Shown in pieces: positions 1 through 64,000 of a stretch of 64,000 nucleotides of DNA. Made by a program: the position numbers and the translations under genes. Numbering within the stretch: position 1 is the first letter of the stretch; every line of letters starts with the position of its first letter. The DNA is from Psychrobacter sp. GP33 (GTDB lineage: Bacteria > Pseudomonadota > Gammaproteobacteria > Pseudomonadales > Moraxellaceae). The stretch lies in NCBI RefSeq assembly GCF_014119005.1, contig NZ_JACGYX010000003.1, positions 186,001-250,000 of the forward strand, read 5' to 3'. The notes below the pieces were generated by a model, which ran no database searches, was not told where the DNA came from, and worked only from the letters and a program-made list of their open reading frames with translations.

Positions 1-73
1 AAATGCCAATAGGAGGAGATGCGTCCATAACAATAACCTCATTAACGTGAATCCATAAAGGATGACACAATAA

Positions 74-1093
74 TTATGCTGGCATTGAATCCGATTGTAA
101 AGTAAACAAATTTAACTGCGGTACTAAATCTAATGACTTCAAGCGTGCTGCTTGGTCATAAATATTAGCAGTAACAAGCAACTCGTCGGGTTCATATTTC
201 GCAATAAAATCAGCAAGCTTAGGTTTGACGGATTCAACTGAACCGACAAAGGATACGGATAAGGCGCTATCAACCATCGCTTTTTCTGTTGAGCTCCATA
301 TTACGTCCATATCTTCAACAGGTTTTGGCATTTGTCCCCGAACGTCACGGCGCAAATTCACAAAACTTTGCTGCGCTGACGTAAAGTGATACGCTGCTGT
401 TTCGTCATCATCAGCAAGAAGTAAATTTGCCGCTAGCATCACATAAGGCTTATTTAAATGAGCAGAAGGGCGAAAGTGATCACGATAAGTGCTGACAGCC
501 GAACTGAGCATTTGTGGTGAAAAATGAGAAGCAAAAACATACGGCAAACCTAAATGTCCAGCTAGCGTCGCTCCAAATAATGAGGAACCTAATATCCAAA
601 CAGGCACTTTTGATTTTGCCCCAGGGAATGCTTGAACGGGACTACTGTCCGTATTGTCACCTAATAAATAAAATAATTCTTGTATATCTTGAGGAAAACG
701 TTCTGCATCACTCATTTGTCGACGTAGTGCTTGAATAGTAATACCATCTGTGCCAGGCGCACGTCCAACGCCTAAATCAATTCGATCACCGTATAACGCT
801 TGTAGAGTACCGAATTGTTCAGCAACTATTAGTGGGGCATGATTAGGAAGCATGATACCGCCTGCGCCAATACGAATGTGTTCCGTCTGACTGCCGATAT
901 GAGACAATAGTACTGATGTTGCAGCGCTAGCAATGCCTGGCATATTATGATGCTCTGCCATCCAATAGCGATTGAAGCCTACCTGTTCTGCCCGCTGAGC
1001 CATCTCAACAGTTTGAGCAATGCCTTCAGCAACAGTTTTACCAGTAGGGACGGGCGCTAAATCCAAAAAGGATAAGGGAATGTTCTTACTCAT
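74..1093 (-). CDS. yhbW: YhbW-type luciferase-like flavin monooxygenase
   Basis: 339 aa, close to the usual length of single-domain LLM-class (bacterial luciferase-like) flavin oxidoreductases. The N-terminal stretch [10 protein letters not shown], the [17 protein letters not shown] block (about residues 46-62), [17 protein letters not shown] and DLGVGRAPG match my memory of E. coli YhbW over most of the length. Members are cytoplasmic, use reduced FMN, and mostly have no known substrate. The gene is transcribed alone. Its start is the ATG at 1091-1093; the 320-base gap upstream also holds the terminator of the next gene, so it must have its own promoter. The family call is firm; the physiological role is unknown. 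Confidence 0.88.
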
Positions 1094-1413
1094 AAATCAC
1101 CTATCAATACGATATCAGCTCAATATTCGCACTGTTATATTAATAATAGCACTGTATTTTTGTTATAAAGGTTTAGTAGATGTAATAGAACCACCATTTC
1201 ACTACCTATATTGAACAATGTACTTGTTTATAATTTTTTCTACTTTGTCTAAAAGCAAGTACTCGGTATTAATGCGTACTAGAGTAGAACAGTTAGACAA
1301 AGAAGCTAAATTTAAATAAAAAAAGACTGCACTATTTTTATAGTGCAGTCTTTATTATAAACTTTTTCATTACGAATAAGTACTATTTACTACCGTTAAT
1401 CGGATTAACAGTG
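1094..1413. other. intergenic region, promoter side of yhbW and terminator of cysB-like gene
   Basis: 320 bases without a gene. It holds the terminator of the CysB-like gene (1315-1353) and, nearer 1094, the presumed promoter and leader of the flavin monooxygenase gene. Short open frames here have no protein-like features. Confidence 0.6.
1315..1353 (-). terminator. intrinsic terminator of the CysB-like regulator gene
   Basis: Perfect 14-bp inverted repeat, arms 1322-1335 and 1340-1353 with a 4-base loop. Read on the minus strand it is followed by a T run, as expected for a Rho-independent terminator below the gene ending at 1414. Confidence 0.85.
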
Positions 1414-2343
1414 CTATTTGCTAAATTGATTCTGACACAGCTCCATAAAAGCGCGCCCATACTGACGAATTTCGGCATCATCGCGTACTGCCATCCAGCT
1501 GGTAAAGCGTCCAAAATGATCGACTGGGATTGCAGTCAGGTTATGATAGTGGCTGGGCTCAAATGCCATCTCAGCAATAATACCGATACCTAAGCCTAAA
1601 CCTACATAAGTACTAATCACATCCGCATCAAGCGCCGCTAGAACAATATCAGGCTCAAGACCAGCGTCACTAAACGCTTTATCAATAGCGCCGCGACCGG
1701 TAAAGCCCCCATGATAAGTAACTATCGGATAGCTGGCAAGGGTAGGTAAGTCGATACTCTCAAGCCCAGCAAGCTCATGGTCACTCGGCACAATCACCCG
1801 ATGCGTCCAATCATAATAACGATAACAGCGTAGATAATTATTATGTAGTAATGATTCAGTCGCAATACCAATATCTGCCTGCCCTCGAATGACCATTTGG
1901 GCAATGGTTTCAGGGTCTGCTTGTTGTAAGATTAAATTTACTTTAGGAAAACGTTCTTTAAATTCTTTTACCACATGCGGCAATACATAGCGCGCTTGAG
2001 TATGGGTGGTTGCAATGGTTAGCGTGCCGATATTAGGATTATTGAAATCAAGACTGAGGTTTTCAATGGTTCGAATTTCTGCAAAAATAGATTCAATATG
2101 CGGCATCAGCGCCGTACCCATAATAGTAAGACCAGTCAGACGTTTACCTTGGCGTACGAACACTTCCGTTTTGAGCTGATTTTCAAGCGCGGCGATATGT
2201 TTTGAAAGGCTTGACTGACTGGTATGTAGTACTGTTGCTGCTTGGCTTAGATTATAACCATTGACCACTGTATGCCAAACGGTCTCCAGCTGCTTGAGCT
2301 GAATCTGTAGATGCCGTTGATTCACTACTACATCAATTGCCAT
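1414..2343 (-). CDS. CysB-family LysR transcriptional regulator
   Basis: 309 aa. LysR-type regulator: an N-terminal winged helix-turn-helix (about residues 15-75; LSQAATVLHTSQSSLSKHIA) and a periplasmic-binding-protein-like effector domain from about residue 95. The TTHTQARYVLP segment (about 112-122) is the hallmark of the CysB/Cbl/Ssi branch, which senses O-acetyl-/N-acetylserine, thiosulfate or sulfate and controls sulfur assimilation. Length is slightly below E. coli CysB (324 aa). No sulfur-assimilation gene lies next to it, so it probably acts in trans. It is divergent from ampG across a 571-base gap. It could be CysB itself or a Cbl-like paralogue; I cannot decide from this window. Confidence 0.85.
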   Translation of the reverse strand: MAIDVVVNQRHLQIQLKQLETVWHTVVNGYNLSQAATVLHTSQSSLSKHIAALENQLKTEVFVRQGKRLTGLTIMGTALMPHIESIFAEIRTIENLSLDFNNPNIGTLTIATTHTQARYVLPHVVKEFKERFPKVNLILQQADPETIAQMVIRGQADIGIATESLLHNNYLRCYRYYDWTHRVIVPSDHELAGLESIDLPTLASYPIVTYHGGFTGRGAIDKAFSDAGLEPDIVLAALDADVISTYVGLGLGIGIIAEMAFEPSHYHNLTAIPVDHFGRFTSWMAVRDDAEIRQYGRAFMELCQNQFSK

Positions 2344-2914
2344 AATCCATAATCCCTAATCAATATAAAAATATAAATTGTCTCTATATGAGAAATAAAA
2401 AGTACAAGAAAATCAAGATACCTATAAAAAATCTAATGCATTGCTAGCAGCTTAGTGTAATTTAAAGTTAATATTCTTGTATATAATAAATAGTTATCTA
2501 ATTATACCATTTAGGAATAATAAGGAAGCAAAAAATTAACTTTATTGATTTCGTGTTTTTTGAATAGAGAGCAATATTTTTAAGCTGTAACTTACCCATC
2601 GTTGTTAAAGTTTATAACAGCCAAGCAATCTTAAGAAACACAGAGTTGCGTTTTAGATGTAAATTAGAAATTATAAAAAGCGAAGTGTAGTTGCTTGTGT
2701 AAAAATATCAGCAGAATGTCTAGTCAAGATAGGCGTTCTGAAGTACCATTATGCAATTTTGTAGTATGAAAGGTTTTCTTTTTACAGGGCTAGGCAGTTT
2801 TTTACGTTTATTTATACCGAGCAGCATTTTTATTCTAAAAATATTAGGTATAAGTATTGATTAAGAAATAGCGCACTGTGGTGTTCTTTTTGTTTTAAGT
2901 TTTGGTGAGTTATT
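2344..2914. other. AT-rich divergent intergenic region
   Basis: 571 bases between the CysB-like gene (minus) and ampG (plus). Very AT-rich, no open frame that looks like protein, no tRNA-like or riboswitch-like fold that I recognise. It must hold the promoters of both genes, but no good -35/-10 pair stands out. Confidence 0.5.
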
Positions 2915-4558
2915 ATGTCTGCTGTCCAATCTGTACCACCCAATCCTCCAGTCGCCAAAAAATCATGGGGCGAGGCGGCAAAAGCTTATCTTGATCGGCG
3001 TGCGCTTATCATGCTGTTCTTAGGTTTTGCCGCTGGCATTCCGATTCTACTTATTTTCTCAAGTCTGTCGTTATGGCTACGCGAGGCGGGTATCGAACGT
3101 GGCGTGGTCACGACGTTTAGCTGGGCAGCATTGGGCTATTCGTTTAAGTTTATTTGGGCGCCGCTTATTGATGCAGTGCCATTGCCTATACTAACTAAGT
3201 GGTTGGGGCGCAGGCGAGCATGGATGCTGGTTTCACAGTTGTTGATTATTGGTGCTATTTGTATCATGGCCAGCGTCAATCCTATTAATGATGATATGTT
3301 AACATATATGGCAATAGGCGCGGTGTTGCTCGGATTTTCATCAGCAACGCAAGATATTGTCATTGATGCCTATCGAATCGAGTTGGCACCGCCAAGTCTA
3401 CAATCAGTACTATCGGCGATGTACACCGCTGGTTATCGCTTAGGGATGATTTTCGCGGGAGCAGGCGCTCTGTATTTAGCCGACTATTTTGGCTCAACGG
3501 AAGCATTATATAGTTATGAAGCATGGCGCAATACGTATTGGATTATGGCAGCCGTTATGGGTGTCGGTGTCGCGACGACTTTAATTATTCATGAGCCTAT
3601 TAGTACGCAAGTTAGAATTGAGCAGAAGTCGACTGATTATGTCAGATTGGTATTTGTATTTTTATTATCGGTATCTGCGTTCGTTATGACGTTTATCTAT
3701 GCTGGGCAGATACTACCTGAAAGTGACAGTGTCGCTATCGAATTTTTATTTGAAGTAGTGCGTATGCTGTCTAGCTTGGCGATAGCGCTAGTAGTGGGCT
3801 ATCTACTGGTAAGGGCTGGTTTAGTTAATAAAAAAATGGCCTATGTCACCTGGATTGAGCCTATTGTCGATTTCTTCCGCCGCTATGGTAAAAAGGCGCT
3901 GTTGCTATTGGCCCTCATTGGTCTCTACCGAATCTCTGATATCGTTGCTGGCGTCATGTCGAACGTTTTCTATCAGGACATGGGTTTTAGCAAAACGGAT
4001 ATCGCTACAGCAGTGAAGTTGGTCGGTGTCATTATGGTCATTGGTGGCGGCTTCTTAGGCGGTATCTTGGCGCAAAAAATACGCATGATGCAAGCGATGA
4101 TGATTGGGGCAATATTAGCGGCAGTCAGTAATATGTTATTTGTCTTGCTGACCTATCATCCTGGTAGCTTGCAATATATGTATCTGGCAGTTATTTTTGA
4201 TAATTTAGCAGCCGGTCTTGCCAGTGCCGTATTTATTGCTTTCTTATCAGCGCTGACCTCAATTCGCTTTACCGCCGTACAATATGCGATTTTCTCATCA
4301 CTGATGACCTTATTGCCTAAAGTTTTGGGTGGCTATTCAGGTACTATTGTCGATAACATGAGCTATCCATTCTTTTTCACCTTTACCTTTTTAATTGGTA
4401 TTCCTATTTTGGTACTGATTTATTTGGTTGATAAACATATTGTGATTGGTGATAACGATGATATTTATGGTGACGATAACAGCAGTGGCGGTGATAAACT
4501 TACAAAAGCCAATCCAAGCTTGACCGATACTAATGAGCCACCACGTGCATCAGAATAA
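2915..4558 (+). CDS. ampG: AmpG-type muropeptide MFS permease
   Basis: 547 aa inner-membrane protein. The first segment (FLGFAAGIPILLIFSSLSLW, about residues 35-54), then KFIWAPLIDAVPLP and the GRRRAW loop are typical of AmpG, which imports anhydromuropeptides released during cell-wall turnover and in many bacteria indirectly controls beta-lactamase induction. About 12-14 hydrophobic segments are readable; the middle (about 240-300) carries the two extra segments typical of AmpG compared with 12-TM MFS proteins. The tail (from about 510) is hydrophilic, rich in Asp, Asn and Ser, and looks disordered. No amp regulator or beta-lactamase is adjacent. The prmC gene follows 50 bases downstream and may be cotranscribed. 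Confidence 0.88.
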   Translation: MSAVQSVPPNPPVAKKSWGEAAKAYLDRRALIMLFLGFAAGIPILLIFSSLSLWLREAGIERGVVTTFSWAALGYSFKFIWAPLIDAVPLPILTKWLGRRRAWMLVSQLLIIGAICIMASVNPINDDMLTYMAIGAVLLGFSSATQDIVIDAYRIELAPPSLQSVLSAMYTAGYRLGMIFAGAGALYLADYFGSTEALYSYEAWRNTYWIMAAVMGVGVATTLIIHEPISTQVRIEQKSTDYVRLVFVFLLSVSAFVMTFIYAGQILPESDSVAIEFLFEVVRMLSSLAIALVVGYLLVRAGLVNKKMAYVTWIEPIVDFFRRYGKKALLLLALIGLYRISDIVAGVMSNVFYQDMGFSKTDIATAVKLVGVIMVIGGGFLGGILAQKIRMMQAMMIGAILAAVSNMLFVLLTYHPGSLQYMYLAVIFDNLAAGLASAVFIAFLSALTSIRFTAVQYAIFSSLMTLLPKVLGGYSGTIVDNMSYPFFFTFTFLIGIPILVLIYLVDKHIVIGDNDDIYGDDNSSGGDKLTKANPSLTDTNEPPRASE

Positions 4559-4608
4559 GGCGTGAATGAACATAAAATGAGTACACTAATAATAATGAAG
4601 AATCGTTG

Positions 4609-5511
4609 ATGACCATGCCTAATATACAAAAAATGACTGTAAAAGACATCAAGCAGCAGGCTAAAACGATATCAGAAAAATCGGCTATTCCAACGTTTTG
4701 GATAACTGATTGGCTGCTTTATGTTATCAATAAGCCGGCATTGTTTTTAATGACTGATCCTGATTATTTATTGTCGGCAACAGAGCAAGAGCGATTTGCT
4801 GCCGGCATCACGCAAATGCACAACGGTATACCGTTAGCGTATTTGACAGGCACACAAGAATTTTGGTCGCTTGGTTTTAAGGTCAATGAGCATACATTAA
4901 TACCAAGACCCGACACTGAAGTGCTGGTCGAACAAGTGCTGCATTGGATAGCCAGTCAGCCGAATGACAGTACACCCAATAATACAGCACCTAAGCGTTT
5001 GCTAGACTTAGGTACAGGTTCAGGCTGTATAGCGATTAGTTTGGCTCATGAATTAAAACACGCGAGCTGGCAAGTCACCGCTGCTGACTTATCGTTAGAG
5101 GCGTTGAAAGTTGCTCAGTCTAATGCAGTAAGTAATGAGGTTGATGTTAAGTTTGTGCACAGCAGTTGGTATCAAGCATTACCGATTCATGAGAATGAGT
5201 TGTTCGATGTTATTGTCTCCAATCCCCCTTATATCGACGAAAATGATGAGCATTTACAACGCTTGCAAGCAGAACCTATTAGCGCTTTAAGTGCCCCTAA
5301 TTATGGTTTGGCTGATATCGAACATATTGTTCAGCAAGCAGGAATATATTTGCGTGCAGGCGGACTCTTGGCAATTGAGCATGGCTTTGATCAAGGTTTA
5401 GCAGTGCGCCAGCTATTTTTAAATAATAACTTTAACGCGGTAAAAACGGTGCCAGACTACGGTGGTAATGAGCGTGTGACGCTTGGGTGTTTGGCTACAA
5501 TCGACTCTTAA
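4609..5511 (+). CDS. prmC: PrmC, release factor glutamine N5-methyltransferase
   Basis: 300 aa from the ATG at 4609, which has a GAAG Shine-Dalgarno 8 bases upstream; a TTG one codon earlier and an ATG at 4615 are alternatives. PrmC methylates the Gln of the GGQ motif of RF1 and RF2, needed for efficient termination. The N-terminal helical release-factor-binding domain (about 1-85) contains LTGTQEFWSLGFKV, followed by the IPRPDTE turn, the SAM-binding motif LDLGTGSGCIAISLA (about 140-154) and the substrate-binding NPPYIDEND (NPPY, about 203-206). Length is normal. prfA is not adjacent here; the moeB-like gene starts 18 bases downstream, indicating an operon. Confidence 0.93.
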   Translation: MTMPNIQKMTVKDIKQQAKTISEKSAIPTFWITDWLLYVINKPALFLMTDPDYLLSATEQERFAAGITQMHNGIPLAYLTGTQEFWSLGFKVNEHTLIPRPDTEVLVEQVLHWIASQPNDSTPNNTAPKRLLDLGTGSGCIAISLAHELKHASWQVTAADLSLEALKVAQSNAVSNEVDVKFVHSSWYQALPIHENELFDVIVSNPPYIDENDEHLQRLQAEPISALSAPNYGLADIEHIVQQAGIYLRAGGLLAIEHGFDQGLAVRQLFLNNNFNAVKTVPDYGGNERVTLGCLATIDS

Positions 5512-5529
5512 TCATAAGTGTGATAAAAC

Positions 5530-6333
5530 ATGCACCCTAATATTGATACCCACTTATCAAAAGAATTAACAGATGAAGAACTTCTTCGTTATGCTCGCCA
5601 AGTCTTGCTCGATGGTTGGGATATTGATGCTCAGTTGCGGCTTAAGTCTGCGCGTGTCGTTATAATTGGCGCAGGCGGTCTTGGTTGCCCTTCTTCTGAA
5701 ACGCTGGTGCGCGCTGGTCTTGGACAGGTGCATCTAATTGATGATGATGTGATTGAAGCCAGCAATTTGCAGCGGCAAACGTTATTTTTACCTACTGATA
5801 TTGGTCAGCCTAAAGCCTTGACTGCAGCAGCGATGCTCAAAGAAATCAATCCGTTGATTGAAGCGCGTGGCACGGTTGCTCGTCTTAGCGAAGACAATGC
5901 TGATGAGCTGCTCGATATTACATCTGGCAAGCCGGACTTGCTGTTAGATTGTACGGATAATTTTGCGACGCGCGATATCATTAATCGTATTAGTGTTCGC
6001 TATCAAATTCCGCTATTATCGGCTTCTGCGATTGCTATGCAAGGACAGTTGGCATTATTTGAACCACACTTAAATAGCGGCTGTTATTATTGTGTGTTTG
6101 GTGAACATGATAGTGAGGCGGTTACTGATGAGCGCACCTGTGCCAATTCTGGGGTGCTAGCCAGTACGACGGCGATTATGGGCAGCTTACAAGCCAATGC
6201 GGCTTTGCAATATTTAGGCTTGAATCGCAATCCACTGGCTAATAAATTATTATTATGGGATGGTAAGCTGATGCAGCAGCGCGTGATGGGCTATCGACCA
6301 GATAAGCTATGTCCTGTCTGTAGTAATCATTAG
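5530..6333 (+). CDS. moeB: MoeB/ThiF/HesA-family adenylyltransferase
   Basis: 267 aa E1-like enzyme that adenylates the C-terminal glycine of a small ubiquitin-like sulfur carrier (MoaD or ThiS). Visible are the Rossmann motif GAGGLGCPSSETLVRAGLG (about residues 47-65), the acidic/Arg element DDDVIEASNLQRQTLF, the DNFATR loop, and two zinc-binding CxxC pairs (CYYC and CPVC). The length without a rhodanese domain fits MoeB or ThiF. It sits 18 bases behind prmC. No moa or thi gene is adjacent, so whether it serves molybdopterin or thiamine synthesis is open; the symbol is the more common assignment. Confidence 0.82.
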   Translation: MHPNIDTHLSKELTDEELLRYARQVLLDGWDIDAQLRLKSARVVIIGAGGLGCPSSETLVRAGLGQVHLIDDDVIEASNLQRQTLFLPTDIGQPKALTAAAMLKEINPLIEARGTVARLSEDNADELLDITSGKPDLLLDCTDNFATRDIINRISVRYQIPLLSASAIAMQGQLALFEPHLNSGCYYCVFGEHDSEAVTDERTCANSGVLASTTAIMGSLQANAALQYLGLNRNPLANKLLLWDGKLMQQRVMGYRPDKLCPVCSNH

Positions 6334-6459
6334 CATTTGATTAATGGATGGCCGTTTATTGAATGTGCTATTAATCAATATATAATTATTCAAATTATTA
6401 TCCATCAACTTTCATTCTATTTATCTACTTATTTTTTTCCCTCTATATAGTTGTCTTTT

Positions 6460-7803
6460 ATGAAAACTCATCGCCCTCATTTATTAAAGCATACTTTCAA
6501 TGTTATGAATCGCGTTCGACAGACGGCTAGTGTTGCTGGTCTATCAGCGTTGCGTGTGGCGAAAGGTGAAAAACCTGATGCAACCATGTTAAAAGATACC
6601 TTTGAGCAATTGGGTACGACTTACATCAAAATTGGACAGTTTGTTGCTAGTACACCTTCTTTATTTCCGCGTGAATATGTTGAAGCGTTCCAAGGCTGTT
6701 TGGATCAAACGACGCCATTATCATACGATTATATTGAGCAAGTACTGACCGATGAGCTGGCAGTTAACGGGCGCATACTAGCAGATAGTTTTGCTTATAT
6801 TGACAAAAAACCCTTAGCGTCTGCGTCTATCGCCCAAGTTCATGCGGCGCGGTTGCATAATGGCGACGAGGTAGTTTTAAAGGTACAAAAGCCAGATGTA
6901 GAAACCATCATGCAAACAGATTTAGGGGTGTTGCACGCAGCAACTAAGCTATTAGAGCTGGCAATGCCTTCTATGAAATTTGCTAGTATTGCCCCAATTA
7001 TTGATGAAATTCGTTTGCGTATGCTGGCTGAAACCGACTTTATTGCCGAAGCACACAACATACGTGATTTTCAGCAGTTTTTATCGGTATCGGGCAATAC
7101 GCGTGTGGTTGCTCCTACGGTATACGATGAGCTGACGACGAAGCGCGTGCTGACGATGAGTCGATTGCACGGGGTATCGATGATTGATGAAACCGCCATG
7201 CGTCAATATTGTGATGATCCAGCGCAAGTAATGGCAGATACGTTAAACACTTGGTTTGCCAGCTTGATGTTATGCAATAGCTTCCATGCCGATCTGCATG
7301 CGGGTAATCTCATGTTGTTAACCGATGGGCGCATTGGGTTTTTGGACTTCGGTATTGTGGGTAAGCTGAAAGCTGAAAGTTGGCGCGCTTGTATGGGCAT
7401 GATGCAATCATTGCAAGATAATAATTATCAAGCCATGGCGCAGCATATGGTTGATATGGAAATGACGCATGGGCGTGATATCGATGTGGCAGCGTTAGCG
7501 CAAGATTTGCAACGGATGATGCAGTCGATTATGGCTGAAGACAAAGTTTTTACCAGTGGTATACCTTTTAACACGAAAGAGCAGGCGGATGAGCTTAATA
7601 AAATGATGCTGGAGATTGTCGGTGTGGGTAAGCGCCATGGGATTCATTTTCCACGTGATTTTGCTTTATTAACTAAGCAACTCTTATACTTTGATCGCTT
7701 TATGCGTACGCTGGCACCTGATATGGATATGTTTAGTGATCAAAGGGTGCAGATACTTGGGCAAGACAGCTTAGCATCAGATGTGGCAATGATTAGCAAA
7801 TAA
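6460..7803 (+). CDS. ABC1/AarF/UbiB-family atypical kinase
   Basis: 447 aa from the ATG at 6460 (a TTG nine bases earlier is possible; neither has a clear Shine-Dalgarno). ABC1-family protein-kinase-like ATPase: YIKIGQF (the KxGQ motif, about residues 47-53), the Ala-rich loop PLASASIAQVHAAR replacing the normal P-loop, VLKVQKP, the catalytic FHADLHAGNL and FLDFGIVG (DFG-like). UbiB members assist ubiquinone synthesis at the membrane. Here the protein lacks the pair of C-terminal transmembrane helices of UbiB and is shorter (E. coli UbiB 546 aa), and no ubi gene is adjacent, so it is probably a paralogue rather than UbiB itself. Confidence 0.82.
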   Translation: MKTHRPHLLKHTFNVMNRVRQTASVAGLSALRVAKGEKPDATMLKDTFEQLGTTYIKIGQFVASTPSLFPREYVEAFQGCLDQTTPLSYDYIEQVLTDELAVNGRILADSFAYIDKKPLASASIAQVHAARLHNGDEVVLKVQKPDVETIMQTDLGVLHAATKLLELAMPSMKFASIAPIIDEIRLRMLAETDFIAEAHNIRDFQQFLSVSGNTRVVAPTVYDELTTKRVLTMSRLHGVSMIDETAMRQYCDDPAQVMADTLNTWFASLMLCNSFHADLHAGNLMLLTDGRIGFLDFGIVGKLKAESWRACMGMMQSLQDNNYQAMAQHMVDMEMTHGRDIDVAALAQDLQRMMQSIMAEDKVFTSGIPFNTKEQADELNKMMLEIVGVGKRHGIHFPRDFALLTKQLLYFDRFMRTLAPDMDMFSDQRVQILGQDSLASDVAMISK

Positions 7804-7932
7804 TAGTTTTTTATATGAGCCTTTTCATAAAATTTTATAAGCGATATTGTTTTAATTTTTCCTAAAATTATTTTGCGTACAGATGATTAGGATTGTGCGC
7901 TATCTATCATAATGTAGCGATGTAACATTGTC

Positions 7933-9225
7933 ATGATGATCTTTTCCCAAAGCCATAGCAAATTTATCATTACCAATCAGACAGCAACCGCTTTTATTGG
8001 GCTGTATTGCATGGCGGTGGTGATGGGATTCGGTCGTTTTTTATTCACTGCCACCCTGCCTGATATAATGAGCCAATTGTCACTATCAACACCAATTGCA
8101 GGCTGGCTTGCCTCTATTAATTATATTGGCTACTTTTTTGGCGCGCTTATTGCGATATTTGTGCCACATCGATTGACATGGCAGATGTTGATGCTATGGG
8201 TAAGTGTCAGTATCGTGACTACTCTGCTGCTTAGCATGTCGCAATTATCATTAAATATATGGTATGGGATTCGCTTTTTGGCAGGGGTAGCAAGTGGGGT
8301 AGCGATGATTTTAAGCTCGTCGCTCGTGATTCAGCGCTTTACTGATGAGCGCCGCTATATGCTGTCCTCCATTCATTATGCGGGTATTGGCGCTGGAATC
8401 AGTGCGTCTGCCATCCTTAGTTGGGTGCTATTAGCGTGGGGTTTTCATTTTGACTTAATATGGCGCAGTGCAGCTATCATCAGTTTACCTGTGGTGATAT
8501 TGCTGTTTGCCATTCGTCCGTCTAAACCGACAATAGTAGATAATTCAAACCTTGCTGATAACAATAAAAATAGTCATAAGGTCAAAAAAAACTCTATTTA
8601 TCAAATCTATATTGAGTTTAAACGGGCGATTTATGACGCCGTAATTGGTCATACGACCGCCATTGCATTATTATCAGCCAGCTATCTGCTGGCAGGTTTT
8701 GGTTATATTACTTCTGCAACTTTTTTACCAGTAATGGCAGTGCAGCGGCTAACGGAACAAAGCACGACTGGGCAAAATAATTCAGGGTTGTTAATATGGT
8801 TGATTGTCGGTATTTTTGCCATGCTATCAAACCCTATCTGGGGCGCGCTTGCCAAACGTATTGGTGAGATTAAAACCTTAATGGGCTTAACGTTATTACA
8901 GTCTTTGGGCATGTTATTGCCATTATGGTTGGATGGCGCGTCAGGGCTATACGGTAATGCTGTTATTTTAGGACTAACTTTTGCCGGTATTGTGTCCATG
9001 ACCCTAGTCATTATTAAAAACATCAATCCTATTTATTCTAATTTACTGATGGGGCTTGCTACTTTAGCCTATAGCATTGGGCAATTTATTGGACCATTAG
9101 TAACGGTTGCATTAGCTGGGCAAAGCAATAATTTTAATGCTGGCTTACAAGTTGCAGGTGTCGGATTGTTCTTCAGCTTAATATTATTAATATGGTTTTA
9201 TCGCCAGACGAGCATTACTAATTAA
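7933..9225 (+). CDS. YbfB/YjiJ-family MFS transporter
   Basis: 430 aa integral membrane protein with about 12 hydrophobic segments. The pattern MGFGRFLFTATLPDIM near the first helix, GWLASINYIGYFFGAL in the second, and the compact two-half architecture match YbfB/YjiJ-type major facilitator proteins, whose substrates are unknown. The loop between halves (about residues 196-225) is hydrophilic and Asn/Lys-rich. Two ATGs (7933 and 7936) can start it. It is preceded by 129 AT-rich bases without a terminator and stands alone; the facing Lrp gene ends 93 bases downstream. Confidence 0.78.
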   Translation: MMIFSQSHSKFIITNQTATAFIGLYCMAVVMGFGRFLFTATLPDIMSQLSLSTPIAGWLASINYIGYFFGALIAIFVPHRLTWQMLMLWVSVSIVTTLLLSMSQLSLNIWYGIRFLAGVASGVAMILSSSLVIQRFTDERRYMLSSIHYAGIGAGISASAILSWVLLAWGFHFDLIWRSAAIISLPVVILLFAIRPSKPTIVDNSNLADNNKNSHKVKKNSIYQIYIEFKRAIYDAVIGHTTAIALLSASYLLAGFGYITSATFLPVMAVQRLTEQSTTGQNNSGLLIWLIVGIFAMLSNPIWGALAKRIGEIKTLMGLTLLQSLGMLLPLWLDGASGLYGNAVILGLTFAGIVSMTLVIIKNINPIYSNLLMGLATLAYSIGQFIGPLVTVALAGQSNNFNAGLQVAGVGLFFSLILLIWFYRQTSITN

Positions 9226-9317
9226 CAAGTTAAAGCAAAATATTATCCTATAATTAATTTGAACGTGTGCTGTCAAATATTTTAAAGCTAAATAGTGTGT
9301 TGTTAAATTAAATGTCA

Positions 9318-9806
9318 TTAGATAATACTGCGGTTAAAAACTTCGCGCAGCTCAAAGCTGGTATGAACTTGCGCAACACCTTCAATACGATTTAACCTGT
9401 GTAATAAAAACTCTTCATAATGTGCCATATCGCGCACGCGCACCTTTATTAAATAATCTTCGCTGCGACCAGTGACAATGCTGCAACTGATGACCTCATT
9501 AAAGCTTTGTATTTTACGCTCAAACATCTCAAAACGCTCTGCCGTATGGCGATCCATACTAATTGCAATCCATACCGCTAAAGGATAACCAAGCTTTTGC
9601 GCATCGGTTTGGGTCTGGTAGCCAGTAATAATGCCCGTATCTTCTAGACGCTTGATTCTACGCGCGCACGGCGTTGCGGACAAATTAACGTGCTCAGCAA
9701 TCTCAGTAATACTCATGCGCGCGTCGGTCTGTAACAATCTTAAGATACGTTTATCGATATCGTCGATATCAGGTATTAAGGAATTATGAGAAGTGCTATT
9801 AATCAT
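9318..9806 (-). CDS. Lrp/AsnC-family transcriptional regulator
   Basis: 162 aa. The N-terminal winged helix (about residues 13-60: DIDKRILRLLQTDARMSITEIAEHV, then LSATPCARRIKRLEDTGIITGY) is followed by the RAM/AsnC ligand domain with VTGRSEDYLIKVRV. Such proteins form octamers that sense amino acids and bend DNA. It is divergent from leuA with 287 bases between them, so leucine-pathway control is a reasonable guess. An alternative is the Lrp branch controlling amino-acid catabolism or export; closeness to E. coli Lrp itself is only moderate. Confidence 0.87.
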   Translation of the reverse strand: MINSTSHNSLIPDIDDIDKRILRLLQTDARMSITEIAEHVNLSATPCARRIKRLEDTGIITGYQTQTDAQKLGYPLAVWIAISMDRHTAERFEMFERKIQSFNEVISCSIVTGRSEDYLIKVRVRDMAHYEEFLLHRLNRIEGVAQVHTSFELREVFNRSII

Positions 9807-9922
9807 GAATTTTAAAATAGTAGTGAATAAAACTAATTATAACGATTAAATGAGTGTTTATCACTAAAATATGTAAAATACTGGCTAAATAAAGCAGATT
9901 TCTATTGCCTTTATTTTGTTAT

Positions 9923-9928
9923 TATAAT
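9923..9928 (+). promoter_or_regulatory. candidate -10 box of leuA
   Basis: A perfect TATAAT lies 165 bases upstream of the leuA start. No good -35 is found 16-18 bases before it, so it would need an activator, for example the divergent Lrp-type regulator. Tentative. Confidence 0.35.
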
Positions 9929-9997
9929 GTCATCGACACTGGTTATCTCGTCTGATAAATGCAGATTGGCTTACCTGTTAATTATTAGACTATGCTA

Positions 9998-10021
9998 GTT
10001 ATTAAGTTATTAAGTTATTAA
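9998..10021. repeat. three tandem 8-bp repeats upstream of leuA
   Basis: GTTATTAA occurs three times head to tail (9998-10005, 10006-10013, 10014-10021), 72 bases before the leuA start. AT-rich and close to one helical turn in spacing, so it could be a regulator site in the leader, or a slippage product. Confidence 0.7.
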
Positions 10022-10093
10022 GCTGCCAAAACTATAAATTTCGTTTTTTCCTATTTCTATATATCTTCTTTATCTATTATCCAAGGATTGATT

Positions 10094-11875
10094 ATGTCTA
10101 ACCATGCCACACGCACGTCAGCCCCTAAGTCATCAACAGTGACGCCAAAGCACAGTGCTTTTGATTACAAAAAGTACCGTCCTTTTGCATTTGCGCCGTT
10201 ATTATCGGATCGCACGTGGCCAAGTAAGACAATTGAAAAGTCTCCAATTTGGGCAAGTGTGGATCTGCGTGATGGCAATCAGGCATTGATTGACCCGATG
10301 ACCATTGACCAAAAAATGCGTTTTTTTGAAACGTTAGTAGGCGTTGGATTTAAAGAGATTGAGATTGGCTTTCCGTCAGCGGCGCAAGTTGAGTTTGATT
10401 TTGCCCGCAAATTGATTGAAGAAAATCATGTGCCGGCTGATGTGACCTTGCAAGTATTGGTACAAGCGCGCGAGCATTTAATAGCCCGTACCTTTGAGTC
10501 CTTAAAAGGGGCAAAACGTGCCATCGTGCACGTTTATAATTCAACTTGTCGCATTCAACGTGAAAAAGTATATGGTAAAGATAAAGCTGAGATTAAAGAA
10601 ATTGCCATCACTGGTGCCAAGTTATTGGTTGAATATGCTGCCAAATATCCAGAAACTGAGTGGGTATTTCAGTATTCGCCAGAGAGCTTTAGCCAAACTG
10701 AGACGGAATATGCCGTAGAAGTATGTGATGCAGTCTGTGAGATTTGGCAGCCTGAAAATGGTCAAGAAGTTATTTTGAATTTGCCTGCGACCGTTGAAGC
10801 CTCTATGCCTAATGTCTTTGCTGATCAGGTTGAGTATTTCTGTCGCAATCTAGCCAAGCGTGAGCATGTGACTGTAAGTTTGCATACTCATAATGACCGT
10901 GGCTGTGCGGTTGCTGCTGCTGAGCTTGGTGTATTGGCAGGCGCGGATCGTATTGAAGGTACGCTGTTGGGCAATGGTGAGCGTACGGGAAATATGGATA
11001 TAATGGTCATGGCGATGAACTTATTTAGCCAAGGCATTGACCCTGAGCTTGATTTTAGTAATATGAGCGAAATTGTGCAGGTAGTGAGCGAATGCAATAA
11101 CTTGCCACTACATCCGCGTCATCCTTATGTGGGTGAACTGGTCTTTACTGCTTTTAGTGGCTCGCATCAAGACGCCATCAAAAAATGTTTGGATTATAAT
11201 GAGCAGCATAACGAGCAGACAGCCAACATTTGGGATGTTGCGTATTTACCGATTGATCCGGCACATATTGGGCGCAGCTACCAAGATGTGGTACGCATCA
11301 ATAGCCAATCTGGTAAAGGTGGCGTTGCGTATATATTACAGCGCAACTATGGCTTTAATCTACCGCGCTGGATGCAAATTGACTTTAGCCGTGTGGTTCA
11401 GCATAAAGCCGAAACCACCGCACGCGAACTACAAAACGATGAGATTTTACAGGCCTTTGAGCAGACGTATTTGCAGCAAGGTGGTTTTGAATTGCTAGAC
11501 TACAGTGTTAATAATAAAGGTGGAGAAGTTTACTTTAATGGTCAGGTACAAATGAATGGTGACACTATCACCATTGATGGCACTGGTAATGGTCCATTAT
11601 CCTCATTCATTGATGGTCTAGCCAAGCATACTGGTAAGTCATTGCATGTAATCAACTATGCGGAGCATGCGATCAATCCTCAGCACAGTAATAACGGTAT
11701 CGATGATGACAATAACAGCGACAATAAAACCAATGCCAATGCTGCTGCCTATATCCAGCTTAATGTAGATGGTGAGGTTTACTCAGGTATTGGTACGTGT
11801 AGCAGCACCGTATCCGCCATGTTAAAAGGCGCGTTGTCTGCATTTGCCCAAGCCCCAACAACTTTGTCTGCATAG
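10094..11875 (+). CDS. leuA: 2-isopropylmalate synthase, long (actinobacterial-type) form
   Basis: 593 aa from the ATG at 10094, with an AAGG Shine-Dalgarno 7 bases upstream; a TTG at 10088 is less likely. LeuA condenses acetyl-CoA with 2-oxoisovalerate, the first committed step of leucine synthesis. The TIM-barrel catalytic domain holds VDLRDGNQALIDPM (metal-binding Asp, about residues 55-68), VSLHTHNDRGCAVAA and LGNGERTGN; the C-terminal LeuA dimer/allosteric domain starts near residue 460. The N-terminal YRPFAFAPLLSDRTWP block and length resemble the Corynebacterium/Mycobacterium class rather than E. coli LeuA (523 aa). The allosteric domain carries a hydrophilic Asn/Asp-rich insert (about 531-552) which looks disordered. 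Confidence 0.93.
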   Translation: MSNHATRTSAPKSSTVTPKHSAFDYKKYRPFAFAPLLSDRTWPSKTIEKSPIWASVDLRDGNQALIDPMTIDQKMRFFETLVGVGFKEIEIGFPSAAQVEFDFARKLIEENHVPADVTLQVLVQAREHLIARTFESLKGAKRAIVHVYNSTCRIQREKVYGKDKAEIKEIAITGAKLLVEYAAKYPETEWVFQYSPESFSQTETEYAVEVCDAVCEIWQPENGQEVILNLPATVEASMPNVFADQVEYFCRNLAKREHVTVSLHTHNDRGCAVAAAELGVLAGADRIEGTLLGNGERTGNMDIMVMAMNLFSQGIDPELDFSNMSEIVQVVSECNNLPLHPRHPYVGELVFTAFSGSHQDAIKKCLDYNEQHNEQTANIWDVAYLPIDPAHIGRSYQDVVRINSQSGKGGVAYILQRNYGFNLPRWMQIDFSRVVQHKAETTARELQNDEILQAFEQTYLQQGGFELLDYSVNNKGGEVYFNGQVQMNGDTITIDGTGNGPLSSFIDGLAKHTGKSLHVINYAEHAINPQHSNNGIDDDNNSDNKTNANAAAYIQLNVDGEVYSGIGTCSSTVSAMLKGALSAFAQAPTTLSA

Positions 11876-11934
11876 ACTGCATGATTTAATGTCATAATTA
11901 TTGGCTGAACGTAAAAATAAGATACAGTTGATAA

Positions 11935-11976
11935 AACGCCATAACTGCTGCGCAAGCATCAGTTATGGCGTTTTTT
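11935..11976 (+). terminator. intrinsic terminator of leuA
   Basis: Thirteen-bp stem (AACGCCATAACTG and its complement) around a 12-base loop, followed by a run of T, 60 bases below the leuA stop. Confidence 0.9.
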
Positions 11977-12152
11977 ATGGTTTATAGTTACATATTATTT
12001 AATGGCTGTTTTATGCCGGTCTTATAACGCAGTTAGTATCGCTAACTGAGCCTTCTGCTTTTGAAATAGCATATTGTTACTTGTATTCTTACTATCTAAG
12101 TCTTACGCTAAAGACTATTATTTATTATTGGTTTTTTAAGAAAAGGTTTATT

Positions 12153-12662
12153 ATGGCATCGCTTGCACTGGCTACATTCACGTTGGCATCTGTTTTGTCT
12201 TCATTACCTTCAGCAGGGGATAAGGTTGGTCAATCTGTGATTACCACCCATATCAGTCCTGCCATTGCTGGGCAGTGGGAGATTGATTTGGCAGACCTCA
12301 ATATTAAAAATAAATTAACACCAGAGTCTGCTACAGCAAAAGCGCCGATATTAGCAAACACAGAATTATCAGGTCAGTGTCGTGAGTTATATAACTTTGC
12401 TGCTGACAATGAAATGTGGGCGGTGAGTGGTAAAGAATGGACGTATGGTCGTTATCTGGTCACACACCTCGATGAAGGGTTGCCAGTTATTGCCATGAAA
12501 ACTGTATACGATAATAACGAAGTGGATTGTTCTGGCAATAAAATTGATCAAACTAATGAATCTTTTATTGCCTTTTTAAAGCATCAAGGTAATGAGATGC
12601 AGTGGTGCGCGGATGCTGAAGGCAAAGAATGCTTTATGAGCTTTCACCGTGTACGACCGTAG
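12153..12662 (+). CDS. secreted hypothetical protein with four cysteines
   Basis: 169 aa from the ATG at 12153, which has an AAAAGG Shine-Dalgarno; a longer reading from a TTG at 12081 adds an unlikely aromatic leader. The first about 40 residues (hydrophobic MASLALATFTLASVLSSLPS, then a Ala-rich region ending ISPAIAGQ) look like a signal peptide. The mature part has four cysteines (CREL, DCSG, WCAD, ECFM) that could form two disulfides in the periplasm. I recognise no family. It is a single gene between two strong terminators. Its function is unknown. Confidence 0.7.
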   Translation: MASLALATFTLASVLSSLPSAGDKVGQSVITTHISPAIAGQWEIDLADLNIKNKLTPESATAKAPILANTELSGQCRELYNFAADNEMWAVSGKEWTYGRYLVTHLDEGLPVIAMKTVYDNNEVDCSGNKIDQTNESFIAFLKHQGNEMQWCADAEGKECFMSFHRVRP

Positions 12663-12727
12663 TTCTTAGCAAAATTATTGATTAGTAAAGTAATTAGTAA
12701 AGTAATCAAATAAATGACACCAAATAC

Positions 12728-12763
12728 AAAAAAGCCGCTATCTATTAAGATAACGGCTTTTTT
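12728..12763. terminator. bidirectional intrinsic terminator
   Basis: Stem GCCG-TATCT paired with AGATA-CGGC (one mismatch), flanked by A6 on the left and T6 on the right, so it can work for both the secreted protein gene and the converging accC. Confidence 0.88.
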
Positions 12764-12828
12764 AATACTAAAATGATTAATAACGTGTTCAGCCTATAAG
12801 AATAAAACAACAGTTATTATTGAAAAAA

Positions 12829-14196
12829 CTATAGCGATGCTTCAGTTTTTTCTTTATCTGCTACTAATAATTCTCTTTCAAGATAATGAATATTTTGAGC
12901 TTCAGTAGTAAACTTCTCATCAGCTAAAATCACGTCGCGATGGAGAGAAATATTGGTATTAACCCCTTCAATAATCAATTCGTCAAGAGCATGCAACGTC
13001 TTAGCAATGGCTTGCTGGCGCGTTTGTCCATGACAAATAAGCTTACCGATGAGTGAATCGTAGTAGCTTGGAATAACGTAGCCCGGGTAGAGATGCGAGT
13101 CAAAACGTACGCCTGCGCCACTTGGGGCAAATAACTGCGTTACCTTACCAGGAGATGGCATGAAAGTCTTGGCATCTTCAGCATTAATACGGCATTCGAT
13201 AGCGTTGCCTTGAACTTCAATTTCGCTTTGACGATAAGATAAACCATAGCCTGCTGCAATTTTTAATTGCTCAACCACCACATCGATGCCGGTAATCATC
13301 TCAGTGACTGGATGTTCAACCTGTACACGTGTATTCATCTCAATAAAGAAGAATTCATTGTTTTCGAATAAGAATTCAAATGTACCTGCACCGCGATACT
13401 TTACCAATTCACACGCTTTCACACAAGCATCTAAGATAGGTTGGCGCACGTCATCTGGAATGTCAGGAGCAGGGGCTTCTTCTAATACCTTTTGATGGCG
13501 GCGCTGTAGCGAGCAGTCACGATCATACAGGTGAATAGCATTACCATTACCGTCGCCCAATACTTGAATCTCGACATGGCGTGGGTTTTGTAAATAACGC
13601 TCCATATAGACGGTGTCATCGCCAAACCACAGCTCAGCTTCTTGCTTTGCTGCTTGCACTTGACCGACCAGCTCATCAAAGCGCTCAACCACGCGCATAC
13701 CACGACCACCACCGCCTGACGCAGCTTTGATCAGTAATGGAAAGCCAATATTGCGCGCTTGCTCTTCAGCATTGTGCATGTTGACTGCGCCTACTGAGCC
13801 TGGTACCGTTGGCACGCCTGCCTTTTTCATGGCATTAATGGCAGATACTTTGTTACCCATTAGGCGGATATGGTCAGCATTAGGACCGACAAAGGTTAAC
13901 CCCGCTTCCTCAACGCGCTCCGCAAATTCAGCACTTTCTGCTAAAAAGCCATAACCGGGATGAATGGCGTCAGCGCCCGAGATTTCAGCAGCGGTCAAGA
14001 TAGTACTAATATCTAGGTAACTTTGGTTGGCATTGGGCTTGCCAATACAAATCGCTTCATCAACAAAGCGCAAATGCATTAAGTTTTCATCAGCAGTCGA
14101 ATAGACGCCAACGGTTTCGATACCAAGCGCTTTACAAGCACGGACGATGCGTAACGCAATCTCGCCTCGATTGGCAATGAGCAGTTTTTTTATCAT
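12829..14196 (-). CDS. accC: acetyl-CoA carboxylase biotin carboxylase subunit
   Basis: 455 aa, the normal length. AccC carboxylates the biotin on AccB using ATP and bicarbonate, the first step of malonyl-CoA and fatty-acid synthesis. Seen are the N-terminal [15 protein letters not shown], the Gly-rich ATP-grasp loop GGGGRGM (161-167), [19 protein letters not shown], the catalytic [14 protein letters not shown] and the C-terminal domain starting near residue 330. A clean AAGGAT Shine-Dalgarno precedes the ATG at 14194-14196. It lies 173 bases behind accB on the same strand, the usual accBC order, with no terminator between. Confidence 0.97.
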
Positions 14197-14369
14197 GGGG
14201 TCATCCTTATCAAAGCGGCAGTCATTAACTCACCTGTTATGGCTGATTGGCTTATATGGGCGTTTACCATTTAGATAGCTAAATAAATAGTGATTCAAAT
14301 AGTAAGCGCGGATACAGTAGCAATCATAAAAAGTGAGCAATCATAACCATATAAAGTAGGCAATTACCG

Positions 14370-14798
14370 TTAGGCTTTATAGCGTACTACCGGTTGGCCA
14401 AACTGTACCACTTCAGAGTTATCCACTAAGATTTCATCGATGACACCACTTTGAGTAGCTTCAAGCGGATTCATAATTTTCATGGCTTCAATGATACCTA
14501 TCGTATCACCTGCCTGTACTTTTTGTCCGACCTTAACAAACGGAGGATCATTAGGGGTAGGAGCCGAATAAAACACGCCCACCATAGGTGAGGTCTCAAC
14601 ACTACCAGCTTTCACTGCAGCCTTAGCGGCTGGTGCAGCAGGCGCGGCACCTAAAGCAGGCGCTGCCATCATGGTTGGAGCAGGCGCAGCATAATGACGA
14701 GTCAGACTGATGTGTTCATCATCTGAACTCACTTCCAAGTTGACCAGTTCGTTTTCTTCCATAAGAGCGACAAGCGTGCGTATTTTTTCAATATCCAT
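14370..14798 (-). CDS. accB: acetyl-CoA carboxylase biotin carboxyl carrier protein
   Basis: 142 aa. The carrier protein whose biotinylated lysine shuttles between AccC and the carboxyltransferase. The N-terminal about 35 residues (MDIEKIRTLVALMEENELVNL) are the conserved dimer/AccC contact region; an Ala/Pro-rich linker spans about 37-65; the C-terminal biotinyl domain contains EAMKIMN with the modified lysine at about residue 107 and the protruding thumb region before it. Slightly shorter than E. coli AccB (156 aa), mainly in the linker. First gene of accB-accC; its promoter must be in the 497-base gap upstream. Confidence 0.96.
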   Translation of the reverse strand: MDIEKIRTLVALMEENELVNLEVSSDDEHISLTRHYAAPAPTMMAAPALGAAPAAPAAKAAVKAGSVETSPMVGVFYSAPTPNDPPFVKVGQKVQAGDTIGIIEAMKIMNPLEATQSGVIDEILVDNSEVVQFGQPVVRYKA

Positions 14799-15295
14799 AA
14801 TTTTTATGACACCTTTTGATAGGGTTTAAGAGGAATGTAATAGGAGTTAAGAGGTAAATAGTGTAACAAAATATTGTTTGATTAACTGCTAATGATACCT
14901 ATATTCAGGACAATGAGCAATCAATGTACAGTTGTTAACTGGAATTTTTACATATTTTTAACGTTAAAGCGAGCATTAGTGAGACTTGCTTTATATTTCA
15001 AGACTTTTATTAAGGGTAGCTTTATTAATTTAGCACCAATTCATTACAACTATGCTGGCAATACGGTAATAGTCACATACTACTATTAATATAGTCTATG
15101 TCGCTTAGAGTCGCTAGTACTGGTTACTAGATGCTACGATAAAGATATATAAGGAAAGTTTAAAGAGGACATTCAATAAGGATAATCAATTAAAACATTT
15201 AAATAGTTGAGCAATAAAAAAACCGTCGCGTAATAATAGGCAACGGTTTTTATCATTATTTTAGCTTTTATTAATAATTTTTAATCACTCTGTCT
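14799..15295. other. intergenic region upstream of accB
   Basis: 497 bases between the accB start and the end of the MATE gene. It holds the MATE terminator (15217-15252). The rest is AT-rich leader/promoter DNA for accBC; a 65-codon plus-strand open frame at 14892-15089 has an implausible composition and no ribosome binding site. Long leaders are common before acc operons, but I see no defined regulatory element. Confidence 0.5.
15217..15252 (-). terminator. intrinsic terminator of the MATE exporter gene
   Basis: Inverted repeat AAACCGT/ACGGTTT around a 16-base loop; on the minus strand it ends in a T run just below the stop at 15296. Confidence 0.8.
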
Positions 15296-16687
15296 TTAAC
15301 GACTAACCTCGGTTGCTTCAGCTGTCCAATGAGCGTGTAAGCGTTTTTGTTGATAATATAAGCGTAACGTAAGCAAAATAGAGGATAGGAATAATCCGGC
15401 AATTAATGCCATCCAAAACCCTTGTGCGCCTACGTTAGTATAGCGCACCAAGTAAATACCTGCTGGCAATGCAACGATCCAATAGCAGAATAGCGTCACC
15501 CACATCGGCACGGTCGTATCCTGCATACCGCGTAAAATACCGGCAACATTCACTTGCCAGCCATCAAACAGCTGATAGGCAAGCGCAAAAATTAATAAAT
15601 GCATTGCTTGCGCGCGCACTTCGACATTGTCAGTAAAAGCGGCTGCTAATTGAGGTCTAAAGAGCCAAATGCCAAGCATGGAAATAAAGGCAATGATGAC
15701 CGTCCAAATAAGTCCTGTCGCTTGTACATGACGCACAGCAGTGAGATTTTTTTCACCAAAACGATTCGATACCATGATGGTTAAAGCCATAGCAATGGAT
15801 ATGGGAATCATAAACAGCTGTGAGGTAACTGATAAAGCGACCTGATGCGAGGCAGTCGCTAGCTCCCCTAAGGGACTAATTACCAAAGCCCCTAAACTAA
15901 ATAAACTGGCTTCAAAAAAGATAGAGATACCAATGGGTAGTCCAAGTTTAAGTAGTTTTGTAATTTGCACGCGATTAGGCGCGGTAAAGCCAAGGAAAAA
16001 ACGAGTACTGGCAAATTGTTCACGCTTGGTAAAGGCAGTATAAGTGGCAAGCAAAATTACGTTAATCCATAATACAATCGCCGTTGCCACCCCGCAACCT
16101 GCACCGCCCATCTCAGGCATCCCAAACAGACCGTGAATAAAAATATAATTCAGCGGTATGTCTGCCAATAAACCAATAATACTAATCACCGTAACGGGTT
16201 CAGGTCGTCCAACCGCCTCGCAATAGCTGCGCAATACCGCGTATATCGCAAGGGCAGGGAAGCCAAAAGATACCCCATGTAAATATTGGGTGGCAATAGG
16301 CTGGATATTGGCGGGTACACCCATGACTCCCAAAACATTGGGCGCTAAATTAACAATGACAAATCCAATAATCCCAATAACCGCTGCCGTCCATAGCGAC
16401 TGCTGAGTGATATGCGGTACATTAGCGTGATTGTTTTGACCAATTGCCTGACCAATCAAAGGCGTGGTAGCAATCAAAATACCAGTGGCTAATAAGAATA
16501 ACGGGAGCCAAATACCTGCGCCAACCGCAACAGCTGCCAAATCGAGTGCCGATACTTGTCCTGCCATAATCGCATCGACAACGCCAAGGGCAGCTTGGCA
16601 AAACTGGGTAACTAAAATAGGTAAAGCAAGAATGCCTAAGCGTAAACTGTAACTCTTAAAATCTACAAATGATATTGGGGAAACCAT
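15296..16687 (-). CDS. MATE-family multidrug/Na+ antiporter (NorM-like)
   Basis: 463 aa from the ATG at 16685-16687. A longer frame reaches 16852 but would run through the terminator of the next gene and adds residues unlike the family, so the short start is chosen. About 12 hydrophobic segments in two homologous halves; family-typical pieces are LALPILVTQFCQAALGVVDAIMAGQ near the N-terminus, ATGILIATTPLIGQAIGQ in helix 2-3, and the matching RVSNRFGEKN-like MVSNRFGEKN in the second half. NorM-like proteins export cationic drugs in exchange for Na+ or H+. Single gene with its own terminator; no regulator is adjacent. Confidence 0.88.
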   Translation of the reverse strand: MVSPISFVDFKSYSLRLGILALPILVTQFCQAALGVVDAIMAGQVSALDLAAVAVGAGIWLPLFLLATGILIATTPLIGQAIGQNNHANVPHITQQSLWTAAVIGIIGFVIVNLAPNVLGVMGVPANIQPIATQYLHGVSFGFPALAIYAVLRSYCEAVGRPEPVTVISIIGLLADIPLNYIFIHGLFGMPEMGGAGCGVATAIVLWINVILLATYTAFTKREQFASTRFFLGFTAPNRVQITKLLKLGLPIGISIFFEASLFSLGALVISPLGELATASHQVALSVTSQLFMIPISIAMALTIMVSNRFGEKNLTAVRHVQATGLIWTVIIAFISMLGIWLFRPQLAAAFTDNVEVRAQAMHLLIFALAYQLFDGWQVNVAGILRGMQDTTVPMWVTLFCYWIVALPAGIYLVRYTNVGAQGFWMALIAGLFLSSILLTLRLYYQQKRLHAHWTAEATEVSR

Positions 16688-16772
16688 GGTTAGCAACTTT
16701 TCATTATTCACGGTGGTTAATATTGATGGACGAAAATCGCTATTAATAAGATAAAATCTGAACGCTAAAATA

Positions 16773-16814
16773 AAAATAACCCGTCCATTCAATAGATGAG
16801 TGGACGGGTTAAAA
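16773..16814 (-). terminator. intrinsic terminator of the coiled-coil lipoprotein gene
   Basis: Perfect 10-bp stem AACCCGTCCA/TGGACGGGTT with a 13-base loop and a T-rich tail on the minus strand, about 145 bases below the stop at 16960. Confidence 0.82.
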
Positions 16815-16959
16815 GTAGACAAGATGGTAAAGAAGCGCAAGCATGATGTCAACGGTTATGACGCAATATCTAGCTGGCTGATATTAAAAATGTAGGTATG
16901 ACCCTACAGATATGCCGCGTCATTCAGCACATCGCTTATGTCTTTAAACGACTATGCCA

Positions 16960-18000
16960 CTATAGTGCTTCAGGTAAATCCAGCACAATCGCTTGATAAC
17001 CAATTAGCTTGTTATTTAAATCGAAAGCTTGCACAACAATAGCGTAGTTAGTAGGATTGGCTGGAATGACCGGTGCAAATTGGGTTTCATTGTTGCTTAA
17101 TACCACATTCTGCTCATAACCGTTGGCACCTGAGCCTGCTTTATTCACGTTAATTTGACTTACTAAAATCCGCTGAGTATTGGTAGGATTTTTCCAAGTA
17201 ATATTTTTTTGGCTACCGATACCAGCGACAGTAACTGCCATATCGCCAAGTTTATAATCGAGAGGATAGGTCACGAAATTGGCGCGATCGCTTAGCGTAT
17301 AAGTAACAGGACAGTTAGCATCACCGCTGGAAAGCTTTTTACCGCCTAAATAATCTTGATATTCAAAGCTGCCCATCCAAGGTGCACCCAGCTCTTTATT
17401 CTTAAAGCTGCCCGCAAAGGTTGTTAAAAGATTTGGGGCTTCAAGGTTTAAATCATTCACATACTTAATATCCAAGAATTTCAGTGTATCAAGACTGCCT
17501 GTGACTTTGCCAGCAATATAGTTGTCTACTTTGATGCCAGTATTAACATCGAGGGTGCGGTTTTCTTGACATGCTTGCTGCTGATAGCTGATACGACCAT
17601 CAACACTGCCAGCCCCGGCTTCACTGATATCAAAGTATACGGCACCGATATCGATATCATTGTTATCACCGTCATTGAGTTCAATAAAGTGACCCGCGTA
17701 TAACCCGCCACGCCCGCCTTCTGGAGTCAGTTTATCCAAAAATTTATCTAAAGACTCTTCTGGTAAAAAGATAGACTTTAAAATCTCAGCCATACTTTTT
17801 TCATCATTACTGAGTTTGCTTTCAACCTTTTTATATTTGTCTTTCACTTTATCTTCGATACGGTCATATTTATCTTTGACCTGGTCTTCAATACGATCGT
17901 ATTCTTCTTTGACTTTCTCGCTATCACTGCCGCATGCGCTAAGACTGAGGCTTAATAGACTGACTGTCAATACTGATAGTAGCAGTTTGGGTGTGCTCAT
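16960..18000 (-). CDS. lipoprotein with N-terminal hendecad-repeat coiled coil
   Basis: 346 aa. A lipoprotein signal peptide ends in the lipobox LSAC with the lipidated Cys at residue 23. Directly after it come three 11-residue repeats (31-63: KEEYDRIEDQV, KDKYDRIEDKV, KDKYKKVESKL), strongly charged and amphipathic, predicting a helix that stands off the membrane. The remaining about 270 residues look like a beta-rich domain with no motif I recognise (QQQACQENRT holds a Cys that could pair with DANCPV). Ser after the lipidated Cys region (CGSD) gives no clear inner-membrane retention Asp at +2, so outer-membrane targeting is likely. Function unknown; single gene. Confidence 0.8.
   Translation of the reverse strand: MSTPKLLLSVLTVSLLSLSLSACGSDSEKVKEEYDRIEDQVKDKYDRIEDKVKDKYKKVESKLSNDEKSMAEILKSIFLPEESLDKFLDKLTPEGGRGGLYAGHFIELNDGDNNDIDIGAVYFDISEAGAGSVDGRISYQQQACQENRTLDVNTGIKVDNYIAGKVTGSLDTLKFLDIKYVNDLNLEAPNLLTTFAGSFKNKELGAPWMGSFEYQDYLGGKKLSSGDANCPVTYTLSDRANFVTYPLDYKLGDMAVTVAGIGSQKNITWKNPTNTQRILVSQINVNKAGSGANGYEQNVVLSNNETQFAPVIPANPTNYAIVVQAFDLNNKLIGYQAIVLDLPEAL
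17812..17910 (-). repeat. three in-frame 33-bp repeats in the lipoprotein gene
   Basis: The DNA coding for residues 31-63 of the lipoprotein consists of three diverged 33-bp units. They encode the YDRIEDxVKDK hendecad repeat; copy number could vary between strains by recombination or slippage. Confidence 0.8.
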
Positions 18001-18286
18001 AAATATATCCTAAAAAGTGAAAAGTCGTTAGCACGCTATAGGTGAGCTATGAGTAAAATAGCTAAGAAGCGGACATTTGTATAAGTATAGATGAATATAG
18101 CAAATTTACGACAAAGTTAGAAAAATAGAGCTAGAAAAATTATCGGGTACTATATTGAAATTTAAAAAAATGTTCAAGGAAGAATAATCGATCAAATATA
18201 GCAAATACTGAAAAGGAATTAAAATTTTTGAAGAGCTGCATTTAGCTAAGTAGTTACTTGACACGCTACACTACACACTTATCCCT

Positions 18287-18754
18287 TTATTGTGAAGTTT
18301 CTACCAAATCCATAATCGCGTACCAATGCTTAGGCTCAAGGGGTAGAATGGTTAACTGCTCGCAGCCCTTTCTAAGTAACAATGAATCCTCAAGCGCTGG
18401 CAGAAACTTAAGCGTCGATAGTGGCAGGATATCATCAAACGCTCGCTCAAATCTCACGTCGACCATATACCAGCGTGGCGCGTCTTCCGTTGCCTTCGGG
18501 TCGTAATGTCGGTGTTCAGGATGGAATTGGGTGGGGTCAGGGTAGCCAGCTTTAGCAATGCTAACAATACCCGCAACGCCTGAAGGTTTAGCACTAGAAT
18601 GATAAAAAAAGGCGGTATCGCCAACCTTCATATCATCGCGCATAAAGTTACGGGCGCGATAATTGCGCACGCCATCCCACATCTCTGTGCCTAAACGCTG
18701 TATGTCTGTTATTGAAAAACAATTCGGATTGGATTTTATTAGCCAATATGCCAT
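18287..18754 (-). CDS. EVE-domain protein (thymocyte nuclear protein 1 family)
   Basis: 155 aa, a stand-alone EVE domain. Visible are MAYWLIKSNPNCFSI at the start, WDGVRNYRARNFMRDDMKVGDTAFFYHSS (about residues 28-56), VAGIVSIAKAGYPDPTQF and PRWYMVDVRF, all typical of the bacterial EVE branch. EVE domains share the PUA-like fold and bind modified bases in DNA or RNA; the cellular role of these stand-alone proteins is not known. Single gene, divergent from hemW with 217 bases between. No restriction or defence gene is nearby, so a defence role is not suggested by context. Confidence 0.9.
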   Translation of the reverse strand: MAYWLIKSNPNCFSITDIQRLGTEMWDGVRNYRARNFMRDDMKVGDTAFFYHSSAKPSGVAGIVSIAKAGYPDPTQFHPEHRHYDPKATEDAPRWYMVDVRFERAFDDILPLSTLKFLPALEDSLLLRKGCEQLTILPLEPKHWYAIMDLVETSQ

Positions 18755-18971
18755 CTTTTGTATCCTTAGCTAGAATTTATTATAATGATGTCGCGTTAAT
18801 CAGAGCTATTTTGCCAATAATGACGCGGGGTTAATATGAGCGTTTGTTAATGGTTTTGTCATTGAACTGCCTTTCTTAAATTTAACCTTTTTTTTAATGC
18901 GCTTAGGCGTTATCCTAGCGCTAAATTTTTGCTGTTAATAACAGTGTTATAACCGATAAATAAGTTACTTT

Positions 18972-20273
18972 ATGTCTGAACCTGAACAGCTTTTACAAAG
19001 CCAATTACAGCACCATCAATCGTCGCATTCTGCTCATATAGAAAATGCTTTTAATATGAATAATATCAATGTATTGAGCATTCCACTGGCGTTATATATA
19101 CATATTCCGTGGTGCGTGAAAAAATGTCCGTATTGTGACTTTAACTCGCATGAACAGCCTGAGGATATGCCGTATGCCATGTATGAAGAGTACGTAGACG
19201 CGCTATTATTAGATGCGCGTATGCAGCAGCCATTGACTCAAGGGCGCAAGATTGGCTCAATATTTATTGGCGGTGGCACGCCGTCATTATTGCCTATTGC
19301 TCAGTATCAGCGCTTGTTTAGTCAATTGCGCATTATTTTTGATTTTGCGAGTGATATAGAAGTCACAATGGAAGCCAATCCGGGAACATTGGAACATGCG
19401 CCCTTTGCTGAGTATTTAGAAGTAGGAATTAACCGCCTGTCCATTGGTGTTCAAAGTTTTGCTGCTGATAAGCTTGTGACACTTGGGCGTATTCATAATC
19501 CGGAGCAAGCAGTGACGGCTATTAAGGCAGCGCGTGCAGCTGGGTTTGAGCGGGTCAATGTGGACTTGATGCATGGGCTGCCGCAGCAGACATTACCTGA
19601 GGCCATGTATGATATTCAGTTGGCACACGATGCGGGCGCGACTCATATTTCTTGGTATCAATTAACCATTGAGCCTAATACCGTATTTTATCGCAGTCAG
19701 CCCTTGTTGCCTGATGAGGATAGTTTGGCAGATATCGAGCAGGCAGGGCAGGCGTTATTGCAACGTTTAGGCTATGATAATTACGAAGTTTCCGCTTGGG
19801 CAGGCGCATCCGATATGTCTTGTCGACATAATGTAAACTATTGGCAATTTGGTGATTATCTAGCGATTGGTGCTGGCGCGCACGGTAAAGTGAGTATTGC
19901 GGATAAAGTGTTAAATAGTCTTGGGGATAATGAATTATTGGCTCACTCTGGCATTTATCGCTTTAGTAAGTCAAGATTGCCAAAAGATTATGTTGCCCAG
20001 TCTGATGGAATGCTAAGTGCCCCTAAAATGGTCGGCTGGCAAACCATTGCTCAGGATGAGCTGGTCAGTGAATTTATGCTTAATGCCTTACGGTTACATA
20101 GTGGCGTCGACTGGACAATATTTGAAGCCAGAACAGGGCTAACCTACGCCATTATTGCAAATGAAATAAAGGCTTTGGTGGAAAAAGGGTTGCTGATACA
20201 GAGTGCTGATAGATTACAACCAACGTTGTTAGGTCAACGTTATCTTAATCAGATATTACGAGCATTTTTATGA
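18972..20273 (+). CDS. hemW: HemW-type radical SAM heme chaperone
   Basis: 433 aa. Radical SAM protein once annotated as oxygen-independent coproporphyrinogen oxidase; E. coli/Lactococcus HemW bind heme and deliver it to apoproteins. The cluster motif is CVKKCPYC (C48, C52, C55) followed by DF, then IFIGGGTPSLL, EANPGT and GVQSF. The CPYCDF form without the extra Cys (CxxxCxxCxC) of true HemN supports HemW. It has a Gln/His-rich N-terminal extension of about 35 residues over E. coli HemW (378 aa); a start at the internal Met 29 would remove it. The C-terminal winged-helix-like HemN_C domain is present. Confidence 0.88.
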   Translation: MSEPEQLLQSQLQHHQSSHSAHIENAFNMNNINVLSIPLALYIHIPWCVKKCPYCDFNSHEQPEDMPYAMYEEYVDALLLDARMQQPLTQGRKIGSIFIGGGTPSLLPIAQYQRLFSQLRIIFDFASDIEVTMEANPGTLEHAPFAEYLEVGINRLSIGVQSFAADKLVTLGRIHNPEQAVTAIKAARAAGFERVNVDLMHGLPQQTLPEAMYDIQLAHDAGATHISWYQLTIEPNTVFYRSQPLLPDEDSLADIEQAGQALLQRLGYDNYEVSAWAGASDMSCRHNVNYWQFGDYLAIGAGAHGKVSIADKVLNSLGDNELLAHSGIYRFSKSRLPKDYVAQSDGMLSAPKMVGWQTIAQDELVSEFMLNALRLHSGVDWTIFEARTGLTYAIIANEIKALVEKGLLIQSADRLQPTLLGQRYLNQILRAFL

Positions 20274-20301
20274 CGTATGAAAAATCATCATAAAGAGTAA
20301 T

Positions 20302-20327
20302 AAAAAAGGCCTACCATTGGGTCAGCC
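20302..20327 (-). terminator. intrinsic terminator of entericidin-like gene 2
   Basis: GGCCTACC and GGTCAGCC arms around a 4-base loop with an A run to the left (T run on the minus strand). Also faces the end of hemW. It is a near copy of the hairpin at 20543-20569. Confidence 0.82.
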
Positions 20328-20353
20328 TCTTCAAGGAAACAGCTAATAAAAAC

Positions 20354-20494
20354 TCAAATGTTTCCTTGAACTTCTTGAGCAGTACTACTTATAGCATTAC
20401 CAGCGATTGATAAGTCTTGGCCTAGACCTGCGAACGTGTTGCAGCCAGTTAGTACAAACATAGCGGTCAAAGATGCGATAATTACTTTTTTCAT
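20354..20494 (-). CDS. entericidin-like small lipoprotein, copy 2
   Basis: 46 aa: MKKVIIASLTAMFVLTGC is a lipoprotein signal with lipobox LTGC (Cys18), followed by the entericidin signature NTFAGLGQDLSIAGNAISS and AQEVQ. An AAGGAC Shine-Dalgarno lies 8 bases before the ATG at 20492-20494. Entericidins A and B of enterobacteria are tandem, membrane-bound antidote and toxin lipoproteins of 41-48 aa; bacteriolytic activity has been reported for EcnB. This copy lies 101 bases behind its paralogue with its own terminator. Which, if either, is toxic cannot be told from sequence. Confidence 0.85.
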   Translation of the reverse strand: MKKVIIASLTAMFVLTGCNTFAGLGQDLSIAGNAISSTAQEVQGNI

Positions 20495-20542
20495 AGTAGT
20501 GTCCTTAAAAGGAATAAAATTACGATAATTTATACAAAGTAT

Positions 20543-20569
20543 AAAAAAAGGCCTACCGTTTGGTAAGCC
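20543..20569 (-). terminator. intrinsic terminator of entericidin-like gene 1
   Basis: GGCCTACC and GGTAAGCC arms (one G-T pair) with a 4-base loop; A7 on the left gives a T run on the minus strand. Nearly identical to the hairpin after the second copy. Confidence 0.85.
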
Positions 20570-20595
20570 TCTTAAATATAAAATCTAATTAAAAC

Positions 20596-20736
20596 TTAGA
20601 TTTTATTTTGTACTTCTTGTGCAGTGCCAGTTACAGCATTACCGGCGCTTGATACGTCTTTACCAAGACCTTTAAAAGTGTTACAACCAGTCAATACAAA
20701 CATAGCAGCTAAAGATGCGATGATTACTTTTTTCAT
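20596..20736 (-). CDS. entericidin-like small lipoprotein, copy 1
   Basis: 46 aa, the same length as the neighbouring copy and differing at about a dozen positions. The signal MKKVIIASLAAMFVLTGC ends in lipobox LTGC (Cys18); the mature peptide NTFKGLGKDVSSAGNAVTG then AQEVQNKI carries the entericidin pattern GxGxD...GN. It has more Lys than copy 2 (which has NTFAGLGQDL), so the two mature peptides differ in charge. A GAGGAC Shine-Dalgarno precedes the ATG at 20734-20736. It is first in the direction of transcription, with its own terminator, so the copies are probably expressed partly independently. Confidence 0.85.
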   Translation of the reverse strand: MKKVIIASLAAMFVLTGCNTFKGLGKDVSSAGNAVTGTAQEVQNKI

Positions 20737-21163
20737 AATAATGTCCTCAAAAATAAATGGATTCTTACAAGTAACGACAATAATGGAAAGTGTTTTACTT
20801 AAACATCACTGGCAATATAGAGGATAAAATCGTAATGCGATAATGCCAAATAAAAAAGCATACTGGCATTTTTCTCATTATCAAGTTGTCCTTTGCAGAT
20901 ATCATAGTGAAAGTAAAAAAATATGCCCAGTACTAAAATGTAACAATTGACAGCAAACTGTAACTTTTGATTACCTATCGCTATAGCGTATTTCATAAAG
21001 CGGTTAGGTGGTAAAACGATTTATCCTATAAATCCAAATGCTTAAGTGGATAGTTATCCTATTATTAACATTGCTATTGGTAAAATTATTAACGTTAAAA
21101 AAATATTTCTACTTCACATTCATTGCCTACATATTGTTCTCTATCCATCGTTACGGAAATATC
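20737..21163. other. divergent intergenic region, entericidin-like genes / trmL
   Basis: 427 bases. Must contain the promoter of the entericidin pair (minus) and of trmL (plus). A TTGACA at 20947-20952 on the plus strand has no good -10 at the right distance. Two open frames overlap it (20799-20996 minus and a leader fused ahead of trmL) but both are rich in aromatic/hydrophobic residues without a ribosome binding site and look like chance. Confidence 0.45.
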
Positions 21164-21706
21164 ATGACCATTCATATCGTGTTAGTAGCCCCCAAAATGC
21201 CCAGTAATACCGGCAATATTATTCGTTTGTGTGCCAATAGTGGCGCACAATTGCATCTGGTAAAGCCTTTGGGGTTTGAGCTTGATGATAAAAAACTGCG
21301 CCGTGCAGGACTTGACTATCACGAATATGCACACTTGAAAGTGCATCAAGATTGGCATGCAGCAAAGCAGGCATTAACTGCAGCGAATTGTCATATTATC
21401 ACTGCTTTAACCACCAAATTAAGCAAACCGTTTTATAATTACGATTTTACTGGGGAAATTGAAGGTAATGTACCAAGCGTGGCATTGGTCTTTGGCTCAG
21501 AGACGGCAGGGCTAGCCGATGAGATTCGTGAAGATGTCGGTACCGACAACTGGTTGCGCTTACCGATGCTGCCTGACTCGCGTAGCCTAAACCTGTCTAA
21601 TAGCGTGGCAATTTGTTTATATGAAGTATGGCGGCAGCAGGGTTTTGCAGGAGATGAAGGTCGCAGTATTGGTTATGAGACATTGACCGTCTATGACCCA
21701 AAATAA
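21164..21706 (+). CDS. trmL: TrmL, tRNA (cytidine/uridine-34 2'-O)-methyltransferase
   Basis: 180 aa from the ATG at 21164; a frame extending upstream to 21038 adds a hydrophobic leader with no counterpart in the family and is rejected. TrmL is a minimal SPOUT methyltransferase that methylates the wobble ribose of tRNA-Leu isoacceptors using SAM. Visible: IVLVAPKMPSNTGNIIRLCANSG at the start, LVKPLGFELDDKKLRRAGLDY, and the C-terminal trefoil-knot segments VFGSETAGL, LRLPM and RSLNLSNSVAICLYE. E. coli TrmL is 157 aa. Convergent with tusE; only 65 bases and no strong terminator lie between them. Confidence 0.93.
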   Translation: MTIHIVLVAPKMPSNTGNIIRLCANSGAQLHLVKPLGFELDDKKLRRAGLDYHEYAHLKVHQDWHAAKQALTAANCHIITALTTKLSKPFYNYDFTGEIEGNVPSVALVFGSETAGLADEIREDVGTDNWLRLPMLPDSRSLNLSNSVAICLYEVWRQQGFAGDEGRSIGYETLTVYDPK

Positions 21707-21771
21707 TACGTTTAAACACTTAGTATAAATGCCTTAATAATTGAAAAATATAGCCCAAACAGCATGTACCG

Positions 21772-22119
21772 CTATAAGCAATTTGGCGGTTTAGGTAATC
21801 CTGCCAGACGATTGACATGGCGAGCAACCAAACCGGTATTAAACAGCTGCTGCAACTTTTGGTTGCTAATATCATATTCAGGCAAGCATTGTTGTAGCCA
21901 TTTAATCAATGGGCGCGTTGATGGCGCGTGATTAAATTTAGTGAAAAATGCGCGAACTTGCTGCAAAATCTCTAAATGTTCAATATTTAAACGAACATCA
22001 AGGGTATCTGCAAGGTGTTGGGCAAGCGCTGGTGTCCAAATAGTATAATCACAAAGGTGTCCATCTTTATCCAATTCGACGTTAGCCGTTAGATTATCTG
22101 GTTTGATGGCAATATTCAT
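21772..22119 (-). CDS. tusE: TusE/DsrC sulfur carrier protein
   Basis: 115 aa. The last relay protein handing persulfide sulfur to MnmA for 2-thiouridine at tRNA position 34. The C-terminal arm RLAGLPKPPNCL carries the essential penultimate Cys; the second, more internal Cys of dissimilatory DsrC is replaced (Ala in RLAGL), which fits TusE rather than DsrC. NVELDKDGHLCDYTIWTPALAQHLA is the usual N-terminal block. Its start overlaps the end of tusB by 4 bases (22116-22119), showing translational coupling. Last gene of curA-tusDCBE. Confidence 0.92.
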   Translation of the reverse strand: MNIAIKPDNLTANVELDKDGHLCDYTIWTPALAQHLADTLDVRLNIEHLEILQQVRAFFTKFNHAPSTRPLIKWLQQCLPEYDISNQKLQQLFNTGLVARHVNRLAGLPKPPNCL

Positions 22120-22445
22120 AAGGCGATGGTCACCACTTTATCAAATTGGGTATCTTGGGTCAGTTTTACCCAATCACTATCTGTCAGTAATGCGCTTAAC
22201 TTCCCCTCAAGCTTCAATTGCGCTGATGTCTTGACACCCAATTCCGCCACATCCGTTGCAAGGGCGTATATGCCAGCGATGCCTTCTATGTCAGTCTCAT
22301 TTATATAGGCATTGAACCAATCAATAAAAGCTACGGTCGTACCCAATAGAATAATGCTATCGCCTGCGCGCCACGTCCGTGCCATCTCATTGGTATTGCG
22401 TCTGAGTGTATCCATTGGACTATGTAGTTGATATAAGGTCGCCAT
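22116..22445 (-). CDS. tusB: TusB/DsrH sulfur relay subunit
   Basis: 109 aa. Small subunit of the (TusBCD)2 complex. MATLYQLHSP at the start and GDSIILLGTTV are typical of DsrH/TusB; the sequence is otherwise weakly conserved, as in the family. Slightly longer than E. coli TusB (95 aa). Placement between tusC and tusE and the overlap with tusE make the assignment safe. There are 104 bases between it and tusC, the only loose joint in the operon, with nothing recognisable in them. Confidence 0.85.
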   Translation of the reverse strand: MATLYQLHSPMDTLRRNTNEMARTWRAGDSIILLGTTVAFIDWFNAYINETDIEGIAGIYALATDVAELGVKTSAQLKLEGKLSALLTDSDWVKLTQDTQFDKVVTIAL

Positions 22446-22549
22446 ATAAATATCCGTTGTTTGCCAATTTCACTAAATGTAAAGTATTAGAGTTACTGCT
22501 AATGGACTTAATTGTCAATGATGCCTTGTTTTGTAGCTGTACTCACCTG

Positions 22550-22873
22550 TTAAAAGGTAAGAATTTGGTCAAAATATTGAGTATCAACAACTTCAGGTAC
22601 AAAGGTTAATTGCGCCGCCAAATCGTTAGGAAGCATGCCGGTCACCCAGCCACTAAAGACATCGTCAGGTAACCAAGCGGCTGGCATATCATACAATTCT
22701 AGTGACTGTATCATCCCATGCAAACGCGATTTGGGTTGCATCAATAATCCAAAAACAGGCGCGTCCAAATAAAGCTGTACTTGATGCCCAAAGGTCGCTA
22801 AGGTTAAAGCAAGGGCGCAACCTTCATAGCTTGACATCTCAGTAGGCGTGCGCAATTGAATCAGTAAGTTCAT
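22550..22873 (-). CDS. tusC: TusC/DsrF sulfur relay subunit
   Basis: 107 aa, DsrE/DsrF-like fold: MNLLIQLRTPTEMSSYEGCALALTLATFGHQVQLYLDAPVFGLL has the pattern of the family start, although the usual P-Y/F-G motif is replaced. Follows tusD by 23 bases with an AAGGAT Shine-Dalgarno. Part of the cytoplasmic TusBCD heterohexamer that receives sulfur from TusA. E. coli TusC is 119 aa. No tusA gene is in this window. Confidence 0.85.
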   Translation of the reverse strand: MNLLIQLRTPTEMSSYEGCALALTLATFGHQVQLYLDAPVFGLLMQPKSRLHGMIQSLELYDMPAAWLPDDVFSGWVTGMLPNDLAAQLTFVPEVVDTQYFDQILTF

Positions 22874-22896
22874 CTGTTATCCTTAATAAAACCGTT

Positions 22897-23319
22897 CTAA
22901 AACTGTATCAGACGGCAGTCGCTTTGCATCATCATAGCAAGTTCACTTAAACCGACCAGATGAAACCCTTTAGCGATATTATCACCCTGTAGCTGATGGC
23001 GCGCGCTATTATCATCGTCGCTCACGCCACGACTCAAAGCGGTGCTGACACAAATGTCGAGTGGCAGCTGATAATGCTCAGCCAATACCTGCCATTCTTG
23101 AGTAAGGTTGGTTTGATCTGCGGACTGCCAACGTAGACGATTCGCCGTATATGCAGCATCGGCATAGAAAAACACGTTTATCGCTGGTTTAGTAGTCTCG
23201 GTATTTGCGCTTATTTCTGCTTGCTCAAGAACCGCTTGGGCATAACGTAGCGCTAAATGCGCAAGTGGATGACTGGGATCAGCAGTAATCAGTAAAAGTG
23301 GGGTGGATTTTATGGTCAT
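22897..23319 (-). CDS. tusD: TusD/DsrE sulfur relay subunit
   Basis: 140 aa. TusD carries the catalytic cysteine that accepts persulfide from TusA; here it is the Cys in LDICVSTALSRGV (about residue 103), matching the CVAAALRRGV block of E. coli TusD. FFYADAAYTANRL is another family marker. First of the tusDCBE genes; it starts 52 bases behind curA on the same strand with no terminator between, so it may be read from the curA promoter as well as its own. Confidence 0.92.
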   Translation of the reverse strand: MTIKSTPLLLITADPSHPLAHLALRYAQAVLEQAEISANTETTKPAINVFFYADAAYTANRLRWQSADQTNLTQEWQVLAEHYQLPLDICVSTALSRGVSDDDNSARHQLQGDNIAKGFHLVGLSELAMMMQSDCRLIQF

Positions 23320-23371
23320 AATTGGGTAGTCACAAGTCAGTAGTGATTAATAATGATAGCGTATTATAGGC

Positions 23372-24409
23372 TTAAAATTCTTCGGCATCGGCAATTTTAA
23401 CCATTTGCTTACCAATATTCTCACCTGAAAACAAACCCATAAAGGCAGCAGGAATATTGTCAAACCCATGAATTAGGTTTTCTTTATAGGTTAGCTTACC
23501 CTCGTTATACCATTCGCTCATTTGTTTCTTGGCATTCTCAAAGTCATCACTGAAATCGTAAGCTACAAAACCTTCCATGCGTGCACTTTTTTTGATTAAT
23601 TTATGCATGGGTCGTGGACCTTGAGGTGGATTTTCTTCATTATAATCGGCGATTTGCCCACAAATAGCAACGCGAGCGTGCTTATTGATATTGGCAAAGA
23701 CAGCATCGAACAGCTCGCCACCGACATTATCAAAGAACACATCAATGCCATCGGGACATGCCGCTTTTATTGCTGCGGTTATATCTTCGGTTTGCTTATA
23801 ATTAATCCCTTTATCCAGACCTAAGTTGTTTTCTAAATAATCGATTTTCTCAGGTGAACCTGCAATTCCAATCACTCGGCAGCCTTTAATTCGAGCAATT
23901 TGAGCAGCGATACTGCCTACTGCACCAGCAGCGCCAGATACAACGACCGTTTCGCCTTTTTTTGGTTGCCCAATGTTCAGCATACCGAAATAAGCAGCTA
24001 AACCCGGTATGCCGAGCATACTGACAGCAGTGGAGATAGGCGCAAGGGTAGGATCTACTTTTTCGATATGGTCTGTACTTACCGTTTGGTATTTTTGCCA
24101 AGCAAACCGTCCGTGTACAATATCGCCTTTTTTAAAATTATTATGTTTACTATCGATAACCTGTGCGACGGTTCTACTGGTAATTGGTTGATTTAATTTA
24201 AATTTATTGCCAGCAGCGTCGTCAACGCCTTTATCCATGAATCCGCGCATACCGGGGTCGACTGATACATAAAGGCTTTTTATCAACACTTCGTTGTCTT
24301 TACAGGTCGGCATATCGATATCATTAAATTTAAAATTATCTGCTTGGACAGCGCCTGAAGGGTGTTTCGCCAGTACGATTTCTTGGTTTTGTTCTTTGTT
24401 ATTGTTCAT
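23372..24409 (-). CDS. CurA-like NADPH-dependent MDR oxidoreductase
   Basis: 345 aa, the same length as E. coli CurA (YncB). Zinc-free medium-chain dehydrogenase/reductase: an N-terminal GroES-like domain with SVDPGMRGFMD and the NADPH-binding Rossmann motif VVSGAAGAVGSIAAQIARIKGC (about residues 153-175), then DVFFDNVGGE and the C-terminal ENIGKQMVKI. Relatives (leukotriene B4 12-hydroxydehydrogenase/curcumin reductase group) reduce alpha,beta-unsaturated ketones and aldehydes. It precedes tusDCBE. Divergent from glnE. The natural substrate is not predictable. Confidence 0.88.
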   Translation of the reverse strand: MNNNKEQNQEIVLAKHPSGAVQADNFKFNDIDMPTCKDNEVLIKSLYVSVDPGMRGFMDKGVDDAAGNKFKLNQPITSRTVAQVIDSKHNNFKKGDIVHGRFAWQKYQTVSTDHIEKVDPTLAPISTAVSMLGIPGLAAYFGMLNIGQPKKGETVVVSGAAGAVGSIAAQIARIKGCRVIGIAGSPEKIDYLENNLGLDKGINYKQTEDITAAIKAACPDGIDVFFDNVGGELFDAVFANINKHARVAICGQIADYNEENPPQGPRPMHKLIKKSARMEGFVAYDFSDDFENAKKQMSEWYNEGKLTYKENLIHGFDNIPAAFMGLFSGENIGKQMVKIADAEEF

Positions 24410-24759
24410 TACTAATGACCTTTTTATTAATCAACTATTTTTATTAAGCGGTTATATCACTACAAGTATTTCTACTGTATTGTTTTTCTAATCAGCTTTT
24501 CTTTCAATAGGGCTTTTAGTACATTTTTGAATGGTGAGTGAGTTTATAACACTACATGGTTGTCATTCATCGCCTATCATTTTTAGATAAGTATTCCATG
24601 CTACTATAAAGCACATTGTATTGAGCCGTCTGTATAGCATTTGATTTGCTGCTTTATAAGCAGTTCAGTTATGCTTATTTTATAAAAAATATAACTAATA
24701 TTATTCGCCATTTTCTCTAGATCATATCGTTAATCTAGGCTGCAAGGGGTTTTAACATT
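24410..24759. other. divergent intergenic region, oxidoreductase / glnE
   Basis: 350 AT-rich bases with the promoters of the CurA-like gene and glnE. A 6-bp inverted repeat CTGCTT/AAGCAG with a 3-base centre lies at 24649-24663, a possible operator. No gene or riboswitch is recognisable. Confidence 0.45.
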
Positions 24760-27663
24760 ATGTCATCTGTTGTGCCATCAGCTATACCCTCCGTTACATC
24801 GACTCCTACGTCCAACGTCACAAACTGTCAGCCTACAACCGAACAATTACAAGTTTTGCAGACTGCCAGTGAATTTGCTTATCATGTGTGGGAGAGCCGG
24901 ACAATTTCGTGTCAGACATTTATACGCAGTTATCCGTTAGCGCAGACGTTGACACGGCAGCAAATTGACGATTTAATTCAAGATTATACGCTTGATGAGA
25001 ATTATCAGGTTGCCGATGAATCTCTAGTAATGAGTGGCTTGCGTCATTTGCGAATGCTGCTGATGATGCGCTGGATTTGGCAAGATGCATTAGGGTTTGT
25101 TGCGCTTGAGCAGCTCACTGACGAGCTGTCTGAGTTTGCTGATGGTTGTATTGTATATGCAAAGGATTATACGTATCAGCAACTGATAGCGCAGTACGGT
25201 CAACCGACTTTTAGAGATGCTAGAGGGGTTGTGCATATCGATGATATGGCAATCATGGCGATGGGTAAGCTTGGCGCTCATGAGCTAAATTTATCTAGTG
25301 ATATTGACTTGATATTTATCCATCAAGCACGTGGTGAGACTGATGGTGATAAAGCCAATGGCACGCGCAGCATCGATAATAAGCGTTTTATGACACGTCT
25401 TGGTCAAGGTATTATTAAGTTGCTTGACAACTGTACTGCCGATGGTTTTGTATTTCGGGTAGATATGCGCTTGCGTCCTTGGGGCGATGGCAGTGATTTA
25501 GCGATTCATTTATCCGCGCTACAAAAATATTTTAGCAATCATGGTCGGGCATGGGAGCGCTTTGCTTGGTTAAAGGCGCGCGTGGTCGGACAGATTGACC
25601 CGCCGTTTTATGAAGAATTGCAGGCACTAATTAAGCCGTTTGTGTTTCGTTATTATGTCGATTACAGTGCGTTTTCCGCGTTGCGTGAGATGAAGTCTTT
25701 GATTCAGAATCAAGTGGCACAGCGCGAGGATTTAGATAATATTAAGCTTGGCGCTGGTGGTATTCGAGATATTGAATTTATTGTTCAAGCGTTCCAGCTC
25801 ATTTATGGTGGGCGGCATCCGCAGCTACAAATTAAACCCTGCCTGCAAGCCATGTATGAGCTATGTAAACTAGAGTATCTTGACCAAACCACTTATGAGC
25901 ATCTGCAAGCAGCTTATCGATTTTTACGCAGGCTTGAGCATGCTATTCAAGCGATAAATGATCAACAAACCCAGCGCCTTCCACACGATGAGCAATGGCA
26001 GCACAATTTGGCAATAACCCTTGGCTTTGATGATTGGGCAGCACTGCTTGACACCCTCAATAAGCATCGAGAAAATGTCAACGTACCGTTTGAGCGGATG
26101 GTGACTGAACGGAAAATACCGACGCAAGATAATGTAACACTTGAGCCATCCAGTTTTGATACGCAAATGGCACAGCTTGATACGGTATTAAGTGCCGAAA
26201 GCCGCACTCAACTACAAAATTTTTGGCACTCAAAAATGGTGGCAAGTCTCAGTAAAGAAGCAAGAGTCCGCTTAGATAATGTCTATCCGGTTATTGTGCA
26301 CGCTTTGCTCACCCATCAAGCACAGGAGCGATTGGTAAATACAGCGTTGCCGCGTCTTATAGCGCTACTAGAAGCCATTTGCCGCCGTTCCATTTACTTG
26401 GTTATGATTGCTGAAAACCCAAATGCGACCGCTGCGCTGATTCCTATGTTGTCCGCCAGTCCTTGGATTGCCCATGAGCTGGCACGTTATCCAGTATTGC
26501 TGGATACCTTTTTACAGCAGCGCTATCGTCATTTGCCAGACAAACCAGAGCTGCGTGATATTTTACGTCAGCAGCTGCTACGAGTTGAACCTGACGATGA
26601 AGAGGAATTGCTGAGCGTTTTGCGTTTGTTTAAAAAAAATCAAGTCTTAGCAGTGGCAGCAAGTGATGTGTTAGCTGAGCGCCCGATTATGAAAGTCTCG
26701 GATTCATTAACTTATATTGCAGCAGTGGTATTAGAGGCAGCGCTTGAGCGTGCCTTTGCCGAAATGGTCAAGCGTTACGGTTATCCTATTGCTCAAGATG
26801 GCGATCCAGTGACGGAAGCGGATTGCGGCTTTGCCATTATTGGTTACGGTAAATTAGGCGGTTTAGAATTATCGTATTCGTCTGATTTAGACTTGGTATT
26901 TTTGCATAAAATAAAAGAGCAGGGCATGACCACTGGTGAAACTTCCGTCAGTGGTATGAAATTTGCGGCACGCTTGGCGCAAAAACTGATGACTTATCTG
27001 AATACCCAAACGCGCGATGGGCGCGCTTATGAGGTAGACATGCGTCTGCGCCCTTCTGGTAATGCTGGCATGATGGTCGTCTCCTGCCATGCGTTTGAGA
27101 CTTATCAGCTAGATAAAGCATGGTCGTGGGAGCATCAAGCATTGGTACGGGCGCGCGCTATTTGTGGCGATAAACGGGTAACAGCGCGTTTCTGTGCCAT
27201 TCGCCGAACGGTATTGGCGCTGCCGCGTACCCTTGAACAAGTGCGTATTGAAGTCACCAGTATGCGCTTAAAAATGCAAAAACATCTTGGCAGTAGCCCA
27301 CGAAAACAACAAGATGGCAAATTTCATCTTAAACAAGATGCAGGCGGCATTGTTGATATTGAGTTTTTGGCACAATTTGCCGTGCTCGCTTATTCCCATC
27401 AGTATCCTAGCCTAACCAAATGGAGCGATAACGTACGGATTTTTGAAGAAGTCGCTGCACTTGGGATTTGGGAAGCGTCCGTATGTCAAGACTTAACTGA
27501 CGCTTATCTGCGTATACGTGCAGCAAGCCATCAGCTGGCACTGTCAGAGCAGTCGCTCTTGGTAGATGAAGCACTTTGGCATGACACGCGGCTACTTGTA
27601 CAAGCACAGTGGCATCATTTAATGGGCGTGGCTGCAGATGATATAGACGATAACTCATTTTGA
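24760..27663 (+). CDS. glnE: glutamine synthetase adenylyltransferase/deadenylase
   Basis: 967 aa, full length. GlnE adds and removes AMP on a tyrosine of glutamine synthetase in response to PII and glutamine. Both nucleotidyltransferase domains are intact: GKLGAHELNLSSDIDLIFIH (about residues 169-188, deadenylylating half) and GKLGGLELSYSSDLDLVFLH (about 694-713, adenylylating half), each with the G-S...DxD pattern, and each followed by a VDMRLRP block and a G-GGI-DIEF-Q helix region. A Ser/Thr/Pro-rich 25-residue N-terminal extension precedes the conserved part. Single gene; the partner glnA is not in the window. Confidence 0.96.
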   Translation: MSSVVPSAIPSVTSTPTSNVTNCQPTTEQLQVLQTASEFAYHVWESRTISCQTFIRSYPLAQTLTRQQIDDLIQDYTLDENYQVADESLVMSGLRHLRMLLMMRWIWQDALGFVALEQLTDELSEFADGCIVYAKDYTYQQLIAQYGQPTFRDARGVVHIDDMAIMAMGKLGAHELNLSSDIDLIFIHQARGETDGDKANGTRSIDNKRFMTRLGQGIIKLLDNCTADGFVFRVDMRLRPWGDGSDLAIHLSALQKYFSNHGRAWERFAWLKARVVGQIDPPFYEELQALIKPFVFRYYVDYSAFSALREMKSLIQNQVAQREDLDNIKLGAGGIRDIEFIVQAFQLIYGGRHPQLQIKPCLQAMYELCKLEYLDQTTYEHLQAAYRFLRRLEHAIQAINDQQTQRLPHDEQWQHNLAITLGFDDWAALLDTLNKHRENVNVPFERMVTERKIPTQDNVTLEPSSFDTQMAQLDTVLSAESRTQLQNFWHSKMVASLSKEARVRLDNVYPVIVHALLTHQAQERLVNTALPRLIALLEAICRRSIYLVMIAENPNATAALIPMLSASPWIAHELARYPVLLDTFLQQRYRHLPDKPELRDILRQQLLRVEPDDEEELLSVLRLFKKNQVLAVAASDVLAERPIMKVSDSLTYIAAVVLEAALERAFAEMVKRYGYPIAQDGDPVTEADCGFAIIGYGKLGGLELSYSSDLDLVFLHKIKEQGMTTGETSVSGMKFAARLAQKLMTYLNTQTRDGRAYEVDMRLRPSGNAGMMVVSCHAFETYQLDKAWSWEHQALVRARAICGDKRVTARFCAIRRTVLALPRTLEQVRIEVTSMRLKMQKHLGSSPRKQQDGKFHLKQDAGGIVDIEFLAQFAVLAYSHQYPSLTKWSDNVRIFEEVAALGIWEASVCQDLTDAYLRIRAASHQLALSEQSLLVDEALWHDTRLLVQAQWHHLMGVAADDIDDNSF

Positions 27664-28010
27664 GATTTTGACTCAGGTTACAACTGAGGTAAGCATTAGA
27701 ATTTAGGGCAGCTTTAGTGAATATGATGCTCATTATTATACAGACTATACACTCTGTATAAAAAGATGATAAAAAAAAGCCTGATGGGAGCAAACTAAAA
27801 GATTTCATTTCATTTCGCTGCCAGTGATATAATATTTTACACCCTATAAAAAAGGCGTGGAAACTGACCTTTAAAAACGATAAGAACGGTTAAAATCCGC
27901 CTATAAAATATCTATATTTGAAAATGGGCGACAACGATACGGTTTTATTGTATTTTATTTACTCAACGAAAAAGAAAGTTAGACACTTACGCTAGCATAA
28001 GGATTATTGA
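27664..28010. other. intergenic region glnE-ilvE
   Basis: 347 bases. Holds a perfect 9-bp inverted repeat (27736-27761) and the ilvE promoter/leader. No leader peptide with a run of Ile, Leu or Val codons is seen, so classical attenuation is not supported. Confidence 0.5.
27736..27761. promoter_or_regulatory. 9-bp inverted repeat between glnE and ilvE
   Basis: TTATACAGA (27736-27744) and TCTGTATAA (27753-27761) with an 8-base spacer. No T run follows on either strand, so an operator is more likely than a terminator. Confidence 0.5.
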
Positions 28011-28940
28011 ATGGATATGTCAAAAGAAGACGGTAAGCTTTGGATGAATGGTACGATGATTAATCAGCCAGACGCTAAGGTTCATATATTTACCCACAGC
28101 TTACATTATGGCATAGCCGTGTTTGAAGGTGTGCGTGCCTATCAAACCGATGATAACCGCACGGCAATTTTTCGCTTAAAAGATCATACTGAGCGTCTGC
28201 TTGGTTCTGCTAAGATTTTTCAGTTGGACGTGCCGTTTGATGCTGCAACCCTTGAGCAGGCGCAAAAAGATGTGGTCAAACAAAACAATTTAGCAGAAGC
28301 TTATATTCGCCCATTGATTTGGATTGGTGCAGAAAAGCTTGGCTTGTCCTCACGTGATAACAGTATAAATGCCATGGTTGGGGCGTGGCATTGGGGTGCA
28401 TATCTTGGTGATGAAGGCATTAAAAATGGCATCCGTGTCAAAACTTCATCATATACCCACCATATGCCAAATGTAACCATGTGCAAAGCAAAGGCTTCAA
28501 GTAACTATCCTGTATCCATCATGGCGAACCAAGAAGTCACGCGCAGTGGTTATGACGAAGCTATCTTGATGGATCCGCAAGGCTTTGTATGCCAGGGTGC
28601 AGGCGAAAACTTATTCTTAGTAAAAGATGGTGTGCTACATACGCCAGATTTAGCAGGCGGTGCATTGGACGGCATCACTCGTCGTACCATCATTCAGTTT
28701 GCTAATGACTTGGGTATTAAGGTTATTGAGCGCCGTATCACGCGCGATGAGTTTTACTTAGCCGATGAAATCTTTATGACTGGTACTGCTGCGGAAGTCA
28801 CGCCTATTCGTGAATATGATGATCGTGTTATTGGCAACGGTGGTCGCGGTGAGCTGACAGAAAAATTGCAAACCTTATATTTTGATGTGGTTCATGGTCG
28901 CAATGAGCAATATATGGATTGGTTAAGTTTTATTGATTAA
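28011..28940 (+). CDS. ilvE: branched-chain amino acid aminotransferase
   Basis: 309 aa, fold-type IV PLP enzyme, last step of Ile, Leu and Val synthesis. Seen: HSLHYGIAVFEGVRAY (about residues 27-42), FRLKDHTERLL, the PLP-lysine in MCKAKASSNYP (about residue 160), the conserved GYDEAILMD, GAGENLF and GGALDGITRRTI phosphate-binding loop, and FMTGTAAEVTPI. Same length as E. coli IlvE (309 aa). The start ATG at 28011 has an AAGGATTATTGA context. It stands alone with a strong terminator, unlike the enterobacterial ilvGMEDA arrangement. Confidence 0.95.
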   Translation: MDMSKEDGKLWMNGTMINQPDAKVHIFTHSLHYGIAVFEGVRAYQTDDNRTAIFRLKDHTERLLGSAKIFQLDVPFDAATLEQAQKDVVKQNNLAEAYIRPLIWIGAEKLGLSSRDNSINAMVGAWHWGAYLGDEGIKNGIRVKTSSYTHHMPNVTMCKAKASSNYPVSIMANQEVTRSGYDEAILMDPQGFVCQGAGENLFLVKDGVLHTPDLAGGALDGITRRTIIQFANDLGIKVIERRITRDEFYLADEIFMTGTAAEVTPIREYDDRVIGNGGRGELTEKLQTLYFDVVHGRNEQYMDWLSFID

Positions 28941-28996
28941 GTCTTTTTGATAAGCAATTCTTATAAGTAATGTCGACAAGTAACAAGCGATATACT

Positions 28997-29032
28997 AAAA
29001 AGCCGAGACTATGATAAGTCTCGGCTTTTTTT
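28997..29032. terminator. bidirectional intrinsic terminator, ilvE / deacetylase
   Basis: Stem AAAAGCCGAGACT with its complement AGTCTCGGCTTTT around a 6-base loop, A run left and T run right; it sits between convergent genes and can serve both. Confidence 0.92.
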
Positions 29033-29088
29033 AACAAAGAAAGGTATTAGTAATAGTCTTTATAACAGCTATTAGTTATTGACACTAA

Positions 29089-30069
29089 TTATCTAATATC
29101 CGACCAACGCAGCAAACGTACGTCGTAATCATATAATAACTGTTCAAATTGATGACTCATTAGCCACTCGTATTCATGCTCACGCGCTATTTTAATCTCA
29201 TCTTGCCAGTGATTGGCTGGAATGGCAGGATGGCACATAATCAGAGTTGTGGTGACATTATCGGGTAGCGCAATCGGAGCCGCGTGAATGGCTGGGGTAG
29301 TGGAGCCATATTGTGCATAGGTACCCAATGATTCAATACTGAAGGGCAATGTATGCAGCGCAGGCGCTAAATATGGTGTGCGTGGGGTATTGGCTAACCA
29401 ACGCTCCCACAACACTGCAAGCTCTTGAAAACCAGCATCAAAGCCATATACCCCACCAAAATAATCATTTGTCGTAATATGGTTTTCTGAACATAGTTTG
29501 CGCCACGCATGACCACCAAGACCGTAAATAATCCAAGATTTGAAATCATTAACCAATGGCATAGTGGCACGTGCGCTAATTGAGTTTCGCGTTTCTTCAC
29601 CATAACGGGCACTGAGCTCTTTAATCAGGCTCTGACGAATGAAGGGGAACTGATGAATATGTTGGTGACCGTCAATAAAAATAGGCGCGCGACCAAAGGT
29701 ATTCTCAAAACTATCCAGTTGTCGACGAATGATATCAGTCACTTGTGCTACTTTAAGACGTCGCAGGTAGCTACTTATCACCAAAGATTTTAATGAACTA
29801 CGCAATTCTGAGGGAAATATACCTGTGAAGTCTAAGTGCAAGCCAATATCTACATTCAATTGTGTCAGTGTACTGATATCACCATCAGTAATATGACCAC
29901 CTACCATATAGCTACTGGCACCAACACGTCCACGTTCCGCTAGACGAATAACGGCATCATTGACTGCGCTGGACAAGCCAAGATCATCAACATTGATAAT
30001 AATGGCACGGGCGGATTTTGACGGTAGTGTGCTCTTTTGCCGAGCAGTTTTATGTTTTATTGTAATCAT
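29089..30069 (-). CDS. YdjC/ChbG-family deacetylase, NaxD-like
   Basis: 326 aa. YdjC-family carbohydrate deacetylase: metal-site motifs IINVDDLGLS (about residues 24-33), GLHLDFTG (about 95-102), IDGHQHIHQFP (about 131-141) and MCHP. ChbG deacetylates chito-oligosaccharides, HpnK hopanoids, and NaxD (Francisella, Acinetobacter) the undecaprenyl-phosphate-linked GalNAc used for lipid A. Context decides for a NaxD role: it is the last gene of an operon with a GtrA protein, a polyprenyl-phosphate GT2 and an ArnT-like GT39, overlapping gtrA by 4 bases. Active face predicted in the cytoplasm; no signal peptide. Confidence 0.85.
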   Translation of the reverse strand: MITIKHKTARQKSTLPSKSARAIIINVDDLGLSSAVNDAVIRLAERGRVGASSYMVGGHITDGDISTLTQLNVDIGLHLDFTGIFPSELRSSLKSLVISSYLRRLKVAQVTDIIRRQLDSFENTFGRAPIFIDGHQHIHQFPFIRQSLIKELSARYGEETRNSISARATMPLVNDFKSWIIYGLGGHAWRKLCSENHITTNDYFGGVYGFDAGFQELAVLWERWLANTPRTPYLAPALHTLPFSIESLGTYAQYGSTTPAIHAAPIALPDNVTTTLIMCHPAIPANHWQDEIKIAREHEYEWLMSHQFEQLLYDYDVRLLRWSDIR

Positions 30070-30542
30070 GATTTAAATGCCCAAAGTTTACCCAATGCAA
30101 AAGTCATAACAGTAATAATAGCGGTCACGACCAACCATATCAGTATGTAGTAGCGCTCACCTAACCAGTTGAGTCCCAGTACGAACAATCCTTGATTGAC
30201 TATAAATCCGGCAGCGGAACTGGCGAACCATTTTAGCAGTGTTTGTAACGTATTGGTTTTTTCCCTATAGGACGTGTCTGCGTTGTCTTGACTAGTGTTA
30301 CTATTGATAGTATCAGGGATAGAATGACGAAAGGTGAGATAAAAATGACCCATAAAGCTAACAATAAATGCCACTAAAAAAGCGAAAATATTTGCTAAAG
30401 CTGGGCGAGTGGCAGTGATATTAACGATACCAACCAGCACTAAAAAATGCACTAGAGCCGCACTTGCACCTACTACCAAAAACCAAAGCGCCTGCTTAGA
30501 TGATGACGGTTTAGACGACGATGTCGTGCTGGCATTATTCAT
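30066..30542 (-). CDS. GtrA-family membrane protein
   Basis: 158 aa with four hydrophobic segments (about residues 17-36, 42-61, 95-117 and 130-150) and the family pattern FLVVGASAALVHFLVLVGIVN. GtrA-like proteins are proposed to flip polyprenyl-phosphate-linked sugars across the inner membrane. A Ser-rich N-terminus and a hydrophilic loop (about 70-92) are variable parts. It overlaps the GT2 gene upstream by 8 bases and the deacetylase gene downstream by 4, so the three are translationally coupled and should act on one lipid-linked sugar. Confidence 0.85.
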   Translation of the reverse strand: MNNASTTSSSKPSSSKQALWFLVVGASAALVHFLVLVGIVNITATRPALANIFAFLVAFIVSFMGHFYLTFRHSIPDTINSNTSQDNADTSYREKTNTLQTLLKWFASSAAGFIVNQGLFVLGLNWLGERYYILIWLVVTAIITVMTFALGKLWAFKS

Positions 30543-31671
30543 GACTAGTAGGAGCAGTAGGCGAATGCATTTGAAGAATAGAGCGGTTCTCTACCTTCTC
30601 ATTTATAATGTTGTCATTAACAATGCAATTATTTGCAGCATTTTCGTTACCATCATTACTACTAATGGTCTCACTAATCAAGTATAGAGGACGCTGTTTT
30701 ACTTCTTCATATAGTCTGCCGATATATTCACCAATCACGCCAATACATACCAGCTGAATGCCTGTTGAGAACATAATACCAGCCGCTACTGTCGCCCAAC
30801 CTTCAACATCATTGCCAAATAATATTGTTTCAATAACAATATACAAGCCATATAAGAAAGCCAGTGCGGAGACTGCAAAGCCCATCCGTGATATTAACCG
30901 TAACGGCTTTTGTGAAAAAGAGGTAATGCCGACCAGTGCTAACTCAAATAAACTGCCAAAGTTAAATTTGCTCTCACCAGTATCGCGATTGTCCGCAGTA
31001 AATGGTAGATAAACCGTGTTAAAACCAACCCAAGCGTACAAGCCTTTCATAAACCGTTGCCGCTCAGGAAGTGCGCGCAATGCCAGCACCACCTTACGAT
31101 TCATCACTCGAAAATCACCAGCATTGGGTCGAATCTTATAGCGTTGGCTGTCTTGAATAAAATGATAGAAACTACCTTTTAATGCCTTTGCAACTCGACT
31201 TTCATGAGGGCGGTCTGCTTGAATACCTGCCACCATGTCGATATCAGACTGCGTCATCATAGTGAGCATTTGTGCTAATACGGATAAAGGGTGCTGACCA
31301 TCCGCATCAATCATTGTCACAAGCTCACCTTCTGCGATGGCAAGACCAGCGCTCAATGCAGGCTCCTTACCAAAGTTACGCGATAATCGCACCAAATGCA
31401 ATGTCGTATTTAGTGGGCAGATAGGCATTAATCGCTTGACCACGCCGACCACATCATCACGGCTACCATCATCAATAATGATAATCTCGCAGTTTGCTAA
31501 AGGTTTATTTGCAAGGCTATCTTGATGAGAAGATTTAAGTCCAGCACTATCATTAGTATGAGCAGGCAATGCTGCCGTGAAGGCAAACACTTGAGGTAAA
31601 AATGATTGCAAAGCTTCTGCATCATTATACGCTGGCATAATAAGCGACAAATAAGGCTGGACTTTAGACAT
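30535..31671 (-). CDS. GT2 polyprenyl-phosphate glycosyltransferase (DPM1/GtrB/FlmF type)
   Basis: 378 aa from the ATG at 31669-31671; ATGs at 31683 and 31689 also fit. GT-A fold: LSLIMPAYNDAEAL at the start, IIIDDGSRDD, NFGKEPALSAGLA, the DXD-like MIDADGQHP (about residues 118-126), DFRVMNRKVV, then two C-terminal transmembrane segments (about 250-275 and 285-310) as in GtrB and ArnC. It should transfer a sugar from a nucleotide donor to undecaprenyl phosphate on the cytoplasmic face. The last 60 residues are Asn/Ser-rich and atypical. By analogy with Francisella FlmF it would make the Und-P-HexNAc substrate of the neighbouring deacetylase. Confidence 0.87.
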   Translation of the reverse strand: MSKVQPYLSLIMPAYNDAEALQSFLPQVFAFTAALPAHTNDSAGLKSSHQDSLANKPLANCEIIIIDDGSRDDVVGVVKRLMPICPLNTTLHLVRLSRNFGKEPALSAGLAIAEGELVTMIDADGQHPLSVLAQMLTMMTQSDIDMVAGIQADRPHESRVAKALKGSFYHFIQDSQRYKIRPNAGDFRVMNRKVVLALRALPERQRFMKGLYAWVGFNTVYLPFTADNRDTGESKFNFGSLFELALVGITSFSQKPLRLISRMGFAVSALAFLYGLYIVIETILFGNDVEGWATVAAGIMFSTGIQLVCIGVIGEYIGRLYEEVKQRPLYLISETISSNDGNENAANNCIVNDNIINEKVENRSILQMHSPTAPTSHE

Positions 31672-31776
31672 GAATACACTCATTAGCATTGGTTAGCAGG
31701 AATAACTACCGAACAGTTATGCATGGATATCTATTTCTTATGATGATTACTGTACCGATTGTCATTATGTTGACGA

Positions 31777-33348
31777 TTATCGTACCGACTTTTGGCAATG
31801 TATTGGCACATAAGCCACCCAATTCACAATAAGTGATAGCTTAGCATTACTATCGCGCCAATTAACTTGCCATTGGCCTTGATGTTTAACCCAACCTTTA
31901 TTCGTACTATTAAGCGCAGTATTAGTCAACTCATCGAGCAGGGGCAATTCAATATCATTATTATCTTGCCACATTACTAACGTACCATTTTTTTGTAGGC
32001 GCTCGCTTGTCATCCATGGTGAGTGGCTTGCAGGTCCTGAAATCATTTGTGAAGGAAAGCCATTATTCATCGCAACCAATGCACCAAGCCAGCGATCACC
32101 TGACACGCTATCTAAAGTACAGATGCTTAATGACTGCCATGTCTCTTGCGCCTGCGCAGCTAATGCCTGTTCAGGCCACTGCATACGAGAAGGTTTATGG
32201 CGTATTTTATCACCGAAACCCACATATACCATCATCAATACTGTGGCAAGTATCAACCAGATAGTTAAGGCTTTACGAAGTTTTACCGTGGCTACAGCCT
32301 GTGCAGCAGGGATAATAAATGACGCTGCCAATAATCCTGACAGTCCCCACATAGGCATACCCCACATATCACGCAGACCAATGCCAAACACTAAACTTAA
32401 TACAACCACCACCATCATGGGTGCGATCCAAAGATACCACAACAGTGCTGCACCAGCTGGTAAGTTATGCTTGTAGGAATATACACTAAATAGACGCTTA
32501 CGATTAAAAATAAGCATCAATAATAAAGGAGTATGGGCAGCCAACTGGGCTGCGATAAAACCAATCCCACTAAAATGGCGCTTAATACTGCTGGCAAGCG
32601 CACTTCCTTCTTGTGAGCGTCCATTAGCATAACTAAGCGGCAGCCAATCATTCTGTATCAGCCAATACAGATGCGGTGAAAAAATAATTAGCATGATAAA
32701 GGCAGCGAGCCATGGTTGCGGTTTTTTAAGAAGTGCCCACTGTTTTGGTAATGCTAAGTAAAGCGCCATAGGAATCAGCAAAAAGATGACGGTATATTTC
32801 GTCAACATTCCTATACCGCCCAATACTCCAAGCAATATCCAGTCAGTCAATAGATTACGCGTTAACGCTTGATAAAAAGCTAAGTATAGCCCGACCCAAA
32901 TAGGAAATTGAGCAATATTATGGTTGAATTCAAGGCTTGGATAGACATAATAAGTGACCGCAAGGGTCAACACACTACCGAGTAATGCCGTCTCTTTTGA
33001 CCAAACTTTTTTACCCAGCTGATAAACTAAAACAAGCGTCAGTAAAATATACAATTGACTGAGTAAATAAGGACCAATATGTCCAAATATTCGGTAAAAA
33101 CTGTACAATACCCAAGAGGAGAAAGGCGGATGCTTATAATAGCCCCATTGCCATTCACTGCCCCAATTAATACCTTCGCTGACGTCAAGTGGTACACTGC
33201 TGGAGAGGAAAGCTGGCGCAACCGTCCAAATCAGGAAGTAAGCCAATAAGAAAAAACCAAACAACTGCCAGTTTTTTTGTCTATCAATAATGCCATCACA
33301 TGGTAACATTGTATGAGAGTTGGGCTCGTTGTTGAAGAACTGGGTCAT
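31777..33348 (-). CDS. ArnT/FlmK-like GT39 polyprenyl-P-sugar transferase
   Basis: 523 aa. PMT_2/GT39 membrane transferase: about 12 hydrophobic segments, a periplasmic first loop with PLDVSEGINWGSEWQWGYYKHPP (acidic catalytic residue region, about residues 53-75) and a C-terminal periplasmic domain from about 400. ArnT and FlmK transfer aminoarabinose or galactosamine from undecaprenyl phosphate to lipid A phosphate. First gene of the operon with GT2, GtrA and the NaxD-like deacetylase (105 bases to the GT2 start). A promoter at 33417-33446 precedes it. It is not a close ArnT by length or motif, so the sugar is more likely a hexosamine. Confidence 0.83.
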   Translation of the reverse strand: MTQFFNNEPNSHTMLPCDGIIDRQKNWQLFGFFLLAYFLIWTVAPAFLSSSVPLDVSEGINWGSEWQWGYYKHPPFSSWVLYSFYRIFGHIGPYLLSQLYILLTLVLVYQLGKKVWSKETALLGSVLTLAVTYYVYPSLEFNHNIAQFPIWVGLYLAFYQALTRNLLTDWILLGVLGGIGMLTKYTVIFLLIPMALYLALPKQWALLKKPQPWLAAFIMLIIFSPHLYWLIQNDWLPLSYANGRSQEGSALASSIKRHFSGIGFIAAQLAAHTPLLLMLIFNRKRLFSVYSYKHNLPAGAALLWYLWIAPMMVVVVLSLVFGIGLRDMWGMPMWGLSGLLAASFIIPAAQAVATVKLRKALTIWLILATVLMMVYVGFGDKIRHKPSRMQWPEQALAAQAQETWQSLSICTLDSVSGDRWLGALVAMNNGFPSQMISGPASHSPWMTSERLQKNGTLVMWQDNNDIELPLLDELTNTALNSTNKGWVKHQGQWQVNWRDSNAKLSLIVNWVAYVPIHCQKSVR

Positions 33349-33665
33349 GACTACACTCTTCTTATCATTCGATCGGCACCGTGCCCGAAATTACGTAACT
33401 CGTTTTATCACAGTAATTTATAATTACGATGGACTAATATTGTAAAGTTGAGCGATATTATAGAGAGTATCGATAAGTGATAATAGTAAGAAAATATTTA
33501 TTCTGCGGTATAGAGTTAATCTCCCAAATTATTGTTGTGTGAAATATGTAACGTAAATCAGCTAAACACTATATAAATAAGCACGATATTAATTTTTTAA
33601 TTCATGCTTTTAAAAGCTACGCAATACCCATTTCCGAATGGTTCATTAGATTAAGAGAGTATATT
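33349..33665. other. divergent intergenic region of the envelope locus
   Basis: 317 bases between the GT39 operon (minus) and the GT8-like gene (plus). Contains the promoter at 33417-33446, a small GGCAC-C-GTGCC palindrome (33375-33385) in the predicted GT39 leader, and an AAGAGAG Shine-Dalgarno before 33666. No gene. Confidence 0.5.
33417..33446 (-). promoter_or_regulatory. sigma-70-like promoter of the lipid A sugar operon
   Basis: On the minus strand TTTACA (33441-33446), 18-base spacer, TATAAA (33417-33422); each box matches consensus at five of six positions. It would start transcription about 60 bases before the GT39 start. Confidence 0.5.
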
Positions 33666-34529
33666 ATGGACGATGAAGTTATCAAAGTATTTGTTGGATG
33701 TGATCCCAACAACTGTGATTTAGAACAGATGATGGTACTGGATTACAGCATTCATAAGCATACCAGCTTACCTGTTGAAATTGTATGGATGCAACTATCA
33801 CGCGATCCTAACAGTTATTGGTACTCAAACCCTGAAACGGGTGAGGGCTGGAATACATCTAAATGGGCAACGCCTTTCTCAGGATTCCGCTGGGCAATTC
33901 CAGAGTATTGCGATTTTACTGGAAAAGCGATTTATATGGATGCTGATGTTGTTATTCTAAGCGATTTAGCAGAACTATGGAATTATCCTATTGGTGGACA
34001 AGCGATAGTAGCCGCAAAAACAAATGCCGATATGATCCGTTTATGTACTTGTGTATGGGACTGTAGTGCTGCAAAAAATGTAGTATTACCCATTGAACAG
34101 TTAAAAAAAGATATTAATGCTCATAAATTAATGATGAGTATGATTGAGAAGAACCCACAGTTGGTTGAACCTTATCAAGACAGTTATAATTGTGTAGACG
34201 GAGAATCATTAGCGATAGAAGAAATCAAGATACTACACTACTCAGATATGGGTACTCAGTTTAGTCATAAATATGCATTAGCAAGAGTGAAGGAAGAAGG
34301 TTTTCAGCATTGGTTTGATGGCAATATCATGCCACATCCAAGATTAGAGCTGGTCGAGTTATTTGATAGCTATTATAATGAAGCGCTTGCTGCTGGTCAT
34401 CAGCTCGATAGCTATCGCATAGACCCTTTTGGACGCTTTCCAAAAAAGACCCATCGTCGCTATAAAGGTAATAGAATAACCCGCCCAAAAGATTCCAAAT
34501 CATTTTTTTCGCGATTTTTTAACCGTTGA
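33666..34529 (+). CDS. GT8-like glycosyltransferase
   Basis: 287 aa. Starts with IKVFVGCDPNNCDLEQMMVLDYSIHKH, the usual first strand and helix of GT-A family 8-like enzymes, and carries YMDADVVILSDLAELW (about residues 95-110) with the metal-binding DAD. The C-terminus is basic (KKTHRRYKGNRITRPK), a likely membrane-association patch, with no transmembrane helix. Such enzymes add hexoses or hexosamines to LOS core on the cytoplasmic face. First gene of the mixed-strand LOS cluster; the GT25 gene follows after 71 bases. Donor and acceptor cannot be read from sequence. Confidence 0.8.
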   Translation: MDDEVIKVFVGCDPNNCDLEQMMVLDYSIHKHTSLPVEIVWMQLSRDPNSYWYSNPETGEGWNTSKWATPFSGFRWAIPEYCDFTGKAIYMDADVVILSDLAELWNYPIGGQAIVAAKTNADMIRLCTCVWDCSAAKNVVLPIEQLKKDINAHKLMMSMIEKNPQLVEPYQDSYNCVDGESLAIEEIKILHYSDMGTQFSHKYALARVKEEGFQHWFDGNIMPHPRLELVELFDSYYNEALAAGHQLDSYRIDPFGRFPKKTHRRYKGNRITRPKDSKSFFSRFFNR

Positions 34530-34600
34530 ACTGTCAAATGAAACTGTTAATTATCATTAAAAGATAGCTCTATTTTTAATTACGGATTTTTGAGAACTTA

Positions 34601-35407
34601 ATGAAAAAGCTTATTATTAGTTTAGAAAATGCTCACGATAGAAGGCAGCACATAAAAGAACAGTTTGAAAGTAATAATATTTCTTATGAGTTTTTTGATG
34701 CAGTCAATGCCACTCAGATTGACACTGTTGCTAAGAAATTGAATATTCCAATTACTAATACACGACTAGGGACAAATGAAATCGCCTGTTTTTTGAGTCA
34801 TGCTAGCATTTGGCAGTTAGCTGTAGAAAATAATTATCCATATGTTTGCGTTTTTGAGGATGATGTTTATTTAGGTGAAAATGCAGAATTTTATTTGAAT
34901 AATATCTTAGAATGGAAGCCTGATGACGCTCACATCTTGAAACTAGAAGTTTATAATAAAGACATTAAAGTTAATGGACGCTTTAAAAGCCTAAAGGTTG
35001 GCGACAGAAAACTTGTAAAATTGGCGACAAAGCATACTGGCTGTGCAGGGTATGTAATTACACTCGAAACCGCTCATATTTTACTCGATATAGTACGAAA
35101 TTATGAGGGATTAATTCCTGTTGACCATATTGTTTTTGGTGATTTTTTACATAATTATGATGCTAATATATATCAGATTTTGCCTGCAATTTGCATTCAA
35201 AGTCAGCATTATAAGCATGCTAAATCACTCATTAGTTATCTTGAGCATGAAAGAAATGATAGATATGGAATGCCTAAAAATAATAAGAAATTTATGGATA
35301 AGGTAGTTAGAGAAGGAAAACGACTAATTAAACAACCTATCAATATTATTGAAAGGATTAACCTTAGATTAAAAGGGATTAAAGAGCTAAGATTAACCTT
35401 TAGATGA
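34601..35407 (+). CDS. GT25-family LOS glycosyltransferase
   Basis: 268 aa. Family 25 (LgtB/Lex1/LpsA type): MKKLIISLENAHDRRQHI at the start, the FFDAVNATQ turn, IACFLSHASIWQLAV, and the catalytic VCVFEDDVYLGENAEFYL (EDDV, about residues 85-88), then VDHIVFGDFL. Members add galactose or other hexoses to LOS of Neisseria, Haemophilus and Moraxella. The coding sequence is noticeably more AT-rich than the housekeeping genes here, as often seen for exchanged LOS genes. The basic C-terminus may contact the membrane. Likely cotranscribed with the GT8-like gene. Confidence 0.88.
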   Translation: MKKLIISLENAHDRRQHIKEQFESNNISYEFFDAVNATQIDTVAKKLNIPITNTRLGTNEIACFLSHASIWQLAVENNYPYVCVFEDDVYLGENAEFYLNNILEWKPDDAHILKLEVYNKDIKVNGRFKSLKVGDRKLVKLATKHTGCAGYVITLETAHILLDIVRNYEGLIPVDHIVFGDFLHNYDANIYQILPAICIQSQHYKHAKSLISYLEHERNDRYGMPKNNKKFMDKVVREGKRLIKQPINIIERINLRLKGIKELRLTFR

Positions 35408-35442
35408 AGAATATGCTATTGGGTTTTAGAGGTCTTAAAATA

Positions 35443-36138
35443 TTAGCTAAATATACTGTATGCTATGATAGCAATAACAACTAAAACTCCTAAACCAATA
35501 ATCCGATTGCGTGTTCTTATGTTTTTCCTTTTAAGCTTTGTTTGACCACGACTTGCTTGGTATTGTTCGATATAAACTTCACCATCGTAGTTTTTATCAA
35601 ATATTTTTATATAACCGGGGTTTAGTGGCTCGACAGTTAAGGTATCGCCAAGCTTGTCCATAGCAACATCCAAACTGTCCTGATCAACTTGAGTGCGTTT
35701 GCCATTCACCTGCTCAGTAATCCATTGTTCAACAAGTTTAGTAGTGTTGTTGGTATTTTTAAAGAACATGGTGCTGGCTAGATAATCATGCGACATACCA
35801 GGCATCCCTTTGGTTTTGTAAAAGGCAACGTCTGCTACGATACGATTAAAGTAATCCAAAGGTTTTTTTACAAGCGCATCAGCGTCTAAATATAAGATAT
35901 CTTTTTCTGAAAATTGCTGTAAACATTCTAAGATGAAATGTGGTTTGATGCGGGTATTTGCTTCCCAATATCCTGCATCTTCGACTTCTTTAAAATAATA
36001 ATTTAAGTTGAAATCGTCAAGAGATTGTTTTAAAGACATCGCATGATCGCGATAGCTGTCGGTGTAGAAGCAACACACAAGAAAGCTATCAGGAGCATTC
36101 ATATTTATAAAAGATGAAGAGGGTAAAGTTGTTGTCAT
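35443..36138 (-). CDS. GT-A-like protein with C-terminal membrane anchor
   Basis: 231 aa. The N-terminal part resembles a nucleotide-sugar transferase fold: FLVCCFYTDSYRDHAMSLKQSL and KDILYLDADALVKKPLDYF (DAD at about residues 102-104), with an EANTRIKPHFI stretch. It is shorter than most GT-A enzymes. A single hydrophobic helix (about residues 211-231, GLGVLVVIAIIAYSIFS) ends the protein, preceded by a Lys/Arg-rich segment (KLKRKNIRTRNR), so it should be tail-anchored with the domain in the cytoplasm. It follows the unknown gene at 36182-37024 by 43 bases on the same strand. A LOS glycosyltransferase role is inferred, not proven. Confidence 0.65.
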   Translation of the reverse strand: MTTTLPSSSFINMNAPDSFLVCCFYTDSYRDHAMSLKQSLDDFNLNYYFKEVEDAGYWEANTRIKPHFILECLQQFSEKDILYLDADALVKKPLDYFNRIVADVAFYKTKGMPGMSHDYLASTMFFKNTNNTTKLVEQWITEQVNGKRTQVDQDSLDVAMDKLGDTLTVEPLNPGYIKIFDKNYDGEVYIEQYQASRGQTKLKRKNIRTRNRIIGLGVLVVIAIIAYSIFS

Positions 36139-36181
36139 GAGTCACTCAATAAATTAAAAACAAGTAAGATGGTTCAAAAAC

Positions 36182-37024
36182 TTAAAGTGAGTCTGACCAC
36201 CATTTAGATTTTTCGTCTTTGTGTAATGCGCGCATAGTAGCAAAGGCACTATCATTACTTTGCAGCTTATCAAAAACGTTCAATAATATAGACGTTGCTA
36301 GCTTATCAGAGTGAGAAAAACTTTCATAACGGTTACGCATATTTTTTAAAGTGTCGTCGGAACCGATACGAAAATAGGTTAAGCCATTGTATAAAGGAAG
36401 GTCACTGCGATAAAGTGCTTCTATGTTGTCATCGACTAAGGGTATAGAGTCAGAATCAAACTGTAAAAAATTTTTGGTTTCGTAAACTCTGAGCGTATTC
36501 ATGAGAGTGGAGACATTCAACAAAATAGCAGCTCTAACCCTATCATTTGTCTGATCAATAAACGTATCACAAGCTGAAATAATCCATCGTAGCGATAAAT
36601 GATTTAATAAATAATCTGTTTCTGTATTCCATAGATTCTCAAATTCAGCAAAGGTCTCATCCGTTTTGTAGCCTCGACGTAGTAATACAATTAAGTTCGC
36701 ATGATAAAAACACAGTTCCGACTGTTCAATAAATTGATGCTTTAAGTTATCCAAATGCTCTTTTAAATCCTTTGTGCGAGGCTTATTAGTTATAGCCATA
36801 GGATTGCACATTGAGGGAGTAATAATCGAAGCCTTCATCTCATCAATACTTTTTTCAGTAAATCTATTAATAATTGCTTTAGCATTAAGTGTTTTTTCAC
36901 TCTTAAATAATAAAATAAGCTGACGCTGCCATCCTGAAGATGTTGTCATATCATTAAAGCCTTGCTCATAAAGATAATTATATTGAATTGTTGCATGGAG
37001 TAGTTCAGTGAAGTAGTTTGACAA
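36182..37024 (-). CDS. helical protein of unknown family in the LOS cluster
   Basis: 280 aa if started at the TTG at 37022-37024; the first in-frame ATG is at 36947-36949 and has an AAGG about 10 bases upstream, giving 255 aa. I recognise no family. The sequence is almost wholly alpha-helical in character, without signal peptide or transmembrane segment, with several amphipathic stretches and a Trp-rich end (KWWSDSL). It lies 69 bases from the divergent GT4 gene and directly ahead of the anchored GT-A-like gene, so a partner or sugar-modifying role in LOS assembly is plausible but only from context. Confidence 0.6.
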   Translation of the reverse strand: MSNYFTELLHATIQYNYLYEQGFNDMTTSSGWQRQLILLFKSEKTLNAKAIINRFTEKSIDEMKASIITPSMCNPMAITNKPRTKDLKEHLDNLKHQFIEQSELCFYHANLIVLLRRGYKTDETFAEFENLWNTETDYLLNHLSLRWIISACDTFIDQTNDRVRAAILLNVSTLMNTLRVYETKNFLQFDSDSIPLVDDNIEALYRSDLPLYNGLTYFRIGSDDTLKNMRNRYESFSHSDKLATSILLNVFDKLQSNDSAFATMRALHKDEKSKWWSDSL

Positions 37025-37093
37025 ATATTATGACATTAATCTACTGATGCTCAGTATTTATCTTTAGAACTTACTAAATATATTAAGAATCTT

Positions 37094-38206
37094 ATGAATC
37101 CACCCATTATCTTATTCATCTTAAAAGCACTGGAAGGGCGCGGTGCAGAACGCATGGTCACGACATTAGCGCGTGCTTATATTGAGATGAGCTATGATGT
37201 GCATGTATTGTGTTTAGAGGACACAAAGGATATGCGCTTAGACCCTCGCGTACATTACCATATCGTGCATTATAATGAGCCGTTATTGGATACAGAAATG
37301 GAGCAGGCAGCGACTTATAAACAAGTTGCAGGGCGCATCGATAACTATGTGCTTAAGAATATAGGAATGCCTGAACTAATTCTGGCGAATATCTACAAAG
37401 TCAATTGGATTATGGCATATAGTCAGTTGCCTAATATCGTAAATGTCTTACATACCGCGTTATCCAGACAGTTTGAAGAGGATTTAAAGAGCACTCCTAA
37501 ACAGATGATTAAACATTTAAAAATAGTTTATCGCGCTCATCCTTGTAGCTGTGTGAGTGATGGCGCGCGTCAAGACTTGTTAGCTCTTATCGGTAATTCT
37601 GATAAAGTAACGAAGATCTATAACCCCTGTGATGTGAATCAAATCCAAAAATTGGCAAGCCAGCCTTTTTCTCTTAAAGAATTTGGCTTGACTAATAAAA
37701 GCTATATCATTCATGTTGGTTCATTTGACAGTATGAAAGGTCATCGAGACTTGCTGCACGCTTATGCTAAAACACAGCGTAAGCTGCCATTAATTTTGGT
37801 CGGTAAAGGGCGACTTGAAGAAGAAATTAAACAGCTGGCATGTGAATTAAGTATTAATAACGATATCAAATTTTTGGGATTTCAAAACAATCCTTATCCT
37901 CTTATTGCTAATGCTGCATTGCTGATATTAAGCTCAAAATTTGAAGGGTTTGGCTACGTTATCGTTGAAGCGCAAGCATTGAATGTACCGGTGATTAGCA
38001 CCGACTGCCCATTTGGTCCAAGAGAGTTGTTACCCAAGAAAAACCTAGTTGATGTTGGTGATATCGACGGATTGTCAGTTCTAATAGATGAGGCTGTAGT
38101 GTGTCCAGACACTTACAATGTACCTCTTAAGCAGCAATTGTCACCCATTATTATTGCTCAACAGTATTTAGATTTTTTATTATCAATAAAGAATGATACT
38201 AATTAA
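37094..38206 (+). CDS. GT4-family glycosyltransferase
   Basis: 370 aa, GT-B fold. N-terminal domain begins PPIILFILKALEGRGAERMVTTLARAY; the C-terminal nucleotide-binding domain starts at IIHVGSFDSMKGHRDLLHAYA (about residues 209-229), continues with LILVGKGRLEEEI, IKFLGFQNNPYPLIANAALLILSSKFEGFGYVIVEAQALNVPVIST, holding the family-4 E-x7-E element. Typical of enzymes that add Glc, Gal or GlcNAc to LOS core. Its stop lies 7 bases from the stop of the converging gene, with no terminator between. A TTGACA-N16-TCTACT element (37018-37045) could be its promoter. Confidence 0.9.
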   Translation: MNPPIILFILKALEGRGAERMVTTLARAYIEMSYDVHVLCLEDTKDMRLDPRVHYHIVHYNEPLLDTEMEQAATYKQVAGRIDNYVLKNIGMPELILANIYKVNWIMAYSQLPNIVNVLHTALSRQFEEDLKSTPKQMIKHLKIVYRAHPCSCVSDGARQDLLALIGNSDKVTKIYNPCDVNQIQKLASQPFSLKEFGLTNKSYIIHVGSFDSMKGHRDLLHAYAKTQRKLPLILVGKGRLEEEIKQLACELSINNDIKFLGFQNNPYPLIANAALLILSSKFEGFGYVIVEAQALNVPVISTDCPFGPRELLPKKNLVDVGDIDGLSVLIDEAVVCPDTYNVPLKQQLSPIIIAQQYLDFLLSIKNDTN

Positions 38207-38213
38207 AAGATCA

Positions 38214-39116
38214 TTAATTAAAATTAAAAAGAGATTGAGAAATAGGGGAATGGTTGATAACTGATACGCCGTGCGATTTATAGACTTTAGCCAATAAATC
38301 AAAGGATGGCACAATACGCTCATGAACTGCTTTGTCGAGTTTACTTGGTGCGCTATTGCTAGCGCTTTCATAAAATCGTGGCTGGCTGCTGTTTAGTAAG
38401 TCAATACCGTACAAATGAATAGCACTTGCTTGACGAGCAAATGCCAATTGCATTGCTACATAGGCAACCGTTCCCGCCTCTACAAATCCATGAGTAATAT
38501 CAAGTGATACACCAATGGCAGCAGGCTTATGACTTGCATCAATTATAAAATGGTCATCATCTGTAAAACAAGATAATGGCTTTCTTCTATGCAGCCATTT
38601 ATTTTTAAAGGTCAACTTACTTAATAAAGATTGGTTTGATTTGACGCCCCAGGGTCTATCAACTGGGTATAAGATGCGCATTGAATCATAATAAGTGCAC
38701 ATGATTTCGGGGTGCGTGATTACCATTGCCTCGAACACTGCTAAAGTAGCATATAAAGGCTGCCCTTTATAGTAGGTCTGTAAAATCTCAGGTTGATGAT
38801 TGATAAAGCGATCATCACTAATCACATAACCTACTACTCTAGTGAAATCATGTTGACCAATAAGGCTAATACTGCCATTGATAAAAATAGTAGCAGTATC
38901 TTGCAGCATTGAAAATGATAATTCAGAAATTGAAGGACCGGAGGCAATAATATTAACGGCTTGCCCATGTAGATTCTGTTGTGCTTCACTGGCATTAAAC
39001 GCTTTAATAGTAATCAGCTGATCGTTAATAACAAAATCAGCGGTAGGAGGTAATGCCAGATTTAGCACCATATTATAATCCGATTTAGTCAGTGATTGTT
39101 TTCTACAGGGTTGCAA
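38214..39116 (-). CDS. DUF115/sialyltransferase-fold-like protein
   Basis: 300 aa, soluble. A Rossmann-like start NIIASGPSISELSFSMLQDTATIFINGSI (about residues 36-64) and, near the C-terminal third, GTVAYVAMQLAFARQASAIHLYGIDLL (about 214-240) recall both DUF115 (motility-associated glycosyltransferase) and GT42 Campylobacter sialyltransferases (GPS... and the IYLxGID segment). YPVDRPWGVK and a late HERIVPSFDLLAKVY helix complete the picture. This suggests transfer of a nonulosonate or similar sugar, but the catalytic residues are not securely identifiable by eye. It neighbours GT4 and another GT-A-like gene in the LOS cluster. Confidence 0.62.
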   Translation of the reverse strand: MQPCRKQSLTKSDYNMVLNLALPPTADFVINDQLITIKAFNASEAQQNLHGQAVNIIASGPSISELSFSMLQDTATIFINGSISLIGQHDFTRVVGYVISDDRFINHQPEILQTYYKGQPLYATLAVFEAMVITHPEIMCTYYDSMRILYPVDRPWGVKSNQSLLSKLTFKNKWLHRRKPLSCFTDDDHFIIDASHKPAAIGVSLDITHGFVEAGTVAYVAMQLAFARQASAIHLYGIDLLNSSQPRFYESASNSAPSKLDKAVHERIVPSFDLLAKVYKSHGVSVINHSPISQSLFNFN

Positions 39117-39158
39117 TAAGCCTAAACAACAGATATTAACGCCTATTTATGAAGGGTG

Positions 39159-39959
39159 TTACTGCCAATAATCTTGTAACCAAGGGCTTGGTTTGACATG
39201 ACGATACCATTTTCCGCCGCCTCCACGAATGGCATCGGGTGGATTAATTTCTCCGTGAAAAATGACGATTTTTGCCCCTTCAGGCAGATAAGGCGCGCGT
39301 ACGAAATTTAATGGAGTAGGCGCCATACATTGGTATTTAAAGCTGACACACCACGTTTTATCCCAATATTCTAAATGATGATGTTCACGCAGATAGTTGG
39401 ACAAGTACGCCTGCTCATGGCGAACTTGAGTGCGAATGGTTTCAAAGTTGCGCTCAAAATTTGCTAGCAAATCAGGATATGTACCCATACCAATATTAAA
39501 ACGATAAACCGAGCTGTTACCGATCATACGCCACGGTTTTTTCCAATCACGGATAATCACCACGCTATCGTCGTGCTCAGTTTGATAAGTAAAAAACGCA
39601 TCGATGTTATCTACAATAACGATATCAATATCTAAAAATAATGCGACACCTTTTAAATCATATAATTCTGGTTTAAAGGTGGTGAGTTTTTTCCAGCCTC
39701 GTTCTGGTCCTGCTGGTAGATTAAGTTCCGGTATAGGGTAGCACTGTACCGCAGCATCAATACCAACACTGTCATCGGTTAAGCAGACCATTTGAAAATC
39801 TAAGGTTAAATGACGACTGACCATATTATATAGACGGTTAACATACTCGGCACCGTATTTATCACCCCACTTCATACAAATAATATAGCGCTGTTCAGGC
39901 ACATTAATGTCTGTTTCTAGGACAGAAGAAGATGAATTTCCAGTTGCGTCAATTGCCAT
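39159..39959 (-). CDS. GT-A-like glycosyltransferase
   Basis: 266 aa. QRYIICMKWGDKYGAEYVNRLYNMVSRHLT at the start of the fold, then LKGVALFLDIDIVIVDNIDAFF (about residues 102-123), a DXD-type metal site written DID, and the C-terminal VIFHGEINPPDAIRGGGGKW block with a His that can complete metal binding. This pattern is common among uncharacterised LOS/capsule glycosyltransferases of Gram-negatives. No membrane segment. It lies 42 bases upstream of the sialyltransferase-fold-like gene on the same strand, probably cotranscribed, and 88 bases behind the acyltransferase gene. Confidence 0.78.
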   Translation of the reverse strand: MAIDATGNSSSSVLETDINVPEQRYIICMKWGDKYGAEYVNRLYNMVSRHLTLDFQMVCLTDDSVGIDAAVQCYPIPELNLPAGPERGWKKLTTFKPELYDLKGVALFLDIDIVIVDNIDAFFTYQTEHDDSVVIIRDWKKPWRMIGNSSVYRFNIGMGTYPDLLANFERNFETIRTQVRHEQAYLSNYLREHHHLEYWDKTWCVSFKYQCMAPTPLNFVRAPYLPEGAKIVIFHGEINPPDAIRGGGGKWYRHVKPSPWLQDYWQ

Positions 39960-40047
39960 GATGCGCTCGTATTAGTATTGATAAAAGTAAAGTTACTCGT
40001 TTATCTTAGCGTAAACCGTCTTATTTGTATGTTGCAATCATGAATGC

Positions 40048-41022
40048 TCAATCTTTAACGTTTTCATCGTGAATGCTATGAACATCACCGTCCATATAAT
40101 TGTTAGAAGAATACTGGGTACGGATAAACGTATCAAGTGTTGCAGGGTCTGCGCGATACGGGTCGTTTAAATAAGGTATATGTTTAAAACGCCGATAACC
40201 CCACATATAATGACTGAAATTTGCTTGAATCATCTGTTCCATTGCCTGATTTAAGGCATAGGTAGAGATAGACACATTACGGTCATATAGCGCCGGATCG
40301 TTTAATTGATAGCAATAAATATCAAATCCCTGTCCGTCATCACGTCGAATACAAGACAGACCTACCAAAGCACACTTTGTTTTGCTTGCTAACTTGGAAG
40401 CAAGGGTACTGGTGAGCGTTTCAATACCAAAAAATGGTACCACGACGCCACCTGATGGTTCGGGTACATGGTCGGGTAGTACGATGCTAAAGCCACCTTG
40501 CTTAAGGGTTTTAAATACTGCTTTCACACCGCTACCATCAGTCGGGACTAAGGTAGCATTTAGCCGTGCCCGTCCTTGTAATATAAAGTTATTGGTAATA
40601 TCGCCTTTAACAGGCTTATACATGATGGTTGGCGCGCCAAATTGATTAAGCCACGCATTCATCATCTCCCATGTTCCTAAGTGCGGTACGATGGCGAGCA
40701 TTCCGTTAGGATTGGCAAGCCCTTCTAATAGGATTTCTTTATGATGAACATCACGAATTTGAGCGATGCTCCATTTAGGCGACATCGCCCAACTTTTAAT
40801 AGATTCAACACTGCTTAAGCATTGATTTTGCACAATACTTTTAACCAACGCTTGTTTTTGCGTATCTGTTAACGTCTGAGCAACCAGTTGCAAATTAATA
40901 TTAATGGTGCGCATGATACTTAAGTTTGGGAACTTTACAATAACCCACGCAGCAAAACGTGCCAGCGTCTGCAAGACAGACAGTGGCACGAATTTAAATA
41001 TTTCATATGGATTCATAATCAC
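40048..41022 (-). CDS. LpxL/LpxM-like lipid A acyltransferase
   Basis: 324 aa. LPLAT superfamily (HtrB/MsbB): the catalytic H-x4-E motif is HLGTWE (about residues 113-118), followed by MYKPVKG, LLPDHVPEPSGGVVVPFFG-type substrate loop (VLPDHVPEPSGG), and the C-terminal MWGYRRFK. An N-terminal hydrophobic helix (about 10-30) anchors it to the inner membrane. LpxL and LpxM add secondary acyl chains to Kdo-lipid A; which position this one serves cannot be told. It is located between aspS and the LOS glycosyltransferases; a 13-bp hairpin (41033-41067) lies just upstream of its ATG. Confidence 0.87.
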   Translation of the reverse strand: MIMNPYEIFKFVPLSVLQTLARFAAWVIVKFPNLSIMRTININLQLVAQTLTDTQKQALVKSIVQNQCLSSVESIKSWAMSPKWSIAQIRDVHHKEILLEGLANPNGMLAIVPHLGTWEMMNAWLNQFGAPTIMYKPVKGDITNNFILQGRARLNATLVPTDGSGVKAVFKTLKQGGFSIVLPDHVPEPSGGVVVPFFGIETLTSTLASKLASKTKCALVGLSCIRRDDGQGFDIYCYQLNDPALYDRNVSISTYALNQAMEQMIQANFSHYMWGYRRFKHIPYLNDPYRADPATLDTFIRTQYSSNNYMDGDVHSIHDENVKD

Positions 41023-41032
41023 TCACATATTT

Positions 41033-41067
41033 GTGATTGATATGCTCGTAAAGGGCATATCAATCAC
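41033..41067. promoter_or_regulatory. perfect 13-bp inverted repeat before the acyltransferase
   Basis: GTGATTGATATGC (41033-41045) and its exact complement (41055-41067) with a 9-base loop, ending 11 bases before the acyltransferase start codon and 82 bases below aspS. No T run follows on the minus strand, so it is either an operator/leader hairpin of the acyltransferase gene or an unusual terminator of aspS. Confidence 0.6.
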
Positions 41068-41148
41068 GGGCATATAAGTCATGGCGCAATGAGTCAGATA
41101 GTAAAAAATATCTGCACATCGTTAGACTACTTGTTCAGCAGGTTTGCT

Positions 41149-43005
41149 TTATTCAGTAGGTTTATTAGTATCAGCCTGTACTTTTTCGCGGACACGAATA
41201 CCCAATTCACGCAGCTGCTTGGTATCAACCTCGGCAGGCGCTTGAGTTAGTGGACACTCAGCAGTTTTGGTTTTTGGGAAAGCGATGACATCACGAATAG
41301 AGTCTGCGCCTACCATCAACATAATTAAACGGTCTAAACCAAAAGCCAAACCACCATGCGGTGGCGCACCATATTTTAGGGCATCAAGTAAGAAGCTGAA
41401 CTTGTCTTCGGCTTCCTGTTCATCGATACCAAGTGCTTCAAATACAGCCGTTTGCATCTCAAGGGTATTGATACGTAAGCTACCACCGCCCACTTCAGTA
41501 CCGTTTAGTACCATATCATAAGCAATAGATAGGGCAGTTGCTGGGCTTTCTTTTAACTCGGCAACTGAGCCTTTTGGCTTAGTAAATGGATGATGCATTG
41601 ATGTCCATTTACCATCGTCAGTTTCTTCAAACATTGGGAAGTCGGTAACCCAAAGTGGTGCCCACTCGCAGGTGGTCATCTCTAAATCTAAACCAATTTT
41701 TTGACGTAGCGCGCCCATTGCATCATTAACAACACGAGCTTTATCGGCACCAAAGAAGATAATATCGCCATCTTCTGCGCCGGTGCGTTCAACTAGGCTA
41801 GCCAGTACGTCGTCAGTCATATTCTTGATGATTGGCGACTGTAGACCAGACTCTTTATCAACGCCGTTATTGATGTTGCTCGCGTCGTTAACTTTAATAT
41901 AAGCCAAACCACGTGCGCCATAAATACCAACGAATTTGGTATATTCGTCGATTTGCTTACGGCTTAATGAGCTACCACCAGGAATACGTAGAGCAGCAAC
42001 GCGACCTTTTGGATCGTTCGCAGGACCTGAGAATACTTTAAAATCAACCGCTTGCATTAAGTCAGCAACATCAATCAATTTAAGCGGAATACGTAAGTCA
42101 GGCTTGTCTGACGCATAGTCACGCATCGCTTCAGCGTAGGTCATACGCGGGAACTGTTCAAACTCAATATTCATCATCGTCTTAAAGACGTGCTTGATCA
42201 AACCTTCGTTGATATTCATGATTTCTTCTTCATTTAAGAAGGAAGTCTCAATATCCACTTGGGTAAATTCAGGCTGGCGATCTGCACGTAAATCTTCATC
42301 TCGGAAGCACTTAGCGATTTGATAATAACGATCAAAACCAGCAACCATCAATAATTGTTTAAACAGCTGTGGCGACTGCGGGAGCGCAAAGAAGTTACCC
42401 GGACGCGTACGTGATGGCACGAGATAATCACGCGCACCTTCTGGCGTAGCACGGGTTAATATAGGCGTTTCAACATCTAGAAAGCCATGGTCATCTAAAT
42501 AACGACGAATTGCTGAGGTGGCTTTGGCACGGAATACCATGCGATCCTGCATTTCTGGACGACGCATATCAAGGTAACGATATTTTAAACGCAAGTCTTC
42601 TGATACCGTTGTTTTCTCATCATTTAATGGGAAAGGCGGGGTCTCAGACTTTGCTAATACTTCAATCTCTTTGCCTAATATCTCAATCTGACCACTGGTC
42701 ATATTGGCATTTTCAGTGCCCGCGTAGCGTTGGCGAACGCGACCAGTAATTTTTAGCACATATTCTGGACGTACGGCATCAGCAGTGGCAAACGCTTCTG
42801 GCGTATCTGGATCGACAACCACTTGCAGAATGCCTGCACGGTCGCGCATGTCTAAGAAAATCACGCCACCGTGATCGCGACGACGATGTACCCAGCCGAC
42901 GATAGTAATGGTTTGCTCAAGTAAGCTTTCAGTTACCGCGCCGCAATATTCATCTCGGTATTGGCTGTGAGTGGTTTCACTTTGCATCATAGTGCTGTTC
43001 GTCAT
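41149..43005 (-). CDS. aspS: aspartyl-tRNA synthetase
   Basis: 618 aa from the ATG at 43003-43005, which has a GGACA Shine-Dalgarno; a longer frame to 43050 has none. Class II synthetase of bacterial type: OB-fold anticodon domain (about residues 20-130, [21 protein letters not shown]), motif 1 region, motif 2 [20 protein letters not shown] (about 225-244), the bacterial GAD insertion (about 300-440) and motif 3 GLAFGLDRL. Whether it is discriminating or also charges tRNA-Asn depends on gatCAB, which is not in this window. It lies upstream of the acyltransferase on the same strand. Confidence 0.96.
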
Positions 43006-43482
43006 AATAATAGTTGTCCAGTTATCAGCCCGATTCAAAAAGTCAATCATGCAGCCCTATGCGTAGCGTTCACTGCTAAGGTGAGTCATTAGCAAAAAAA
43101 ACAGCACAGACAACGCGATGTAAACAAATGGTCATCACGTAGGCTACAGAAAATTAAATGTAAACGCATATTATGCCTAAAGTGCTTTTATTATACAACC
43201 GCACCAACACATTCAGGCAGGATGTTCGCTTGCAGCCACTTTATTAAGCGCTCGGAAATAAGGACAATATTACATTAAGAATGTCATTAACTGTAGATAA
43301 GCTGTGACCTAATAAGTCAGTCATGTAAGTGATTGGTTAAATATGACAACTAAGCTTGAAAGTGAATCGACAAGCGCGCATATTAAGCGCACGTTTATAA
43401 CCCTATCTATTGCCAAATGCGATAATACAAACACAATGTCGTCAATTAATATATAACAGTAAGTATTTAAGGAATTATGATT
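43006..43482. other. divergent intergenic region aspS / sohB
   Basis: About 470 bases. A perfect TATAAT on the minus strand (43190-43195) is a candidate aspS -10 but lacks a good -35. A 36-codon frame from 43343 has no support. No tRNA or T-box-like element is recognisable. Confidence 0.45.
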
Positions 43483-44463
43483 ATGCTTTTTCATCCGCCC
43501 AAAAACCCTGTTGAACTCAAAGTCATGCACTTAAATAAAAGCCAAGCGCAGCGCCAGCAGGATTTGGTAGAAGCCACGCAAGGTAAGGCTGCCCTTAAGC
43601 AATTTAAAAAGGCGCTCGCCAAGCAAGATAAGAAAGATGCCAAAGCCAAAAGTAAGCGTAAAGGAAAAGGTAGAGATACATCTGCGCAAGTCTTTGTCCT
43701 TGATTTTGATGGCGATATGAAAGCCACTGCTGTCAAGCATTTGCGTGAAGAGATTAGCACGCTTATCAGTACCGCCAATAAAGGCGATGAAGTCGTTATT
43801 CGTCTTGAGTCTGGTGGCGGCTTGGTACACAGCTATGGTCTAGCGGCAGCGCAGTTGGCGCGACTGAAGGATGCCGGTCTTAAGCTAACAGTATGCGTCG
43901 ATAAAGTCGCTGCCAGCGGTGGATATATGATGGCGTGTGTGGCAGATAATATCGTTGCCGCGCCATTTGCGATTATCGGCTCTATTGGTGTGGTCTCGCA
44001 ATTGCCAAACTTTCATAAATGGCTAAAAAATCATGATGTCGATTATGAGATGTTTACCGCAGGCGATTATAAGCGCACGGTGACTGTATTTGGCGAAAAT
44101 GACGATGAAGACCGTGCCAAGTATCAAGAAGAGCTTGAGCAAACGCATGAGCTTTTCAAACATTTCGTTAATCGTTATCGCGGTATGCTGGACTTAGATA
44201 AAGTAGCGACAGGCGAGCACTGGTATGGCGAAGATGCCGTACATTTAAATTTGGTCGATCGCTTGCAAACGTCTGACAGCTACTTGCTAGAGCTTATGGA
44301 AAATCATGACGTTTATGCCTTACATTCACGCCAAAAGCCAACCTTTGCAGAAAAGCTGGGTTTATCACAAGCGGCAGAGTCAGCGTTAAATATTGCAGTG
44401 GACAAGTTACCTGAGGTGCTATCGCGTTTGGATTTTAACAGTCGCTTTAATATTTTAAAATAA
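43483..44463 (+). CDS. sohB: SohB-type S49 protease lacking the N-terminal membrane helix
   Basis: 326 aa from the ATG at 43483, which has an AAGGA Shine-Dalgarno at the right distance (the ATG at 43477 is too close to it). S49 peptidase: ESGGGLVHSYGLAAAQLARL, the nucleophile in VDKVAASGGYMMACVAD, and the Lys of the Ser-Lys dyad in TAGDYKRTVTVFGE; VATGEHWYGEDAV also matches E. coli SohB closely. Unlike E. coli SohB (349 aa) it lacks the first about 40 residues with the membrane anchor; instead it begins LFHPPKNPVELKV and has a very Lys-rich stretch (about residues 40-66). SohB is a suspected periplasmic protease; without an anchor or signal peptide this one should be cytoplasmic. Confidence 0.86.
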   Translation: MLFHPPKNPVELKVMHLNKSQAQRQQDLVEATQGKAALKQFKKALAKQDKKDAKAKSKRKGKGRDTSAQVFVLDFDGDMKATAVKHLREEISTLISTANKGDEVVIRLESGGGLVHSYGLAAAQLARLKDAGLKLTVCVDKVAASGGYMMACVADNIVAAPFAIIGSIGVVSQLPNFHKWLKNHDVDYEMFTAGDYKRTVTVFGENDDEDRAKYQEELEQTHELFKHFVNRYRGMLDLDKVATGEHWYGEDAVHLNLVDRLQTSDSYLLELMENHDVYALHSRQKPTFAEKLGLSQAAESALNIAVDKLPEVLSRLDFNSRFNILK

Positions 44464-44522
44464 CGTGTCATAAAGTAGCGTGCCATAAATTGACTTATTA
44501 TCATAAGACCGTATGATTTTAT

Positions 44523-44554
44523 AAAAGGCGTGTCCTTAATGGGTACGTCTTTTT
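44523..44554 (+). terminator. intrinsic terminator of sohB
   Basis: Ten-bp stem including G-T pairs (AGGCGTGTCC with GGGTACGTCT) and a 5-base loop, followed by five T, 60 bases below the sohB stop. Confidence 0.72.
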
Positions 44555-44672
44555 GCTGTGTGCATGTAACTAGAATCTAAAGTATTTTATATATAAAGCT
44601 CAATGTATCATCTAAAGACAGCACAGAGGTTTTTTGTAATGATAAGGATAAGGCCAAAAATAAGGAGTTAGA

Positions 44673-45299
44673 ATGCCGACATTGTTTATGATTAAAATTG
44701 GGGCGAGACCAAAAGGGCGCTTGATTGAGCAGCATGATATCTATTTTGGTGTTGGGGAGCGGATTGGCGACTTTGTTGAAGCGATTAATAGCCATTGGTC
44801 TGAGGTTAAGAATAAGTGGCATTTAGATGCTTATCGGCAAGTAACGATAGTAGATAATCACTGTATTCAGTGGCAGGCAACCACCGAAGCACCAAACTCT
44901 AATACAGAGAAAGAATTGAAACTGTTCTTTATTAATTTAGGCGGTTATTTGGCGGGCGAGTTTGAAGAGCTTCATCATAAATTATTAATTGTCGCGCCAA
45001 CTCAAGCGGACGCTATTAAACAAGCAAAGCAATCAACGTTTTATCAGCGCTATAGCTTTCAAGATAAAACTACGCCTTTTAATGCCGCGTCTCATATTGA
45101 TGACAAGCAGCAAGTCGATATTGATGAGATTTATAATGTGAATGATTTACTCACTGGCGGACGATTAATTATCACACCACTCACAAATGTAGAGATAAAT
45201 ACTGAAGCGGACAGGGCATTAGAGCAGGAAGATAAGTCTTACATTGGCTATCTTAGTTTAAAAAAGCTCCGCACGTTAAGTGACGCCGGCATACTATAA
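44673..45299 (+). CDS. DUF1543-domain protein
   Basis: 208 aa. TLFMIKIGARPKGRLIEQHDIYFGVGERIGDFVEAINSHW is the DUF1543 pattern, repeated in weaker form in the second half (LKLFFINLGGYLAGEFEELHHKLLIVAPTQADAIKQAK, about residues 87-125), so the protein is an internal duplication of one domain. Members are cytoplasmic and of unknown function, common in Acinetobacter, Psychrobacter and Haemophilus. An AAGGAG Shine-Dalgarno lies before the ATG. No neighbour suggests a role; the phosphatase gene follows 82 bases downstream. Confidence 0.85.
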   Translation: MPTLFMIKIGARPKGRLIEQHDIYFGVGERIGDFVEAINSHWSEVKNKWHLDAYRQVTIVDNHCIQWQATTEAPNSNTEKELKLFFINLGGYLAGEFEELHHKLLIVAPTQADAIKQAKQSTFYQRYSFQDKTTPFNAASHIDDKQQVDIDEIYNVNDLLTGGRLIITPLTNVEINTEADRALEQEDKSYIGYLSLKKLRTLSDAGIL

Positions 45300-45381
45300 T
45301 GTCAATATAACGTCAATGAACATAAAGCAAATTTTATTAAAAATAACTATTACCTAAAATTATCAGCAAATGGATACCATC

Positions 45382-46134
45382 ATGACAACCATTCTCTTAG
45401 CGCGCCACGGTCAAGCATCGTTTGGACAAGCAAATTACGACCAGCTTTCAGACTTAGGTTGCGAGCAAGCACGCCTGCTTGGGCAACATTATGCGCGGGC
45501 AGAGCGCCGTATTGATGCTATCTTTAGTGGCAGCTTGGTACGCCAGCGTGATTCAGCAGCGCATTTTTGGTCGCAGTATCAGCCAGTGCTAGAGGGATGT
45601 GGTGAGTTGCCTATATTTGATATGGCGACTTCTAGCAATTATGTGTTGCCTGCGTTTGATGAGTTTAATCATGAAGATGTGTTTATGAAGTCAACGCCTC
45701 ATTTACGCACACAAGCGCAAATTGCCGCTGAACTTGCGCGAGACAACCAGCCATTAATGCGCTTAGGTGAGATGTTCGGGCAAGCCATGCAGCGCTGGCA
45801 TGCGGGTGGTCATGATGAGGATTATGTGGAAAGCTGGCCTACGTTTAGTCAGCGCGCCCAGCAAGCATTAGAGGGCTTGCGTACACAATTAGCAGAATCA
45901 ACACACTTAGGAGAAGACAGTACGGTATTAGTATTTACCTCAGGGGGCGTGATTTCAGCGATAACTGCTCATTTGTTAGAGCAAGGCAGTCAAATGGCGT
46001 ATCAACTGACCAAAAGCTCAGTCAATACCGGCGTTACTGCTATCGATGTACAACAGCCTACTCCGCAACTTTTATCTTTTAATGAGCATAGCCATCTATT
46101 TATACAAGGCAAGCGCTTTGTGACTAAGCATTGA
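45382..46134 (+). CDS. histidine phosphatase (phosphoglycerate mutase-like) protein
   Basis: 250 aa from the ATG at 45382; an ATG four codons upstream is possible but lacks a better Shine-Dalgarno. Branch-1 histidine phosphatase: the catalytic LLARHGQASFG (RHG, phospho-His about residue 10), the conserved Arg in IFSGSLVRQRDSA, and the second His expected late in VLVFTSGGVISAI, where Ser-Gly replaces the usual SHGG, an unusual change. Substrates of such proteins range from phosphoglycerate to phospho-sugars and phospho-His proteins. A perfect 16-bp inverted repeat follows the gene. Confidence 0.82.
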   Translation: MTTILLARHGQASFGQANYDQLSDLGCEQARLLGQHYARAERRIDAIFSGSLVRQRDSAAHFWSQYQPVLEGCGELPIFDMATSSNYVLPAFDEFNHEDVFMKSTPHLRTQAQIAAELARDNQPLMRLGEMFGQAMQRWHAGGHDEDYVESWPTFSQRAQQALEGLRTQLAESTHLGEDSTVLVFTSGGVISAITAHLLEQGSQMAYQLTKSSVNTGVTAIDVQQPTPQLLSFNEHSHLFIQGKRFVTKH

Positions 46135-46142
46135 TTAGCTAT

Positions 46143-46188
46143 TTAACTTTTATAGGTAATTGACTGCGTGACTACCTATAAAAGTTAA
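46143..46188. terminator. 16-bp perfect inverted repeat after the phosphatase gene
   Basis: Arms 46143-46158 and 46173-46188, TTAACTTTTATAGGTA and its exact complement, 14-base loop, starting 8 bases after the phosphatase stop. There is no T run behind it, but the position suggests a transcript-end or mRNA-stabilising hairpin; an operator for the next gene is the alternative. Confidence 0.55.
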
Positions 46189-46329
46189 TACATAATCGCC
46201 ATTTAGGTATCGACAAATATCTATTATAATATGCGACTTCAATTTTTTTATTTTTCATTTGTATTATGCTTTTCCTCCCCTATGCATATCGAAATATTGA
46301 CCTGTGTAGTTACCGATAACGGAGTGCCC

Positions 46330-47199
46330 ATGCCACATAAATTAATAGAACGAGCCACCCAAACTGCTAAGCAAGGTAGCCTGCAAGTATATAGCGCCAT
46401 TCAACCAGCGCGCTATTTAAAAGGTTTGTTAAAGCAGCAAGTGGGACACGGTAAAACGGTGCTAATCACGGGTGCCAGCTCAGGGCTCGGTGAGAGTATG
46501 GCGCGTTTGTTCGCGACGCTCGGCTATAACCTGGCAATTTGTGCCCGTCGTACTGAGCGCTTAGCACAATTACAGGCAGAGTTGAGTGCGCGCCATCCGG
46601 ACATTCGTATAGAATATCGGGCGTTAGATGTCAGTGATTATGCTTCTGTTTTTCATGTCTTTAATGCCTTTGCTAAAGATTTTGGTCAAATTGATCGGGT
46701 GGTGGTGAATGCTGGGGTAGGTGAAAGTCGCCGCATTGGTAAAGGTCGTTTTGAGACCAACCGTCGCACCGCAGAGATCAACTTTGTCTCAGCATTAGCG
46801 CAATGTGAAGCCGCCATGACGATATTTCGGGCGCAAAATAGTGGACATTTAGTGGTGATATCGAGCATGTCAGCGATGCGTGGATTGCCGAAACATATGA
46901 CCACTTATGGCGCATGCAAAGCTGGCTTGGCTTATTTAGCAGAAGGCATTCGTGCAGATATGATTTTGGATAATTTGCCTATTAAAGTGTCCACTATTTA
47001 TCCGGGCTATATTCGTACTGAAATTAATACCAATGCCAAGCCGCTGCCATTCGAAGTCGATGCAGAAACTGGTACGGCGTCAATTGTCGCGGCGATTGAA
47101 GCAGGCGTTAATGAAGCATGTGTACCCAGTTTGCCGTGGTCGATTGTTGGGCAAGCCATGAAGCATTTGCCTCTGTCTATGGTTAATAAAATCAGTTAA
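46330..47199 (+). CDS. SDR-family oxidoreductase
   Basis: 289 aa from the ATG at 46330, which has a CGGAG Shine-Dalgarno; a frame extending to 46231 adds an unrelated hydrophobic stretch. Classical short-chain dehydrogenase: TGASSGLGESMARLFA (NAD(P) loop TGxxxGxG, about residues 45-60), ICARRTERL (Arg pair suggesting NADPH), VVNAGVG (NAG), the catalytic Ser in VVISSMSAM, and Y-x3-K in TYGACKAGLAYL. A 40-residue N-terminal extension precedes the fold. The substrate is unknown; related proteins are often annotated as acyl-CoA or ketoreductases. Confidence 0.85.
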   Translation: MPHKLIERATQTAKQGSLQVYSAIQPARYLKGLLKQQVGHGKTVLITGASSGLGESMARLFATLGYNLAICARRTERLAQLQAELSARHPDIRIEYRALDVSDYASVFHVFNAFAKDFGQIDRVVVNAGVGESRRIGKGRFETNRRTAEINFVSALAQCEAAMTIFRAQNSGHLVVISSMSAMRGLPKHMTTYGACKAGLAYLAEGIRADMILDNLPIKVSTIYPGYIRTEINTNAKPLPFEVDAETGTASIVAAIEAGVNEACVPSLPWSIVGQAMKHLPLSMVNKIS

Positions 47200-47254
47200 T
47201 CGAAACTTATGAACAAGGTATATACTATATTTTTTTAGATTTCGCTGAAATCTA

Positions 47255-47290
47255 AAAGAGCCTCTACCCTAATAAAAGTAGAGGCTCTTT
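47255..47290. terminator. bidirectional intrinsic terminator SDR / fadD
   Basis: Perfect 13-bp stem AAAGAGCCTCTAC with its complement, 10-base loop, between convergent genes. A second 11-bp hairpin (47233-47257) abuts and overlaps it by three bases. Confidence 0.88.
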
Positions 47291-47321
47291 CTGTTTTACA
47301 GTACTTAGTGAAGGGCTACTG

Positions 47322-49013
47322 TTAGGCTTGGTCTGCTGTATGTTTATCACGTAACTGCTGGCGTAGAACTTTACCGATGTTGGTTTTTGGTAGACTATTA
47401 ACAAATTCAATATGGCGTGGGCATTTATAGCCTGTTAGATGGTCAAGGGCAAACGTTTTGATGATTTCTTTTGTTAGATTATTATCCTCTCTTATCACGT
47501 ATATTTTCACCGATTCTCCTTGATTATCATCCGGAATACCGATAACGGCACAATCAATGATGCCTTGGCAATCAAGCATAACGGTTTCAATTTCATTAGG
47601 AAAGACGTTAAATCCAGACACCAATATCATGTCTTTTTTGCGGTCAAGTAATGTAATATAGCCCTTATTATCCATACTGACAATATCGCCAGTACGAAAA
47701 AACCCTTCTTTGGTAAAGCTGTGACTATTATCCTGATTGAAGTAGCCTGCCGTTACATTTGGACCCTTAATACACATCTCGCCCGGCTGGTTGAGGTCAA
47801 CGCGGCTATCATTTTCATCAATGATAATGACGTCTATGCTGGGTACAGGAATGCCGATAGTGCCATTAAACTTACGGTCAGTGACTATGTTAGCAGTACC
47901 CCCAGCCACGCCTTCAGTCATACCCCAGCCTTCAATCATAGGACAGCCGGTTACTTTAAGCCAGCGCGCTGCAGTTTGTTCGGTTGCTGCCATACCGCCT
48001 GCTTGCGAGATTCGTAAGGCGCTAAAATCAAGGTGCTGAAAGTTTGGCTGATCAAGTAAGCCTTTAAACATCGTATTAACAGCCGGAAAAATATGGAACG
48101 GTTGTTTGGATAAAGTCTTAACAAACCCGTTCATATCACGGGGATTGGGTACCAATATAAAAGTATAGCCTGAACGCATACCTAATAAGGTCAGCATAAA
48201 AGCGAAGATGTGATACAACGGCAACGCCATTACCATATTGATATACACCTCATTTATTTCTGAAGTGACTGGACGGTACCAAGCTTCAGACTGTAACGCG
48301 GCGGCGACAACATTGCGTTGGGTCAATATCGCCCCCTTTGATAATCCTGTTGTACCGCCCGTGTATTGTAAGATAGCCTGTTGCTGCAATGTGGTTTTTG
48401 GTGGAATAAAAGGCAGTTGTTTGCCTTTTTTGAGTACTTCAGGAAATTTGGTTAAAGCATGGGCTGGGCTGTCGAGCTTGTATTTAGGTATTAAACGCTT
48501 GACCTGGTGAATAACCGTATTGACCATCACGCCTTTGAGTCCCATCATATCGCCCATTTTTGAGAGTACAATATGCTTGATTGCTGTCTCATCGACTACT
48601 TGCTCGAGCGCTTGCGCAAAATTATCGACAATAAAAATAACTTTGGCACCAGAATCGTTTAACTGGTGGCGTAGCTCACGACCGGTATACAGCGGATTAA
48701 TGGGAGTGCAGATATAGCCTGCGCGAAGAATACCAATCATAATTGGGAGGTACTGTGGCACATTGGGCATCATCAGCGCCACTATACTGCCTAGCGGTAG
48801 CCCTTGCGCTTGTAGCCATGCCGCAATCGCAATCGAAGCTTTGTCCACATCATCATAAGTATGCGTCACGCCCATGCAGATGCTGATAGGATGCCTACGA
48901 TAGCGGTCAAAACATTCTTCATATAAAGCAATCAAGCTGCTATAAGCATCAGGATCAATGGTTTTAGGGACACTCGACGGATATTGCTCAAGCCAAGGTT
49001 TATTGTCTGTCAT
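47322..49013 (-). CDS. fadD: long-chain fatty acid-CoA ligase
   Basis: 563 aa, adenylate-forming (ANL) superfamily. The ATP loop YTGGTTGLSKGA (about residues 217-228), the A5 GWGMTEG, RTGDIVSMDNKGY (A7) and DRKKDMILVSGFNVFPNEIE (A8/FACS signature, about 458-477), and the C-terminal catalytic Lys in LPKTNIGKVLRQQLR are all present. FadD activates exogenous fatty acids at the inner membrane, coupling uptake to beta-oxidation. E. coli FadD is 561 aa. Single gene, no FadR-type regulator adjacent; the promoter lies in the 238-base gap upstream. Confidence 0.93.
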   Translation of the reverse strand: MTDNKPWLEQYPSSVPKTIDPDAYSSLIALYEECFDRYRRHPISICMGVTHTYDDVDKASIAIAAWLQAQGLPLGSIVALMMPNVPQYLPIMIGILRAGYICTPINPLYTGRELRHQLNDSGAKVIFIVDNFAQALEQVVDETAIKHIVLSKMGDMMGLKGVMVNTVIHQVKRLIPKYKLDSPAHALTKFPEVLKKGKQLPFIPPKTTLQQQAILQYTGGTTGLSKGAILTQRNVVAAALQSEAWYRPVTSEINEVYINMVMALPLYHIFAFMLTLLGMRSGYTFILVPNPRDMNGFVKTLSKQPFHIFPAVNTMFKGLLDQPNFQHLDFSALRISQAGGMAATEQTAARWLKVTGCPMIEGWGMTEGVAGGTANIVTDRKFNGTIGIPVPSIDVIIIDENDSRVDLNQPGEMCIKGPNVTAGYFNQDNSHSFTKEGFFRTGDIVSMDNKGYITLLDRKKDMILVSGFNVFPNEIETVMLDCQGIIDCAVIGIPDDNQGESVKIYVIREDNNLTKEIIKTFALDHLTGYKCPRHIEFVNSLPKTNIGKVLRQQLRDKHTADQA

Positions 49014-49251
49014 GGTCGATTCCCTAAGAGCTAGTAATATTGTATTAAAAATAGGCGCGTCATCTTAACATAATGATAATTGATATAAATAATACCAATA
49101 TAGAACGTGAAAGTACGCTAAAAAAGCTAGACGATTAGGGAATGAGATGCCTCAGCAAAAACGGTGGGTAAAGTAATTAAGTGTGGAATGACTATATGTA
49201 ACCATAAGCAGTTATTAATCATCCATCATTAGTAATACCCAACTGGGAATA

Positions 49252-50046
49252 TCAATTAGGCAATATAAGTTGTTGCTCACGATTAAAAAACCGACGATAA
49301 ATGAGTAAGGCGCTTAATGTGCAGCCAAGCGTACTGCTCACACAAATTAAAAACATAGTGACAATTTGATAACGCACCGCCTGAGTCGGGTCAGCGCCTG
49401 CCAGTATTTGCCCCGTCATCATTCCAGGTAAGCTGACAATGCCGACCACCAGCATTGAGTTTAGCGTGGGCGTCATTCCATTAATAATAGCAGCACGAAT
49501 GGAATCATGTACCGCCTCAAATGGCGTCGCTGATAATGTCAACCTCATCTCAATACGAGCGTGTTGTTCATGAATGTCATTAATAAGTTGATTACTGGTT
49601 AAAGAGATGGCGGTGAGGGAGTTACCCAATATCAGTCCCAAGATAGGAATAATAAATTGCGGCGTATACCAAGGCTGCACTTGTAAAATCATACCAATAG
49701 CAAGTCCAGTTACCAAAATAGCGGACGCACTGACCGCAATAAAGGTATCTACTAATAGACCTTTATAGCCCCATTTTACCCGATTTTTAGCGGCGCTTGA
49801 CGCAATCAAGGTCATGATAGTCAAGATTATCAAAACCTCGTACCACTGCTCGCGAGCAAATATCCATGCCAGTATTAGCCCAATAAAACTAAGCTGAATA
49901 ATGGTACGCACTGCTGCCATCAATAGTGTTGAAGTCAAGCGTAAACGCAACCGCCACGAAATGACAAGCACCAACAATATTAGGCTGCTGGCAAGCACCA
50001 CATCCCAATAAGTTAGTAAGATTTGTAGCTCATGCTTGTCAGTCAT
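49252..50046 (-). CDS. fetB: FetB-like ABC transporter permease (UPF0014)
   Basis: 264 aa, about seven hydrophobic segments. AAVRTIIQLSFIGLILAWIF, IIPILGLILGNSLTAISL and SLPGMMTGQILAGADPTQAVRYQIVTMFLI are the UPF0014/FetB signatures. With the ATPase FetA it forms an exporter implicated in iron efflux and oxidative-stress tolerance in E. coli. It follows the ATPase gene by 130 bases, a larger gap than usual for a tight pair, but on the same strand and without a terminator, so it should be read with it. Metal specificity is not evident from sequence. Confidence 0.9.
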   Translation of the reverse strand: MTDKHELQILLTYWDVVLASSLILLVLVISWRLRLRLTSTLLMAAVRTIIQLSFIGLILAWIFAREQWYEVLIILTIMTLIASSAAKNRVKWGYKGLLVDTFIAVSASAILVTGLAIGMILQVQPWYTPQFIIPILGLILGNSLTAISLTSNQLINDIHEQHARIEMRLTLSATPFEAVHDSIRAAIINGMTPTLNSMLVVGIVSLPGMMTGQILAGADPTQAVRYQIVTMFLICVSSTLGCTLSALLIYRRFFNREQQLILPN

Positions 50047-50176
50047 TATGGGCTATCAGCTTTTAGAAGTTAGTATTTAGAAATCAGTAATCATTAATTA
50101 AAAAAGAATATACGTCTGCTACGTTCACGATGATGAAGGTTGAAAGAATAGGACAAAAGGTTATGACTTAATATAT

Positions 50177-51001
50177 TTAGGATTGAATGTCGTTTAATGA
50201 TATATCGGTTAGGACACCTGATTGCATAAGCCAGTGTTTATTAGTAAATGGCATAATGGCGTTCGTATCGTGTGTAACCCAAAGCAGGGCACGCTTCGGC
50301 TCAGCCGTTAACCACTGTGTTAGCCATCGTATGAAATAATGCGCGGTTTCTTCATCAAGTGCTGCAGTAGGCTCATCTAACAGTAAAATCTGCGGCTGTA
50401 ATTGTAACAGCCGTAGGGTATTAACCAATTGACGTTCACCACCCGATAGGTGCGCTGCTGACAGGTGTAGCAGGGATTGATTACGCCCCAATAAAGTTAA
50501 CTGCTCAACGTGCCAGTCAATATCAAAAACGCGATGTTGATGGGCTTGAAAGGTGTAGGGCAGTTTCAAGTTGTCCAACACACTACCTTCTACTAGCTGG
50601 GGATGCTGCGCCAGTAGCGCTACTTTGGCACGCCATTGAGTTGCCGGCATATCATGGCTATTTAGACGCTTATATTTATCACAAAGCCAAACATCACCTG
50701 TGGTATAAGGTACTAATCCTGCTAGCACCCGAAGTAATATAGATTTACCACTACCGGAATGACCCGTTAGTAACGTTAGCTGCCCTGATAACAATTCACC
50801 ACCAGCCGCTTTTATTAACAAGGGTGCGTCATTATCTTGAGCAGCTATTGATGATTTTAATTGCTGATTTAGTGTTTTATAGCGATTGATACTAATACCG
50901 AAAAAGCTATTATCTTTATTTATAGGCAAGTGGTGACTGCCATGCACCCAAATATTGTCAAAAGACAATAATGGGCTGGTGGTAAAGTTAGGCATCGACA
51001 A
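50177..51001 (-). CDS. fetA: FetA-like ABC transporter ATP-binding protein
   Basis: 274 aa. ATPase motifs: Walker A GHSGSGKS (about residues 79-86), Q-loop LLAQHPQL, signature HLSGGERQL, Walker B QILLLDEPTAALD and the switch His in LWVTHDTN. Longer than E. coli FetA (225 aa) because of an N-terminal extension (about 1-60, with IWVHGSHHLPINKDNSFFG and INRYKTLNQQL) that interrupts the first strands; its function is unknown. Four bases separate it from the thioesterase gene upstream, so the three genes form one operon thioesterase-fetA-fetB. Confidence 0.9.
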   Translation of the reverse strand: MSMPNFTTSPLLSFDNIWVHGSHHLPINKDNSFFGISINRYKTLNQQLKSSIAAQDNDAPLLIKAAGGELLSGQLTLLTGHSGSGKSILLRVLAGLVPYTTGDVWLCDKYKRLNSHDMPATQWRAKVALLAQHPQLVEGSVLDNLKLPYTFQAHQHRVFDIDWHVEQLTLLGRNQSLLHLSAAHLSGGERQLVNTLRLLQLQPQILLLDEPTAALDEETAHYFIRWLTQWLTAEPKRALLWVTHDTNAIMPFTNKHWLMQSGVLTDISLNDIQS

Positions 51002-51005
51002 CGGA

Positions 51006-51599
51006 TTATGACTGCAAGCTTTGCTGCGTCATAGCCTGCTTAATGATATCTTGTAGTTGCTCTGGTACGCGGATAGGACGGATAGGGGCAGCACTTGGTG
51101 CTGCTTTGTCAGCTGACTGATTTGATGATTCATGACCTTTGGCTTGATTCTGCACACAGGCGATGACGATTTTGGCACTACTTAATAGAGATGCTTTAGC
51201 GTTAGTCATATTATCAGGCAAGCCACTATCAGCAGGGAAATTGCGATGGATACTTTGATAAAATACAATACTAGCAGGCTTTAGCTCTATCTTATCAATA
51301 CGAACACTGATTAATTCATCTAGAAATATAGCTTTACGATACTGAAGCTCCACTTGGTTCACCACAAAGTGCTGAATTTGCCCATCATCGGTTTGTAAAA
51401 AGTAAGTGTTTAAACCAAGAGTTGTAAACCAATCGCGGCGGCAGTTTTCAAAAAACACCAAATGATTAGCGTGATAGACTATACCACCAGCGTCGGTATG
51501 ATTAATATAGACGTGATAATCGACTGCAAAGAGAGGCTTAATTGCTGCAGAGGTTGCTGTAGGTATAGAGGTGTGTTTTTCCGTAATGATGGTAGACAT
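51006..51599 (-). CDS. YbgC-type hotdog-fold acyl-CoA thioesterase
   Basis: 197 aa. 4HBT hotdog thioesterase: VYINHTDAGGIVYHANHLVFFENCRRDWFTTLGL (about residues 30-63) carries the catalytic Asp and the H-x-N-x-L helix of the YbgC/4-hydroxybenzoyl-CoA group. The Ala/Ser-rich C-terminal 45 residues (from about 150) exceed the usual 130-140 aa and look disordered. YbgC normally belongs to the tol-pal cluster; here the gene leads an operon with fetA and fetB (4-base gap), so it may be a paralogue. Acyl-CoA substrate unknown. Confidence 0.83.
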   Translation of the reverse strand: MSTIITEKHTSIPTATSAAIKPLFAVDYHVYINHTDAGGIVYHANHLVFFENCRRDWFTTLGLNTYFLQTDDGQIQHFVVNQVELQYRKAIFLDELISVRIDKIELKPASIVFYQSIHRNFPADSGLPDNMTNAKASLLSSAKIVIACVQNQAKGHESSNQSADKAAPSAAPIRPIRVPEQLQDIIKQAMTQQSLQS

Positions 51600-51859
51600 A
51601 AAATAACCTGTTAATAGTATTTAAAGTTGTTATAAAGCGTACTGCAATAATTAAGAAGGATGGTAACTTTACCGGATAAAACCTTCATGTAGTACAAATA
51701 ATACAATGCTAATATTAATCATACCAATCATCGGCAAACTATAGCAAAATAAACCATCATTTTAAGCAGATTATTTGCGATTTTTTCTAATAAATTGTAT
51801 TTACTTCCATTAATTTTTAATTCCCAATGAACTTTTGACTGAAAACAATAGGATAATGC

Positions 51860-52684
51860 ATGAGCCGTTTTGTTAGCTTTAATATCAATGGCATTCGCGC
51901 CCGCCCACATCAACTTGAAGCCTTACGCGACATCATCGATCCTGATATCATTGGTTTGCAAGAAACTAAAGTCCATGATGATCAGTTCCCGATTGAGATG
52001 GTCGAAGACTTGGGTTATCACGTCGAGTATTTTGGGCAAAAGGCGCATTATGGCGTGGCGTTATTGTCTAAAGTTGCCCCTATTTTTGTGCAAAAAGGTT
52101 TTCCTAATGACGATGAGGATGCACAAAGGCGCTTTATTCATGGGCGTTATGTGTTGCAAGGGCGCGAGATTGATGTGCTAAATGGTTATTTTCCCCAAGG
52201 CGAAAGCCAAGATCATCCGACCAAATTTCCGATGAAGCGTGCGTATTATGCCGATTTGATAACGTATATTAATACGCTAAAAGCTGAAGGTCGCTCGCTG
52301 ATTATCATGGGTGATATGAATATTGCCCCAGAAGATATCGATATAGGTATCGGTGAGGTAAATGCTAAGCGTTGGTTAAAAAATAGAAAAACTTCATTCT
52401 TACCGGAAGAGCGTGAATGGTATTCAGAGTTGATGGGGCGCGAGCTGACTGATACGTATCGTCTTCATTATCCAGAAAGTTCAGATTTATACAGCTGGTT
52501 TGATTACCGCAGTCGTGGTTTTAACGATGAGCCTAAGCGCGGCTTGCGTATTGACCATATTCTTTGCACGCCCGATTTAAAGCCACATTGCATTGGTGCG
52601 GGTATCAGCTATGAGCTGCGAGCAATGGAAAAGCCGTCAGACCATGCGCCCATTTGGTCAGCTTTTGACTTAAATCAATCGTAA
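51860..52684 (+). CDS. xthA: exodeoxyribonuclease III / AP endonuclease
   Basis: 274 aa, typical length. EEP-fold Mg-dependent AP endonuclease and 3'-5' exonuclease of base-excision repair. Motifs: VSFNINGIRA (metal-site Asn), IGLQETKV (catalytic Glu about residue 34), HYGVALLSK, IIMGDMNIAPEDIDIG (Asp/Asn pair about residues 151-153), LRIDHILCT, and SDHAPIW with the catalytic Asp-His at the C-terminus. Reading starts at the ATG at 51860, which is preceded by an AATAGGATA Shine-Dalgarno. Single gene, divergent from the thioesterase operon. Confidence 0.94.
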   Translation: MSRFVSFNINGIRARPHQLEALRDIIDPDIIGLQETKVHDDQFPIEMVEDLGYHVEYFGQKAHYGVALLSKVAPIFVQKGFPNDDEDAQRRFIHGRYVLQGREIDVLNGYFPQGESQDHPTKFPMKRAYYADLITYINTLKAEGRSLIIMGDMNIAPEDIDIGIGEVNAKRWLKNRKTSFLPEEREWYSELMGRELTDTYRLHYPESSDLYSWFDYRSRGFNDEPKRGLRIDHILCTPDLKPHCIGAGISYELRAMEKPSDHAPIWSAFDLNQS

Positions 52685-52821
52685 TTTTAGCAGTGTCTTT
52701 TTTAAATGGATAAAGAATAAATACTGGCAAAATGCTTTTTTATTATCTATTGTACCATTAGTGATTTTTACCTATACGTTTCTCAAAGATTCATTTAAAA
52801 CTAAAAATTAAGGATTTTATA

Positions 52822-54045
52822 ATGGCTGTTGGCAATGTTGCAGTACCTGAAACGATTTATGCCATTGATGGTATTAGACTCAGTACCACCGCTGCAGGCG
52901 TACGTTATCCCAACCGTGATGATTTGGTCGTGATTGAAATAGCCGAGTCTGCGTCAACTGCCGTCGTCACTACTAAAAATGCCTTTTGTGCCGCGCCGGT
53001 TCGCGTTTTGCGCGCCCACTTTGCCGAAGCTGCTCCGCGCTATTTAGTGATTAATACGGGCAATGCCAATGCAGGTACGGGCGCAGATGGTCTGAAGCGG
53101 GCTGAGGCGATTTGTATGGCTTTAGCAGATAAAGTAGGTGTGAATGCCAATACCGTATTGCCATTTTCTACGGGGGTTATCGGTGAGCCGTTAAATAGTG
53201 ACGCGGTAATAGCTGGGCTTGATAGTGCTGTAAGCAATTTAGGCGCTGATAATTGGCTTGCGGCTGCCAATGGTATCCGCACCACAGATACGATTCCGAA
53301 AGTTGCCAGTCAAAAAATTAGCGTTACCGGCACTGACTATCATGTTACAGGCATATCTAAAGGCTCAGGAATGATACGCCCTAATATGGCAACTATGCTT
53401 GGTTACGTTGCTACTGATGCCAATATTGCACCTGATTTGTTGCAAGAAATGCTGACGGCAATCAATGAGCAATCCTTTAACCGCATTACGGTTGACGGCG
53501 ATACCTCAACGAATGACTGCTGCGTTTTGATTGCTACTGGAAAAGCAGACGCGTCCGTGATTGATAGCCCAGAACATCCGCATTATCAGCCCCTGTTTGC
53601 TGCTTTAACCGATGTCTTTGTACGCTTAGCACAGCTTATCGTTCGTGATGGCGAGGGCGCTACAAAATTTATTACCGTTAAAGTAACAGGCGGAAAGACC
53701 ACTCAAGAATGCTGTGCTGTGGCTTATGCTGTGGCGCATTCACCGCTCGTCAAAACTGCGTTTTTTGCCAGCGATGCCAATTGGGGACGTATCCTTGCAG
53801 CGGTAGGCTATGCAGGCGTCGAAGATTTAGATACTGAACAAGTCAACGTCTCGCTTAATGAGGTGATGATTTGTCAAAATGGCAGTGTGGCTTCTGACTA
53901 TACAGAAGCTGCAGGCAATGACGTCATGAGTCGTCCTGAGATTACCATTCATATTGATTTAGCTCGTGGTGAGGCAAGCGATATCGTTTATACGTGCGAC
54001 TTGTCTTATGATTATGTCAAAATTAATGCCGATTATCGTAGCTAA
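52822..54045 (+). CDS. argJ: bifunctional ornithine acetyltransferase / N-acetylglutamate synthase
   Basis: 407 aa, standard length. ArgJ transfers the acetyl group from N-acetylornithine to glutamate (recycling arginine synthesis) and in bifunctional forms also uses acetyl-CoA. It is made as one chain that self-cleaves before the nucleophilic Thr in KGSGMIRPNMATML (Thr191). VINTGNANAGTG (about residues 77-88), the VDGDTSTND motif in the beta chain and FASDANWGRI are further signatures. Whether it keeps the synthase activity cannot be judged by eye. Single gene; xthA ends 137 bases upstream without a terminator. Confidence 0.95.
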   Translation: MAVGNVAVPETIYAIDGIRLSTTAAGVRYPNRDDLVVIEIAESASTAVVTTKNAFCAAPVRVLRAHFAEAAPRYLVINTGNANAGTGADGLKRAEAICMALADKVGVNANTVLPFSTGVIGEPLNSDAVIAGLDSAVSNLGADNWLAAANGIRTTDTIPKVASQKISVTGTDYHVTGISKGSGMIRPNMATMLGYVATDANIAPDLLQEMLTAINEQSFNRITVDGDTSTNDCCVLIATGKADASVIDSPEHPHYQPLFAALTDVFVRLAQLIVRDGEGATKFITVKVTGGKTTQECCAVAYAVAHSPLVKTAFFASDANWGRILAAVGYAGVEDLDTEQVNVSLNEVMICQNGSVASDYTEAAGNDVMSRPEITIHIDLARGEASDIVYTCDLSYDYVKINADYRS

Positions 54046-54395
54046 TAGGAAAATTTTTTAGCGTGAAAACTCTTACTGCTACTTTGTTCCTTGTATTTAG
54101 TATTAGTATTTTCCTAAATATTTTTATCAGATAAATGAAGCCGGAGAGGTACGATAGAATAACAACGGTTGCAAAAGCTGACGTTAACTTACAAAGTAGT
54201 TATAGAGCAATAGGTTTTGCACAGACTATACTCAATGAGTTGAGATAAAAAGGCTTTAACTTAGTTTTTGAATATGATTATTTTAATGCTTATGATTATA
54301 AAATTACCTAAAGTATTAAGACGATTTATTTTGATAACTGGTATAAAGCCTCAATAAGGAAATTAATTAAATTGTCAGTCATTGAGGATAAAAAA
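54046..54395. other. region with an interrupted reading frame and promoter
   Basis: 350 bases between argJ and the DUF4377 lipoprotein gene. One frame beginning with a GTG at 54063 (signal-like KTLTATLFLVFSISIF) continues in frame to the lipoprotein start but is broken by stops at 54132, 54246 and about 54309. It may be a decayed small gene or chance. A promoter at 54268-54296 lies inside it. Confidence 0.4.
54268..54296 (+). promoter_or_regulatory. sigma-70-like promoter of the DUF4377 lipoprotein gene
   Basis: TTGAAT (54268-54273), 17-base spacer, TATGAT (54291-54296): four and five of six consensus positions. It lies about 100 bases before the start codon. Confidence 0.55.
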
Positions 54396-54794
54396 ATGAA
54401 AAAATTATTATTGGCAGCGTTAGTAGCTACTTTTACCTTAGCAGGTTGTTCGACTACCGATTTGGTTGATGAACGGGCGATGGTGGTCGAAGGACAAGCC
54501 GTTACTGTTAAAGTGATTAACATTCCAAGTCTTGAGGTAGAGATTGCGCCCCGTAAAGCCATATGTGAAATGACAGATAGCGCAGGTATGAAAGTTGAAG
54601 CAGAATGTTTACAATATCGTCAAACCTATCAAAGAAACTTTAATACTCTAACTGGCAATATTCAAGGCTTTACTTACGAGCCAAACTTCCGCTATGTACT
54701 AGATGTGCGTCAAGAAGCCGTTGCTGATACCACTTCAGGCGTTGTTAAACCAGTTTGGATATTAAATAAAATTATTTCAAAAACGGCAGAATAA
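54396..54794 (+). CDS. DUF4377-type small lipoprotein
   Basis: 132 aa from the ATG at 54396, with a GAGGA Shine-Dalgarno; an upstream extension to 54372 disrupts the signal peptide. MKKLLLAALVATFTLAGC is a lipoprotein signal with lipobox LAGC (Cys18). The mature part has the DUF4377-like pattern: CLQYRQTY, GNIQGFTYEPNFRYVLDVRQE and PVWILNKIISKT at the end. DUF4377 occurs alone or in META/heat-shock-HslJ-type envelope proteins; its function is unknown. Two further Cys (CEMT and ECLQ) could form a disulfide. Single gene with a good promoter and terminator. Confidence 0.8.
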   Translation: MKKLLLAALVATFTLAGCSTTDLVDERAMVVEGQAVTVKVINIPSLEVEIAPRKAICEMTDSAGMKVEAECLQYRQTYQRNFNTLTGNIQGFTYEPNFRYVLDVRQEAVADTTSGVVKPVWILNKIISKTAE

Positions 54795-55126
54795 GTGAAA
54801 AGCATTAACTTTTAAGCGTTTGATGATTAATGATAAGCTTTGTTTATTGCATAATCCTATTTTAGGAATTATCAGTGAGTAAAAAAAGCCTCTAATAAAT
54901 TAGAGGCTTTTTATATGGAAATTTACTGATTACTTATATTAAGTCATTTCTTTAATATGAACGAAAGTAAATAAATATGCTAAAAATAGCTAAATATTAC
55001 CAAACTGCTGGTTAATAACCTGATAATGTCTGGACTATTTTCCTTGTGTAGCTGCAATTTATCTCATTTTTAGCATTATTTTTAAAATCAAGACACCCTT
55101 AGAGAAGGCTTAACAATAGTAATAAA
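54795..55126. other. convergent intergenic region DUF4377 gene / sdaA
   Basis: 332 AT-rich bases. Contains the terminator at 54881-54914 and nothing else recognisable. Confidence 0.5.
54881..54914. terminator. intrinsic terminator of the DUF4377 lipoprotein gene
   Basis: Perfect 12-bp stem AAAAAGCCTCTA with its complement and a 6-base loop; T run on the plus strand and A run upstream, so it can also end sdaA transcripts from the other side, though 210 bases away. Confidence 0.88.
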
Positions 55127-56560
55127 TTAGCACTGACTGTATTTTACGCTGACGCCATGAGTCGCAGTAGGGATTCTGTTATCAGCATAGACAGCCAAGC
55201 CGCCACGTGAGGTTTCTTTATAGATATCTAGCATGTCTTCACCAGTTTGCTTCATGGTTTCCACAACTTTATCAAAAGAGACAAAGTGTTGACCATCCCC
55301 TCGGCAGGCAAGACGAGCGGCGTTCACAGCTTTTACCGCGCCCATTGCGTTTCGCTCGATACAAGGCACTTGCACCAAACCACCTACGGGATCGCAGGTT
55401 AGTCCTAAGTTATGCTCAATACCGATCTCAGCCGCATTAAGACATTGTGCCGGATCACCGCCCAGTATTTCAGCTAAAGCCGATGCAGCCATTGCACACG
55501 CAGAACCGACTTCACCTTGACAGCCAACTTCTGCACCAGAGATGGAAGCATTTTGCTTGATTAAGCTGCCAATTGCGGTTGCATTAAGCAAATATTTACG
55601 CGCCCCTTCAATACTATAATTGGATAAAAAGTCTCGGTAATAATGCATGACCGCAGGAATAATACCGGCAGCTCCATTGGTTGGCGCAGTAACGACGTTG
55701 CCACCATTAGCATTTTCTTCATTAACTGCTAGGGCATATAAGTCAATCCAGTCCATTGCCACAAGCTTATCTTCTTGGCTACTAGGCAGGTCTTTTTCTG
55801 CACACAGCTGTAAGTACAATGCTTGCGCGCGGCGTTTGACATCAAGACCACCAGGCAGAATACCGCTATTTTGGCAGCCCCGAGTTACGCAATCTTGCAT
55901 TGACGCCCAAATAGAATCTAAGTAAGCGTTTACATCATCTTCATTACGACAATGTAATTCATTTGCCAATACCAGTTCACTGATACTCAAACGATGCTGA
56001 CGACACTGCTGGAGTAGCTCTGCGGCAGTATTAAATGGATAAGGGATACTATCAATATTAGGGGTGGCATGATCTTCGTCAGGGTTGGTCGCATCCTCTT
56101 CATTAATTACAAAACCGCCACCTACTGAATAGTAGGTCTGCTGATAAATATTACCATCTGCTAAGGTGACACGAATCGTCATCGCATTGGGATGGTATGG
56201 TAGTACGGTCTCACCATACCAGTGAATGTCACTTTTGGTATCAAAAGCGATGGTATGTTCACCTGCGAGATTTAATGTTTTATCAGAAAAAATAGGTGAA
56301 AGATACTGACTCGTTAAGCGGGTATCAATGGTGCTTGGTTTGTGACCAAGTAAGCCGAGTAAAATAGCCGTGTCAGTAGCATGACCTTTACCCGTTGCCG
56401 CCAATGAACCATATAGCTCAATTTCTAGGGCGGCTACCTTTGTCAATATTGTTTGCTTATGAAGAGATGCTAAAAACAAATTAGCTGCCACCATTGGACC
56501 GACCGTATGTGAGCTTGATGGACCAATACCAATCTTAAATAAGTCAAATACACTAATCAT
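55127..56560 (-). CDS. sdaA: L-serine ammonia-lyase, iron-sulfur type, single chain
   Basis: 477 aa. Converts L-serine to pyruvate and ammonia using a [4Fe-4S] cluster. Beta domain at the N-terminus with FKIGIGPSSSHTVGPMVAA (about residues 8-26); catalytic alpha domain with APTNGAAGIIPAVMHYY (about 290-306), and the cluster cysteines in SGAEVGCQGEVGSACAMA, LTCDPVGGLVQVPCIERN. Length and domain order match E. coli SdaA/SdaB (about 455 aa), with about 20 extra residues including EEDATNPDEDHATPN. Single gene; divergent from the NCS2 permease. Confidence 0.94.
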   Translation of the reverse strand: MISVFDLFKIGIGPSSSHTVGPMVAANLFLASLHKQTILTKVAALEIELYGSLAATGKGHATDTAILLGLLGHKPSTIDTRLTSQYLSPIFSDKTLNLAGEHTIAFDTKSDIHWYGETVLPYHPNAMTIRVTLADGNIYQQTYYSVGGGFVINEEDATNPDEDHATPNIDSIPYPFNTAAELLQQCRQHRLSISELVLANELHCRNEDDVNAYLDSIWASMQDCVTRGCQNSGILPGGLDVKRRAQALYLQLCAEKDLPSSQEDKLVAMDWIDLYALAVNEENANGGNVVTAPTNGAAGIIPAVMHYYRDFLSNYSIEGARKYLLNATAIGSLIKQNASISGAEVGCQGEVGSACAMAASALAEILGGDPAQCLNAAEIGIEHNLGLTCDPVGGLVQVPCIERNAMGAVKAVNAARLACRGDGQHFVSFDKVVETMKQTGEDMLDIYKETSRGGLAVYADNRIPTATHGVSVKYSQC

Positions 56561-56756
56561 AATCAGTTACCAAATAGAGTGAAATAGAGTCAGCATGAAT
56601 ACTATTGCTTAGAAATATAATGCCAATATAGCAAATATGATAGATAGGAATACATACTGCTAATTGTTTGGTTTTGGATATCATCTATAAGTTTTTTAAA
56701 CCTAATTGTGCAGATAATGGATAAATAATATCTATTTTTTACTATTAAATTCCGTT

Positions 56757-56773
56757 ATGATGCCTGGCATCAT
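56757..56773. promoter_or_regulatory. 17-bp perfect palindrome, candidate operator
   Basis: ATGATGCC-T-GGCATCAT, eight-base arms around one central base, about 200 bases upstream of sdaA and 340 upstream of the permease. Its dyad symmetry and GC-richer core in an AT-rich region suggest a repressor site. Confidence 0.5.
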
Positions 56774-57023
56774 CTTCTATGTAACATCCTGTAATACAGC
56801 TTATATCATAAACGATATTGTCGATATAAAAAATATTGAATATAGGTATGTGGCGCTGTGTTTAGTAAAACATATCTTACAGCATACATCTAGAAGAATA
56901 TAGATATTCTATAAAAGCAATAACTGCTGGCTCAAACTGACTAGACAAGATAATGATGAAGAGAAAGTGTCACTCCCATTCAAGAGTTATAGCACCAGAA
57001 ATCCATCATTTATCTTATAGTGA

Positions 57024-57051
57024 TTTACCTTTCAACAGGTTATTTTATAAC
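57024..57051 (+). promoter_or_regulatory. sigma-70-like promoter of the NCS2 permease gene
   Basis: TTTACC (57024-57029), 16-base spacer, TATAAC (57046-57051): four and five of six consensus positions, about 60 bases before the start codon. Confidence 0.5.
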
Positions 57052-57112
57052 TTGTGCTAGCGATTAAGCTTCTATTATTATCACTGGTTCAGATTACTTA
57101 GGAATAGCGCGC

Positions 57113-58513
57113 ATGACCTCCCAATCAGAGCATCCCTCTCAGTCACAGCAAAAACCTCTAAACAAACAAAGTGCAAGCCCTGAATCAAATGCGGTCCGCT
57201 TTGCTCATAATCCGGACTTTGATAATGGACGCTGGTTTCCAACGTGGCGTCCTTATCAAGGCGATCTTGATCGTCATCCTGTTGGTATCAATGAGTATTT
57301 GCCGCCTAGCAAAAGTGTGCTACTTGGGATGCAACATACCTTTGCGATGTTTGGCTCTACTGTCTTAGCGCCTTTATTAATGGGGTTTGATCCAAACTTA
57401 GCTATTTTGATGTCTGGTATCTGCACAATCATATTTTTTATGATTACTGGTGGGCGGATGCCTAGTTATTTGGGTTCGAGTTTTGCTTTTATAGGACCCG
57501 TTATTGCGGTAACTGCCTATGCAGGGGTCGGTTTTAATGCCAACCTAAATGTCGCATTGGGCGGTATTATGGTCTGCGGTATCATTTATGCGTTGGTTGG
57601 CTTGTTGGTGATTAAGACGGGTACGGGATGGATTGAGCGCTTAATGCCGCCGATTGTGACAGGTGCGATTGTGATGATTATCGGTTTAAACCTTGCGCCA
57701 GTTACTATTCAAGGGGTTTCTGCCAATCAGTTTGATGCATGGATGGCAGCATTAACCGTATTACTTATTAGTGGTGTGGCAGTCTTTACCCGGGGTATGC
57801 TCAGACGCTTATTGCTCTTGATTGGAATGATATTGTCTTATGTTGCTTATTTTGTAATGACCAACGTACTCGGCTTTGGCGTGCCCATTGATTTTAGTGG
57901 CATAGCTGCCGCTTCATGGTTTGGTCTACCGGGCATTCACGCACCACGTTTTGAGATGAGTGCTATTATTTTAATTGCGCCAGTGGCTTTTATTTTAATT
58001 GCCGAAAACTTGGGACATTTTAAGGCGGTGGAGGGTATGACTAAGTCGCACGTTACGCCTTATATGGGGCGCGCGTTTTTTGCTGATGGCTTAGCAACCA
58101 CGTTTTCAGCAGGCTTTGGCGGTACAGGCGTGACCACTTATGCGGAAAATATTGGCGTCATGGCGGTAACTAAAGTTTATAGTACCACCATATTTGTGAT
58201 GGCAGGTATTGTGGCGGTATTACTGGGATTGTCACCAAAATTCGGTGCAATTATTCAAACTATCCCACCAGCGTTACTAGGTGGCGCGTCCATCGTGGTA
58301 TTTGGGTTAATTGCCATTGCTGGCGCAAAAATCTGGATTGACAGTCATGTTGATTTTAGCAAAAATAGTAATTTGATTATTGCTGCTGTCACTGTGATTA
58401 TGGGAACCGGTAATTTTAGCTTGCATATTGGCGGCTTTGATTTGGGTGGCATTGGAACCGCAACCTTGACCGCCATTGTGCTAAATGCTTTATTTAACCG
58501 TCAACGTGATTAA
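57113..58513 (+). CDS. NCS2-family uracil/xanthine permease
   Basis: 466 aa integral membrane protein. NCS2 (UraA/RutG/XanQ) features: VLLGMQHTFAMFGSTVLAPLL in helix 1 (QH motif, about residues 71-91), PSYLGSSFAFIGPV in helix 3, LIAENLGHFKAVEGMT (Glu of helix 8, about 304) and GFGGTGVTTYAENIGVMAVTKVYS (about 344-367), closest by memory to the UraA/RutG uracil branch. About 14 membrane segments. The N-terminal 50 residues are hydrophilic with Gln/Ser-rich sequence. Proton-coupled uptake of uracil is the best guess; a purine specificity is not excluded. Single gene; apt lies 4 kb away. Confidence 0.88.
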   Translation: MTSQSEHPSQSQQKPLNKQSASPESNAVRFAHNPDFDNGRWFPTWRPYQGDLDRHPVGINEYLPPSKSVLLGMQHTFAMFGSTVLAPLLMGFDPNLAILMSGICTIIFFMITGGRMPSYLGSSFAFIGPVIAVTAYAGVGFNANLNVALGGIMVCGIIYALVGLLVIKTGTGWIERLMPPIVTGAIVMIIGLNLAPVTIQGVSANQFDAWMAALTVLLISGVAVFTRGMLRRLLLLIGMILSYVAYFVMTNVLGFGVPIDFSGIAAASWFGLPGIHAPRFEMSAIILIAPVAFILIAENLGHFKAVEGMTKSHVTPYMGRAFFADGLATTFSAGFGGTGVTTYAENIGVMAVTKVYSTTIFVMAGIVAVLLGLSPKFGAIIQTIPPALLGGASIVVFGLIAIAGAKIWIDSHVDFSKNSNLIIAAVTVIMGTGNFSLHIGGFDLGGIGTATLTAIVLNALFNRQRD

Positions 58514-58544
58514 CCTGTAATTTAATATAGAAGGATGAGCGTTA

Positions 58545-59483
58545 TCATTTTACCTTTATTTCTTTTCCTTTATGTCTGCGCGCAAAGAAGCGATAACGTC
58601 TGAGCGCGCGATTTTTTGGTTTTAGCGAGCCCAAATAAATCGCTAACATTGTGAGCAGCGCGCCACTCCATTGTAAGGTATTAATAGGTTTATCTAACCA
58701 GCTATAATCAATCAATAAGGCAGCAATTGGCTCAGTTAATAGTAATAAACCAGTTAATGTTAATGACAACTTGGGAATAGAGTAAGCAATCAGCCCCCAG
58801 GCTAAGCACTGCATGACGGAACCATAAATCAATATCCAGCCTATCTCAGCCCATGTATTTGGCAATATATGACCCATATCAAGAATCAACATGGGTACTA
58901 TCATTGCTGCCACACCGCCGATACTAATTAGTTGCATCAAAACAAATATCGGTGTGGGCTCGGCATCATGAGTTTTACGTATAAAAGTCATCGACGCTGC
59001 TAGCATAGCACCTGAAACAATACCGGTGACAAATCCAAAAACTGCCTTATCATTCTGCGCAAATTCCGGACTGCCAATCATTGCCACGCCCAGTATCGCT
59101 AGACACAAGCTGACCAGTTGTAGAGGCGACTGACGCTCATTAAAGTATAAAAATCCAATCGCCGCTAAAAAGAAAATCTGTAAGCTATTCAGTAGCGTTG
59201 AGATACCCGGACCCACTGCGTGAATACTCTCATGCCAAAATGCTAAGTCAAAGCCTAAAAATACCCCAGATAATAACGCAAATATAATCGCTGGTTTTGA
59301 GCGCGGTAAGCGCTGCTTTGTCCACACTGTTAATAATGAGAATATCACCCCTGAGATTGCGAGCCGCCAAAACGCCATTGCCCAGCCGCCAATATTGACA
59401 TGAGCGACTATTAGGCTGCCTAAACCAAAAATAACACAGCCTATAACCAAGCCAATGGGTGCAGAACGTGACGAGACCGCCAT
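58545..59483 (-). CDS. EamA/DMT-family transporter
   Basis: 312 aa with ten hydrophobic segments in two EamA repeats (about residues 12-140 and 150-290). GWAMAFWRLAISGVIFSL near helix 2 and GISTLLNSLQIFFLAAIGFLYFNERQSPLQLVSLCLAILGVAMI in helices 4-5 are typical of drug/metabolite transporters of the RhaT/YdcZ/EamA group; the second half has LLLTEPIAALLIDYSWLDKPI. The C-terminus is strongly basic (KPKNRALRRYRFFARRHKGKE). Substrate unknown (metabolite export is usual). Its stop lies 31 bases from that of the converging NCS2 gene with no terminator. Confidence 0.86.
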   Translation of the reverse strand: MAVSSRSAPIGLVIGCVIFGLGSLIVAHVNIGGWAMAFWRLAISGVIFSLLTVWTKQRLPRSKPAIIFALLSGVFLGFDLAFWHESIHAVGPGISTLLNSLQIFFLAAIGFLYFNERQSPLQLVSLCLAILGVAMIGSPEFAQNDKAVFGFVTGIVSGAMLAASMTFIRKTHDAEPTPIFVLMQLISIGGVAAMIVPMLILDMGHILPNTWAEIGWILIYGSVMQCLAWGLIAYSIPKLSLTLTGLLLLTEPIAALLIDYSWLDKPINTLQWSGALLTMLAIYLGSLKPKNRALRRYRFFARRHKGKEIKVK

Positions 59484-59828
59484 ACGTAATCCTTTTATGA
59501 ATGGAGGGAGATATTAAGTGGACGGTATTATAAAGTTTAAACCACAATACAAATACGATCAGTTTATATATTTCTTATTATTAAGTCGGTTTTTCAGAAT
59601 ATTTTATGTATGACAATCGATAAGCGCACCAGTCTAGCCATTCACAAAAACTGTAGTATATAAGGGTATTATTACTTGACTCAAGTCGGCAATTAAGCCA
59701 CTATTCATTGAATTTATACTTTATCATAACGATTAGTCACTGCGTTACGAACCTTATTTATATCAAATTATTTTTCTTTATTTTATCTTAATCTCCTTTA
59801 ATTCATTACGTTTAGTCTGGGTTTTACT
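59484..59828. other. divergent intergenic region EamA / WG-repeat gene
   Basis: 345 AT-rich bases holding the promoters of both flanking genes. No convincing -35/-10 pair, hairpin or small gene is seen. Confidence 0.45.
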
Positions 59829-60962
59829 ATGTCTCAACGCTTTACATCACCTTATCATAATCCGCTTAAAGGCACTTTACTTACGCTAGCAAAGCCGCAT
59901 TTATATTTTACGGTAAGCACGATTATGGCAGCTTTATTTATGGTTCCAACTGCGCAAGCCGCCAGTTGTAAAATCCCTAAAAGCTATTATAAAAATGTTT
60001 CTTGTACGGCAGCTCCTGGATATTTTTTGGCGATTAAAGATTACGGTGAGCCAGTCGCCTTAATTAATAGTCAAGGTAAGGTTGTTACCGATTTATCATC
60101 TTATCAAAAAGTAGATGCGACTAAAATGGGTGACGGCTTAATGCCCGTGTTGCGTAAAGGTCGAGTTGGCTACATTACTATGCAAGGGCGAGAAGTCATT
60201 CCACCTATATATGATATGTTGGGTAGCGGTCAGAGCTGGGCGAGAGCAGCGTCAGAAGGACGTATTGTGGTTAAAAAATCAGGACAGTTTGGCGTTATTA
60301 ATACCAGTAATCAAACGATTGTGCCTTTTTCAGCAGCGATTAGTGATATAGACAATTATAAAGGCGGACGTGCCCGCATTCGTAAAAATAAAGCCAGCAG
60401 TTGGATAGATAAAAACGGCAAGCCTTTTGAGGACTTCGCCGCGACACCAGCAGCTGATCGTAATGAATCGCGTGAAAATACCAAATCTAATGTTTCTGCT
60501 AATACGCCTAAAAATGTTGGTGATAAATATGACTCGAAATTGCCTCCTCGCACCAATCAATCAGTTTATGAGTCTATGATTGAAGAGGATATAGCCACTG
60601 ATAGCGAATCGTATCAGCAACCTGCCAGAGGGTTTACGACTTTACAGCCCAACCAGCAAGATGGGAAATGGGGATTCGTTGATGATAGTAATGTAGTGAT
60701 GATTACTTATTCATTTGATGAAGTACGACCTTTTTCAGAAGGGCTGGCGGGTGTCCGTGTCGATAATAACTGGGGCTTTTTAAATCTAGGCGGAGAAGTG
60801 GTTATTCCTTTTGATTTTGATAATAATCGCATTTTACCCAGTGATAAGGCTACAGAAACGCCGTCATTTGTATTTAAAAAAGGTAGAGCGTGGGTTAATA
60901 ATCTTAGTAATGGTGCCAAAATGTGTATCAATAAAGAAGGGTCTTATGTGGGTTGTGAATAA
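59829..60962 (+). CDS. secreted WG-repeat protein
   Basis: 377 aa. A long N-terminal region with a signal peptide (hydrophobic VSTIMAALFMVPTAQA, cleavage before about residue 46) is followed by a Cys-containing start (SCKIPKSYYKNVSC). WG-like repeats then follow: VGYITMQGREVIPPIYDML, FGVINTSNQTIVPF, WIDKNGKPF, WGFVDDSNVVMITYSFDEVRPFSEGLAGV and WGFLNLGGEVVIPFDFD. A hydrophilic, probably disordered segment (about 210-270) separates two groups of repeats. WG repeats build beta-propeller-like folds; family members are often cell-surface or periplasmic and of unknown function. Single gene. Confidence 0.85.
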   Translation: MSQRFTSPYHNPLKGTLLTLAKPHLYFTVSTIMAALFMVPTAQAASCKIPKSYYKNVSCTAAPGYFLAIKDYGEPVALINSQGKVVTDLSSYQKVDATKMGDGLMPVLRKGRVGYITMQGREVIPPIYDMLGSGQSWARAASEGRIVVKKSGQFGVINTSNQTIVPFSAAISDIDNYKGGRARIRKNKASSWIDKNGKPFEDFAATPAADRNESRENTKSNVSANTPKNVGDKYDSKLPPRTNQSVYESMIEEDIATDSESYQQPARGFTTLQPNQQDGKWGFVDDSNVVMITYSFDEVRPFSEGLAGVRVDNNWGFLNLGGEVVIPFDFDNNRILPSDKATETPSFVFKKGRAWVNNLSNGAKMCINKEGSYVGCE

Positions 60963-60974
60963 TGGCATTCATAG

Positions 60975-61021
60975 AAAAGAGGGCAACGCAAATAAATGAT
61001 TTATCTGCATTGCCCTCTTTT
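60975..61021. terminator. bidirectional intrinsic terminator WG-repeat gene / hydrolase
   Basis: Twelve-bp stem AAAAGAGGGCAA with its complement; the 23-base interior folds further (GCA/TGC and ATAAAT/ATTTAT). T run on the right, A run on the left; lies between convergent genes. Confidence 0.9.
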
Positions 61022-61048
61022 TTATTTTACAACTAACACAAAGCTTTC

Positions 61049-62113
61049 TTAGTCAAGTAAGTGATTACTAATTAACTCAACCAAATAAGGCTGATAATAA
61101 GCTGGAATATCGTGTGCCATTCCGTCGATGAGATGAAACTTAGCATTAGGAATGGTTTTTGCAACCACTCGTCCCTGCGAAGCTGGTAATAGTCCATCCG
61201 CGCTGCCATGAATCACAATGGTTGGTGCTTTCACCTGTTTACTAAAGCGACTAATAGAACCAGAGGATAAGATAGCATTGAGCTGCTGTACCGAACCAAG
61301 CGGGTGAAAATTGCGCTGATAGCGTAATTTGGCAATCTCACGAACCGTGCGCACATTAACATGTCCCGGTGTGCCCACTGTTTTCATAAACCAGACGCTA
61401 TGACGTACAATATCACGTTCAGAATGGCTTTCGGGGCGATTAATCAAAGTGTAAAGCTGTCGCGGTTTGGGTGGGCGTAAAAAGGCGCGATTGGTGGTGG
61501 TAAACATCAACGCCATACGTTTAACTAAGCTTGGATAACGCGCCGCCACGATTTGCGCAATCATACCGCCCATCGAAGCACCAAGCAGATGCGTGCTGCT
61601 TAACCTCAAGGCTTTAATCAAACGTACGGTATCTTCAGCCATGTCGGTTAGATTATAAGCGACTTGCTGTCCTTTATTCGACAATCCCGTTTGCAAACGC
61701 AGCATCATCTTTAATTGACTAACACGCGGAAGCCCATCAATTTGTACTTTTGAGGACAGACCAATATCGCGATTGTCAAAGCGAATAATGAAAAAACCAG
61801 CGTCAATCAAGCGCTTCACAAAATCATTGGGCCAAAAGACCATTTGTGAACCAAGCCCCATGACCATAAGAAGAGGTGGATGATTAGGATTGCCACCTGC
61901 CTCAACACACAGCTCAATACCATCACCAATATCTATCATGGCTTGATACAAATGCTCGCTCAGATCAGACGCTCGCCACTGATGTTCGCCAAATTTTTGC
62001 CATTCAGGGGTTGGATAAGTCACAGTATGAGCAGACGAATCCATGTCACGCGAATCTGTATCATTAAGATCGCTTGACTGTACTACAGGCTTTGGATAAC
62101 TTGAATTCGCCAT
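61049..62113 (-). CDS. alpha/beta hydrolase
   Basis: 354 aa. Alpha/beta-hydrolase fold with MVMGLGSQMVFWPNDFVKRLIDAGFFIIRFDNRDIGLS (oxyanion hole and strand 3-4, about residues 82-119), the nucleophile elbow LLGASMGGMIAQIVAARYPSLV (G-x-S-x-G, Ser about 180), an Asp in VIHGSADGLLPASQG and the catalytic His in IDGMAHDIPAYY. A hydrophilic 55-residue N-terminal extension precedes the core. Esterase/lipase-like activity is expected; the family is widespread in Acinetobacter and Psychrobacter without known substrate. Possibly cotranscribed with rubredoxin, which ends 12 bases upstream of its start. Confidence 0.88.
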   Translation of the reverse strand: MANSSYPKPVVQSSDLNDTDSRDMDSSAHTVTYPTPEWQKFGEHQWRASDLSEHLYQAMIDIGDGIELCVEAGGNPNHPPLLMVMGLGSQMVFWPNDFVKRLIDAGFFIIRFDNRDIGLSSKVQIDGLPRVSQLKMMLRLQTGLSNKGQQVAYNLTDMAEDTVRLIKALRLSSTHLLGASMGGMIAQIVAARYPSLVKRMALMFTTTNRAFLRPPKPRQLYTLINRPESHSERDIVRHSVWFMKTVGTPGHVNVRTVREIAKLRYQRNFHPLGSVQQLNAILSSGSISRFSKQVKAPTIVIHGSADGLLPASQGRVVAKTIPNAKFHLIDGMAHDIPAYYQPYLVELISNHLLD

Positions 62114-62125
62114 GAGCGCTCCTAC

Positions 62126-62290
62126 TTATAGTTGTATCATCTCAAAATCTAATTTACCCACGCCGCACTCAGGGCAGGTCCAATCATCAGGGATGTCATC
62201 CCACAACGTACCGGGGGCAATACCTTCTTCAGGGCAACCTAGCGCTTCATCATAAATCCAACCACAGACAATACATTCATAACGTTTCAT
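62126..62290 (-). CDS. rubA: rubredoxin
   Basis: 54 aa, complete: starts [16 protein letters not shown] and ends [10 protein letters not shown]. The Fe(Cys)4 site is formed by C6-x2-C9 (CIVCG) and C39-x2-C42 (CPECG), each with the usual following glycine, plus the conserved Trp37 and aromatic core. Rubredoxins of Acinetobacter type pass electrons from NADH-rubredoxin reductase to alkane hydroxylase or other oxygenases, or act in oxidative stress. A Shine-Dalgarno AGGATCC-like sequence lies upstream. No rubredoxin reductase or alkB gene is in the window. The gene is short and easy to miss. Confidence 0.95.
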
Positions 62291-62362
62291 ATAGGATCCT
62301 ATCAATTATCATCAGTTTTGCAGTCTACAAGCAGAGCACAAAAACGCGAGTAGTGTAGCATA

Positions 62363-62383
62363 TAACCATAATTGGTATGGTTA
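62363..62383. promoter_or_regulatory. 8-bp inverted repeat, candidate operator
   Basis: TAACCATA, 5-base spacer, TATGGTTA, in the rubredoxin-apt divergent region, 73 bases upstream of the rubredoxin start, where it could overlap its promoter. Confidence 0.45.
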
Positions 62384-62539
62384 AGTTTACACTTGTATAT
62401 TGAGATAAGGAGGTTTTTATCAAGGCTTTAAGAGGCATTTATTATCAATTTATAAGTAAGAGGCTGCCACATCCAATTTAAAAATAGTGCTAATTATGCT
62501 ACAATAATTGCCGTTTATAACCTTATAGGCATGAGGTTG

Positions 62540-62567
62540 TTGACACGTTTTTTATCATTATTATATT
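62540..62567 (+). promoter_or_regulatory. sigma-70 promoter of apt
   Basis: Consensus -35 TTGACA (62540-62545), 16-base spacer and TATATT (62562-62567, five of six positions). It would start transcription about 25 bases before the apt ATG. The best promoter match in the window. Confidence 0.68.
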
Positions 62568-62597
62568 TTATTAAAGCTATTTAAATTAAGGGTTATT

Positions 62598-63164
62598 ATG
62601 AGCTTCACCGAAGCGAACGTTCCTACCACCGCTTTTGAATCATCTACTGTGCTCAACACCGATCATCCGTTTTGGCAGATTATCCGTACCGTCCCAAATT
62701 TTCCTAAAGTCGGCATTGATTTTTATGACATTACGCCATTACTGCGTAGTTATATTGACAGCGTTATTGATGCCTTACTGGCGGCATTACCAGCTGGGTT
62801 GTTAGATGAGGTGGATTGCTTAGGTGCAGTTGAGGCGCGTGGGTTTGTATTTGCAAGCTTACTGGCAGGACGTTTAGGTAAAGGGATGATTTTGCTCCGT
62901 AAACCGGGCAAGCTACCGCCGCCAGTTGCTAATAAATCCTATGCACTAGAGTATGGTAAAGACACCCTTGAGATGCAAAATAACTTACCGCCTGAGCGGG
63001 TCTTGTTGGTCGATGATATTTTAGCTACGGGTGGCACTTTAACCACCGCCTATGAGCTGTGCAAATCCGCTGGCCATACTGTGGTCGGGACGCTGGTATT
63101 GCTCGATTTAGTAAAATTACACGGGGCGTTTCCTGTGCCAATTTACACAGTATTAAGAGCTTAA
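62598..63164 (+). CDS. apt: adenine phosphoribosyltransferase
   Basis: 188 aa. Salvages adenine to AMP with PRPP. The PRPP-binding motif is VLLVDDILATGGTL (about residues 134-147), preceded by AVEARGFVFASLLAGRLGKGMILLRKPGKLP (about 77-107), both typical of Apt. FPKVGIDFYDITPLL matches the FPKPGILFRDITPLL block; here Phe is followed by Tyr instead of the usual Arg. Slightly longer than E. coli Apt (183 aa) at the N-terminus. Single gene with a near-consensus promoter and a terminator. Confidence 0.95.
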   Translation: MSFTEANVPTTAFESSTVLNTDHPFWQIIRTVPNFPKVGIDFYDITPLLRSYIDSVIDALLAALPAGLLDEVDCLGAVEARGFVFASLLAGRLGKGMILLRKPGKLPPPVANKSYALEYGKDTLEMQNNLPPERVLLVDDILATGGTLTTAYELCKSAGHTVVGTLVLLDLVKLHGAFPVPIYTVLRA

Positions 63165-63203
63165 AACTAAGTGCCTAAAAAAGAACTTAAAACATGATAA
63201 ATA

Positions 63204-63238
63204 AAAAAGCGCGCTGATGGTTTCAGGGCGCTTTTTTA
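63204..63238. terminator. bidirectional intrinsic terminator apt / tal
   Basis: Stem AAAAAGCGC-G-CTGA with TCAG-G-GCGCTTTTT (one mismatch) around a short loop, between convergent genes, with A and T runs on both sides. Confidence 0.85.
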
Positions 63239-63295
63239 TTTGTTATGACTTGTTTTTAACTTATGACAGTTGAAAGTGGCTGCTAAGATTAAAAT

Positions 63296-64000
63296 TTAAT
63301 GACGCATTGCTGCTAATGTTTGCGCAAGCTCATCGCGCGCACCGATAAAGCCATCAATACCTTTAGGTAATAAATCTTGGGTAATCTTATCTTGTTGATA
63401 AGCCTGACTAAACGCTTCTTGATTTAAACTGGCGCGACTCATAGGCGTTGCGTCCATTGCCATTTCATGTGAAAGCTGACGTGTAACAGGAATATCTAAG
63501 GCAGCAAGCTCATCAATAAGATTTGGTGCAATGGTCAATAAGTCACAGCCAGCCAGTGCTAATATTTGCTCGACTGAGCGAAAGCTTGCCCCCATAACTT
63601 GCGTCTTATAATCGTGTTGCTTGTAATATTGATAAATCAATTTTACTGATTGAACACCTAAATCGTCAGCAGCAGCAATCTCTTGGCGACCTTGTTGATG
63701 CTTTTGCCAATCTAAAATACGTCCAACAAATGGTGAAATTAAGGTGACACCAGCATCCGCACAAGCAATGGCTTGATGCTGCCCAAATAGCAAGGTTAAA
63801 TTACAGTGAATACCTTGGGTTTCAAGATAGCGCGCTGCCTCAATACCTTGCCATGTTGCTGCCATTTTAATCAATACACGCTCTGCATCAATGCCCGCGC
63901 GTTGATACGCTTCCATAAATTCTAACGCTTTGCTAATCGTCGCTTGGGTGTCATAAGACAAGCGCGCATCGACTTCAGTAGATACCCGACCTTCGATCAA
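63296..64000 (-). CDS. tal: transaldolase, N-terminus cut by the window edge
   Basis: 234 aa visible; about 85-90 N-terminal residues lie beyond the right edge. Pentose-phosphate enzyme moving a dihydroxyacetone unit between sugar phosphates. Class I aldolase-type features: the Schiff-base lysine in RVLIKMAATWQG (residue 45 of the fragment, equal to E. coli TalB Lys132), IHCNLTLLFGQHQAIACADAGVTLISPFVGRILDW, and KTQVMGASFRSVEQILALAGCDLLTI. ISPFVGR and GASFR are the phosphate-binding residues. The C-terminus is complete. Belongs to the long TalA/TalB subfamily, not the short MipB/FSA type. Confidence 0.95.
   Translation of the reverse strand: MIEGRVSTEVDARLSYDTQATISKALEFMEAYQRAGIDAERVLIKMAATWQGIEAARYLETQGIHCNLTLLFGQHQAIACADAGVTLISPFVGRILDWQKHQQGRQEIAAADDLGVQSVKLIYQYYKQHDYKTQVMGASFRSVEQILALAGCDLLTIAPNLIDELAALDIPVTRQLSHEMAMDATPMSRASLNQEAFSQAYQQDKITQDLLPKGIDGFIGARDELAQTLAAMRH

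Follow-up and report, generated by a model that had tools for sequence, protein, structure and literature searches.

A four-gene Psychrobacter cassette with a putative role in hexosamine modification of LOS

RESULTS

Gene layout and flanking elements

The stretch of Psychrobacter sp. GP33 DNA analyzed here (64,000 nucleotides, referred to below as the window) carries four intact genes at positions 29089–33348, all on the minus strand. In the order of transcription, they code for a PMT_2/GT39-type GT-C transferase (31777–33348, 523 aa; PMT_2, 113 bits), a GT2 of the kind that makes polyprenyl-phosphate sugars (30535–31689, 384 aa; Glycos_transf_2, 83 bits), a GtrA membrane protein (30066–30542, 158 aa; GtrA_DPMS_TM, 64 bits) and a YdjC-family deacetylase (29089–30069, 326 aa; YdjC, 142 bits). 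All four Pfam scores are above cut-off. The reading frames and families proposed in an initial annotation of this DNA hold. A gap of 87 bp separates the GT39 and GT2 genes, whereas GT2 and gtrA overlap by 8 bp and gtrA and the deacetylase gene by 4 bp. A terminator-like hairpin (28997–29030; −22 kcal/mol, z −7.4) lies between the operon and the convergent ilvE gene, and none of 200 shuffled sequences gave one as good; it was absent from the output of a region scan that also sought promoter-like sites. The promoter claimed earlier at 33417–33446 on the minus strand could not be upheld: the element (TTTACA-18-TATAAA) has 10 of 12 consensus bases, yet it is no better than chance and was missing from the promoter scan, whose yield for the region was 18 promoter-like sites, against 20.1 ± 4.7 in shuffled sequences.

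Conservation of the cassette and its neighbors

The same gene order was found in 19 of the 20 other Psychrobacter loci fetched and so is not due to chance; it also occurs in A. portensis and at least five Neisseriaceae loci. In what follows, type 1 denotes the Acinetobacter/Bordetella-like cassette with an ArnT-family transferase, and type 2 the cassette resembling that of the window. The window transferase is part of a second cassette lineage, which comprises Psychrobacter and Neisseriaceae along with two Acinetobacter, in one of which the transferase is split. Of the 249 Moraxellaceae genomes in the sample, 23 have type 2, and the cassette is decayed in five cassette-bearing genomes of this sample or of the genus sample. 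Two Comamonadaceae (Comamonas and Acidovorax) have a type 2 transferase together with a GT2 and a deacetylase of other lineages. Among 80 named loci, kept from 569 matches, the PMT_2 protein scores weakly as type 2 in nine (74–149 bits), weakly as type 1 in five and as neither in 13, so that the type 2 family has no sharp border.

The cassette adjoins ilvE in 18 of 21 Psychrobacter loci. In the window, it is also adjoined by LOS core-type glycosyltransferase genes, with a lipid A acyltransferase 6.7 kb away, and a GT8-like LOS gene is found on the transferase side in 8 of the 21 Psychrobacter loci. These core-type neighbors, along with a transferase family that differs from the ArnT-type enzymes, would suit a donor pathway of the same kind serving another acceptor, with the hexosamine going onto a Kdo or core sugar of LOS. 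Such an acceptor is used by Rhizobium RgtA and RgtB, which transfer GalA onto a Kdo or core sugar of LOS. We nevertheless consider it rather unlikely here. Neighboring genes vary across genera, no LOS gene was evident beside the cassette in A. portensis or Snodgrassella (judged by reading the sequences), and the cores themselves probably differ between these genera. Because the neighbors differ, a shared acceptor should be one common to these bacteria, and lipid A phosphates would fit this better than a variable core.

Sequence family and predicted fold of the transferase

At E ≤ 0.001, the genome contains no PMT_2 match besides this transferase. The enzyme had been described as ArnT-like, which is true of its predicted fold but not of its sequence family. 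Among solved structures, the model (pLDDT 74.5) is nearest to ArnT (5f15: Z 24.9, 399 aligned, rmsd 4.9, 14% identity), followed by 5ezm (Z 24.3) and then by rows at 19.8; for a model of the Acinetobacter enzyme, the comparison with ArnT gave Z 33.4. The PDB list obtained with the window model comprises ArnT, OST, PMT and other GT-C relatives, and the absence from it of PMT_2 enzymes such as Rgt excludes nothing. With a profile of the enzyme's own family, none of the PDB chains was matched at E ≤ 1; the corresponding profile of the Acinetobacter/Bordetella transferases matched ArnT at 3.5e-77. When a window-type transferase was compared with E. coli ArnT using hhalign, a probability of 10% (E 0.003) was obtained, and the two transferase HMMs (type 1 and type 2) had no ORF in common among their matches at E ≤ 1e-5. 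These comparisons place the window transferase in a separate PMT_2 family, outside ArnT/FlmK/LgmB, of which we found no studied member. For the enzyme itself, transfer of the amino sugar in the periplasm is predicted; since it lies outside that family, a lipid A acceptor is not transferable to it from ArnT, FlmK or LgmB.

The deacetylase is of the GT2-linked kind

As noted initially, the metal motifs of the deacetylase, the only YdjC match in the genome, are intact: D28, D29, H78, D133, H135, H137, H139 and C279-H280-P281 do not vary across 25 aligned rows, E. coli ChbG among them. We take these residues to have metal or catalytic roles. The Pfam family and the motif residues are shared with enzymes of the ChbG/HpnK type, raising the possibility that a protein of chitooligosaccharide or hopanoid metabolism lies here by accident. 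The window protein, however, scores far under the NCBIfam equivalog cut-offs (ChbG, 66 of 227 bits; HpnK, 48.4 of 232.6 bits); six YdjC rows from other genomes score 324–390 bits on the HpnK model. Trees were obtained by quick searches with a single support value from hand-picked rows (81 for the deacetylase, 46 for GT2). In the former, a branch with support 100 divides 64 GT2-linked rows from 17 ChbG/HpnK rows, and the window enzyme clusters with the GT2-linked NaxD/Lgm-type deacetylases; the grouping with ChbG/HpnK that the initial annotation named as grounds for refutation is thus not seen. The model scores and this branch rule out membership in ChbG/HpnK, and the same linkage recurs in at least 11 named loci of the window type (11 of 11 among the matches listed), making an accidental presence extremely improbable.

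Within the GT2-linked group, the type 2 clade that includes the window deacetylase (support 99) is separate from a group containing the Acinetobacter rows and the Francisella-like genome L104 (support 86), with no firm branching order between the groups in the 81-row tree. One locus labeled type 1 beforehand (L171) did not cluster with type 1 in either tree. The window deacetylase is predicted to N-deacetylate undecaprenyl-P-HexNAc.

GT2, GtrA and the comparison with GtrABS systems

The GT2 of the window lies in the type 2 clade of the GT2 tree (support 100) and is predicted to make undecaprenyl-P-HexNAc, while GtrA is a plausible flippase of the lipid-linked sugar. The GtrA gene of the Bordetella lgm locus is presumably lgmD. 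This gene has been reported as not essential, and for proteins of the GtrA kind a flippase role has been proposed, although the activity has not been directly demonstrated.

The combination of GT2, GtrA and GT-C in one unit, as found in the window, is also the known three-component layout of the GtrABS glucosylation systems, which consist of a GT2 (GtrB), a proposed GtrA flippase and a GT-C end enzyme. Relatives of the GT2 in Psychrobacter are 36–39% identical to E. coli GtrB, a clear relationship, so that the cassette might decorate O-antigen, the GtrABS acceptor, or some other exported glycan or lipid instead of LOS. This is improbable in our judgment, since the gene for a dedicated deacetylase shares bases with gtrA in the window as well as in 16 of the 19 Psychrobacter loci that are intact, and E. 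coli GtrS has no detectable similarity to the window-type transferases (no match at E ≤ 1e-4). We know of no GtrABS system with a deacetylase.

PmrA boxes upstream of the two cassette types

Regulation as for A. baumannii naxD would be expected from equivalence but was not found for the window cassette in motif searches. A PmrA box (HTTAAD-N5-HTTAAD, no more than 300 bases ahead of the first gene) was detected in 17 of 18 distinct Acinetobacter type 1 loci, L169 being the exception, and in none of the 22 type 2 loci whose start is intact; for one of these (L052), the upstream sequence is only 120 bases long. The 18 derive from 22 rows after removal of repeats (L231, L234, L235 and L255), and the 22 from 25 rows after removal of L040 and L167 (split transferase, false start) and of L196, a repeat of L166. 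A search of the whole window, for which 2.1 sites would be expected by chance, gave one, at 38202, about 5 kb off.

DISCUSSION

Judged by sequence, the gene set described here is known from elsewhere, and it is the last enzyme that comes from a different family. The NaxD pathway of Acinetobacter and Francisella adds GalN to lipid A. Like the window cassette, the Acinetobacter naxD operon unites YdjC, GT2, GtrA and GT-C genes, a layout seen in all 18 type 1 loci; it differs in its order (naxD-GT2-gtrA-GT), in its ArnT/FlmK-family transferase and in the upstream PmrA box. The Bordetella lgmA–D locus, which serves to place GlcN on lipid A phosphates and of which lgmA–C are required for GlcN on lipid A, likewise has four genes at one locus (GT2, ArnT-like GT, GtrA and YdjC in B. 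pseudohinzii and Bordetella sp. LUAb4), but its transferase is of the ArnT family, gtrA is on the other strand and the deacetylase belongs to another clade. In Francisella, flmF2, flmK and naxD follow the same pathway logic as the cassette, with flmF2 and flmK as neighboring locus tags (FTN0545/0546), whereas the FlmK-like transferase lies outside the family of the window enzyme. FlmK-like, GT2 and NaxD-like genes occur together in L104, a linkage like that of the window, with no GtrA match beside them. The Acinetobacter and Bordetella units and the adjacent Francisella genes contradict the earlier statement that the genes of this pathway are scattered elsewhere, and the first two rule out a uniquely compact operon in the window. 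Literature searches, covering in part only the best-ranked titles and few subscription papers, gave no description of the variant among the matches listed, from which absence from print does not follow.

We think it probable that the four-gene cassette adds a free-amine hexosamine to LOS, a lipid A phosphate being the likeliest acceptor. GT2 would charge undecaprenyl phosphate with an N-acetylhexosamine, from which the YdjC enzyme would then strip the acetyl group; GtrA may carry the lipid-linked sugar over to the periplasmic face, where the GT-C transferase would hand the hexosamine to LOS, lowering the net negative charge if a lipid A phosphate is the acceptor. Our data establish the genes, how they are linked, the side of the family tree on which the deacetylase falls, and the family and predicted fold of the transferase. 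Every reaction in this scheme is modeled on known families, and its least sure points are the acceptor and which sugar, GalN or GlcN, is added. In favor of it, we count the presence in one unit of four families that jointly serve such a pathway in Bordetella and in Acinetobacter/Francisella, the conserved gene order, the separation of the deacetylase from ChbG/HpnK, and the neighborhood, with ilvE, the GT8-like LOS gene and the lipid A acyltransferase. The initial annotation had equated the operon with the FlmF/NaxD/ArnT-like pathway; gene set, deacetylase and an ArnT-nearest fold agree with this, the sequence family of the transferase does not.

Several observations count against the scheme, including the sequence family of the transferase, the missing PmrA box, and the small share of sampled Moraxellaceae genomes with type 2, along with the cases of decay. 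P. arcticus LOS as published contains only two HexN with two phosphates, and the accessible part of the P. cryohalolentis lipid A report lists bis-phosphate forms and no sugar-substituted species; both observations would weigh only if these strains carry the cassette. In A. baumannii, GalN-lipid A was not found in one study, which also rated NaxD as minor for polymyxin resistance, and a second study reported likewise.

A further reading, which we put forward tentatively and hold to be somewhat doubtful, is that type 2 transferases form a separate GT-C family using undecaprenyl-P-hexosamine at an acceptor position other than that of ArnT/FlmK/LgmB (the 4'-phosphate only, Kdo or the core). If so, GT2, deacetylase and GtrA would constitute a donor module that accepts different end enzymes; this is suggested by Comamonas and Acidovorax, where GT2 and deacetylase of other lineages accompany a type 2 transferase.

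The comparison also bears on Acinetobacter, where naxD is the first gene of a unit completed by GT2, GtrA and a transferase of the ArnT family. In a 2025 preprint, the enzyme adding GalN to lipid A there is called ‘unknown’; the transferase in the naxD unit is therefore a candidate for it. Snodgrassella is a bee-gut bacterium. The cassette draws attention to a transferase family, apparently unstudied so far, in environmental and bee-gut bacteria, and it suggests that lipid A hexosamine modification may be separable into a conserved part that makes the donor and an exchangeable end enzyme.

Organization of the operon

The initial annotation placed a four-gene operon at window positions 29089–33348, and this observation was confirmed, all four ORFs lying there on the minus strand. 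In transcribed order, a PMT_2/GT39 transferase (Pfam PMT_2, 113 bits) is followed after an 87-bp gap by a GT2 (Glycos_transf_2, 83 bits), which overlaps by 8 bp a GtrA gene (GtrA_DPMS_TM, 64 bits), itself overlapping a YdjC deacetylase (YdjC, 142 bits) by 4 bp; all four scores are over cut-off. A hairpin at 29030–28997 (−22 kcal/mol, z −7.4, 0/200 shuffles as good) ends the operon towards the convergent ilvE. The promoter proposed at 33446–33417 stands as a sequence (TTTACA-18-TATAAA), but promoter-like sites in the region show no excess over shuffles (18 versus 20.1 ± 4.7). The cassette deacetylase and transferase are the sole YdjC and PMT_2 matches of the genome, which also encodes an EptA-type protein. 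At 33666–41022 lies a LOS gene neighbourhood coding for GT8, GT25, a Nucleotid_trans protein, a GT1/GT4-type glycosyltransferase and a lipid A acyltransferase (40048–41022). Three ORFs of this neighbourhood (36182–37024, 38214–39116 and 39159–39959) have no Pfam match.

The deacetylase is separate from ChbG and HpnK

Residues D28, D29, H78, D133, H135, H137, H139 and C279-H280-P281 are invariant in 25 aligned sequences, E. coli ChbG included. With the curated models, the window deacetylase scored 48.4 bits for HpnK (cut-off 232.6) and 66 for ChbG (cut-off 227), both far too low. The HpnK model gave 324–390 for six YdjC proteins of other genomes, and the named A. nosocomialis (51 bits) and Bordetella (39 bits) proteins scored as low as the window's. 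In a tree of 81 sequences, a branch with support 100 divides 64 GT2-linked deacetylases from 17 ChbG, HpnK or other YdjC sequences. The 16 sequences of the window's cassette lineage (type 2) form one group (support 99); those of the Acinetobacter naxD-like cassette with an ArnT-family transferase (type 1) fall in a separate group with a Francisella-like protein (support 86). The sub-cut-off scores and the dividing branch speak strongly against a ChbG or HpnK identity. These comparisons place the window deacetylase on the NaxD/Lgm side of the YdjC family, an assignment to a side and not to NaxD orthology.

The transferase has an ArnT-like predicted fold but belongs to another family

Searched against the PDB, a profile built from 13 type 1 transferases had ArnT (5ezm) at 3.5e-77 as its sole match at E≤0.1, whereas one built from 13 type 2 transferases found no chain at E≤1. 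No ORF was matched by both HMMs at E≤1e-5, and aligning type 2 with E. coli ArnT by hhalign gave a probability of 10% (E 0.003). E. coli ArnT and the type 1 proteins of Acinetobacter and Bordetella match Pfam PMT as well; the four type 2 proteins scanned match PMT_2 alone. Since the FlmK-like protein of the Francisella-like genome likewise matches PMT_2 alone, Pfam by itself cannot separate the types. An AlphaFold2 model of the window transferase (mean pLDDT 74.5) is nearest to ArnT (Z 24.9, 399 residues, rmsd 4.9 Å, 14% identity); the first non-ArnT entries have Z 19.8, and Foldseek concurs on ArnT. For the type 1 enzyme of A. nosocomialis (model pLDDT 87.3), the corresponding values were Z 33.4 over 517 residues. 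With ArnT the nearest structure and a sequence-family match lacking, the type 2 transferase is predicted to have the GT-C fold of lipid-linked-sugar enzymes while its sequence indicates a family distinct from type 1/ArnT. The label 'ArnT-like' thus holds for predicted fold, not for sequence family.

Two cassette types, their regulation and a possible exchange of the end enzyme

In Acinetobacter, 20 genomes matched the deacetylase, and the locus was retrieved from every one. Type 1 occupies 18 of these loci, each with all four genes: a naxD-like deacetylase, GT2, GtrA and a transferase related to FlmK-like proteins and E. coli ArnT (the GT2 is split in L157, the transferase in L185). Type 2, with the window's order and families, is found in the other two, L166 and L167. 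Among the best 80 of 569 matches in named genomes, all four type 2 genes occur at 11 loci (five Psychrobacter, three Snodgrassella, two other Neisseriaceae and A. portensis), the type 2 transferase alone at 2 more, and a type 1 transferase above 270 bits at 46. Nine PMT_2 proteins in the same 80 score weakly with type 2 (74–149 bits), five weakly with type 1 and 13 with neither, which leaves the type 2 family without a sharp boundary. Bordetella pseudohinzii and Bordetella sp. LUAb4 carry GT2, an ArnT-like transferase and YdjC, but GtrA on the opposite strand; these gene sets agree with the lgmA-D locus as described in PMC4993483, PMC11401268 and PMC11895810. Given these many loci and the published lgmA-D, the four-gene set is widespread and already known, and it cannot be called a rare compact form.

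The A. baumannii PmrA box is given as HTTAAD-N5-HTTAAD in PMC9431647, with a narrower form in PMC10927774. Of 22 type 1 cassettes, 21 (17 of 18 distinct loci) have a box in the 300 bases that precede the first gene, against a background in the same Acinetobacter loci of 0.035 per 300 bases, true boxes included. None was found within that distance in 25 type 2 cassettes, 22 of them distinct with an intact start; for one of these (L052) the upstream sequence is limited to 120 bases. The boxes link type 1 with the naxD operon already studied; for type 2 there is no sign of PmrA control in these upstream sequences.

Comamonas (L203) and Acidovorax (L256) encode a type 2-family transferase (496–497 bits, 42% identity to the window's). 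The neighbouring GT2 and deacetylase lie outside the type 2 clades of a GT2 tree and of the deacetylase tree, which is most simply explained if the end enzyme can recombine with different donor-making genes.

Distribution and decay

The deacetylase was matched in 23 of 100 Psychrobacter genomes, the window's included, as 21 long matches and two fragments. In 19 of the 20 other long-match loci fetched, the four genes keep the same order on one strand. ilvE adjoins the deacetylase in 18 of 21 Psychrobacter loci (the 20 fetched and L183); of the remaining three, a contig end cuts the flank in L044, and in L048 and L050 no ilvE was found in the flank and a GT8-like gene lies on the transferase side. 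Such a gene stands beside the transferase in 8 of the 21. Across 249 Moraxellaceae genomes, the deacetylase profile matches 57, none with two full matches, and the window's transferase profile matches 23 (E≤1e-20). Three of these 23 hold decayed cassettes: G004 (L040, the broken operon) and G623 (L167 of Acinetobacter), both with split transferases, and G080, whose transferase has an inner stop and which has no deacetylase match. Decay was also seen in the Psychrobacter genomes G041 and G067, whose deacetylase fragments contain stops. Such copies would fit a trait lost repeatedly.

Proposed pathway and acceptor

By known family roles, the GT2 would make undecaprenyl-P-HexNAc, the YdjC enzyme would remove its acetyl group and the GT-C enzyme would hand the sugar over in the periplasm, with GtrA as the proposed flippase of the lipid-linked sugar. 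Direct demonstration of flippase activity is described as lacking for GtrA-like proteins in PMC11127046. For the Bordetella locus, a requirement is reported for lgmA, lgmB and lgmC but not for lgmD; the flippase role may therefore be shared.

The likeliest acceptor is a lipid A phosphate. In the window the cassette has LOS-type glycosyltransferase genes and the lipid A acyltransferase nearby, but reading the flanking sequences in Acinetobacter and Snodgrassella showed no evident LOS gene, which favours an acceptor shared between genera over a variable core. Against lipid A, the published LOS of P. arcticus contains no more than two HexN with two phosphates (PMC4515632), and for P. cryohalolentis lipid A bis-phosphate forms are reported, no sugar-substituted species being listed in the passages of PMC4113819 consulted; either strain may lack the cassette. 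The GalN change of A. baumannii was judged minor or unseen in two studies (PMC6635527, PMC9431647). We infer that amino-hexose addition to lipid A, as initially annotated, holds in outline, though not in its novelty or its transferase family.

In A. nosocomialis (L235, 7986–11801), in L234, L255 and L231 and in further Acinetobacter loci, naxD opens a unit naxD-GT2-gtrA-ArnT-family transferase. The Fig. 7 legend of a 2025 preprint (PMC12330716) describes GalN as added 'by an unknown enzyme'; the last gene of the naxD unit is the obvious candidate, and it may already have been named in earlier naxD papers. The most useful by-product of this analysis is thus an ArnT-family transferase within the Acinetobacter naxD unit, where that legend still calls the GalN-adding enzyme unknown.
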